Below are positions 1 through 32,809 of a stretch of 32,809 nt of DNA, piece after piece. The stretch is taken from assembly GCA_947474005.1 (NCBI GenBank), contig CANJHI010000047.1, positions 1-32,809 on the forward strand, written 5' to 3'. Position numbers and translations under genes: made by a program. The notes beneath the pieces are model-generated. The model was not told the origin of the DNA. It did not search any database and saw only the letters and a list, made by a program, of their open reading frames with translations. The DNA is from Alphaproteobacteria bacterium (GTDB lineage Bacteria; Pseudomonadota; Alphaproteobacteria; Reyranellales; Reyranellaceae). Numbering within the stretch: the first letter of the stretch is position 1; the number at the start of each line of letters is the position of its first letter.

Positions 1-157
1 CCATGATGGTTGGGACTCCAGCGCAGCAGGCGATTGCCGGTCGCCGCGACCACGCGATCGGAGAGATAGCCTGCGAGGCCGATCACGATCATGCCGCAGA
101 TCACCAACTCGGTGCGCGACAGCGTGCGGCCGTCCATGATCACGGCGCCCAGGGGTA
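1..157 (-). pseudogene. C-terminal remnant of an ABC transporter permease (SsuC/TauC type)
   Basis: Read on the minus strand from about 157 down to the window edge, one frame gives a peptide containing LGAVIMDGRTLSRTELV, then a hydrophobic stretch (CGMIVIGLAGY), then SDR and LLRW. This is the usual C-terminus of BPD_transp_1 permeases of the SsuC/TauC type: a last membrane helix followed by a basic tail ending near LLRW. The other 200 or so residues of such a permease are absent, because the sequence immediately upstream is the binding-protein gene in another frame. An ATG at 137 could start the fragment, but one helix cannot form a channel. The frame is still open at position 1. I infer a deletion that joined two neighbouring genes; a mis-assembly is the alternative. 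Confidence 0.6.
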
Positions 158-748
158 TTCGACGAGCTGGCCGACACCTGAGGTGATGGAGAGGGCAGGG
201 CCAGGCTCGGCGCCGACATAGGCGTCGATATCGCCGCGCGCCAGCATGGCGGGCATCTCGCCGAACGGCACGCGCACCGGCGTGATGTCCTTGACGGACA
301 GCCCTTCCATGCGCAGGCGCTCCATGATGAAGACCTCCTGGGTCGAGCCCGGCCAGATGCCGACGCGTTTGCCCTTGAGGTCCCTGACGGTCTTTACGTC
401 GGAGCCGGCCTTGGAGATGACACCCATGCCCTTGTTGGAGAGCGCGCCCACGACCACGACAGGCTCGCCCGCCGCACCGCCCAGGATGGCGGCGGCGATG
501 CCGAAGGTGCCGAAGTCGACGGACTTGGTCACGACCGCGTTCTTGCCGTCGGTAGGGCTGTCGAAAACAATGATCTCGATCTTGAGGTTGGCCGGCGCGA
601 ACTTCTCATAAAAGTAGGGCGGCATGGAATGAACCAGGCGAAGCGCCCCCATCTTTACGGTACGGGTCTGGGCCCGCAGGATCGAGGGTGCCGCGAAAGT
701 ACCGGCAGCGACAAATCCCGCACCGGCCAGCAAATGACGACGAAGCAT
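140..748 (-). pseudogene. Truncated ABC transporter substrate-binding protein (NMT1/SsuA-like)
   Basis: The 202-residue product starts with a Tat-like signal (LRRHLLAGAGF, fitting ZRRx-hydrophobic) ending near ILRAQT, followed by a periplasmic type II binding-protein fold. Family markers are the VDFGTFGIAAAILGGAAGEPVVVV segment (residues about 75-100), DLKGKRVGIWPGS near 123-135 and DIDAYVGAEPGP near 173-184. Relatives are about 320-340 residues long, so roughly the last 120, including the rest of lobe 2, are missing. The stop falls just after VEYP, where homologues continue. The next bases downstream belong to a permease gene. The gene follows the alpha/beta hydrolase by 50 bp and looks like the distal part of that operon. 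The ligand cannot be told. Probably non-functional. Confidence 0.7.
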
Positions 749-798
749 TGAAACCCTCCCGCTTGTTGCGGCGGTTCATGCAACGGGCGTGCCAGACC

Positions 799-1614
799 TC
801 AATCGGCGAGCAGGAGTGCCTGTCGGGTGAGGACACCATCGGCATCGCGCAATTCGTGGACGATGGTGAAATGGTCGGCACCGGCGATCGGCAGCAGCGC
901 GCCCGGCAGATGGGCGGCCGCGCGCTTGGCGTGAAGGTGGCGACTGTCCGAGACCAGCGGCGGCAGCTCGGCCGTCCCGTAGGTAATGAGCATCGGCTTC
1001 GCCACCATCGGTAGGCGCATCGGCGACAGCATCTCGATCTCGCCGTCGCTGAGTTTCAGCTTTTCGTTCAGATAGGTGTCGCGAATCGGTCCCAGTTCGT
1101 AGACGCCGGAAATCGCAAGGCCGGCGCTGACGCGGCTGTGGCCGAGGCACATGGCCGTCAGATGGCCGCCGGCCGACCAGCCGGACAGCACGACCTTGCC
1201 CTCGATGCCGTGCGCGCGGCCGTTGGCCGCCAGCCAGTCGAGCGCCGCGTTGATCTCGGCCACGATCTCGGTGAGCGTGGCGTCGGGTGCCAGCGTGTAG
1301 CCAGGCAGGGCGCCGGCCCAGCCGCGAGCGTGTAGCCCCGAGATCAGGTTGGCGAAGCCGTCCTTGCTGTTGCGCTGCCAGTAGCCGCCGTGGATGAACA
1401 CGATGCAGGGTGCGTTGGGATTGGCCGCGGGGAACAGGTCCCAGGTGTTGCGATCCTTCGGTCCGTAGCGCAGGTCGAGATGGCCAGGGTGGGCGCGGCG
1501 GAATTCGGCGGACGCCGCCTCGCGCGCGGCGCTGAGGTCGGCGCTGTTCTTCACCGCCATCGTGTTGTTGTAGGCTGCATCGCGCTCGGCGTGGCTCAGG
1601 GTGCCCCAATTCAT
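799..1614 (-). CDS. Alpha/beta hydrolase, kynurenine-formamidase/carboxylesterase-like
   Basis: A 271-residue cytoplasmic alpha/beta hydrolase with no signal peptide. The oxyanion motif HGGYWQ is at residues 75-80, the nucleophile elbow GWSAGG at 145-150 (Ser147), and a likely acid/base region GADHFTIVHE at 245-254 (His248 the probable catalytic histidine). HGGYW with GWSAGG is typical of small esterases and arylformamidase-like enzymes, but no kynurenine-pathway gene lies nearby, so formamidase activity is only a possibility. The ATG at 1614 overlaps the TGA of the upstream GH5-like gene (ATGA, 4 bp), so the two are translationally coupled. The truncated binding-protein gene follows after 50 bp. 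Confidence 0.85.
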   Translation of the reverse strand: MNWGTLSHAERDAAYNNTMAVKNSADLSAAREAASAEFRRAHPGHLDLRYGPKDRNTWDLFPAANPNAPCIVFIHGGYWQRNSKDGFANLISGLHARGWAGALPGYTLAPDATLTEIVAEINAALDWLAANGRAHGIEGKVVLSGWSAGGHLTAMCLGHSRVSAGLAISGVYELGPIRDTYLNEKLKLSDGEIEMLSPMRLPMVAKPMLITYGTAELPPLVSDSRHLHAKRAAAHLPGALLPIAGADHFTIVHELRDADGVLTRQALLLAD

Positions 1615-2651
1615 CCGGTCATTTCCTTCAGCAACCCAAAGAAGCCGCGCTTGCGCGCGGATGAGATCGTCCAGTCGACGGGCAGAGACTGGAAGCCGTC
1701 CTCGAAGCGTTCGCGCGAGCGGCGGTAGTCGAAGAAGCCCCAGCTCGCGCCGCTCTCGACGGCGGCCGCGAAATGATTGTCCGGCTTGTCGAATTCGAAG
1801 TGATCGTCCTCGTTGTAGACGATCGGCTGGCCGCGATAGCCCGCGGCCGCACGCCAGCGCGCGACCTGCAGGCGGATGCCATGTGGGCTCGGCTGGAAAT
1901 AGCCGTCGGGCCCGTGGACGCGATTGCCGTGCGGCAGCAGGAAGTCGGACACTGCCACGGTCTTCGCGGGCGGCGCGTCGAGCATGATCAGACTGGTGCT
2001 CACCAGCAGCTTTCCCTTGCTGCGCTTTTGCGCGAGCTCGATCAGCTCATGGCAGCGCGGGGCGGCGATGATGGCATGCGCCCAGACATTCTCGAGGTCG
2101 ACCTCGTTGCCGATCTCAATCAGCACGTTGGTAGCGCCTTTTTCGATTAGCCAGTCGACCGTGTTGACGACGGCAGCCTTCACGGCAGCTTCGTCCTTCA
2201 GAGTGCCGCTCTGTTTGCCGTAGAAGAGGCCCAGGATCACCGCCATGCCGTTGCGGTCGCAGGCCTCGATCACCTTGGCAAGGCGCGCCGCCCACGCCGG
2301 CTTCAGCGCGCCTTCGGGGGTAAAGCCGCAGATTTGCCAGGGCTGGTGCCACGAGTAGCCCTGCGGACTGCCGCCCTGGATATTCAGGCAGACCGCGAGC
2401 AGGCCGTGCGCGCGGTAGGCGGGCAGAGCCGCGATGAACTCGGCCGTGTTGCGCTCGGCATCCCAGTCGCCGTCGGCGTAGGCCCAGGCGCCCTGTGTCG
2501 CGGGGTTCTCGTCGTCGGCGATGGCGTTGGCCATGCGGCTGTTGAACAGCAGCCCTTCGATACGATGGCCCTTCCAGCTCCGGCCGGCGTAGGTCGGCCG
2601 GCCGTTGATCGCGAAGCCGCCGTCCTGGATCGAGACGACGGTGGCGCTCAT
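1611..2651 (-). CDS. Glycoside hydrolase clan A (GH5-like) TIM-barrel protein, cytoplasmic
   Basis: The 346-residue product resembles a clan GH-A (beta/alpha)8 barrel. It has LIEIGNEVD at residues 177-185, where GH5 enzymes carry the Asn-Glu acid/base (Glu183), and PIVYNEDDHFE at 276-286, where the nucleophile glutamate lies at the end of strand 7 (Glu281). The N-terminus GGFAINGRPTYAGRSWKG is like the small strand that precedes the barrel in mannanases and cellulases. There is no signal peptide, unusual for polysaccharide-degrading enzymes and more consistent with a cytoplasmic glycoside or a non-hydrolytic role. It starts 2 bp after the gamma-glutamyltransferase stop and overlaps the next hydrolase by 4 bp. 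The substrate is unknown. Confidence 0.65.
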   Translation of the reverse strand: MSATVVSIQDGGFAINGRPTYAGRSWKGHRIEGLLFNSRMANAIADDENPATQGAWAYADGDWDAERNTAEFIAALPAYRAHGLLAVCLNIQGGSPQGYSWHQPWQICGFTPEGALKPAWAARLAKVIEACDRNGMAVILGLFYGKQSGTLKDEAAVKAAVVNTVDWLIEKGATNVLIEIGNEVDLENVWAHAIIAAPRCHELIELAQKRSKGKLLVSTSLIMLDAPPAKTVAVSDFLLPHGNRVHGPDGYFQPSPHGIRLQVARWRAAAGYRGQPIVYNEDDHFEFDKPDNHFAAAVESGASWGFFDYRRSRERFEDGFQSLPVDWTISSARKRGFFGLLKEMTG

Positions 2652-2653
2652 GG

Positions 2654-4252
2654 CTAGAAGCCGACGGCCGCGCCGTCGCGGCGGCTCTCGGAGGCGCCGA
2701 GGTAGGGACCGCCGTCGGGATAGCGCCAGATGATCTGGCTGGACCCGAAATCGAAGCTCGGCGATTTGGTGCGCGTGAGCTTGTGGCCGCGCGCCTCGAG
2801 GCCGGTGGCGGTATCGGCCGGCATGTGGTCCTCGGTCCAGACCGTGCCGTCGGTCTCGTGCACGCGCCAGCGTGGCGCGTCGATGGCGGCCTGCGGGTTC
2901 TGGCCGTAGTCGACGATGCGCGAGAAGACCTGCATGTGGCCCTGCGGCTGCATCGCGCCGCCCATCAGGCCGAAGGTCGCGACCGGGCGGCCATCCTTGG
3001 TGATGAAGGCCGGGATGATGGTGTGGAAGGGCCGCTTCTTGGGCCCGACCTCGTTGGCATGGCCCTTGGTCGTGACGAACCCGGTGGCGCGATTCTGTAG
3101 CGCAATGCCGGTGCCCGGAACGACGATGCCCGAGCCAAAGCCGGTGTAGTTCGACTGGATCAGCGACACCATCATGCCCTGCTCGTCGGCGGTGCCGAGA
3201 TAGATCGTGCCGCCGTCCTTGGGCGTGCCGGGGCCGAAGTCCTTGGCCTTCCTCGGATCGATCAGCTTGGCGCGGCTCTTCAGGTAGCCCTTGTCGAGCA
3301 TCTGCTTGGGCGTCACTTCCATGAAGCGTGGGTCGGCCACGTAGCGATAGATGTCGGCAAAGGCGAGCTTCATCGCCTCGATGCGCAGATGCGTCATCTC
3401 GGGACCGTCGGGATCATGGCCGGCGACGTCGAAATTCTCGAGGATGCCGAGGGCCATGCAGGCCGCGATCCCCTGACCCGACGGCGGGATCTCGTGCAGG
3501 GTCGTGCCGCGATAGCTGAGGCCGATGGGATCGACCCAGTCGGGCTTGTGGGCGGCCAGGTCTTCCTTGTGCAGCGCACCGCCGGTTTCGCGGGCGTACT
3601 TGTCCATCGCTTCGGCAAGTTCGCCGCGATAAAAGGCCTCGCCCTTGCTCTCGGCGATCTTGGTCAGCGTCCGGGCCTGGTCGGGAAATTTCCACAGCTC
3701 GCCCGGCTGCGGCGCGCGGCCGTTGGGCAGGAACGCCTTCACCCAGCTCTCCTGGCCCTTCAGGCGATCGATCGCGCGATCCCATTGCCTCGCCACCATG
3801 TAGGAGACGCGGAAGCCGTCATGGGCGTATTTGATGCCGGGCTCGAACAGGTCGGCGAAGGGCAGCTTGCCGTAGCGCTTGTGCAGCTCCATCCAGAGCG
3901 ACACTGCGCCCGGCGTGGTGACGCTGCCCCAACCGACGTTGGGCATCTTGTCCTGGCCCTTGTACTGGTCGGGCGTCATCAGCTCGGGCGAGTGGCCCGA
4001 GGCGTTGAGGCCCACCAGCTTCTTTCCGTCCCACAGGATGCAGAAGGCGTCGGCGCCGATGCCGTTCATGGTGGGCTCCACCACCGTGATGGCGATGGCG
4101 CTGGCGATCGCTGCATCGACCGCGTTGCCGCCCTTGGCCATCATGCGCAGCCCGGCGGTTGCCGCGAGGTGCTGGGAGGAGGCTACGACATTCGAAGCGA
4201 AGATCGGGAGTTTCTTGGTCGAGTAGGGGAAGTCATAATTGAAAGACGGCAC
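2654..4252 (-). CDS. Gamma-glutamyltransferase-family protein (Ntn hydrolase)
   Basis: A 532-residue member of the gamma-glutamyltransferase/cephalosporin-acylase family, made as a precursor that cuts itself to expose an N-terminal threonine nucleophile. The N-terminal part has GGNAVDAAIASAIAITVVEP (41-60) and NGIGADAF. The predicted cleavage site is before Thr349 in DGGTIYLGTADEQG; Asp356 aligns with the Asp of the classical TTHYSVVD motif. VVPGTGIALQNR (377-388) and GLMGGAMQPQGHMQ (428-441) fit the small subunit. The residue after the nucleophile is Ile rather than Thr, as in a subgroup whose substrate may not be glutathione. No signal peptide is visible, so it is probably cytoplasmic. The start is GTG with AAGGA a few bases upstream. 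It sits 12 bp after a lipoprotein gene. Confidence 0.9.
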   Translation of the reverse strand: MPSFNYDFPYSTKKLPIFASNVVASSQHLAATAGLRMMAKGGNAVDAAIASAIAITVVEPTMNGIGADAFCILWDGKKLVGLNASGHSPELMTPDQYKGQDKMPNVGWGSVTTPGAVSLWMELHKRYGKLPFADLFEPGIKYAHDGFRVSYMVARQWDRAIDRLKGQESWVKAFLPNGRAPQPGELWKFPDQARTLTKIAESKGEAFYRGELAEAMDKYARETGGALHKEDLAAHKPDWVDPIGLSYRGTTLHEIPPSGQGIAACMALGILENFDVAGHDPDGPEMTHLRIEAMKLAFADIYRYVADPRFMEVTPKQMLDKGYLKSRAKLIDPRKAKDFGPGTPKDGGTIYLGTADEQGMMVSLIQSNYTGFGSGIVVPGTGIALQNRATGFVTTKGHANEVGPKKRPFHTIIPAFITKDGRPVATFGLMGGAMQPQGHMQVFSRIVDYGQNPQAAIDAPRWRVHETDGTVWTEDHMPADTATGLEARGHKLTRTKSPSFDFGSSQIIWRYPDGGPYLGASESRRDGAAVGF

Positions 4253-4264
4253 TCGGAGTCCTTT

Positions 4265-4858
4265 CTAGGTCTTCTTCGATGCCGCGAGGGCCTCGATGCG
4301 CGCCACGAAGCGTGGCGTCTGCAGGAACTGGCGGTGCTCCGCGTCGCTCTTGCCGAACAGGCGGGAGAGATCGAACACGCCGGAGCCCGCGATCTCGCCC
4401 ATCCGTCCGGAGAGCGTCACGCGTTCACCGAGCCGCAAGGTTTTTAGCGCCGCGATGGCCGCCTCGGAAAGGCCCGGCGGCGGCGTTTGACGAGATCGTG
4501 TGGAGAAAAGGTCGGTCACCGAGCCGGCGAAGGCCAGCGCCCAGTCGTTGAACGCGTAGAGCGAAACTTGCGGGCCGACCTCGATGGTGACGGCGGCGGT
4601 CTGGGCGTTGCCCTCGATCTTGCGGACGGTGCCGCACCAGTCGGAAAAGGCGCCGACCTTGTCGGCCAGCGCCACGCTTTGGCGGGCAGCTTCCTGGATG
4701 GCGAGTGGATTGTTCGACGCGAGCGCCGGCTTGGCGAGTGCCGCTAGTCCGTCGAGGAATGCCTTCTGCGCCGGATTGCGCTCGTGGCACGGCCGGTCGA
4801 AGCAGCCGCCAAGGACGAGGCCGGCACCGCCGAGAAGAAAGACGCGCCGGCCTGCCAT
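4265..4858 (-). CDS. Small predicted lipoprotein of unknown function
   Basis: This 197-residue protein starts with a basic n-region (MAGRR), a short hydrophobic core and the lipobox LGGC (residues 16-19, lipidated Cys19), so it should be a membrane-anchored lipoprotein. The mature part is soluble, with GPQVSLYAFNDWALAFAG in the middle and LRLGERVTLSGRM near 140-153, the latter suggesting a small beta-barrel or OB-like segment. I do not recognise a family. Two further cysteines (24 and 74) could form a disulfide. It lies 7 bp after the acyl-CoA ligase gene and 12 bp before the gamma-glutamyltransferase gene, so it is co-transcribed with both. Confidence 0.75.
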   Translation of the reverse strand: MAGRRVFLLGGAGLVLGGCFDRPCHERNPAQKAFLDGLAALAKPALASNNPLAIQEAARQSVALADKVGAFSDWCGTVRKIEGNAQTAAVTIEVGPQVSLYAFNDWALAFAGSVTDLFSTRSRQTPPPGLSEAAIAALKTLRLGERVTLSGRMGEIAGSGVFDLSRLFGKSDAEHRQFLQTPRFVARIEALAASKKT

Positions 4859-4865
4859 GCGTTCG

Positions 4866-6587
<1,722 letters not shown>

Positions 6588-6635
6588 TTTTGGTTTCCTC
6601 CCGGCGCCGACTATGTGAGGCCGGGCGGCGAGGGG

Positions 6636-7388
6636 TCAAGGCGGCAGGAGATACTCGTAGCCGTAGACGGTGCGAAAGCCCTGGTCGGCATAGAGCGGCA
6701 GCGCCGCTGAATTGGTGGCGACGACCTGGAGATAGGCAAACCGTGCGCCCTTGCCCCAGGCCCAGGCGTAGAGGCTTTCCGTCACGCGCCGTGCCAGCCC
6801 GCGCCGGCGGGCATACGGCATCACCAGCACGTCGAACAGGCCCATGTGGTCGCCCTCGATCGCCCCGATCGCCATGGCCATCGGCCGGCCGGCCTCCTCA
6901 ACGAAAGCGAACCCGACCGGTGCCGCGATGGCAGCCAGCATGAGCTGCATGGTCTCGCCGTGCAGCGGCGGCACCGGACTGTGGGTGCGGAAGGCGTCGA
7001 TCCAGGCCGGCGTCGGGCGGGGCAGGATCTGCACCTCTCCATCGGCAGCAAAGCCCGCGTGGAGCGGACAGACCTGCATCAGGCTGCGCTCGATCGTCCG
7101 GTAGCCGCGGGCGGCTAAAAGGGGGCCGATGGCGGGGGGCGCCAGGGGCGTCAGCCGCCAGGCCGGCGTCTGGCCGAGGGCGAGGTAGGGGGCTTCGAGC
7201 GCTGCCACGACTTCAGGATCAAATCGAGTATCGATTCCTAATGCATTGATAGAATTCGCTCTTTTGGTGTAGCCGCGCGAAAAGCGCTGGCGCCAGCCGG
7301 CGAAATCCCGGCTCTCCAGGGCGGGCCAGCCTCGGAAGGCGAGCTCTTCCAGGCGGCGAATGTCGGCAGGACTATCCGAGCATGACAT
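6636..7388 (-). CDS. GNAT-family N-acetyltransferase
   Basis: A 250-residue GNAT acetyltransferase. The acetyl-CoA motif A is VMPYARRRGLARRVTESL (189-206), with R/Q-x-x-G-x-A at 195-200, followed by the C-terminal ATNSAALPLYADQGF (224-238), whose Tyr233 is the usual general-acid position. The N-terminal half carries GYTKRANSINAL (39-50), the RANS motif shared by a subgroup with a degenerate first GNAT-like domain (about 10-110) and a catalytic second domain. The acceptor substrate is unknown. It is the first gene of the minus-strand run that continues with the acyl-CoA ligase and is divergent from the DUF2272 lipoprotein gene. Confidence 0.87.
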   Translation of the reverse strand: MSCSDSPADIRRLEELAFRGWPALESRDFAGWRQRFSRGYTKRANSINALGIDTRFDPEVVAALEAPYLALGQTPAWRLTPLAPPAIGPLLAARGYRTIERSLMQVCPLHAGFAADGEVQILPRPTPAWIDAFRTHSPVPPLHGETMQLMLAAIAAPVGFAFVEEAGRPMAMAIGAIEGDHMGLFDVLVMPYARRRGLARRVTESLYAWAWGKGARFAYLQVVATNSAALPLYADQGFRTVYGYEYLLPP

Positions 7389-7448
7389 TGTGCGGCCTCC
7401 GTGTTAGATTAAAACCTAATAAGAACAAACGCTTATTTTACCCCCTGC
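7389..7448. promoter_or_regulatory. AT-rich divergent intergenic region with short inverted repeats
   Basis: Sixty bases between two divergent genes, strongly AT-rich against the GC-rich background. It holds AATAAG (418-423 of 7xxx) facing CTTATT (432-437) across 8 bp, and TTAG (404-407) facing CTAA (416-419). The composition and location fit promoters in both directions; I cannot assign a regulator. Confidence 0.4.
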
Positions 7449-8246
7449 ATGTTATACATGAGTATCGACCGCCCCTTCGTCGACATTCGTGTTTGCTGGC
7501 AGCCGCCCATTGCGACCTCCTCCCGTGTGTTCGGTCTACGGCTGCCAGCGATCCTTCTGCTCACCCTTTTCCTGGCGGCCTGCGGCGGCTCGAGCAGCCA
7601 TCAAGGCTACAGCGAACGCCCGCCCACCGATAAGGTCGCCCTGACGGCGTGGAACGAGTGGACCAAATTCGGCCGCTCGACCGTCGTCTATGGTGGCCAT
7701 GCCAACGGCTACACCAACCGGACCGGGATCAGCGAGCGCAGCGAGCCGCTGGCCAGCCGGGTGGGGGACTACTGGGGCACTTGCGGCCATCCCGACTGGA
7801 ACGGGCGCACCTCCAACAGGCCGTGGTCGGGCGCCTTCGTGGCCTGGGTGATGGCCAAGTCGGGTTATAGCGCTTCCGCCTTCCCGCGCGACGGCCGCCA
7901 CGGCAGTTACCTGGCCACGCTCTACGACCGCGAGCACGCCTCGCGCGGCGCACCCTTCCTGCTGCACGCGCCCAACGAATATTCACCCAAAGCCGGCGAC
8001 CTCGTGTGCAGCGGTACCGCCGGCCCGACCTGGCGCTATGCCGATTCGCGCACGGCCCGGCGGCGCATCGACAACACGGCGAACCATTGCGACGTCGTCA
8101 CCGAGGTGCGCGGCGGCTTCGTGCACGCCGTCGGCGGCAACGTGAAGGACAGCGTCACCATGAGCCTCTATCCCGTCGATTCGAAGGGTCGGCTGCAGCC
8201 GGTCGGTGGCCGGCCGTGGCTTCTCGTCGTCGAGAAACGCGGCTAG
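7449..8246 (+). CDS. DUF2272-domain lipoprotein
   Basis: The reading frame gives 265 residues with the lipobox LAAC at 42-45 and a hydrophobic core just before it (LRLPAILLLTLFLAAC). The ATG at 7449 would place an odd 28-residue leader before the core; a GTG at 7527 would give a normal lipoprotein signal, but no clear ribosome-binding site decides it. The mature protein has the DUF2272 pattern: PWSGAFVAWVM (125-135), AGDLVC (182-187), HCDVV (213-217) and VGGNVKDSV (228-236). Invariant Ser/Trp, Cys and His residues recall NlpC/P60- or CHAP-type papain folds, though the function is unknown. A paralogue is encoded at 9937-10680. A palindromic repeat follows the stop codon. Confidence 0.8.
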   Translation: MLYMSIDRPFVDIRVCWQPPIATSSRVFGLRLPAILLLTLFLAACGGSSSHQGYSERPPTDKVALTAWNEWTKFGRSTVVYGGHANGYTNRTGISERSEPLASRVGDYWGTCGHPDWNGRTSNRPWSGAFVAWVMAKSGYSASAFPRDGRHGSYLATLYDREHASRGAPFLLHAPNEYSPKAGDLVCSGTAGPTWRYADSRTARRRIDNTANHCDVVTEVRGGFVHAVGGNVKDSVTMSLYPVDSKGRLQPVGGRPWLLVVEKRG

Positions 8247-8250
8247 CCGT

Positions 8251-8319
8251 CGGACCGCGGGCCTCCAGGCCCGCTCATGCTTCAATGGCGATGAGGCGGG
8301 CCTGGAGGCCCGCGGTCCG
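8251..8319. repeat. Palindromic intergenic repeat, family A copy 1
   Basis: Arms 8251-8278 and 8291-8319 pair along 28 bases with one bulge, around a 12-base loop. Each arm holds its own small palindrome (GGGCCT-CC-AGGCCC), so the unit looks like two REP hairpins in inverted orientation. It fills the gap between two convergent genes and abuts the GMC oxidoreductase stop codon, where it could also end transcription from both sides. A related copy lies at 24780-24841. Confidence 0.85.
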
Positions 8320-9927
8320 TCAGTTCGTGAGGCCGGCCGCGTGCATGATCGCCGCGGTGCGTTCGGCGATCATGATGGTGGGGGCATTGGTATTGCCGCC
8401 GACCAGCGTCGGCATGATCGAGGCATCGACCACGCGCAGGCCCTCGACGCCGTGCACCAGCAGCTTGTCGTTGACGACGGCCATGCGGTCGGTGTCCGGA
8501 CCCATCTTGCAGCTGCCGACCGGGTGATAGATCGTCTCGCACTTGGCGCGGATCCACTGCTCGAGTTCGGCGTCGGTCTTTGCTGCAGCGCCGGGCTGGA
8601 ATTCGTCGGCACGGTAGGGATCGAGGCCCGACTGGGCGAAGATATCGCGGCCCATTTTTACGCCGGCGATCAGCGTCTCGAGATCCTTGCGCTCTGCCAG
8701 GTAGTTGGCGTCGATCAGCGGATGGTCGTTGGGGTTGGTGCTGCGCAGCCGGATCGTACCGGTGCTCTCGGGCCGCAGCGCGCAGACATGAAGACTGTAA
8801 CCGTTTTTCTTCATCTGGGTGCGGCCGTGATCGACCACCAGCACCGGCAGGAAATGGAGCTGGATGTCGGGCGCCGCCAGGCCCGGGCGCGTGCTCAGGA
8901 AGCCGCCCGACTCGGCGATCGGCGAGGTTCCGGGGCCCTTCTTGTTCACGACATATTGGTAGAGCGAGACCAGCTTGTTGGCGGTGTCGTAGGTGTCGCG
9001 CGTCTTGCAGAACTGCAGCACGGCCGCGTCGAGATGGTCCTGCAGATTGCCGCCGACGCCGGGCAGGTCGATGACCGGCGTGATGCCCAGCGACTTCAGG
9101 TGATCGGCCGGGCCGACGCCCGAGAGCAGCAGCAGCTGCGGTGAATTCACCGCGCCGCCGCACAGGATGATCTCCCGGTTGGCGCGCGCGACCTCGTCGC
9201 GGCCGTCGACCACGTAGCGCACGCCCATGGCGCGGCCGCCGTCGAAGATGATTCGTTCGACCATCGCGCCGGTGATGATCTCGAGGTGGGAGTTGCCGCG
9301 CTCGACCGCCGGCCGCAGGTAGGCGCTGGCCGTGCTCCAGCGCTTCTTGTCCTTCTGCGTCACCTGGTAGTAGCCGACGCCGTCCTGCTGGGCGCCGTTG
9401 AAGTCGGCGACGCGCGTGTGGCCGGCCTGCTCAGCGGCCTTCAGGAAGCCCTCGTTGAGCTTGCAGGGATCGACCTGGTCGGCGACGTTGAGCGGGCCGC
9501 CGACGCCGTGGAAGTCGTCGCCACCACGCTCGTTGTTCTCGGCGTTCTTGAAGTAGGGCAGGACGTCGTTGTAGCTCCAGCCCTCGTTGCCGAGCTGGCG
9601 CCACTGGTCGTAGTCCCAGGCATTGCCGCGCACGTACAGCATGGCGTTGATCGAAGACGAGCCGCCCAGTGTCTTGCCGCGTGGCCAGTACATGCGCCGG
9701 TCGTTGCAGTGCTTCTGCGGCGTCGTCTCGTAGCGCCAGTTGTAGGGCGTCTTGTCGCCCAGGCTGGCGAAACCCGCCGGCATCTTGAGCATGAACGACG
9801 AATCGGGCGGCCCGGCCTCGAGCACCAGGATCCGCAATCCATCCTTGGCGGCAAGCCGGCTAGCCATGGTGCAGCCGGCCGATCCGGCCCCGATGATGAC
9901 GTAGTCGTAGAGCGACAGCCGAGACAT
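8320..9927 (-). CDS. GMC-family oxidoreductase (choline/alcohol dehydrogenase-like)
   Basis: A 535-residue FAD-dependent GMC oxidoreductase. The dinucleotide motif GAGSAG is at 13-18 with LVLEAG following; GMC signature 1 is in the RGKTLGGSSSINAMLYVRG segment near residues 83-101 and signature 2 in GGAVNSPQLLLLSGVGP near 257-273. The C-terminal active site shows YHPVGSCKMG (His then conserved Lys-Met-Gly) and VGGNTNAPTIM, supplying the His/Asn pair. The family includes choline dehydrogenase, alkanol and polyethylene-glycol dehydrogenases; the substrate here is unknown. No signal peptide, so cytoplasmic or peripheral. It is the last gene of the transporter/DUF2272 run, 9 bp after the DUF2272 gene, and ends at a palindromic repeat. 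Confidence 0.92.
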   Translation of the reverse strand: MSRLSLYDYVIIGAGSAGCTMASRLAAKDGLRILVLEAGPPDSSFMLKMPAGFASLGDKTPYNWRYETTPQKHCNDRRMYWPRGKTLGGSSSINAMLYVRGNAWDYDQWRQLGNEGWSYNDVLPYFKNAENNERGGDDFHGVGGPLNVADQVDPCKLNEGFLKAAEQAGHTRVADFNGAQQDGVGYYQVTQKDKKRWSTASAYLRPAVERGNSHLEIITGAMVERIIFDGGRAMGVRYVVDGRDEVARANREIILCGGAVNSPQLLLLSGVGPADHLKSLGITPVIDLPGVGGNLQDHLDAAVLQFCKTRDTYDTANKLVSLYQYVVNKKGPGTSPIAESGGFLSTRPGLAAPDIQLHFLPVLVVDHGRTQMKKNGYSLHVCALRPESTGTIRLRSTNPNDHPLIDANYLAERKDLETLIAGVKMGRDIFAQSGLDPYRADEFQPGAAAKTDAELEQWIRAKCETIYHPVGSCKMGPDTDRMAVVNDKLLVHGVEGLRVVDASIMPTLVGGNTNAPTIMIAERTAAIMHAAGLTN

Positions 9928-9936
9928 TGACGTTCC

Positions 9937-10680
9937 CTAGGGCAGACGATTCTCGATCACGGTGAATACCGGACGGGCGGAAATGGGCGACAAAAACCCG
10001 CCGCCGTCCAGTGGAAAGACACTGCGGCTGACCGAGTCGCCGACGTTGCCGCCGATGACATGGGCCTCGCCGGGCCGGACTTCGACCACGATGTCGCAGT
10101 GGCCGGCGCCGCGGTTGAGGTTGTCGAGCGTCGTGCCGCTGCCGCTGCGCGAGGCGCAGATCAGGTCGCCGACCTGCGGCGCGCGTTCCCGGGGTGGCCG
10201 GGGGATGAAGGCGGCGCCCGGTTGTTTGGCGCGCTCGACCAGGCGCTCGACATAGATCGTGTGGCGCTGGTCGGGACAGAAGAGATCGCGCGACACGCCG
10301 GCGCTCTGGATGTCCCACGAGATGAAGGCCGCCGACCACGCCACGTCGTCGAGGCCGCTGCGCTCGGGATGACCGACGCTTGCCCAATAGTCGTGGATGC
10401 GTTCGGGCGCGTCGCGCTCCTTGACGCCCAACTGCTCGGTTCGCGGCGGTGCGTTCGCGGAATAGGTGATCACCTGGCGGCCGAAGCGCGCCCATTCGCC
10501 GACCGCCAGCAGCACCATCGAGGTCTTGGCGCTCGCCGTGGGCGGCGGCGCCTCGGGCTTCCATGACGATGGCGGGCAGGGGCCGAGCGGGGCGAGGCCT
10601 GCGGCCGATTTCGGCGTCGTGGCTGGCGGCGCGGCGCAGGCGGCGAGAACCAGGAAGGCGAGGAGGGTGAGACGATGCAT
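9937..10680 (-). CDS. DUF2272-domain lipoprotein (second paralogue)
   Basis: A 247-residue lipoprotein with a compact signal and lipobox LAAC (12-15), a proline-rich linker to about residue 50, then a DUF2272 domain: AWSAAFISW (114-122), a conserved His140, GDLIC (171-175), GHCDIVVE (193-200) and IGGNVGDSV (209-217). The same motifs occur in order in the lipoprotein at 7449-8246. Spacing is alike, but the N-terminal linker differs. Its ATG directly follows the ATPase stop (TGA then ATG, no gap), which implies translational coupling with an ABC transporter. GMC oxidoreductase follows after 9 bp. The Ser/Cys/His pattern suggests a papain-like fold, but activity is not established. Confidence 0.85.
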   Translation of the reverse strand: MHRLTLLAFLVLAACAAPPATTPKSAAGLAPLGPCPPSSWKPEAPPPTASAKTSMVLLAVGEWARFGRQVITYSANAPPRTEQLGVKERDAPERIHDYWASVGHPERSGLDDVAWSAAFISWDIQSAGVSRDLFCPDQRHTIYVERLVERAKQPGAAFIPRPPRERAPQVGDLICASRSGSGTTLDNLNRGAGHCDIVVEVRPGEAHVIGGNVGDSVSRSVFPLDGGGFLSPISARPVFTVIENRLP

Positions 10681-11748
10681 TCAGCCTTCAACCACGATGA
10701 CGCCCCGGGGCGCCAGTCGCAGCGCGACCGGATCGCCCGCCGTCAGGGGACGGTCGACGTGCGGGCAGGTGGCGAACAGCACGCCTGCCGCGGTGTCGAT
10801 GGAATATTCCATATGCGTGCCGAGGTAGCTTGCCTTGGCGATCGTGCCGGCCAGGTTGTTGGCGGCCCCCTTGTTTGGAGGGGCATCGGCCGGGCGTTCG
10901 ACCGCGATGGCCTCGGGCCGTATCGCCACCGTGGCCTCGCCGTCGCCGGCGGTCGCGTTGGCGACATCGATCTCGCAGGCGCCCAGCCGCACCCGCACGG
11001 TCGCGGGATCGAGGCGGCGCAGGACGCCGCGCGCTGGATTGGACTCGCCCATGAAGCGCGCGAGGAATGGCGTCGCTGGCCTTTCGTAGAGATCGCGCGG
11101 GCTGCCCTGCTGTTCGATGCGGCCCGCGTTCATGACGATGATGCGGTCGGAGACGGCCATCGCTTCCTGCTGGTCGTGCGTCACATAGACCACTGTGAGG
11201 CCGAGCCGCTGCTGCAGCTCGCGGATTTCCTCGCGCATCTGCCGGCGCAGGCGGGCATCGAGATTGCTGAGCGGCTCGTCGAACAGCAGCACCGAGGGCT
11301 TGAGCACGAGCGCGCGCGCCACGGCGACGCGCTGCTGCTGGCCGCCTGACAGTTCCGACGGCTGGCGCTCTTCGTAACATTCCAGCCCGACCTGGAGCAG
11401 GCCTTCGCGCGCGTGCCGGGCGGCGTCGTTCCGCGACTGACCGGAGCGGCGGAGCCCGTAGCAGACATTCTCGAGCACATTCATGTGCGGGAACAGGGCG
11501 TAGGACTGGAACACCATGCTGACGTCGCGCTGGGTGGCGCCGAGCGTGGTGACATCGCGGCCGGCGATCGCGATGCGGCCCTCGCTCGGCAATTCGAGGC
11601 CCGCGATCATGCGCAGCGTCGTCGTCTTGCCGCAGCCCGAGGGGCCGAGCAGGGTCACCAGCGTGCCGGCCTCGACCGTGAAGCTGATGCCGGCGACGGC
11701 GGTCGCCTCGCCGTAGCGCTTCACCACGCCTTGGAATTCGACGCTCAC
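10681..11748 (-). CDS. ABC transporter ATP-binding protein (FbpC/AfuC/PotA type)
   Basis: A 355-residue ATPase with all the catalytic motifs: Walker A GPSGCGKTT (35-43), Q-loop Gln81, signature LSGGQQQR (133-140), Walker B VLLFDEPLSNLDA (153-165) and switch His191. Residues from about 240 to the end form a TOBE-type regulatory domain, as in the CUT1/ferric/spermidine family. It should power the import of the solute captured by the protein at 13966-14982 through the fused permease. The start is GTG at 11748, overlapping the permease stop (GTGA). The downstream DUF2272 gene starts on the base after its stop codon. Confidence 0.93.
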   Translation of the reverse strand: MSVEFQGVVKRYGEATAVAGISFTVEAGTLVTLLGPSGCGKTTTLRMIAGLELPSEGRIAIAGRDVTTLGATQRDVSMVFQSYALFPHMNVLENVCYGLRRSGQSRNDAARHAREGLLQVGLECYEERQPSELSGGQQQRVAVARALVLKPSVLLFDEPLSNLDARLRRQMREEIRELQQRLGLTVVYVTHDQQEAMAVSDRIIVMNAGRIEQQGSPRDLYERPATPFLARFMGESNPARGVLRRLDPATVRVRLGACEIDVANATAGDGEATVAIRPEAIAVERPADAPPNKGAANNLAGTIAKASYLGTHMEYSIDTAAGVLFATCPHVDRPLTAGDPVALRLAPRGVIVVEG

Positions 11749-13952
11749 GCGCGGCCTCCTCTGAGTGCTATGGCGCGCCGCCCGAGCCGCCGGTCGCCGA
11801 CCGCGAACTGGATCAGCAGGATCACGGCCAGCATCAGGACGATCAGCGCGCAGCTATAGGCGATGGCGAGGCCGTAGTCGCCGTTGATGACGCGCAGGAT
11901 GATGTAGGTGGTGGCAAGCTCGTACTCAGCCGTCACCAGGAACACCACGGCGCTCACCGTCGTCACCGCGCGCACGAAGCCGTAGACCAGGGCGCCGACG
12001 ATGGCCGGCCGCAGCAGCGGCAGCACGACATAGACCAGCGTCTGCGGCGCCCGGCCGCGCAGTGTCAGCGAGGCCTCGTCGAGGCTGCGGTCGATCTGGC
12101 TCATCGCCGCCATGCCGGCGCGCACACCCACCGGCATGTTGCGGAAGATGAAACAGAGCACGATGATCATTGCCGTGCCGGTGATCTCGATCGGCGGCAC
12201 GTTGAAGGCGAAGACATAGGCCACGCCGATCACTGTGCCCGGCACGGCGAAACTCAGCATGGTGGCGAATTCCAGCGTGCCGCGGCCCGTGAACCGCTGG
12301 CGCACCAGTAGCCAGGCGGCGATCAGGCCGAGTGCGGCGGTGAGGGGGGCCGCGATGGCGGCGAGCTTCAGGGTCGTCCAGAACGAGTTCCACGCGGCCC
12401 CCGTCCAGATCAGACCGTCGGCGGTGCGCTCGACGGCGAAGGCCTTGGCGTAGTGATCGAGCGTCGGCGTGTAGTCGCGTCCCCATACCTTTACGAAACC
12501 GCCGACGAAGGCAAAGCCGTAGAGAATGAGCGTGAAGGCGGCCCACGGCAGCGCCACCCAGGCGGCGGCGCGGCGTGCGGCGTCGGGCAGCGGCGTCGGG
12601 AGCCCTGAGTCTCCCTTGCCCGAGATGGTGGCGTAGGAGCCGGTACCGACGATGCGGCGCTGCAGGAAGAAGGCGCCCAGGGCGAAGACCAGCAACAGCA
12701 GCGCCAGCGAGGCCGCGCGGCCGTAGTCGAGCTGCGCGCCGACCACGGCGAAATAGATCTCGGTCGAGAGCACGCCGTAGTCGCCGCCCAGCACGATGGG
12801 GTTGCCGAAGTCGGCGATGCTCTCGATGAAGCCGACGAGAAAGGCGTTGGCCAGGCCCGGCCGCATCAGCGGCAACGACACCGTGGCGAAGGTGGCCCAG
12901 CGATCGGCACGTAGCGTCTGCGAGGCTTCCTCGAGCGTGGGACTCACTCCTTCGACGACACCGATCAGGACCAGGAACGCCACAGGCGTGAAGGCGAAGA
13001 GCTGCGCCAGGAACACGCCCTGGAAGCCGTAGATCCAGCGCGTCGGCTCGATGCCCATCGACCATTCGAGGAACTGGTTGACCAGGCCGGATCGGCCGAA
13101 CACCAGGATGAGCGCCAGCCCGATGACGAAGGGCGGCGTCACGATCGGCAGCACCGTCAGCACGCGCAGCGTCTTCTTGAAGCCGAACGAGGTGCGCGTG
13201 ACGATCAAGGCGAAGGCGAGCCCCAGCGCCGTCGTGCCGGCACCGCAGCCCAGCGCCAGGAACAGCGTGTTCCAGGCGACGCCGCAGCGGCCGCCGCCGG
13301 AGAGGCAGCGCAGGCTCCAGATCTTCTCCGTCGCCAACCGCTCGACCAGCAATGCCGGCGCCAGAAGTCCGTCGCCGTCCTGGAAGGCCTGCACCAGGAT
13401 GCGCAGGATCGGCCAGGCGGTGAACAGCACGATCGAGGCCGCCACCGTCGTCACCGCGCCGGCAACGAAGGCATCGCCGCCGAAGTTTCCGCGCAGCGCC
13501 AACCCGATGGACAGCAGTGAGAGCAGTGCCACCAGTACTACGGCGCCGCCGGCACCAAGGCCGACCTGGCGTGTATCGAGTTCGCCGAACATTGTCGTGA
13601 GCCAGCCCGCGGTCCAGCCGCGCAACCCGATGCCGAGCGCCTGGACCACGAACAGCAGAAGTCCCGTCGTGCTGGCGATCAGCAGCAGCGTGCCGCGGCG
13701 CTGGCGTGTTGCCGGCACCAACGCGGCGGCGAGGCAGGCCATGAGCGCCGCGAGCACCGGCGCCAGCCACCACTTTCCGTGTTCGACGACCTGGGCGAGG
13801 GCGCTGGCGTAATCCTCTGACGACCACAGGCCGCCGAACCACGCGCCTGAATCGAGGCCTTCCTGCAGCGCGTACCAGGGCAGCACGATGGCGGCGAGCA
13901 AGCCCGCCGCCGACCACGCCGCTGACCACGACACGGGCGCACGCGAGTTCAT
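11745..13952 (-). CDS. ABC transporter permease, fused two-domain (AfuB/FbpB-like) with extra N-terminal helices
   Basis: A 735-residue inner-membrane protein with two BPD_transp_1 halves in one chain. Two EAA loops, which contact the ATPase, are visible: EEASQTLRADRWATF (first half, about residue 355) and DEASLTLRGRAPQTL (second half, near residue 635), each followed by LPLMRP or LPLLRP. About 180 residues with four or five further helices come before the first transport domain, making it longer than the roughly 500-residue FbpB permeases and nearer to AfuB-type proteins. It starts 13 bp after the binding-protein gene and overlaps the ATPase gene by 4 bp. With the neighbours it forms a complete importer. 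Confidence 0.9.
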   Translation of the reverse strand: MNSRAPVSWSAAWSAAGLLAAIVLPWYALQEGLDSGAWFGGLWSSEDYASALAQVVEHGKWWLAPVLAALMACLAAALVPATRQRRGTLLLIASTTGLLLFVVQALGIGLRGWTAGWLTTMFGELDTRQVGLGAGGAVVLVALLSLLSIGLALRGNFGGDAFVAGAVTTVAASIVLFTAWPILRILVQAFQDGDGLLAPALLVERLATEKIWSLRCLSGGGRCGVAWNTLFLALGCGAGTTALGLAFALIVTRTSFGFKKTLRVLTVLPIVTPPFVIGLALILVFGRSGLVNQFLEWSMGIEPTRWIYGFQGVFLAQLFAFTPVAFLVLIGVVEGVSPTLEEASQTLRADRWATFATVSLPLMRPGLANAFLVGFIESIADFGNPIVLGGDYGVLSTEIYFAVVGAQLDYGRAASLALLLLVFALGAFFLQRRIVGTGSYATISGKGDSGLPTPLPDAARRAAAWVALPWAAFTLILYGFAFVGGFVKVWGRDYTPTLDHYAKAFAVERTADGLIWTGAAWNSFWTTLKLAAIAAPLTAALGLIAAWLLVRQRFTGRGTLEFATMLSFAVPGTVIGVAYVFAFNVPPIEITGTAMIIVLCFIFRNMPVGVRAGMAAMSQIDRSLDEASLTLRGRAPQTLVYVVLPLLRPAIVGALVYGFVRAVTTVSAVVFLVTAEYELATTYIILRVINGDYGLAIAYSCALIVLMLAVILLIQFAVGDRRLGRRAIALRGGRA

Positions 13953-13965
13953 CGGTGTTCGGCCG

Positions 13966-14982
13966 CTACGGCTTCGGCAGGGTGCCCACTTCGCTGTCCC
14001 AGCGCGCGATCAGGCGCTTGCGCTCGGCCGACTTGCCGTACTTGGCCTGGTCGTAGTCGATCAGCTTCATGTCGGAGAATTTCGGCGCCTCGGGCGGCAG
14101 CGGCGTCGCCTTGTTCGACGGCACCTGGAACTGCTTGGCCTGAGCGCCGAGCTTCTGTGCGTCGGGCGTGAGCGCCCAGTCGTAGAACTTCTTGGCGTTG
14201 GGGAGATTGCGCGCGCCCTTGATCAGGCTCATCGAGCCGATCTCGTAGCCGGTGCCTTCGCACGGCGTCGCGGTCTTCACCGGGAAGCCGGCCAGCGCCT
14301 CGGTCACGCCATCATGGACGAAGCTGATCGAAACCATGGTCTCGCCGCGCGCCACGGCCTTCATCGGCGCAGTCCCCGAGCGCGTGTAGGCGTTGATGTT
14401 GGCGTGCATCTTCTTCAGGTACTTGAAGGCCTCTTCCTCGCCCATCAGCTGCACCAGCGTGGCGATCGCCACATAGGCGGTGCCGGAGGAGTTGGGATTG
14501 GCCATCTGGATCTCGGCCTTGAATTCCGGCTTCAGCAGATCGGCCCAGCAGGCCGGCGCCTTGACGTTCTTCTTCGCCAGCAGCTCGGTGTTGAAGCCGA
14601 AGCCCAGCGCACCGGCATAGATGCCGACCGTCTTGCCGCCCGAATCGGTGTTCTGCTTCACCGCCCAGGGATGCAGGTCCGCGAGCCGCGGTGACTTATA
14701 GGCTTCGGTCAGTCCTTCTTCGGCAGCCTGGAGGTGCGGATCGCCGGTGCCGCCGAACCACACGTCGCCCTTGGGGTTCTGCGCCTCGGCCTTGAGCTGC
14801 GCGATGGTCTCGCCCGAACCCTTCTGGGACATCGAGACTTTTATGCCGCTCGCCTTCTGGAATTCGTTGGCGGCCAGCGTGCACCACTCGACCTGCACCG
14901 AGCAGTAGACGTTCACCACGCCCTGCGCCGAGGCAGGCGAGGCGAGGACGAGTGCGCCGAGAACGATCGTGGCGAGCCGCAT
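13966..14982 (-). CDS. ABC transporter substrate-binding protein, ferric-family fold, AfuA-like ligand residues
   Basis: A 338-residue periplasmic protein with a Sec signal (residues 1-19, ending ASA). The fold matches the FbpA/FutA/AfuA group: NVYCSVQVEWC (24-34), DVWFGGTGDPH (73-83), GALGFGFNTELL (124-135) and PCEGTGYEIGS (240-250). Ferric-binding members carry a Tyr-Tyr pair that grips iron; this protein has SFVHDG (220-225) in that place. His223, Asp224 and Glu247 have the 0/+1/+24 spacing I recall for the hexose-phosphate-binding residues of AfuA (from memory, not checked). So the usual label of iron transporter may be wrong and a sugar phosphate or related anion is a better guess. A good ribosome-binding site (GGAGGAA) precedes the ATG. 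It is first of the ABC operon. Confidence 0.88.
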   Translation of the reverse strand: MRLATIVLGALVLASPASAQGVVNVYCSVQVEWCTLAANEFQKASGIKVSMSQKGSGETIAQLKAEAQNPKGDVWFGGTGDPHLQAAEEGLTEAYKSPRLADLHPWAVKQNTDSGGKTVGIYAGALGFGFNTELLAKKNVKAPACWADLLKPEFKAEIQMANPNSSGTAYVAIATLVQLMGEEEAFKYLKKMHANINAYTRSGTAPMKAVARGETMVSISFVHDGVTEALAGFPVKTATPCEGTGYEIGSMSLIKGARNLPNAKKFYDWALTPDAQKLGAQAKQFQVPSNKATPLPPEAPKFSDMKLIDYDQAKYGKSAERKRLIARWDSEVGTLPKP

Positions 14983-15011
14983 GAGTTCCTCCGCTTATGA
15001 CGATTTTGTGA

Positions 15012-15026
15012 CAGCATTGCATGCTG
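15012..15026. promoter_or_regulatory. Short inverted repeat upstream of the ABC binding-protein gene
   Basis: CAGCAT and ATGCTG face each other across TGC, 30 bp before the start codon at 14982. The position suits an operator or 5' leader hairpin, but six-base arms arise by chance fairly often and no promoter boxes stand out. Confidence 0.3.
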
Positions 15027-15050
15027 CCCGGCGGCTTTACCAGCGCCCCC

Positions 15051-15752
15051 TTACCATCGCCCCACGCCACCGATCACCAGGGTAGGCACGCCTTCGGCCT
15101 TGTCCTTCACCGAGAAGACCTGGCTACCGGGCCGGCGGCCATCGCGCGGTTCGCTGACGTCGAGGCCCGCTGCCTTCAGGCGGGCGTTGGCCTTGGCGAC
15201 GTCGGGCACGCGCCACGAAAGTCCCCAGAGCTGGTCGGGCGCGTCCGACACACCCTTCTTCAGATCGTGCGCAATCTCGACCACCAGATCGCCGCAGCGG
15301 AAGAACAACAGCCGCGCGCCCCACTTCTCATTGGATCGGTCGAGCCGAAGATCGAGCCCCAGCCGCCCGGCATAGAAGGCGATCGCCCGTTCGGGATTGG
15401 GTGTGCGCACCACGACGTGGTCGAGCGCGGAGACGCACGCTGCTTCGTCATCCGTGAAAGGCGAGGGCGCATCGCTGCCCTTGGCGGTGAGCCTGATCGC
15501 CACGCCATGGCCCGTGAGCGCCAGCGCATCTCCGTCCCTTGTCACGGCCACCGCGCGCCGCTCGAGCAGCGTCGCCGCCTTGCCGACGTCGCCCGTCGCG
15601 AACGTCATCGACTGAAGTCCGGGCCCACCGCCGGCAAAAGCGAGCCCGACATTGCCGGTGCGCAGCCGGCCGCCGGTCGCGCGCCGCCCCAGCAGCGTCT
15701 CGTAGGCTCCGACGGAGCCGCCGATCAAGAGATGGTCGAGCGTGGTGATCAT
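15051..15752 (-). CDS. VOC (glyoxalase/bleomycin-resistance fold) protein with two modules
   Basis: The 233-residue protein begins with MITTLDHLLIGG, a glyoxalase-like start, and has a second, clearer VOC module from about residue 108: ALDHVVVRTPNPERAIAFYAG, then LLFFRCGDLVVEIAHD and WGLSWRVPDV. His112 and Glu159 sit where metal ligands are found, and His6 may supply a third. Members act as metal-dependent lyases, isomerases or dioxygenases, or only bind ligands, so no reaction can be assigned. It ends 68 bp upstream of the ABC binding-protein gene on the same strand and may share its transcript. A palindromic repeat lies just upstream of its start. Confidence 0.82.
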   Translation of the reverse strand: MITTLDHLLIGGSVGAYETLLGRRATGGRLRTGNVGLAFAGGGPGLQSMTFATGDVGKAATLLERRAVAVTRDGDALALTGHGVAIRLTAKGSDAPSPFTDDEAACVSALDHVVVRTPNPERAIAFYAGRLGLDLRLDRSNEKWGARLLFFRCGDLVVEIAHDLKKGVSDAPDQLWGLSWRVPDVAKANARLKAAGLDVSEPRDGRRPGSQVFSVKDKAEGVPTLVIGGVGRW

Positions 15753-15767
15753 GGCGAACGACTTCTT

Positions 15768-15852
15768 GTCATCCTGAGCGCAGCGAAGGCTCTCATGGCA
15801 CGGCTACCGGGTGCGTTGCCGACGTGAGGTCCTTCGCTGCGCTCAGGACGAC
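15768..15852. repeat. Palindromic intergenic repeat, family B (GTCATCCTGAGCGCAGCGAA type)
   Basis: Left arm 15768-15789 and right arm 15831-15852 are 22 bases each and pair with one mismatch, around a 41-base loop with further weak pairing. The unit is a widespread bacterial intergenic repeat, whose chance translation gives the familiar VLSAAKDL peptide. It fills the space between the VOC start (15752) and the antitoxin stop (15866). Confidence 0.85.
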
Positions 15853-15865
15853 ATGGAAGCAAGGG

Positions 15866-16036
15866 CTACCCAAGGCGCTCGAGCTTATCGAACGGCTGTT
15901 CCGCCTGTACGAGTTGCTCGAATCGCATGCGCTGCGAAACGATGTCAGCCACCGCTTCGTCAACGCTGCTGTAGACGCCAGCTTTGACCTGCGACTCCAG
16001 CCATTCCTGCTGCTCACGGGCAAGGGTGATGGTCAT
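15866..16036 (-). CDS. Orphan ParD/RHH-type antitoxin-like protein (56 aa)
   Basis: The minus strand from ATG at 16036 to TAG at 15866 encodes 56 residues beginning MTITLAREQQEWLESQVKAG, then VYSSVDEAVADIVSQRMRFEQ. This matches the ParD ribbon-helix-helix antitoxin plan: a short beta strand, helix 1 with W-x-E-x-Q-V-K-x-G, a turn with Y-S-S, and helix 2 with A-x-x-D-I-V. The protein stops shortly after helix 2, so the C-terminal toxin-neutralising tail is short (residues 43-56). No ParE-like toxin lies on either side: downstream is a palindromic repeat, upstream is the gamma-carbonic anhydrase stop 28 bp away. It is either a solitary regulator or the remnant of a toxin-antitoxin pair. Confidence 0.72.
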   Translation of the reverse strand: MTITLAREQQEWLESQVKAGVYSSVDEAVADIVSQRMRFEQLVQAEQPFDKLERLG

Positions 16037-16064
16037 GCTCCAATCCTATCCCTTTTTCCAGCCG

Positions 16065-16589
16065 CTACCCAATGCGCTTCAGGTCCTTCTTGTACTGCGC
16101 GCCGCGGCGGACGTAGCTCGCGGCGCTCATGCGCAGTCGCTGCACGTTGTCCTCGGTGACCTCGCGCGCGGCCTTGGCCGGCGAGCCGAAGATCACGGCG
16201 CGGTCGGGGAAGGTCTTGCCTTCGGTCACCACGGCACCGGCGCCGACCAGGCTGTCCTTGCCGATCACCGAATGGTTCAACACCACGGCGCCGACGCCGA
16301 TCAGCGCGCCGTCGCCGATCGTGCAGCCATGCAGCATCACGCAATGGCCGATCGTCACACCCTTGCCGATGTTGAGCGGCGCGCCGGGGTCGGTGTGGAG
16401 CACCGAGTTGTCCTGCACGTTGCTGTCGTCGCCGATGGTGATCGGCTCGTTGTCGGCGCGCAGGACGGCGCCGAACAGTATGCTCACCCGCTCGCCCAGG
16501 ATGACGTCGCCGATCAGCGTCGCTTCCTCCGAGACGTAGCAGGAGTCGGGGATGACCGGCTTCTTGTCGCCCAATTGATAGATCGCCAT
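16065..16589 (-). CDS. Gamma-class carbonic anhydrase-like hexapeptide-repeat protein
   Basis: A 174-residue left-handed beta-helix protein with hexapeptide repeats from about residue 15 to 140 (IGDVILGERVSILFGAVLRAD and so on). The three zinc-binding histidines are all present: His65 (SVLHTD), His82 (TIGHCV) and His87 (MLHGC). Arg44, Asp46, Gln59 and Asp60 also fit the conserved set. The length is typical of the YrdA/PaaY branch, which forms trimers; many lack measured carbonic anhydrase activity and PaaY acts as a thioesterase linked to acyl-CoA degradation. It is divergent from the MerR/acyl-CoA dehydrogenase operon across a 68-bp region with a palindromic operator, so joint control is likely. 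Confidence 0.9.
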   Translation of the reverse strand: MAIYQLGDKKPVIPDSCYVSEEATLIGDVILGERVSILFGAVLRADNEPITIGDDSNVQDNSVLHTDPGAPLNIGKGVTIGHCVMLHGCTIGDGALIGVGAVVLNHSVIGKDSLVGAGAVVTEGKTFPDRAVIFGSPAKAAREVTEDNVQRLRMSAASYVRRGAQYKKDLKRIG

Positions 16590-16602
16590 TTCTCTCCCTT
16601 CC

Positions 16603-16638
16603 GTTTACGTAACCCTACATTGACGTTTACGTAAACGT
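16603..16638. promoter_or_regulatory. Palindromic operator in the MerR divergent promoter
   Basis: The sequence ACGTTTACGTAAACGT at 16623-16638 is a perfect 16-bp palindrome. GTTTACGTAA occurs at 16603-16612 and again at 16625-16634, exactly 22 bp (two helical turns) apart. The sites lie 20-55 bp before the MerR start codon and 14-49 bp before the gamma-carbonic anhydrase start, the position expected for an autoregulating MerR protein. LiuR-type MerR regulators of acyl-CoA catabolism bind palindromes of similar ACGTnnACGT character, as far as I recall. Confidence 0.7.
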
Positions 16639-16657
16639 TAACTATGAAGACACCATC

Positions 16658-17110
16658 ATGTCCGTCGCCGCCCCGCCGGCCGCTTCCACGGCCAAGAGCC
16701 CCACAATCCGCGACAGTCAGCGTATCTATAGCATCGCCGAACTGGCGCGCGAGTTCGCCGTGACGCCCCGCACCATCCGCTTCTACGAGGATGAGGGGCT
16801 GATCAAGCCGCGCCGCCAGGGCACGCAGCGGCTTTACAGCGCCGGCGACCGCGCGCGGCTCGGCTGGATTCGCCGCGGCCAGAGGCTTGGATTCAAGCTT
16901 GCCGAAATCCACGAGCTGCTCGATCTCTATCAGGTCGACCGCACCGGCGTGCAACAGCTTCGCGAGCTCCTGCGCCGCAGCCGCAGCCACGTGGCCGACC
17001 TGGAGGCCAAGCGTCGTGACCTCGATGCACAGATTGCCGAATTCAAGGAAGTCGAATCACAAGTTGGAGCCGAGCTGAAGCAGCGCGGCGTGGACCCGGA
17101 AAGCGACTAG
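16658..17110 (+). CDS. MerR-family transcriptional regulator (LiuR-like)
   Basis: A 150-residue MerR regulator. The winged helix-turn-helix is YSIAELAREFAVTPRTIRFYEDEGLIKPRRQGTQRLY (residues 24-60), continuing to GFKLAEIHELLDLY (78-91), then a long dimerisation coiled coil from about 96 to 142. It contains no cysteine, so it does not sense metals in the MerR/ZntR way; this fits the LiuR group, which controls branched-chain amino-acid and fatty-acid degradation. An N-terminal extension of about 20 residues is Ala/Pro-rich. Its acyl-CoA dehydrogenase neighbour begins 35 bp downstream on the same strand. It likely binds the palindrome at 16623-16638. Confidence 0.88.
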   Translation: MSVAAPPAASTAKSPTIRDSQRIYSIAELAREFAVTPRTIRFYEDEGLIKPRRQGTQRLYSAGDRARLGWIRRGQRLGFKLAEIHELLDLYQVDRTGVQQLRELLRRSRSHVADLEAKRRDLDAQIAEFKEVESQVGAELKQRGVDPESD

Positions 17111-17145
17111 ACCGCAAAGCTGACAAGAAACTCACGGAGGAAACC

Positions 17146-18933
17146 ATGGCCGTCTACAAGGCGCCGCTGAAGGATATCCAGTTCGTGCTGAACGAGGTGC
17201 TCGACGTGTCGCAGCTCGCCAAGCTGCCGGGCTACGAGGACGCCACGCCCGACACCATCCACGCCATCATCGAGGAGGCGGCCAAGCTCTGCGAGAACGT
17301 GCTGTTCCCGCTCAACCGCACCGGCGACGAGGAAGGCTGCACCTACGAGAACGGCGTCGTGCGCACGCCCAAGGGCTTCAAGCACGCCTACGACATGTTC
17401 CGCGAGGGCGGCTGGACCGCCGTCACCTGCGATCCCGAGTACGGCGGCCAGGGCCTGCCGGCCACCGTGGGCTTCGCGCTGCAGGAAATGTTCACCGCCT
17501 CGAACCAGGCCTTCGCGATGTATCCGGGCCTCAGCCACGGCGCCTACGAGGCGCTGTCGCGCCACGGTTCGGACGACCTCAAGAAGAAGTACCTGCCCAA
17601 GCTCACCGACGGTACCTGGTCGGGCACCATGTGCCTGACCGAGCCCCAGTGCGGCACCGATCTCGGCCTGATCCGCACCAAGGCCGAGCTGCAGGCCGAC
17701 GGCAGCTATGCGATCACCGGCACCAAGATCTTCATTTCGGCCGGCGAGCACGACCTCACCGAGAACATCCTGCATCTCGTGCTGGCGCGCCTGCCGGATG
17801 CGCCGGGTGGCACCAAGGGCATCTCGCTCTTTCTGGTCCCGAAGTTCATTCCCAAGGCCGATGGCAGCGTGGGCGAGCGCAACGGCATCCGCTGCGGCGC
17901 CATCGAACACAAGATGGGCATCAAGGCCAACGCCACCTGCGTCATGAACCTCGATGGCGCCAAGGGCTGGCTGGTGGGCGAACTCAATCGTGGCATGCCC
18001 GCTATGTTCGTGATGATGAACGCGGCCCGCCTCGGAGTCGGCATGCAGGGCCTCGGCATCGCCGAGACCTCGTACCAGAGCGCCGTCGCCTATGCCCGCG
18101 ACCGCCTGCAGGGACGCTCGCTCACCGGACCGAAGAACGCCAATGGCCCGGCCGACTCGATCATCGTGCATCCCGACGTCCGTCGCATGCTGATGATCCA
18201 GAAGTCGTTCACCGAGGCGGCCCGCGCGCTGTCGTTGTGGGTCGGCCTGCTGATCGACGAGGCGCACAGCCATCCCGACAAGGACAAGCGCGACGCTGCC
18301 GACGACCTGATCCAGATGCTGACGCCGATCATCAAGGCGCACTTCACCGACATGGGCAGCGAGTGCGCCAACCTCGCGGTGCAGACCTACGGCGGCCACG
18401 GCTACATCCGCGAGAACGGCGTCGAACAGCTCGTGCGCGACGCGCGCATCACCCAGCTCTACGAAGGCACCAACGGCATCCAGGCGCTCGACCTGGTCGG
18501 CCGCAAGCTGCCGATGAAGGGCGGGGCGGCCGCCCAGCGCCTGCTGGGCGAGATCGCGGGCTTTGTCGCCAAGCACAAGGCCGACGACAAGATGAAGGAG
18601 TTCGTCGAGCCGCTGGAGAAGGCGCTGGGCCGCGTCCAGGACGCCGCCCTCTACCTGATGCAGAACGCCATGAAGAATCCGGACGAGGCGGGCGCCGCGG
18701 CGTCCGACCTGCTGCGCCTGATGGCGCTCACCGCCATGGCCTTCATGTGGAACCGTATCGTCGTGGCCGCCCACAAGGGCCTCGCCGCCGGCAACGACAA
18801 CGCCTTCTACGAGGCCAAGCTCACCACAGCGCGCTTCTATGTGACGCGCGTGCTGCCGCAGACCGTGTCGCTCAACCACCAGATCAAGGCGGGTGCGGCC
18901 ACCGTGATGGCGCTCCCGGCCGAGGCGTTCTGA
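17146..18933 (+). CDS. Acyl-CoA dehydrogenase, long DmdC-like form
   Basis: A 595-residue acyl-CoA dehydrogenase, longer than the 380-residue standard forms by an N-terminal helical segment starting YKAPLKDIQFVLNEVL and a C-terminal four-helix extension (from about residue 460). The FAD/substrate loop CLTEPQCGTD is at 163-172 and the catalytic base is Glu440 in QLYEGTNGIQALDL. This architecture is that of DmdC (3-methylmercaptopropionyl-CoA dehydrogenase) and of many fatty-acyl-CoA dehydrogenases of alphaproteobacteria; the exact substrate cannot be read. A strong ribosome-binding site (GGAGGAAACC) precedes the ATG. It follows the LiuR-like gene by 35 bp and is followed by a LysR-type gene. 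Confidence 0.92.
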   Translation: MAVYKAPLKDIQFVLNEVLDVSQLAKLPGYEDATPDTIHAIIEEAAKLCENVLFPLNRTGDEEGCTYENGVVRTPKGFKHAYDMFREGGWTAVTCDPEYGGQGLPATVGFALQEMFTASNQAFAMYPGLSHGAYEALSRHGSDDLKKKYLPKLTDGTWSGTMCLTEPQCGTDLGLIRTKAELQADGSYAITGTKIFISAGEHDLTENILHLVLARLPDAPGGTKGISLFLVPKFIPKADGSVGERNGIRCGAIEHKMGIKANATCVMNLDGAKGWLVGELNRGMPAMFVMMNAARLGVGMQGLGIAETSYQSAVAYARDRLQGRSLTGPKNANGPADSIIVHPDVRRMLMIQKSFTEAARALSLWVGLLIDEAHSHPDKDKRDAADDLIQMLTPIIKAHFTDMGSECANLAVQTYGGHGYIRENGVEQLVRDARITQLYEGTNGIQALDLVGRKLPMKGGAAAQRLLGEIAGFVAKHKADDKMKEFVEPLEKALGRVQDAALYLMQNAMKNPDEAGAAASDLLRLMALTAMAFMWNRIVVAAHKGLAAGNDNAFYEAKLTTARFYVTRVLPQTVSLNHQIKAGAATVMALPAEAF

Positions 18934-18959
18934 CGAAGGGCTGGGGGCGAGCCCCGGCA

Positions 18960-19868
18960 ATGGCTGAGGAGACCACGCTCACCTCGCGCGATCTTCTCGC
19001 GCTGCAAGCCTTCGAGCTGGCGGCGCGCACCGGTTCGTTCAAGGCGGCGGCGGAGTTGCTGCACGTCACGTCGTCGGCGGTGAGCCACCGCATCGCCGGC
19101 CTGGAACGCCAGCTCGGCGAGAAACTGTTCGAGCGCGGGCCGCGCGGCGTCGTGCTGTCGGCGGCCGGCCGGCTGCTCGCCTCGACCACCGGCCGCGCTT
19201 TCGGCGATCTCGCACGCGCCCTTGCCCGCCAAGGCGCCGGCAGTCAGCGGCTGCGGGTGTCGGCGGTGCCGATCTTCGCCACGCACTGGCTGCTGCCGCG
19301 CCTCGGCCAGTTCCTGGCCGCTCATCCGCGCATCGAACTGCAGGTCGAGGCCAGTCCGCGCATGGCCGACATGGAGACCGGCCTGGTCGACGTGGCGTTG
19401 CGCTATGGCGACGGCAACTGGCCCGACTTCGCCGCTGAAAAGGTGATGTCGCTCTATTCGGTCCCGGTTGCAGCACCCGCGCTGGCGCGGCGCCTCCGGT
19501 TCCGGGCGCCGGCCGACATCCTGCGCGCGCCGCTGATCCGCGTCGCTCCCTTCGGGACCTCGTGGACCGACTGGGCGGCCGGCGCCGGCCTCGATCCCGC
19601 GCCGTTCGAGCAGCGCGCGGGACTGCACAAAGGCTTGCAGGTCGACGGTATGGGCGCCTCGGTGCGCGCCGCCGCGCATGGCCTCGGCGTGGCACTGGTC
19701 TTCGATCCCCTGGTCGAGAGCGAGATCGCGGCCGGCACGCTGGTGCGCGTCGGCCCGCGGGTGCCGGCGCGCGGCCAGATCTGGTTTGCCTGCCGGGCGC
19801 GCGACCGCGGCCTGCCGGCGATCCGAGCGCTTCGGCGCTGGCTGCTGGCGGAGCTGAAGCCGGGCTGA
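18960..19868 (+). CDS. LysR-family transcriptional regulator (GcvA-like)
   Basis: From the ATG at 18960 the gene encodes 302 residues; the open frame extends much further upstream, but that part overlaps the acyl-CoA dehydrogenase in another frame. The helix-turn-helix is LLALQAFELAARTGSFKAAAELLHVTSSAVSHRIAGLE (12-49) followed by GEKLFERGPRGVVLSAAG, the GcvA type. The effector-binding domain runs from about 97 to 295, with RVSAVPIFATHWLLPRL at its start and HGLGVALVFDPLVESEI near the end. It sits between the acyl-CoA dehydrogenase (26 bp) and the alpha/beta hydrolase (67 bp), all on the same strand, and could control the downstream genes. The ribosome-binding site is weak. Confidence 0.88.
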   Translation: MAEETTLTSRDLLALQAFELAARTGSFKAAAELLHVTSSAVSHRIAGLERQLGEKLFERGPRGVVLSAAGRLLASTTGRAFGDLARALARQGAGSQRLRVSAVPIFATHWLLPRLGQFLAAHPRIELQVEASPRMADMETGLVDVALRYGDGNWPDFAAEKVMSLYSVPVAAPALARRLRFRAPADILRAPLIRVAPFGTSWTDWAAGAGLDPAPFEQRAGLHKGLQVDGMGASVRAAAHGLGVALVFDPLVESEIAAGTLVRVGPRVPARGQIWFACRARDRGLPAIRALRRWLLAELKPG

Positions 19869-19935
19869 ATGCTATTCAGCGCGGACGCCGCGACTTGCGT
19901 TTGTCGCGCGGTCCCCGCGCGCCGATAGATCGGAG

Positions 19936-20862
19936 ATGGACCTCACGCTCGCCGCCCGCGACGGCACGAAGCTCGCGGCCACCCTGTTCGAACCAGCCGC
20001 CCCCAACGGCGGCGCGATCCTGATCAACAGCGGCACCGGCATCGCGCGTCAATTCTACGGCGCCTTTGCCGGCCATCTCGCGTCGCGCGGCTTCACTGTG
20101 CTGACCTACGACTATCGCGGCATGGGCGGCTCGGAGAAGCCGCCTGCGGCAACCATGGAGGCGTGGGGCGGCGTCGATCAGCCGTCGATGATCGATCACC
20201 TCGCGCGGCTGGCGCCCGGCGCCACGCGCGCCGTGATCGGCCATTCCTTCGGCGGCCAGGTGCTGGGCCTCGCCGACAACATCGGCGAGTTGTCCGCCGC
20301 TGTGCTGATCTGCAGCCAGAGCGGACACTGGCGCCACTGGCCGCCCGGCCGGCGGCGGCTCCGCATGCTGACCTTGTGGTGGCTGCTGATCCCGGGTCTC
20401 ACGGCGGTGACGGGGCACTTTCCCGGAAGCTGGGTCGGCACTGCGAACCTGCCGGCGGGCATTGCGCGGAGCTGGGCGCGCTGGGGCCGCTCGCCCCACT
20501 ATGTCTGCGACGTGCGTGGCCGGCCGCTCCGCCCGCACAACCACGCGGTGACGTTCCCGCTGCGCTGGATGAGTTTCAGCGACGATCCGATCGCGCCCCT
20601 GAGCGCGGTCGAGGCGCTGCGGCCCTACTATCCGCACGCCGCCGTCGAACGTCTCCATCTCACGCCGGCCGACCTCGGCGCCGACTCGGTCGGCCATTTC
20701 GGCTTCTTCCGCAAGTCGATGCCGCGCAAGCCATGGGATGAAATTGCCGATTGGCTCGGCGATCAGATGCGGCAGACTGCTCCTCCATCGAAGTTGGAGG
20801 AGACAACCGCATGTCCGAGCCGCACGTTCTTGCCGAGGTCAAAGACGGTATCGGCTGGCTGA
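19936..20862 (+). CDS. Alpha/beta hydrolase
   Basis: The 308-residue product has a full catalytic set: oxyanion region NSGTGIARQFY (31-41), DYRGMGGS (59-66), nucleophile elbow GHSFGG (102-107, Ser104), acid Asp217 in SFSDDPIAP and His254 in GHFGFFR. Members in this group (serine aminopeptidase S33-like/YheT-like) are esterases or lipases of unknown substrate. Residues 280-308 overlap the first 52 bp of the next gene and look unstructured, so the C-terminus may be a read-on tail. The ribosome-binding site AGATCGGAG lies just upstream. It comes before a crotonase-fold gene whose ribosome-binding site lies in a hairpin inside this frame. Confidence 0.85.
   Translation: MDLTLAARDGTKLAATLFEPAAPNGGAILINSGTGIARQFYGAFAGHLASRGFTVLTYDYRGMGGSEKPPAATMEAWGGVDQPSMIDHLARLAPGATRAVIGHSFGGQVLGLADNIGELSAAVLICSQSGHWRHWPPGRRRLRMLTLWWLLIPGLTAVTGHFPGSWVGTANLPAGIARSWARWGRSPHYVCDVRGRPLRPHNHAVTFPLRWMSFSDDPIAPLSAVEALRPYYPHAAVERLHLTPADLGADSVGHFGFFRKSMPRKPWDEIADWLGDQMRQTAPPSKLEETTACPSRTFLPRSKTVSAG
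20781..20801 (+). promoter_or_regulatory. Hairpin masking the ribosome-binding site of the crotonase gene
   Basis: TCCTCCA (20781-20787) pairs perfectly with TGGAGGA (20795-20801) across 7 bases. The right arm is the Shine-Dalgarno sequence of the gene starting at 20811. The hairpin lies inside the upstream hydrolase frame, which runs on to 20862, so ribosomes finishing that gene would open it. This is a plain arrangement for translational coupling. Confidence 0.6.
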
Positions 20863-21611
20863 CGCTCAATCGGCCGGAGCAGCTGAACGCGCTGTCGATG
20901 GAGATGCGCGATCTGCTGATCGAGCATTCCGCCAAGTTCGAGAAGGACCCCGCGGTGCGCTGCGTGGTGATCCGCGGCGCCGGCACCCATTTCATGGCGG
21001 GCGGCGACATCAGGGGTTTCCACAAGTCGCTGACGACCGAGAAGGAGGCCCATCTCGCGGGCTTCGAGATGCGCGTCGTGAAGGCGCACCAGGCGATCTA
21101 CCAGATCCGCCGCATGAACAAGCCGGTGCTGGCCTCAGTGCAGGGCGCCGCCGCGGGCTTCGGCCTGTCGCTGATCCTGAACTGCGACCTCGCCATCGCG
21201 TCAGACGATTCCTTCTTCACCCTGGCCTACCGCCACATCGGCCTCAGCGCGGACGGCGGTGCCACCTACTTCCTGCCGCGCGTCGTGGGTGAGCGGAAGG
21301 CGCTCGAGATCGCGCTTTTAGGCGAGCGCTTCAGCGCGCAGGAGGCCAAGGACAACAACATCCTGAACTGGGTAGTCCCGAAGGATCAGCTCGCGGCCGA
21401 GACCGCGAAGATGGCGCGCAAGCTCGCCGACGGCCCGACCTTTGCGCTCGGCGTCGCCAAGAGCCTGATCCGCAACTCCTTCGACAACAGCTGGGACGAG
21501 CACTCACACCGCGAGGCCGAGGGCCTATCGGCCTGTGCGGCGACCGAGGATCATTTCGAAGGCCTCAATGCATTTCTCGACAAGCGCAAGCCCGCGTTCA
21601 AGGGGAGATAA
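20811..21611 (+). CDS. Enoyl-CoA hydratase/isomerase-family protein (isomerase-type active site)
   Basis: A 266-residue crotonase-fold protein. The start is ATG 20811 (MSEPHVLAEV), chosen because GGAGGAG lies 10 bases upstream; an in-frame extension to 20751 lacks family similarity. The oxyanion-hole segments are FMAGGDIRGF (61-70) and GAAAGFGLSL (112-120). The two glutamates that catalyse hydration in enoyl-CoA hydratase are replaced here (Ser119 and His142), while Asp148 in GLSADGGATYFLPR sits where PaaG-type isomerases have their catalytic aspartate. I infer double-bond isomerisation of an acyl-CoA rather than hydration. It overlaps the hydrolase by 52 bp and is followed by the MBL gene after 2 bp. 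Confidence 0.88.
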   Translation: MSEPHVLAEVKDGIGWLTLNRPEQLNALSMEMRDLLIEHSAKFEKDPAVRCVVIRGAGTHFMAGGDIRGFHKSLTTEKEAHLAGFEMRVVKAHQAIYQIRRMNKPVLASVQGAAAGFGLSLILNCDLAIASDDSFFTLAYRHIGLSADGGATYFLPRVVGERKALEIALLGERFSAQEAKDNNILNWVVPKDQLAAETAKMARKLADGPTFALGVAKSLIRNSFDNSWDEHSHREAEGLSACAATEDHFEGLNAFLDKRKPAFKGR

Positions 21612-21613
21612 CC

Positions 21614-22513
21614 ATGCAAGACCGCCACATCGGAGACGTCCGCGTCACCCGCATCGAAGAGCAGATGGGGCCGGGCTTTCCGGCCAAGGATTTCTTCCCG
21701 GAGTTCGAAGCCGACGCCTTCAAGGCCGAGCAGCACTGGCTGGCGCCGAATTATTTCCAGGCCGAGAGCGGGCGGCTGATGACGTCGATCCATTCCTGGC
21801 TGGTCCGCACCGGCAAGCACACCATCCTGATCGACGCCTGCAGCGGCAATCACAAGCCGCGCCCGGGCATGCCGCGCTTCGACATGCTGAACACCCAGTA
21901 CCTGGAACGGCTACGCGAGGCCGGCGTGCAGCCGGAGGAGATCGACTACGTGATGTGCACGCATCTGCATGTCGATCACGTGGGGTGGAACACGAAACTC
22001 GAGAACGGCAAGTGGGTGCCGACCTTCCCCAACGCCAAATACGTGATGTCGCGCACCGACCACGATCATTGGGCCGCCGTCGCCAAGCGGGCGGGCTCGG
22101 TGCCTTTCGAGGTCAACACCTATAACGACTCGGTGCTGCCCATCGTCGAGGCGAAGATGGCGGAGTTCGTATCGGGCGATCATGCGATGTGCGGCTGCCT
22201 CACCCTGAAGCCTGCGCCCGGCCATACGCCGGGCCAGATCCGGCTCGACCTCGAGTCGCGTGGCAAGCGCGCGATCTTCCCCGGCGACTCGCTGCACAAT
22301 CCGGTACAGGTGCCGCTATGGAAATGGAACAGCGTCTTCTGCGAGGACCGTAACCTAGCCCGCGCCACGCGCAACACGCTGCTGGCGGATTGCGTGGAGC
22401 AGGGGGCACTGCTGATGCCGGCCCATTTCGGCTCGCCGCACGCCGCCTACATCAAGTCGAAGGGCGACCGCTTCGAGCTCGACTGGGATTTCGACAACAA
22501 GCGCGGACGCTGA
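21614..22513 (+). CDS. MBL-fold metallo-hydrolase
   Basis: A 299-residue metallo-beta-lactamase-fold hydrolase with the full two-metal set: HLHVDH (117-122, the HxHxDH motif), His204 in PGHTPGQ, Asp225 in FPGDSLH and His271 in PAHFGS. There is no signal peptide. The family holds lactonases, thioesterases, sulfatases and glyoxalase II-like enzymes; the long N-terminal segment before the motif (GPGFPAKDFFPEF and so on) resembles quorum-quenching lactonase-like proteins, but the substrate is not readable. It begins 2 bp after the crotonase stop, within the same operon, and is the last plus-strand gene before a palindromic repeat. A role in opening or cleaving an acyl-CoA-derived ester is a guess. 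Confidence 0.9.
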   Translation: MQDRHIGDVRVTRIEEQMGPGFPAKDFFPEFEADAFKAEQHWLAPNYFQAESGRLMTSIHSWLVRTGKHTILIDACSGNHKPRPGMPRFDMLNTQYLERLREAGVQPEEIDYVMCTHLHVDHVGWNTKLENGKWVPTFPNAKYVMSRTDHDHWAAVAKRAGSVPFEVNTYNDSVLPIVEAKMAEFVSGDHAMCGCLTLKPAPGHTPGQIRLDLESRGKRAIFPGDSLHNPVQVPLWKWNSVFCEDRNLARATRNTLLADCVEQGALLMPAHFGSPHAAYIKSKGDRFELDWDFDNKRGR

Positions 22514-22544
22514 ATCGCACCCACCCATCGTCGTTCAGCCTCGG

Positions 22545-22635
22545 TGTCATCCCGAGTCGCGCGGGGTAACCCCCGCGCTGAAGCGAGGGATCTTTGAGGC
22601 TACAGGAAAGACCCCTCACTTCGTTCGGGATGACA
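22545..22635. repeat. Palindromic intergenic repeat, family C (GTCATCCCGAG type)
   Basis: The outer arms 22545-22555 and 22625-22635 (TGTCATCCCGA and its complement) are perfectly paired. Inside are a small hairpin at about 22558-22579 (GCGCGGGG, TAA, CCCCGCGC) and a longer stem between 22580-22595 and 22607-22622, which pairs with two G-T mismatches. The branched, cloverleaf-like structure is typical of a common bacterial repeat whose translation reads VIPNEVRG. It separates two convergent genes and may also act as a bidirectional terminator. Confidence 0.85.
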
Positions 22636-22672
22636 GATTTGTTGTGTCGAGATGTACTCTCAGGGAGTCGCG

Positions 22673-23644
22673 TCACTGCGTCGTGATCTTCGCCGTCTCG
22701 ACCACGCTCTTCCACTTTGGCACTTCGGCGTTGATCATGGCGGCGAATTCCTGCGGCGTGCTTGCGGTCGCGACGCCGCCGTAACCCACGAACTTCTGCT
22801 GCAGCTCGGGATTGGCCAGAACCTCGCGAATGGCGGCGTTCAGCTTGGCGATCACCGGCGCGGGCGTTCCCGCCGGCGCCAGGATGCCGAACCAGACGAC
22901 GGCCTCGTAGCCCGGCAGCGACTGGCCGATCGTCGGCGCGCCCGGCATCAGCGGCGAGGGCTTGGCGGTCGAGACCGCGAGCAGTTTCAGCTTGCCGGTC
23001 TTGACCGCGGCATCCTGCATGTCCGACGAGGTGGTGAGCAGCATCTTCACCTCGCCGTTCAGCACCGCCATGGTCGACGGCGCCTGGCCCTTGTAGGGCA
23101 CGTGGATCAGTTTCAGGCCGGCTTCCTTGCCGAACAACTCGGTGGCGAGGTGGCCGAACGAGCCCGCGCCCGCCGTCGCATACTCGACGCCATTGGGCTG
23201 CGTCTTGGCCCAGGCGATCAGTTCCTTGACGTTGTTGGCCGGCACGCTGGGATGGACAACCAGCGTCAACGGCGCGATCGAGACCAGCGACACCGGCGCG
23301 AAGTCTTTGATCGGATCGTAGCCCACGTCCTTCTGGATCAGCGGCACGATGGCGCTCGGCCCGTTGTTGCCGAACACCAATGTGTAGCCATCGGGCGCGG
23401 CAGTGGCGACCTGCTTGGTGCCGATGGCGCCGGCCGCGCCCGCCTTGTTGTCGACGATCACCGGCTGGCCCAGCACCTTCGACAGCGGCTCCTGCAGGGT
23501 GCGCGCCATGATGTCGGTGGTGCCGCCCGGTGCGTAGGGCACGACCAGCCGGATCGGCTTGTCGGGATAGGGCGCCTGCGCAGCGGCCGGCAGCGCGCCG
23601 AGGGCGAAAGCGAGACACAGAAGACCCGTCCGTCTTTTCATCAT
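22673..23644 (-). CDS. Tripartite tricarboxylate transporter substrate-binding protein (Bug/TctC family)
   Basis: A 323-residue periplasmic protein with a Sec signal (residues 1-23, MKRR...AAAQA). The Bug family hallmark YPDKPIRLVVPYAPGGTTD (26-44) follows immediately, then IVDNKAGAAGAIGTKQVA and PDGYTLVFGNN, and GTPAPVIAKLNAAIREVL near residues 255-272. Bug proteins bind carboxylates such as tricarboxylates, nicotinate or aromatic acids; many copies occur without the TctA/TctB membrane parts and none is present here. Two ATG codons in a row start the gene and overlap the CoA-transferase stop (ATGATGA); GGGAGG lies 6 bases upstream. It probably brings in the acid that the neighbouring CoA-transferase activates. 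Confidence 0.92.
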   Translation of the reverse strand: MMKRRTGLLCLAFALGALPAAAQAPYPDKPIRLVVPYAPGGTTDIMARTLQEPLSKVLGQPVIVDNKAGAAGAIGTKQVATAAPDGYTLVFGNNGPSAIVPLIQKDVGYDPIKDFAPVSLVSIAPLTLVVHPSVPANNVKELIAWAKTQPNGVEYATAGAGSFGHLATELFGKEAGLKLIHVPYKGQAPSTMAVLNGEVKMLLTTSSDMQDAAVKTGKLKLLAVSTAKPSPLMPGAPTIGQSLPGYEAVVWFGILAPAGTPAPVIAKLNAAIREVLANPELQQKFVGYGGVATASTPQEFAAMINAEVPKWKSVVETAKITTQ

Positions 23645-24765
23645 TGTTTCCTCCCGGAAATTTTCTGGAGTGTTGCTTCGGTGTCAGCGCCGAGCGCGGG
23701 GACGTCAGGGCCGACGCCGACCGATCCGTCGGCGAATTGGAAGGGCGGGTTCGGCACCAGGAAGGCGCCGGCGCCGTCATTCACCGTGGCCAGAGAACCG
23801 CGCGCGGCGAGCTGAGGGTCGGCCATCGCTTCGGACATGGTGAGATAGCGCGAGCAGGGCACACCCGCCGCCATCAGTAGGTCCTCGCATTCGCGCGCCG
23901 CGCGCGTCGACGTCCAGCCCTCGACGGCGGCCATCAGCGCATCCCAGTTCGTCGTGCGGGCCGCGACGGTGGCGAAGCGCGGATCGGTCTTCCACTCGGG
24001 ATGGCCCACCGCGTCGGCGAGCTGCTCGAAGTTGCGCTGGTTCACCGGCGCCACGATCACGAAGCCGTCGCGCGCCCGCATCGGCACATAGAGCGGCCGC
24101 CGCTCCTTCGACGGGAACTGCGCCTCCTGGCATTCGAAGACCAGCAGGTTGATCATCGAATCCATCAGCGCGACGTCAATGAACTGGCCGTTGCCGTGGC
24201 GCAGGCGCGCGATCAACGCCGTCTGGATCGCGCCGAAGGCGTAGACCGCGGCCAGCACGTCGGCCACGAAGATGCCGGTCTTGGCGGGCTTCTCCTGCCC
24301 ATCCTGATAGGTGAACTGCGTGTGATCGAAGCCGCTGGCGGCATGGATCACCGGCGCATAGGCCGGCTGCTCGGCGCGTGGGCCGGTCTGGCCGAAGCCC
24401 GAGATCGAGCAATAGACGAGATCGGGCTTTGTGGCGGACAGCGTCGCATAGTCGAGGCCGAGGCGCTTCATGACGCCGGGCCGGAAATTCTCGACCACGA
24501 CATCGCTCGCGGCGACCAGATCCTGCGCGGCCTGGCGTCCCTCGGCGCTCTTGAGATCGAGCGCGACGCTCTTCTTGCCGGCATTGAGATGGCCGAAGTA
24601 GGTGCTGTGGCCGTCGCGCAGTGGCGGGCGGGAGCGCATGTGGTCGCCATGCGGCTCTTCTATCTTCAGCACCTCGGCGCCGCAGTCGGCCAGCAGGCGC
24701 GTGCAGTAGGGACCGGCGATCATGCTGGTGAAATCGACGACCCGCATGCCGGCGAGGGACTTCAT
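23641..24765 (-). CDS. CaiB/BaiF-family (class III) CoA-transferase
   Basis: A 374-residue family III CoA-transferase, which moves CoA between carboxylates through a mixed anhydride on an aspartate. The start MAGLxVVDF-type sequence is MRVVDFTSMIAGPYCTRLLADCGAEVLKIE (7-36), with VVENFRPGVM near 90-99 and YCSISGFGQTGPR (118-130). Asp169 in FVADVLAAVYAFG is the catalytic aspartate by position (Asp169 in formyl-CoA transferase). The gene shares overlapping stop/start bases with the Bug gene downstream. A 62-bp palindromic repeat separates it from the FadR-family gene upstream, ending 15 bp before its own ribosome-binding region. Confidence 0.92.
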   Translation of the reverse strand: MKSLAGMRVVDFTSMIAGPYCTRLLADCGAEVLKIEEPHGDHMRSRPPLRDGHSTYFGHLNAGKKSVALDLKSAEGRQAAQDLVAASDVVVENFRPGVMKRLGLDYATLSATKPDLVYCSISGFGQTGPRAEQPAYAPVIHAASGFDHTQFTYQDGQEKPAKTGIFVADVLAAVYAFGAIQTALIARLRHGNGQFIDVALMDSMINLLVFECQEAQFPSKERRPLYVPMRARDGFVIVAPVNQRNFEQLADAVGHPEWKTDPRFATVAARTTNWDALMAAVEGWTSTRAARECEDLLMAAGVPCSRYLTMSEAMADPQLAARGSLATVNDGAGAFLVPNPPFQFADGSVGVGPDVPALGADTEATLQKISGRKQ

Positions 24766-24779
24766 TGGGTCAAGCCTCT

Positions 24780-24841
24780 TCCGGACCGCGAGCCTCCGGC
24801 TCGCTCGGATTCATGAGCGAGCCGGAGGCTCGCGGTCCGGA
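24780..24841. repeat. Palindromic intergenic repeat, family A copy 2
   Basis: Arms 24780-24806 and 24815-24841 are exact complements over 27 bases with an 8-base loop. Each arm has an inner palindrome (GAGCC-TCC-GGCTC). The outer part CCGGACCGCG and the CGCTC end match copy 1 (8251-8319); the inner stem letters differ from copy 1 by paired changes. It lies between the regulator stop and the start of the CoA-transferase gene. Confidence 0.88.
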
Positions 24842-24853
24842 GGATAAGACTCA

Positions 24854-25588
24854 TCAATTCATCCCCTTCTTCGCGCGATGCGGCGCCATGCGGTCGCGAT
24901 AGCGGCCGCGCAGGCTTTCGAGATGCTCGGTCATCGCCGTCACCGCGGCGTCGGCATCGCGCTTGTGCAGCGCTGCCAGCAGGCGCCGGCGCGCCTTGAT
25001 GGTGAGGTCGTTGCGCTCGCCGCCGGCGGCATGAGCGAAGTCGCGCATGACCTCCATCAGCGCGCCCATCAGCATGGCCATGACGGCGTTGCCGGTGGCG
25101 CGGGCCAGCAGATTGTGGAACTCGATATGGATATCGATCTTGTCGTCGTAGCGCTTGGCGTTTAGCAGGCGCTCGGCCTCGTCGACGTTGGCGGTCAGCG
25201 CGGCAAGATCGGCCTCGGTGGCGCGCGCGCAGGCATTGCGCACGACAGTCGAGGCGAGCCACAGCCGCGCTTCGGTCAACTCGTCGAGCGACACGCTGCC
25301 GAGCTGGTAGAGGTTGCGGAAGCTGTCGCCGATCAGGCCGGGATCGCCCTGGCCGATGAAGGCGCCGCCGTGGGCGCCCGCCTGCAAGGCAATGAGGCCG
25401 GTGCGTTCGAGATTGCGCAGCGCCTCGCGCACCGCGCCGCGGCTCACGCCAAAGCTTTCCGCCAGCTCGCGCTCCGGCGGCAGCTTGTCGCCCGAGCGCA
25501 GCTCGCCCGAGGCGATGCGCCCCTGGATCTGCGCCGAGACTTCGTCGGATAGCCGCTTGCGCTTGATCGGGGCGAAGTCCTGGTTCAC
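24854..25588 (-). CDS. GntR-family regulator, FadR/FCD subfamily
   Basis: A 244-residue GntR regulator. The winged helix is at about 12-78: VSAQIQGRIASGELRSGDKLPPERELAESFGVSRGAVREALRNLERTGLI. The C-terminal FCD helical domain (about 100-225) has LDELTEARLWLAS at its start, DIHIEFHNLLARATGN (152-167) and EHL (221-223). His158 and His222 fit the metal-binding histidines; a third histidine is usually found near residues 200-203, but Arg stands there, so metal binding may be altered. FCD proteins sense acyl-CoAs or organic acids. The start is GTG, overlapping the IpdA-like stop by 4 bp. As the last gene of the P450 operon it is expected to repress it at 30823-30837. Confidence 0.92.
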   Translation of the reverse strand: MNQDFAPIKRKRLSDEVSAQIQGRIASGELRSGDKLPPERELAESFGVSRGAVREALRNLERTGLIALQAGAHGGAFIGQGDPGLIGDSFRNLYQLGSVSLDELTEARLWLASTVVRNACARATEADLAALTANVDEAERLLNAKRYDDKIDIHIEFHNLLARATGNAVMAMLMGALMEVMRDFAHAAGGERNDLTIKARRRLLAALHKRDADAAVTAMTEHLESLRGRYRDRMAPHRAKKGMN

Positions 25589-26478
25589 GACGCGCTCCCG
25601 GCCGTGAGGCCGGCCAGCGCCTTGGCGCCGATGCGATCGCGATAGCCGTCCTCGCCGCCGCGCACATGGTCGGTGAGATAGGCGTCGAATGCCGCCTGGT
25701 CGCGACTGGCGGCGACATAGGCCCGGAGGTGCGCCTCGTCCTGCTCGTAGAGACCGGAGCTGGCGCCGGGATGGCCGCCGAACGGCGCCACGACGACGGC
25801 ATCGACGAAGGCCGAGGGGATTTTGGTAAGGCGCGCCTGGTGGCGCACCGTGCTCGACGGCACGATGCGGTCGACCGAGCAGATCACGTGCCTGGCTGCC
25901 TGCGCCATCAGCAGGTCGAAGTAGCCCGCGCCGAAATACTGCACGTTGCCTTCCTCGTCGGCCTGCTGGCCGTGCAGGAACACGACATCGGGCTTGATCG
26001 CCGGCACTTCGAGCAGCGGCCGGCCGCCTTCCTGGATGCGGGCCTTGCGATAGCCCTCGGGATTGACCTTGGGCAGGTCGGTGCCGAGATTGGGGATCAG
26101 CCCGTAAGGCAGGTCGCAGGCACCAGCGCGCAGGCCGCCGGCGATGCCGGGCCCGTCCATCTCCAGCACCTTTATCGCGCCCGACTGTGCCGCGCGCCGG
26201 AAGTTGGGCGCGAGCCCCAGATGCTCGAAGCTGATGAAGACGCAGGCCGTCGTCTTCACGCAGCCCGCGCCGATCAGCATGTCGGGCGCGACGCTGCCGG
26301 GCGAGGGCACCAGCGTGAGATCGCGCACGCCCTTGCGGATCAGGCCGCGCACCAGCGCCATCGGCTGGCCATGGAAGATCCAGCCGCCGATGCCCAGCGT
26401 CATGCCGTCCTTGACGACGGAGAGGGCGGTATCGAGGTCGACGACTTTCTTCGAGACGGATTTGCTTGAAGCGGGCAT
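25585..26478 (-). CDS. IpdA-like CoA-transferase-fold protein, subunit alpha
   Basis: A 297-residue class I CoA-transferase-fold alpha subunit, in which TLGIGGWIFHGQPMALVRGLIRKGVRDLTLV (27-57) and FGGHPGASSGLYEQDEAHL (residues 233-251) run close to IpdA, the mycobacterial alpha subunit of the cholesterol-ring hydrolase IpdAB. Glu106 in VLEMDGPG is in the position of the catalytic glutamate I recall for IpdA (about 105). Alternative: an ordinary 3-oxoacid CoA-transferase, but the beta subunit lacks the catalytic glutamate. The gene sits between acyl-CoA dehydrogenase (4 bp) and the FadR-type regulator (4-bp overlap), separated from its beta partner by the dehydrogenase gene. It acts only as a complex with the 27645-28457 product. 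Confidence 0.88.
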   Translation of the reverse strand: MPASSKSVSKKVVDLDTALSVVKDGMTLGIGGWIFHGQPMALVRGLIRKGVRDLTLVPSPGSVAPDMLIGAGCVKTTACVFISFEHLGLAPNFRRAAQSGAIKVLEMDGPGIAGGLRAGACDLPYGLIPNLGTDLPKVNPEGYRKARIQEGGRPLLEVPAIKPDVVFLHGQQADEEGNVQYFGAGYFDLLMAQAARHVICSVDRIVPSSTVRHQARLTKIPSAFVDAVVVAPFGGHPGASSGLYEQDEAHLRAYVAASRDQAAFDAYLTDHVRGGEDGYRDRIGAKALAGLTAGSAS

Positions 26479-26482
26479 GGCG

Positions 26483-27634
26483 TTACCTCCGCAGCATGTC
26501 GCGGGCGATCACCAGACGCTGGATCTGGTTGGTGCCCTCGAAAATCTGGTTGATCTTGGCGTCGCGCATGAAGCGCTCGACCGGGAAATCGCGCATGTAG
26601 CCGGCGCCACCGAAGATCTGCACCGCGTCGGTCGTCACCTTCATGGCGGTGTCGCTGCAGAAGCATTTCACCATCGACGACTTGGCCGAGAAGCTCGCCC
26701 ATTCCTCGCGGTCGGCCATGCGCGTGCAGTCGTAGAGCAGGCAGCGCGCCGCCTCGGTCTGCATCTGCATGTCGGCCAGCATGAACTGGATGCCCTGGAA
26801 CTCGGCGATCGGCTGGCCGAACTGCTTGCGTTCGCGGCCGTAGCCGACGGCGGCATCGATCGCGCCCTGCGCCAGCCCGACCGAGATCGCGCCGATGGTC
26901 GGCCGGTTGAGGTCGAGGATGCGCATGCAGGTCTTGAAGGCCTGGCCCTCGGGACCGATCATGTTCTCTGCGGGCACACGCACATTGTCGAAGAAGATCG
27001 GCGCATTGGGCACGCCACGAATGCCCATCTTGCGATCGAGCTTGCCGTAGGAGAAGCCGGGCGTCTTGGTGTCGACGAGGAAGGCCGAGATGCCGTTGGC
27101 GCCCTTGCCCTCGCTGGTGCGGGCAAACACCAGGATGAAGTGCGCGACCGGTCCGAAGGTGATGTAGATCTTGCCGCCGTTCAGCACCCAGCTCGCGCCG
27201 TCCTTCACCGCCCGCGTCTTCATCGACGACACGTCTGAGCCGGTGCCGGCCTCGGTGATGGCGACGGCCGTCAGCGTGCGGCCCTTGGCGGCGAGCCCGA
27301 GATAGTGGCGCTTCTGTTCCTCGGTGCCGAAGTTCAGGATCGGCAGCACGAGGCCGAAGGAATTGTTGGCGGCCAGCAGGGCGGCCGATTCGGAGACCTT
27401 GGCGATCTCCTCCTTGACGATGCAGACCGACGTGAGGTCGGCGCCCGGCCCGCCATATTCCTGCGGCACCCAGAGCTGCAGCAGCCCCATGTCGCCGAAC
27501 ACTTCCACCAGCTCCTGCGGAAAGCGGTCGTTCTCGTCGATCTCCGAGGCGATCGGCGCCACGTGCTTTTCGACCATCTTGCGCACCTGGTCGCGCAGCA
27601 GCAGGTGGTGTTCTTCGAAATGATAGTTATTCAT
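26483..27634 (-). CDS. Acyl-CoA dehydrogenase
   Basis: A 383-residue standard acyl-CoA dehydrogenase: MNNYHFEEHHLLLRDQVRKMVEKHVAPIA at the start, LTAVAITEAGTGSDVSSMKTRAV near 121-142 (FAD and substrate contact), GYGRERKQFGQPIAEFQGIQFMLADM in the middle, and DAVQIFGGAGYMRDFPVERFMRDAKINQIFEGTNQIQRLVIAR at the end. The catalytic base is Glu366 in IFEGTNQ, the position seen in short- and medium-chain dehydrogenases. It lies between the two IpdAB-like genes (10 bp and 4 bp gaps), and so oxidises an acyl-CoA that the ring hydrolase produces or consumes. Electrons would go to ETF, whose genes are not in this window. Confidence 0.95.
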   Translation of the reverse strand: MNNYHFEEHHLLLRDQVRKMVEKHVAPIASEIDENDRFPQELVEVFGDMGLLQLWVPQEYGGPGADLTSVCIVKEEIAKVSESAALLAANNSFGLVLPILNFGTEEQKRHYLGLAAKGRTLTAVAITEAGTGSDVSSMKTRAVKDGASWVLNGGKIYITFGPVAHFILVFARTSEGKGANGISAFLVDTKTPGFSYGKLDRKMGIRGVPNAPIFFDNVRVPAENMIGPEGQAFKTCMRILDLNRPTIGAISVGLAQGAIDAAVGYGRERKQFGQPIAEFQGIQFMLADMQMQTEAARCLLYDCTRMADREEWASFSAKSSMVKCFCSDTAMKVTTDAVQIFGGAGYMRDFPVERFMRDAKINQIFEGTNQIQRLVIARDMLRR

Positions 27635-27644
27635 CGGTCGAACC

Positions 27645-28457
27645 TCAGTGGGCCTTGGGCCAGGGAAATTTGCGCGCCAGTACGCCGGTCGAGTCGACGG
27701 TGCGGCGCAGCAGGAACAGCTCCTCGTCGTCGGGGTTGGCGGTGCGTTCGATCTTCGCCGGCATCACCAGGTCGAAGCCGGTGTTGTCGCGCACCTCGTC
27801 GAGGGTGACGCCATCGTGCAGCGACTTGATACGCATCGCCTTGCTCGCCGGTTCGAAGTCGAAGACGCCGAGCGGAGTCACGACCAGGCGCGGCCCGCCT
27901 TCGGACAGGCCGAAGTCGGTGCGCGAGGTGCCGCCGTCGAGGAAACCCGCGCCGCAGACGAAGTCGACCTTAGGGACAAAGGCGCCGCGGTCGTGGCGGG
28001 TCATCATGATGTAGAAGCGCCGCGACAGGCCGCAGAGCGCGCTGATGCCCACCGTGCCGGGGCCGCGCAGCCGCGGCTTCGCATGATCGCCGACGCAGAC
28101 GGTGTTGATGTTGCCGAAGCGATCGGTCTGCAGCGCGCCCAGGATGGCGAAGTCGAAGAAGTGAACCTGCCAGTCGATGAAGTCGATCATCTGCGGCAGG
28201 TCCATCACGGCCTCGGCCACCGCGATGTTCTCGGCGTCGGCGGCAGGACGGACGATGCCCTCGGTCGGGTTGGTCATGCCGCCGGGCCCCGACACCCACC
28301 ACAGATGCGGCGCCTGGCGCTGGCGCGCGAGGTTGCACGCCGCGACCTGGATGTCGGAGTTGGTGCCGACGATGGCCTTCTCGCCGTCGGCCATGTCGCG
28401 CGACAGCAGCACGGCCAGCATCTCGCCCATGGCGAAGCTATTGGTGGTTACGGGCAT
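27645..28457 (-). CDS. IpdB-like CoA-transferase-fold protein, subunit beta
   Basis: A 270-residue class I CoA-transferase-fold beta subunit. Its C-terminal half, LGVFDFEPASKAMRIKSLHDGVTLDEVRDNTGFDL (about 208-243) with DDEELFLLRR, closely follows IpdB as I recall it. The early segment HLWWVSGPGGMTNPTEGI (51-68) aligns with the place where true transferases have the catalytic glutamate (SENG); here it is Ser-Gly-Pro-Gly-Gly, so ordinary CoA transfer by that residue is unlikely. With the alpha subunit at 25585-26478 it should form a ring-cleaving acyl-CoA hydrolase of the IpdAB type. The substrate could be a steroid-, terpenoid- or other alicyclic acyl-CoA. It is 33 bp after the MDR gene. Confidence 0.88.
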   Translation of the reverse strand: MPVTTNSFAMGEMLAVLLSRDMADGEKAIVGTNSDIQVAACNLARQRQAPHLWWVSGPGGMTNPTEGIVRPAADAENIAVAEAVMDLPQMIDFIDWQVHFFDFAILGALQTDRFGNINTVCVGDHAKPRLRGPGTVGISALCGLSRRFYIMMTRHDRGAFVPKVDFVCGAGFLDGGTSRTDFGLSEGGPRLVVTPLGVFDFEPASKAMRIKSLHDGVTLDEVRDNTGFDLVMPAKIERTANPDDEELFLLRRTVDSTGVLARKFPWPKAH

Positions 28458-28490
28458 TTCCTGAGTCCTGCTGAAGGTGGCTGGGGCATG

Positions 28491-29471
28491 TCATGTCGAG
28501 GCGACTTCGAAGATCGTTTTGGCAATTCCCTCTCCACTCAAGGCGTAGGTGAGCGCCTCGCGGTAGTGGTCGAACGCAAAGGCGCGGCCGGCCGGCGGAA
28601 CGAGCTGCCCCTCGGCGACCCAGGCGAGCAGTTCGTCGAATTCCCGCTGGGCCGCGGCTGCCTCGAACACGGCGGAGAACTGGCGATAGTCGACACCGAC
28701 CAAGGCGGCACCCTTGAGCAGCGGCAGGTTGACGGGCAGGGCGGGAATCTCGCCCGAGGCAAAGCCGATCACCAGATAGCGTCCGCCCCAGTTGAGCGAG
28801 CGAAAGGCCGGCTGTAGCAGCGGGCCACTGACGGGATCGAACACGACGTCGATGCCGCCGGGCACCGCTGCCTTCAGGCGATCGCGCCAGCCCTCGGGAT
28901 CGCGGTCGAGTGTGATCTCGGCGCCGCTTTGCGCGGCTAGCGCACGCTTCTCTTGTGTCGACGCCACCGCGACGACGCGGGCGCCCAGTAGTTTGCCGAT
29001 CTGGACGGCGGCGCTGCCGACGCCGCCCGCGGCGCCGATCACCAGCAGCGTCTCGCCGGGCTTGATGTGTGCACGATCGCGCAGACCATGCAGCGCGGTG
29101 ACGTAGTTGACGCGAAAGCCCGCGGCCTGGCCGAGCTGCATGCCGTCCGGAATCCGATTGACCGCCGTTGCGGGTGCCACGGCATATTCGGCGAAGCCTC
29201 CGCGCACCTGCGCCAGAACGCGGTCGCCGGGCGCGAACCCCGTGACGCCGCTGCCGACCGAATCGATCCAGCCCGAGACCTCGCCGCCCGGGACATGGGG
29301 CAGCGGCGGCTTGACCTGGTAGCGGCCGAGCGAGACCAGCGCGTCGACATAGCCGACGCCGCAGGCGGCGATCCTGATGCGGACTTCGGCAGGCCCCGGC
29401 TCGGGTCTGTCGAGGTCGACCACGCGGTAGCTGTCGATCGAACTGAGGTTGTCGGCCTGGATCGCCTTCAT
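28491..29471 (-). CDS. Zinc-free MDR oxidoreductase (NADPH:quinone reductase-like)
   Basis: A 326-residue medium-chain dehydrogenase/reductase. The start MKAIQADNLSS at 29471 is typical of the quinone reductase/enoyl reductase group; a longer in-frame extension to 29726 lies inside the P450 gene and is a shadow. The nucleotide motif is GAAGGVGSAA (146-155). The cysteine lobe that binds structural zinc is missing, and HVPGGEVSG (59-67) plus NYVTALHGL (122-130) match the zinc-independent quinone oxidoreductases. It probably reduces a double bond or ketone of the P450 product, or acts as an enoyl-thioester reductase. It lies 22 bp after the P450 gene and 33 bp before the IpdB-like gene. Confidence 0.9.
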   Translation of the reverse strand: MKAIQADNLSSIDSYRVVDLDRPEPGPAEVRIRIAACGVGYVDALVSLGRYQVKPPLPHVPGGEVSGWIDSVGSGVTGFAPGDRVLAQVRGGFAEYAVAPATAVNRIPDGMQLGQAAGFRVNYVTALHGLRDRAHIKPGETLLVIGAAGGVGSAAVQIGKLLGARVVAVASTQEKRALAAQSGAEITLDRDPEGWRDRLKAAVPGGIDVVFDPVSGPLLQPAFRSLNWGGRYLVIGFASGEIPALPVNLPLLKGAALVGVDYRQFSAVFEAAAAQREFDELLAWVAEGQLVPPAGRAFAFDHYREALTYALSGEGIAKTIFEVAST

Positions 29472-29493
29472 CTGTCTGGCTGTCCTGTTCGGT

Positions 29494-30771
29494 TCAATGC
29501 ACGAGACCAATCCGCACCGGCAGCGCCTTGAAGCCGCCGACCAGGTTGGCGTGGATGCGCTGGGCGTCGCCCGCCGGTTCGATGCTGTCGACCCGCCGCA
29601 CGAAGGCGCGAAGAAACGTCGTGAGCTCGAGACGGGCCAGCGACAGGCCGAGGCACATGTGGCCGCCGAAGCCGAAGGCGAGATGCCTGTTCGGGGTGCG
29701 CTCGATGTCGAAGCGGAACGGGTCATCGAAGACCGCGTCGTCGCGGTTGGCCGAGGGATAGAAGAGGGCGACGCCGTCGCCGGCGGCGATGGTCGTATCG
29801 CGCAGCCGATAATCCTCGCGCGCCGTGCGCAGGAAATGTTTGACCGGCGATACCCAGCGCAACATCTCCTCGACGGCGCCTTTGATCTTCTCCGGATCGG
29901 CCCGGAGTTTTAGCCACTGATCCGGATTTTCCAGGAGAGCCAGGAGACCGCCGGCCGTCACGGCGGCCGTCGTGTCGTGCCCGGCGGTGGCAATCACCGC
30001 GTAGTACGACGCGGTTTCCAGATCGCCCATCGGTCCGTCGTAGGGCCGGCCGCAGGCGATCACGGTGGCGAGGTCGTCGCGCGGCTGCTTGCGCCGGTCG
30101 GCGGCCATGGCGGTGAAATAGTCGAAGAATTGCCGCAGCAGATCGAAGTGCTGGCCGGTGCTGGCGCCATCACCGCCCCCATCGCCACTGAGATCGGCAT
30201 CGTCGGCGCCGAAGAATTCCTGGGTCAGCCGCAGCATCAGCGGCTGGTCCTCGCGCGGCACGCCCAGGATCGACATGATCACGCGCAGCGGAAAGAGGTT
30301 CGCCACCTCGCGCGCGTAGTCGAACGGTGCGCCGCCGAAGGTCGCGATGTGGTCGAGCGATTCTTCGGCGAGGGTTGCGACGGCTGCTTCGAACTTCCGC
30401 ACCCCGGGGCCCATGAACCATTCGGTGGTGACGCGGCGGTATTCGCGGTGGTCGGGATTATCCATGTGGGCGACCGTCCGATACATGCGGTCGTACTTGC
30501 CGCCGGACTTCTTGGCCGCCGCTTCTTGCGCACGCGTCATCAGGTTGAGGCGGCGGCTGTTGATGAAGACGTCGTTCTTGCGCGACACCTCCATGATGTC
30601 GGCGTGGCGCGTCAGCGCCCAGAACGGGCGGTAGTCGGCGGGCTCGGTCCAATGGACCGGCGAGGTCCGGCGCAGTTCCGAGAACAGGGCATGGATGCGG
30701 TCCTCGTCGGCGTGGACGGCCGGCGATACCAGCGCATCCGCCAATTCCATGGGCGCCAGCTCGGTGGACAT
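29494..30771 (-). CDS. Cytochrome P450 (soluble bacterial type)
   Basis: A 425-residue soluble P450 with all core motifs: ExxR at 302-305 (EMLR), the I-helix oxygen-activation motif AGHDTT (263-268), and the heme loop FGFGGHMCLG (366-375, Cys373 the thiolate ligand). No membrane anchor is seen. It belongs to the broad CYP1xx bacterial group; CYP125/142-like members of steroid catabolism and terpene P450s share the AGxDTT and FGxGxHxCLG patterns, so family number is open. As first gene of the operon it would hydroxylate the substrate. No ferredoxin or ferredoxin reductase is encoded next to it, so electrons must come from elsewhere. The start codon ATG 30771 lies 48 bp below the candidate -10 box. 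Confidence 0.93.
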   Translation of the reverse strand: MSTELAPMELADALVSPAVHADEDRIHALFSELRRTSPVHWTEPADYRPFWALTRHADIMEVSRKNDVFINSRRLNLMTRAQEAAAKKSGGKYDRMYRTVAHMDNPDHREYRRVTTEWFMGPGVRKFEAAVATLAEESLDHIATFGGAPFDYAREVANLFPLRVIMSILGVPREDQPLMLRLTQEFFGADDADLSGDGGGDGASTGQHFDLLRQFFDYFTAMAADRRKQPRDDLATVIACGRPYDGPMGDLETASYYAVIATAGHDTTAAVTAGGLLALLENPDQWLKLRADPEKIKGAVEEMLRWVSPVKHFLRTAREDYRLRDTTIAAGDGVALFYPSANRDDAVFDDPFRFDIERTPNRHLAFGFGGHMCLGLSLARLELTTFLRAFVRRVDSIEPAGDAQRIHANLVGGFKALPVRIGLVH

Positions 30772-30818
30772 GGGCGTCTCCTCTTCCGGTCTTGGCGCCG
30801 GTCAATGTTGGTCCGCCT

Positions 30819-30847
30819 GTTTATTGGTCCGACCAATGAAGAGTCAA
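30819..30847 (-). promoter_or_regulatory. P450-operon promoter with FadR/GntR-type operator
   Basis: On the minus strand TTGACT (30842-30847) is followed, after 16 bp, by AATAAA (30820-30825), a usable -35/-10 pair. Between them lies ATTGGTCCGACCAAT (30823-30837), an exact inverted repeat with a 3-bp centre. It matches the general FCD-type consensus TGGTNNNACCA, in the TGGTC-N-GACC form of E. coli FadR. A half copy TTGGTCCG lies 16 bp away at 30808-30815. The bound repressor would block the promoter; the terminal operon gene at 24854 is the obvious candidate. Confidence 0.72.
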
Positions 30848-30864
30848 TGGGAGAGTCGATCGGC

Positions 30865-30893
30865 TTGACAGGAATAGTACTATATCCTATAGG
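30865..30893 (+). promoter_or_regulatory. Outward-facing sigma-70-like promoter
   Basis: TTGACA (30865-30870) and TATAGG (30888-30893) are separated by 17 bp. It would transcribe rightwards, into a region and an opposite-strand gene with no recognised plus-strand gene for over 1.4 kb. It may make an antisense or small RNA, or be coincidental. Confidence 0.4.
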
Positions 30894-31041
30894 CGGAATA
30901 TGGAGTCGAACGCCGCCCTTCCCTTGCGCCCGAGGTCATCGGCCGAATCGGCGCGGCGGAAAAACAGTTTTGAAATTCGACGTTCGGCGACTCCGGGCTC
31001 GCGTGCGTGCGACCAGAATCTGCAAGTCCTCTCAAGGCGTT

Positions 31042-31068
31042 GCGGTCCGGGCAGGGTGCCCGAACCGC
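31042..31068 (-). terminator. Candidate terminator hairpin after the enoyl-CoA hydratase gene
   Basis: Arms of 12 bases (GCGGTCCGGGCA and TGCCCGAACCGC) pair with one mismatch across GGG, about 25 bases after the hydratase stop. No T-run follows, so it is a weak intrinsic terminator at best. Confidence 0.4.
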
Positions 31069-31092
31069 CGCCGATAGGATGACTCCGTGACT

Positions 31093-31884
31093 CTAGCGGC
31101 CCTTCCAGTTGGGCTTGCGCTTCTCGGCGAAGGCCTTGGGGCCCTCGACCGTGTCCTCGCTGTGCGCCATGGCGACGAAGGCGGGGTAGCTCTGGTTGCG
31201 CATCGCCATCTCGGTCGCCGGCACGTCGAGCGAGCGCATCACCACCTGCTTGGTGGCGCGTACCGACATCGGCGAGCAGGCGAGGATCTCGGAGGCCCAG
31301 CGCTTGGCTGCCGTCATCAGCTCGGCGTGCGGCACCACCTCGGTGACGAAGCCCATCTCGTAGCCTTCCTTGGCCGGCACGTGGCGGCCGGTCAGCATCA
31401 TGCCCATCGCCTTCTTGAGCGGGATCATGCGGGAGAGGCGCTGCATGCCACCCGCACCGGCGGCCAGGCCAACGCGCGGCTCGGGCAGGGCGAACTTCGC
31501 CTGGTCGGACGCGATGATGATGTCGCTGGCCAGCGCGATCTCGAAGCCGCCGCCCATGGCGAGGCCGTTGACCGCGGCGATGACGGGCTTGTCGAGGTCG
31601 AAGCGGTTGGCGAGGCCTCCGAAGCCTTTGGCCGGATGGACCGGGCGCTTGCCGGTCTTGGCCTGGATCTCGGCGTGGTACTTGAGGTCGTTGCCGGCGC
31701 AGAAGGCCTTGTCGCCGGCGCCGGTGATGATGGCGACCCACAGTTCCGGGTTGGTCTGGAACTCGTCGAAGGCATCGACCAGCTCTTGGTTCGCCATGGG
31801 ATGGCAGGCGTTATAGACCTCTGGCCGGTTGATGGTGACGATCATCAGGCGACCGTCGATCTCGACCTTGCTGTACTGACCCAT
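31093..31884 (-). CDS. Enoyl-CoA hydratase
   Basis: A 263-residue crotonase-fold hydratase. The start is ATG 31884 (MGQYSKVEIDGRLMIVTINRP), chosen because GGGAGGC lies upstream and the residues before it in the frame (to 32193) have no family similarity. The oxyanion holes are AFCAGNDLKYH (60-70) and GLAMGGGFEIALASD (107-121). Both hydration glutamates are present: Glu115 in GGGFE and Glu135 in ALPEPRVGL, so this should be a true hydratase, unlike the isomerase-type protein at 20811-21611. It precedes the P450 operon on the same strand but is separated by 321 bp with a hairpin, so it may be an independent transcript. It could still serve the same beta-oxidation path. Confidence 0.92.
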   Translation of the reverse strand: MGQYSKVEIDGRLMIVTINRPEVYNACHPMANQELVDAFDEFQTNPELWVAIITGAGDKAFCAGNDLKYHAEIQAKTGKRPVHPAKGFGGLANRFDLDKPVIAAVNGLAMGGGFEIALASDIIIASDQAKFALPEPRVGLAAGAGGMQRLSRMIPLKKAMGMMLTGRHVPAKEGYEMGFVTEVVPHAELMTAAKRWASEILACSPMSVRATKQVVMRSLDVPATEMAMRNQSYPAFVAMAHSEDTVEGPKAFAEKRKPNWKGR

Positions 31885-32411
31885 GGCGTTTTGCCTCCCC
31901 GGATTCCGTCTGTGAGTGAATGGCGGTTTACCGCAAATCGGGGGGCGGCGGCGATTCAAAATCCCGAGGCCGGGCGCCTGCACGATACCTGCAGGGTGAT
32001 TGAATCGACTTGCAGTGCGATCTTCATGTGGAATCTCACCGTCGGACTGCAGGAAGATGGTGGTTTCTACTGGTTGTGGTTCTGATCTCCGCAGCTCGCG
32101 CGCGCCGGCGGGGCGCGAGACCAGAGGATGAACGGATAGGAGGCTTTTTGTGGGTAAGTCGCGGGTCGCGGGCGCGTCCTCGTGGCACACCATATATAGG
32201 GGTCAAAACGGCACACCGGGCCGCCTGAAAACCCCGATAAAAGCTTGAAATTGCTGACTGTTGCCGCTTGGCCACAGGTCGGCCACGAGTCGTCCTTGGA
32301 ACGGCCACGCACCTTGCTCCGCACTAGTCGTGGTGTGTATATTCCGCCCGGTTCTGGTGATCATCCAGTTCCGGCATGCTTGTCGGATTTCAATATCGAG
32401 GGGAAGTACTC
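31885..32411. other. Gene-less 527-bp region upstream of the outer-membrane barrel gene
   Basis: Between a minus-strand and a plus-strand gene, so both promoters must lie here. A plus-strand promoter candidate and three spaced GGCCAC repeats are described separately. An AT-rich patch with TATATA lies near 32190. Open frames on either strand (for example 32067-32324 minus) show no conserved features. I see no RNA-gene fold that I can name. Confidence 0.6.
32270..32343 (+). promoter_or_regulatory. Promoter candidate with phased GGCCAC repeats
   Basis: TTGCTC (32314-32319) and TATATT (32338-32343) form a -35/-10 pair with an 18-bp gap, about 60 bp before the barrel-gene start. Upstream, GGCCAC occurs at 32270, 32281 and 32303, i.e. 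11 and 22 bp apart, on one helix face. That spacing suits an activator binding site, but GGCCAC is short and GC-rich. Confidence 0.4.
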
Positions 32412-32809
32412 ATGAAGAAGGCTCTTTTCGCCGCCGCCGCGCTGGTTGCGCTGCCGATTGCCGCCCAGGCGCAGACTTCGACGCCGGGCTTCTACATCGG
32501 TGCGGAAGGCGGTTTGAACTGGCTTCTGAACACCAACGTGACGGCCGCCACCGCGACCAGCGGCGGCACTCTGAACACCGTGCAGGTGACGCCGCAGACC
32601 GGTTGGGCTGCCGGCGGCGTGATCGGCTACGACTTCGTCGGCCCGCGCGTCGAACTCGAGGCCGTCTATCGCCAGAACACGACCAACATCAACGCCGTGG
32701 GCGTCGGTGGCTTCAGCAACCAGATCGGCCAGCTCGGCATCTTGGCCAACCTGCTGTATGACTTCATGCCCGCTTCGGTGATCACGCCGTACATCGGCGC
32801 CGGCGCCGG
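32412..32809 (+). CDS. Outer-membrane beta-barrel protein (OmpA-like), 3' end cut off
   Basis: The plus-strand frame from ATG 32412 runs to the window end, 132 residues so far. A Sec signal is clear (MKKALFAAAALVALPIAAQA, cut after residue 20). The mature part begins QTSTPGFYIGAEGGLNWL, the usual first strand of the 8-stranded OmpA/OmpX-type barrel (YIGA-GG), and continues with alternating hydrophobic strands (AAGGVIGYDFVGPRVELEAVYRQN, LGILANLLYDFM, TPYIGAGA). Ribosome-binding sequence GAGGGGAAG lies 5-8 bases upstream. Without the C-terminus I cannot tell whether a peptidoglycan-binding OmpA domain follows. Confidence 0.85.
   Translation, partial: MKKALFAAAALVALPIAAQAQTSTPGFYIGAEGGLNWLLNTNVTAATATSGGTLNTVQVTPQTGWAAGGVIGYDFVGPRVELEAVYRQNTTNINAVGVGGFSNQIGQLGILANLLYDFMPASVITPYIGAGA

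Follow-up and report, generated by a model that had tools for sequence, protein, structure and literature searches.

Genes and features of the locus

The window (the whole stretch of DNA that was analysed, 32,809 nucleotides) derives from a soil bacterium of the Reyranellaceae and carries on its minus strand, as identified by Pfam, a cytochrome P450, a quinone-oxidoreductase-type MDR protein, a CoA_trans beta subunit (B), an acyl-CoA dehydrogenase, a CoA_trans alpha subunit (A) and a FadR-type regulator, in that order (Table 1). The original prediction of six nearly gapless genes at this place was borne out by Pfam and the coordinates: from the P450 to the regulator the intergenic gaps are 22, 33, 10 and 4 nt, followed by a 4-nt overlap of A and the regulator gene. 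The run does not end at the regulator, as had been supposed. After an 88-nt gap a CaiB and a TctC gene follow on the same strand, which makes eight genes, and we infer that the stretch from the P450 to TctC is transcribed as one unit across this gap. The inverted repeat between the regulator and CaiB genes belongs to a dispersed repeat family. The enoyl-CoA hydratase family gene, with relatives of 87-96% identity in 8 of 39 related loci, is probably transcribed separately from the operon. Comparisons were made with these 39 related loci, both subunits being present in 37 of them, and with 61 genomes of the same genus, probably Reyranella.

Table 1. Features of the operon and its surroundings in the window
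Feature	Position	Strand	Basis
TctC-type periplasmic binding protein, 4-nt overlap with CaiB	22673..23644	-	Pfam, ORF listing
CaiB/BaiF class III CoA-transferase	23641..24765	-	Pfam, homologs
Perfect inverted repeat between FadR and CaiB	24783..24838		24-base arms 24783-24806 and 24815-24838
FadR-type regulator, GntR HTH + FCD, GTG start, 4-nt overlap with A	24854..25588	-	Pfam, ORF listing
A, alpha subunit of class I CoA-transferase-fold enzyme	25585..26478	-	Pfam, alignments, trees
Acyl-CoA dehydrogenase, between B and A genes	26483..27634	-	Pfam, homologs
B, beta subunit of class I CoA-transferase-fold enzyme	27645..28457	-	Pfam, alignments, trees
MDR reductase, quinone-oxidoreductase type	28491..29471	-	Pfam, closest relatives
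Cytochrome P450, CYP108-like	29494..30771	-	Pfam p450, solved-structure matches, identities
Palindrome TTGGTCCGACCAA, predicted operator of FadR-type regulator	30824..30836		Sequence search, co-occurrence
Enoyl-CoA hydratase family protein, upstream of operator	31093..31884	-	Pfam, homologs

The order B-dehydrogenase-A, at first thought unusual, recurs in 16 of the 37 loci that have both subunits, 12 of which are close kin of the operon in the window and four of which are more distant (L036, L038, L043 and L050). Of these 37 loci, 22 have a CaiB relative of more than 50% identity no further than 2.5 kb downstream of A, and pairs resembling pimeloyl-CoA dehydrogenase, scoring below the cut-offs of the models, were found near A/B in L036 and L035.

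Catalytic positions of the two subunits

Pfam and structural matches place A and B in the two-subunit CoA_trans fold, the model of the beta subunit being poor (mean pLDDT 65.5); with this weak model its structural scores against GCT (14.3), AibB (13.9) and IpdB (13.6) are tied. In the alignment, Gly57 of B (in SGPGG) takes the position of Glu54 of GCT, the catalytic glutamate of the transferases, in agreement with the earlier reading that the SENG glutamate is missing. The glycine is found in 42/42 B rows of the clade, with the motif WW[VI]SGPGGM, and the catalytic beta glutamate of the GCT type is absent from them. The sequence SEGG at positions 185-188 of B was considered as a displaced SENG and rejected, since it aligns with the GLPGDVGP stretch of GCT and is unconserved; a SENG elsewhere in the beta subunit, named beforehand as an observation that would count against the prediction, was thus not encountered. 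Gly57 also occupies the position of Cys56 of AibB. Asp74 of B was discarded as a counterpart of Glu72 of AibB: when the residue that distinguishes the AibB variants is taken as the starting point of the count, Glu72 corresponds to Ala73, and most transferase rows have Asp74 as well.

For the alpha subunit it had been proposed that Glu106 stands where IpdA has its catalytic residue. Glu105 of IpdA aligns instead with Gly109 of A, three residues beyond Glu106; the identity of this residue was taken from the title of PDB entry 6coj (IpdAB E105A) and from the chains of 6co6 and 6coj, which differ at the residue aligned with Gly109. Position 109 is Glu in 5/5 IpdA rows and Gly in 40/40 clade rows, and position 106 varies between Glu (24/40) and Asp (16/40). 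Glu85, Asp108 and Gly109 are present in all 40 clade rows. Asp108 is shared with 5/5 IpdA rows and with AibA, whereas the rows keeping the beta glutamate have Ser or Thr there (7/7). This pattern, which was noticed after looking and covers few rows, has exceptions: neither the beta glutamate nor Asp108 is present in Azosp_1, Azosp_2, G044c and G037, and G039 has Glu85 while keeping the beta glutamate. On the basis of residue conservation, Asp108 and Glu85 of the alpha subunit are candidates for the acid/base of A/B.

Relation to known enzymes

In trees built from 41 of 61 A rows and 40 of 62 B rows A and B belong to a clade that is separate from IpdAB (support 100/100 for the placement outside the IpdA clade) and from the glutaconate and 3-oxoadipate CoA-transferases; AibA and AibB appear as long branches whose exact position is unsure. 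The statement that the pair is not an ordinary 3-oxoacid CoA-transferase is upheld by its residues, and the clustering with such enzymes that would have spoken against it was not seen. Its description as an IpdAB-like pair that keeps the catalytic residue of IpdA has to be abandoned, with Glu105 missing and the pair outside the IpdA clade. Many of the listed clade homologs carry the source name glutaconate CoA-transferase, which judging by the residues is probably wrong for many proteins of the clade. No treatment of the clade was found in the titles and abstract openings listed by searches of open-licence papers.

IpdAB, the ring-cleaving COCHEA-CoA hydrolase of steroid degraders (PDB 6co6, 6co9 and 6coj), has in common with A/B the heterodimer, the fold, the beta Gly57 and the alpha Asp at 108, and differs by having Glu105 where A has Gly, by its separate clade and by its operon partners, at identities of about 33-36% (A) and 26-28% (B). 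PMC5380842 likewise describes IpdB with Gly57 in place of the transferase glutamate and the pair as cleaving a ring. AibA/AibB, the 3-methylglutaconyl-CoA decarboxylase of Myxococcus (PDB 5mzw), shares the fold, the lack of the transferase glutamate and the alpha motif E-x-D-G, but AibB has Cys56 where B has Gly, and identities are 32% (A) and 25% (B). The glutaconate and 3-oxoadipate CoA-transferases (GctAB/CatIJ-like) share the fold and subunit plan, and A/B differs from them in the missing catalytic beta glutamate, the separate clade and an alpha Asp108 that is not Ser/Thr. ThnP of anaerobic naphthalene degradation is described in PMC11659651 as an intramolecular CoA-transferase with Gly for the transferase glutamate. 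Its substrate is an alicyclic diacid, on which it acts together with an acyl-CoA dehydrogenase, and the authors of the study propose an anhydride route; it falls in the Cat1-like subgroup, on a different branch of the family, and was expressed as one gene. Compared by this description, A/B resembles ThnP in the glycine and differs from it in being a heterodimer of the GCT type.

The P450-MDR front end

The closest solved relatives of the P450 are P450terp, P450tol and 3tkt, which we take to be CYP108D1. It differs from them in an identity of 36.8% to P450terp (1cpt) and 40.3% to 3tkt, about 40% identity to members being the convention for a CYP family, and in that no ferredoxin gene was found by Pfam among the nine neighbouring proteins scanned. 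The closest solved chains for the MDR protein, which had been predicted to be zinc-free, are an 'oxidoreductase' and quinone oxidoreductases, and it is a candidate AibC-like reductase. A table of PMC8197338 classes CYP108D1 with the hydroxylases of aromatic hydrocarbons, so that a terpenoid substrate is not implied.

In the earlier reading a P450 stands in front of the route. A P450 of more than 80% identity is present in 5/39 related loci, a close P450 being missing from the other 34 and a close MDR gene from 33 (L018 has the MDR without the P450), and one of more than 90% identity in 6/61 genus genomes, though these are 6 of the 12 that have the dehydrogenase of the operon. Because of these low counts the P450-MDR pair is, judging from gene distribution, a swappable front end and not part of the core. 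P450s of 50-53% identity occur in three genus genomes (L083-L085); G344, which has a P450 of 50% identity, is without this dehydrogenase. CYP108-like P450s (about 44% identical) also accompany A/B in four Bradyrhizobium loci, the palindrome preceding the P450 group in one of them (L035), so that such P450s are found with A/B in two lineages. A Rieske oxygenase stands at the front end in one Variovorax plasmid, and in L024 a branched-chain-type ABC transporter lies upstream of B instead of P450-MDR.

A conserved palindrome, the predicted operator of the regulator

The regulator has the GntR helix-turn-helix and the FCD domain of the FadR subfamily (Pfam), and the operon thus does contain a FadR-type regulator gene of its own, as anticipated. 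Operators of this subfamily are palindromes of the TGGT-N3-ACCA type, and a match to this consensus, TTGGTCCGACCAA, was found 52 nt before the P450. TTGGTNNNACCAA has a single match in the window, against 0.01 expected from shuffling, and occurs at two places in the whole genome, the second inside an ORF that from its sequence we take to be umuC-like. Of the 39 related loci, 33 have the short form TGGTNNNACCA ahead of the unit, before P450/MDR where these precede B and otherwise before B. No palindrome was found before B in L037 and L046-L049, and L045 lacks the upstream sequence. The 16-mer form is present in 9/61 same-genus genomes, all nine being among the 12 with the dehydrogenase of the operon. 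Palindromes away from A/B were found at 12 loci, some of whose downstream proteins were scanned; in some relatives the palindrome also precedes genes for an acyl-CoA ligase, a fused dehydrogenase, a MaoC hydratase or a thiolase, or a P450 or Rieske oxygenase. The regulator would hold the unit off at this one predicted operator, and the substrate or its CoA ester would serve as inducer.

Proposed function and alternatives

We favour, tentatively and at somewhat less than an even chance, an eight-gene regulated module that handles the CoA ester of a bulky cyclic or branched acid, in which A/B would break a carbon-carbon bond and need no nucleophilic side chain to do so. The acid would be taken up by TctC or another transporter and converted to its CoA ester by CaiB (in some relatives by an AMP-forming ligase), the dehydrogenase would desaturate the ester, and A/B would then either use water to open a ring or decarboxylate the ester. 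The reaction would pass through an enolate bound in the active site instead of a covalent glutamyl adduct, with Asp108 and Glu85 as possible acid/base. The core would be B/A, often with the dehydrogenase and CaiB, and in some strains the optional P450-MDR pair may oxidise a hydrocarbon precursor, terpene-like or otherwise. The earlier idea of a route for a cyclic compound survives insofar as a cyclic or branched acid would suit the catabolic setting, but not in its reliance on a retained IpdA residue.

That A/B moves CoA between the carboxyls of an alicyclic or branched diacid via an internal anhydride, enabling the adjacent dehydrogenase to act, seems unlikely to us: ThnP, which lacks the transferase glutamate, is reported to do so within one diacid (PMC11659651), and both the dehydrogenase gene between the subunit genes and the pimeloyl-CoA-dehydrogenase-like pairs would fit, but the Cat1-like, single-gene ThnP is not a GCT-type heterodimer and the alpha Asp108 of the clade is that of IpdA and AibA. 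We give little credence to the original suggestion of a true IpdAB-type hydrolase opening a keto-cyclohexene-carboxyl-CoA ring by the IpdAB mechanism, in view of Gly109 and the tree; moreover, the genome (93.8% complete) has four CoA_trans matches in two adjacent pairs, one of which is A/B, and a Pfam scan of nine window proteins, unassigned crotonases included, gave no IpdC-like gene. Equally improbable is an ordinary intermolecular transferase whose glutamate is displaced or can be dispensed with, as the fold and the source names of many homologs would imply, given the invariant Gly57 and given that, by the titles of PDB entries 9cq2 and 9cry, CtfAB becomes a hydrolase when its glutamate is replaced by Asp (E46D) and inactive when it is replaced by Ser (E46S).

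It is fairly unlikely, though less so than any of these, that the P450 and MDR genes joined by chance and that the substrates of A/B are simple fatty acids, branched or dicarboxylic, and not cyclic compounds, a reading that overlaps the others of A/B. The scarcity of the P450, the MDR gene without P450 in L018 and the transporter in L024 speak for it; against it, the palindrome lies ahead of the P450 in loci that have one, and the Bradyrhizobium loci, with L035 among them, repeat the association. A bolder form of our preferred reading, which we regard as rather doubtful, would add a third type of catalysis to the glutaconate-CoA-transferase fold. Heterodimers of this type, A/B among them, have neither the transferase Glu nor Glu105 of IpdA nor Cys56 of AibB, and alpha Asp108/Glu85 would bring about C-C cleavage in bulky acyl-CoAs, alicyclic or terpenoid; their genes would have spread through the proteobacteria as a regulated lower-pathway cassette that accepts different oxygenases (P450, Rieske).

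The palindrome predicts which genes join the route in Bradyrhizobium, Variovorax, Steroidobacter and Reyranella. If A/B cleaves a C-C bond without the known catalysts, this would be a further route into the breakdown of terpenoids, naphthenic or branched acids, and a fold already studied in depth would gain a new kind of active site.

Gene run and genomic setting

All six genes of the original prediction, from the P450 to the FadR-type regulator, were found as claimed, but the run continues with two more, for a CaiB-type protein and a TctC binding protein. The gaps within the six are 22, 33, 10 and 4 nt, followed by a 4-nt overlap; CaiB and TctC also overlap by 4 nt, and the 88-nt gap between FadR and CaiB holds a perfect hairpin.

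Genes of the run (positions in the window)
Gene	Position	Strand	Remark
P450	30771-29494	minus	
MDR reductase	29471-28491	minus	
B, CoA_trans beta subunit	28457-27645	minus	
Acyl-CoA dehydrogenase	27634-26483	minus	between B and A
A, CoA_trans alpha subunit	26478-25585	minus	
FadR-type regulator	25588-24854	minus	
CaiB-type class III CoA-transferase	24765-23641	minus	
TctC binding protein	23644-22673	minus	

The nearest named relatives belong mostly to Reyranella and its kin, so the source genome (5.68 Mb, 316 contigs; four CoA_trans matches, as two adjacent pairs) is probably a Reyranella. The inverted repeat separating FadR from CaiB (24783-24838, 24-base arms) has 20 genomic copies of its arm at ≤2 mismatches, 8 of them exact, and in the variant copies changes within the internal stem of the arm compensate each other, much as in REP-like families. 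Convergent with the operon, on the plus strand (20751-22513), lie what we take from their motifs to be enoyl-CoA hydratase-like and metallo-beta-lactamase-like genes; several Reyranella-type loci have close relatives of these near the operon too.

Catalytic positions and possible reactions

According to PMC5380842, the anhydride of glutaconate CoA-transferase is formed by beta Glu54, the place of which is taken by Gly57 in IpdB. We found Gly57 in B and in 42/42 rows of its clade (the A/B relatives outside the IpdAB and transferase clades), which bears out that the beta subunit lacks the transferase glutamate. The original prediction was partly right; its IpdAB reading, with alpha Glu106 at the catalytic place of IpdA, fails at the key residue. 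The IpdA chains 6co6 and 6coj (titled IpdAB E105A) differ in one aligned residue, and this aligns to Gly109 of A, not to Glu106. Position 109 is Glu in 5/5 IpdA rows (the R. jostii chain, Novosphingobium, Caballeronia, Streptomyces and one further genome) and in four rows of other branches (Rhodoc_B4, Azosp_1, Azosp_2 and G044c), and Gly in 40/40 clade rows and in AibA. At position 106 the 40 clade rows are divided between Glu (24) and Asp (16), and all 7 transferase rows likewise have one or the other. Judged by these aligned residues, A/B has none of the three known catalysts: neither the Glu of the transferases nor that of IpdA, nor the Cys of AibB.

Alpha 108 is Ser or Thr in 7/7 rows that keep the beta Glu, and Asp in the 5 IpdA rows, AibA, Rhodoc_B4, Pseudosulf, two G141 rows and 40/40 clade rows; Azosp_1, Azosp_2, G044c and G037 lack the beta Glu, yet have Ser, Pro or Thr there. 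At alpha 85, all 40 clade rows have Glu and all 5 IpdA rows Asp; of the 7 rows that keep the beta Glu, one (G039) has Glu. This pattern, spotted after the fact and with few lineages behind it, places the clade alongside the two C-C bond-breaking members of the fold.

AibA/AibB still works after replacement of Cys56 (PMC7756340), so a fold member that cleaves C-C bonds can do without a reactive residue there. The main rival is that A/B, like ThnP, moves CoA inside one diacid: PMC11659651 describes ThnP as also having Gly for the catalytic Glu, and as serving a partner dehydrogenase by shifting CoA from place to place on an alicyclic diacid. Between C-C cleavage and such a shift, the sequence cannot decide.

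A distant pair on Rhodococcus opacus B4 plasmid pROB02 (11938-16176; A and B 40% and 37% identical), with two genes annotated as CoA transferase after it, represents another branch: it lacks the beta Glu and has Glu at the IpdA position. Pairs from Pseudosulfitobacter and one other genome (L063 and L054/L056) show a gap where the beta nucleophile would be and Ala in place of the IpdA Glu; the neighbours in L063 include several acyl-CoA dehydrogenases, a TRAP transporter and a thiolase.

Distribution and partners of A/B

Searched with the A profile, 289 genomes of the class, the source genome among them, gave matches in four at E 1e-60 or better. Only G129 (6e-148) had a clade-like score besides the source genome; the other two gave three matches (G141a, G141b and G186), all outside the clade. 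A scan of genome contigs with two clade peptide patterns gave 39 loci, spanning, by their titles, Alpha-, Beta- and Gammaproteobacteria. One titled Rhizobium sp. Q54 (its B 99% identical to that of the window) and one titled Bordetella parapertussis are perhaps mislabelled MAGs.

In the 37 loci with both subunits, the dehydrogenase lies between B and A in 16, and a CaiB gene (>50% identical) follows within 2.5 kb in 22. The P450 is >80% identical in 5/39 loci and ~44% identical in four (Bradyrhizobium), and the MDR reductase >80% identical in 6/39. Of the Bradyrhizobium P450s, the first shares 46-48% identity with P450terp, the second ~44% with that of the window; in a Reyranella locus without P450 (L024), a branched-chain-type ABC transporter lies upstream of B. 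Sixty-one genomes of the genus, own included, were drawn from a larger group, with the operon's dehydrogenase, present in 12, as proxy for the operon. A P450 >90% identical occurs in six, all dehydrogenase carriers, and one of 50-53% identity in three more, two of them carriers. B was found in 6 of the 36 other genus genomes in which it was sought.

A predicted operator upstream of the operon

We also found a predicted FadR-type palindrome, TTGGTNNNACCAA, matched once in the window (30824-30836, 52 nt upstream of the P450 start; 0.01 expected) and at one other place in the genome, within what is presumably a umuC-like ORF. Its short form, TGGTNNNACCA, precedes the unit in 33 of the 39 loci, upstream of P450 or MDR in 6 and ≤80 nt upstream of the B match in 27; it was not found there in L037 and L046-L049, and the remaining locus, L045, has no upstream sequence. 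The 39 loci hold 60 matches, where 20 mononucleotide shuffles averaged 7.25. The 16-mer form, ATTGGTCNGACCAATA, occurs in 9 of the 61 genus genomes, every one among the 12 carriers, and in 0/49 without the dehydrogenase (Fisher p 1.3e-8, shared descent ignored). The exact 16-mer was not found in the carriers G006, G325 and G337; G006 has the shorter form near B (L005). The operon is a well-bounded, apparently self-regulated unit around A/B.

The palindrome recurs on an annotated Variovorax plasmid (L057): between genes for a Rieske protein and a nitroreductase, TctC and FadR, a long dehydrogenase and another FadR, and a thiolase and a ligase, upstream of another dehydrogenase, and exactly where the annotated B gene begins, so that the true start of B is probably a little further on. 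In Bradyrhizobium, Steroidobacter and Variovorax members of the 39 loci it precedes binding protein-then-ligase genes, and also a fused dehydrogenase, MaoC hydratases, thiolases, ligases and an SDR. From its placing and the genes that travel with A/B, A/B seems to be part of a lower pathway with interchangeable oxygenases.
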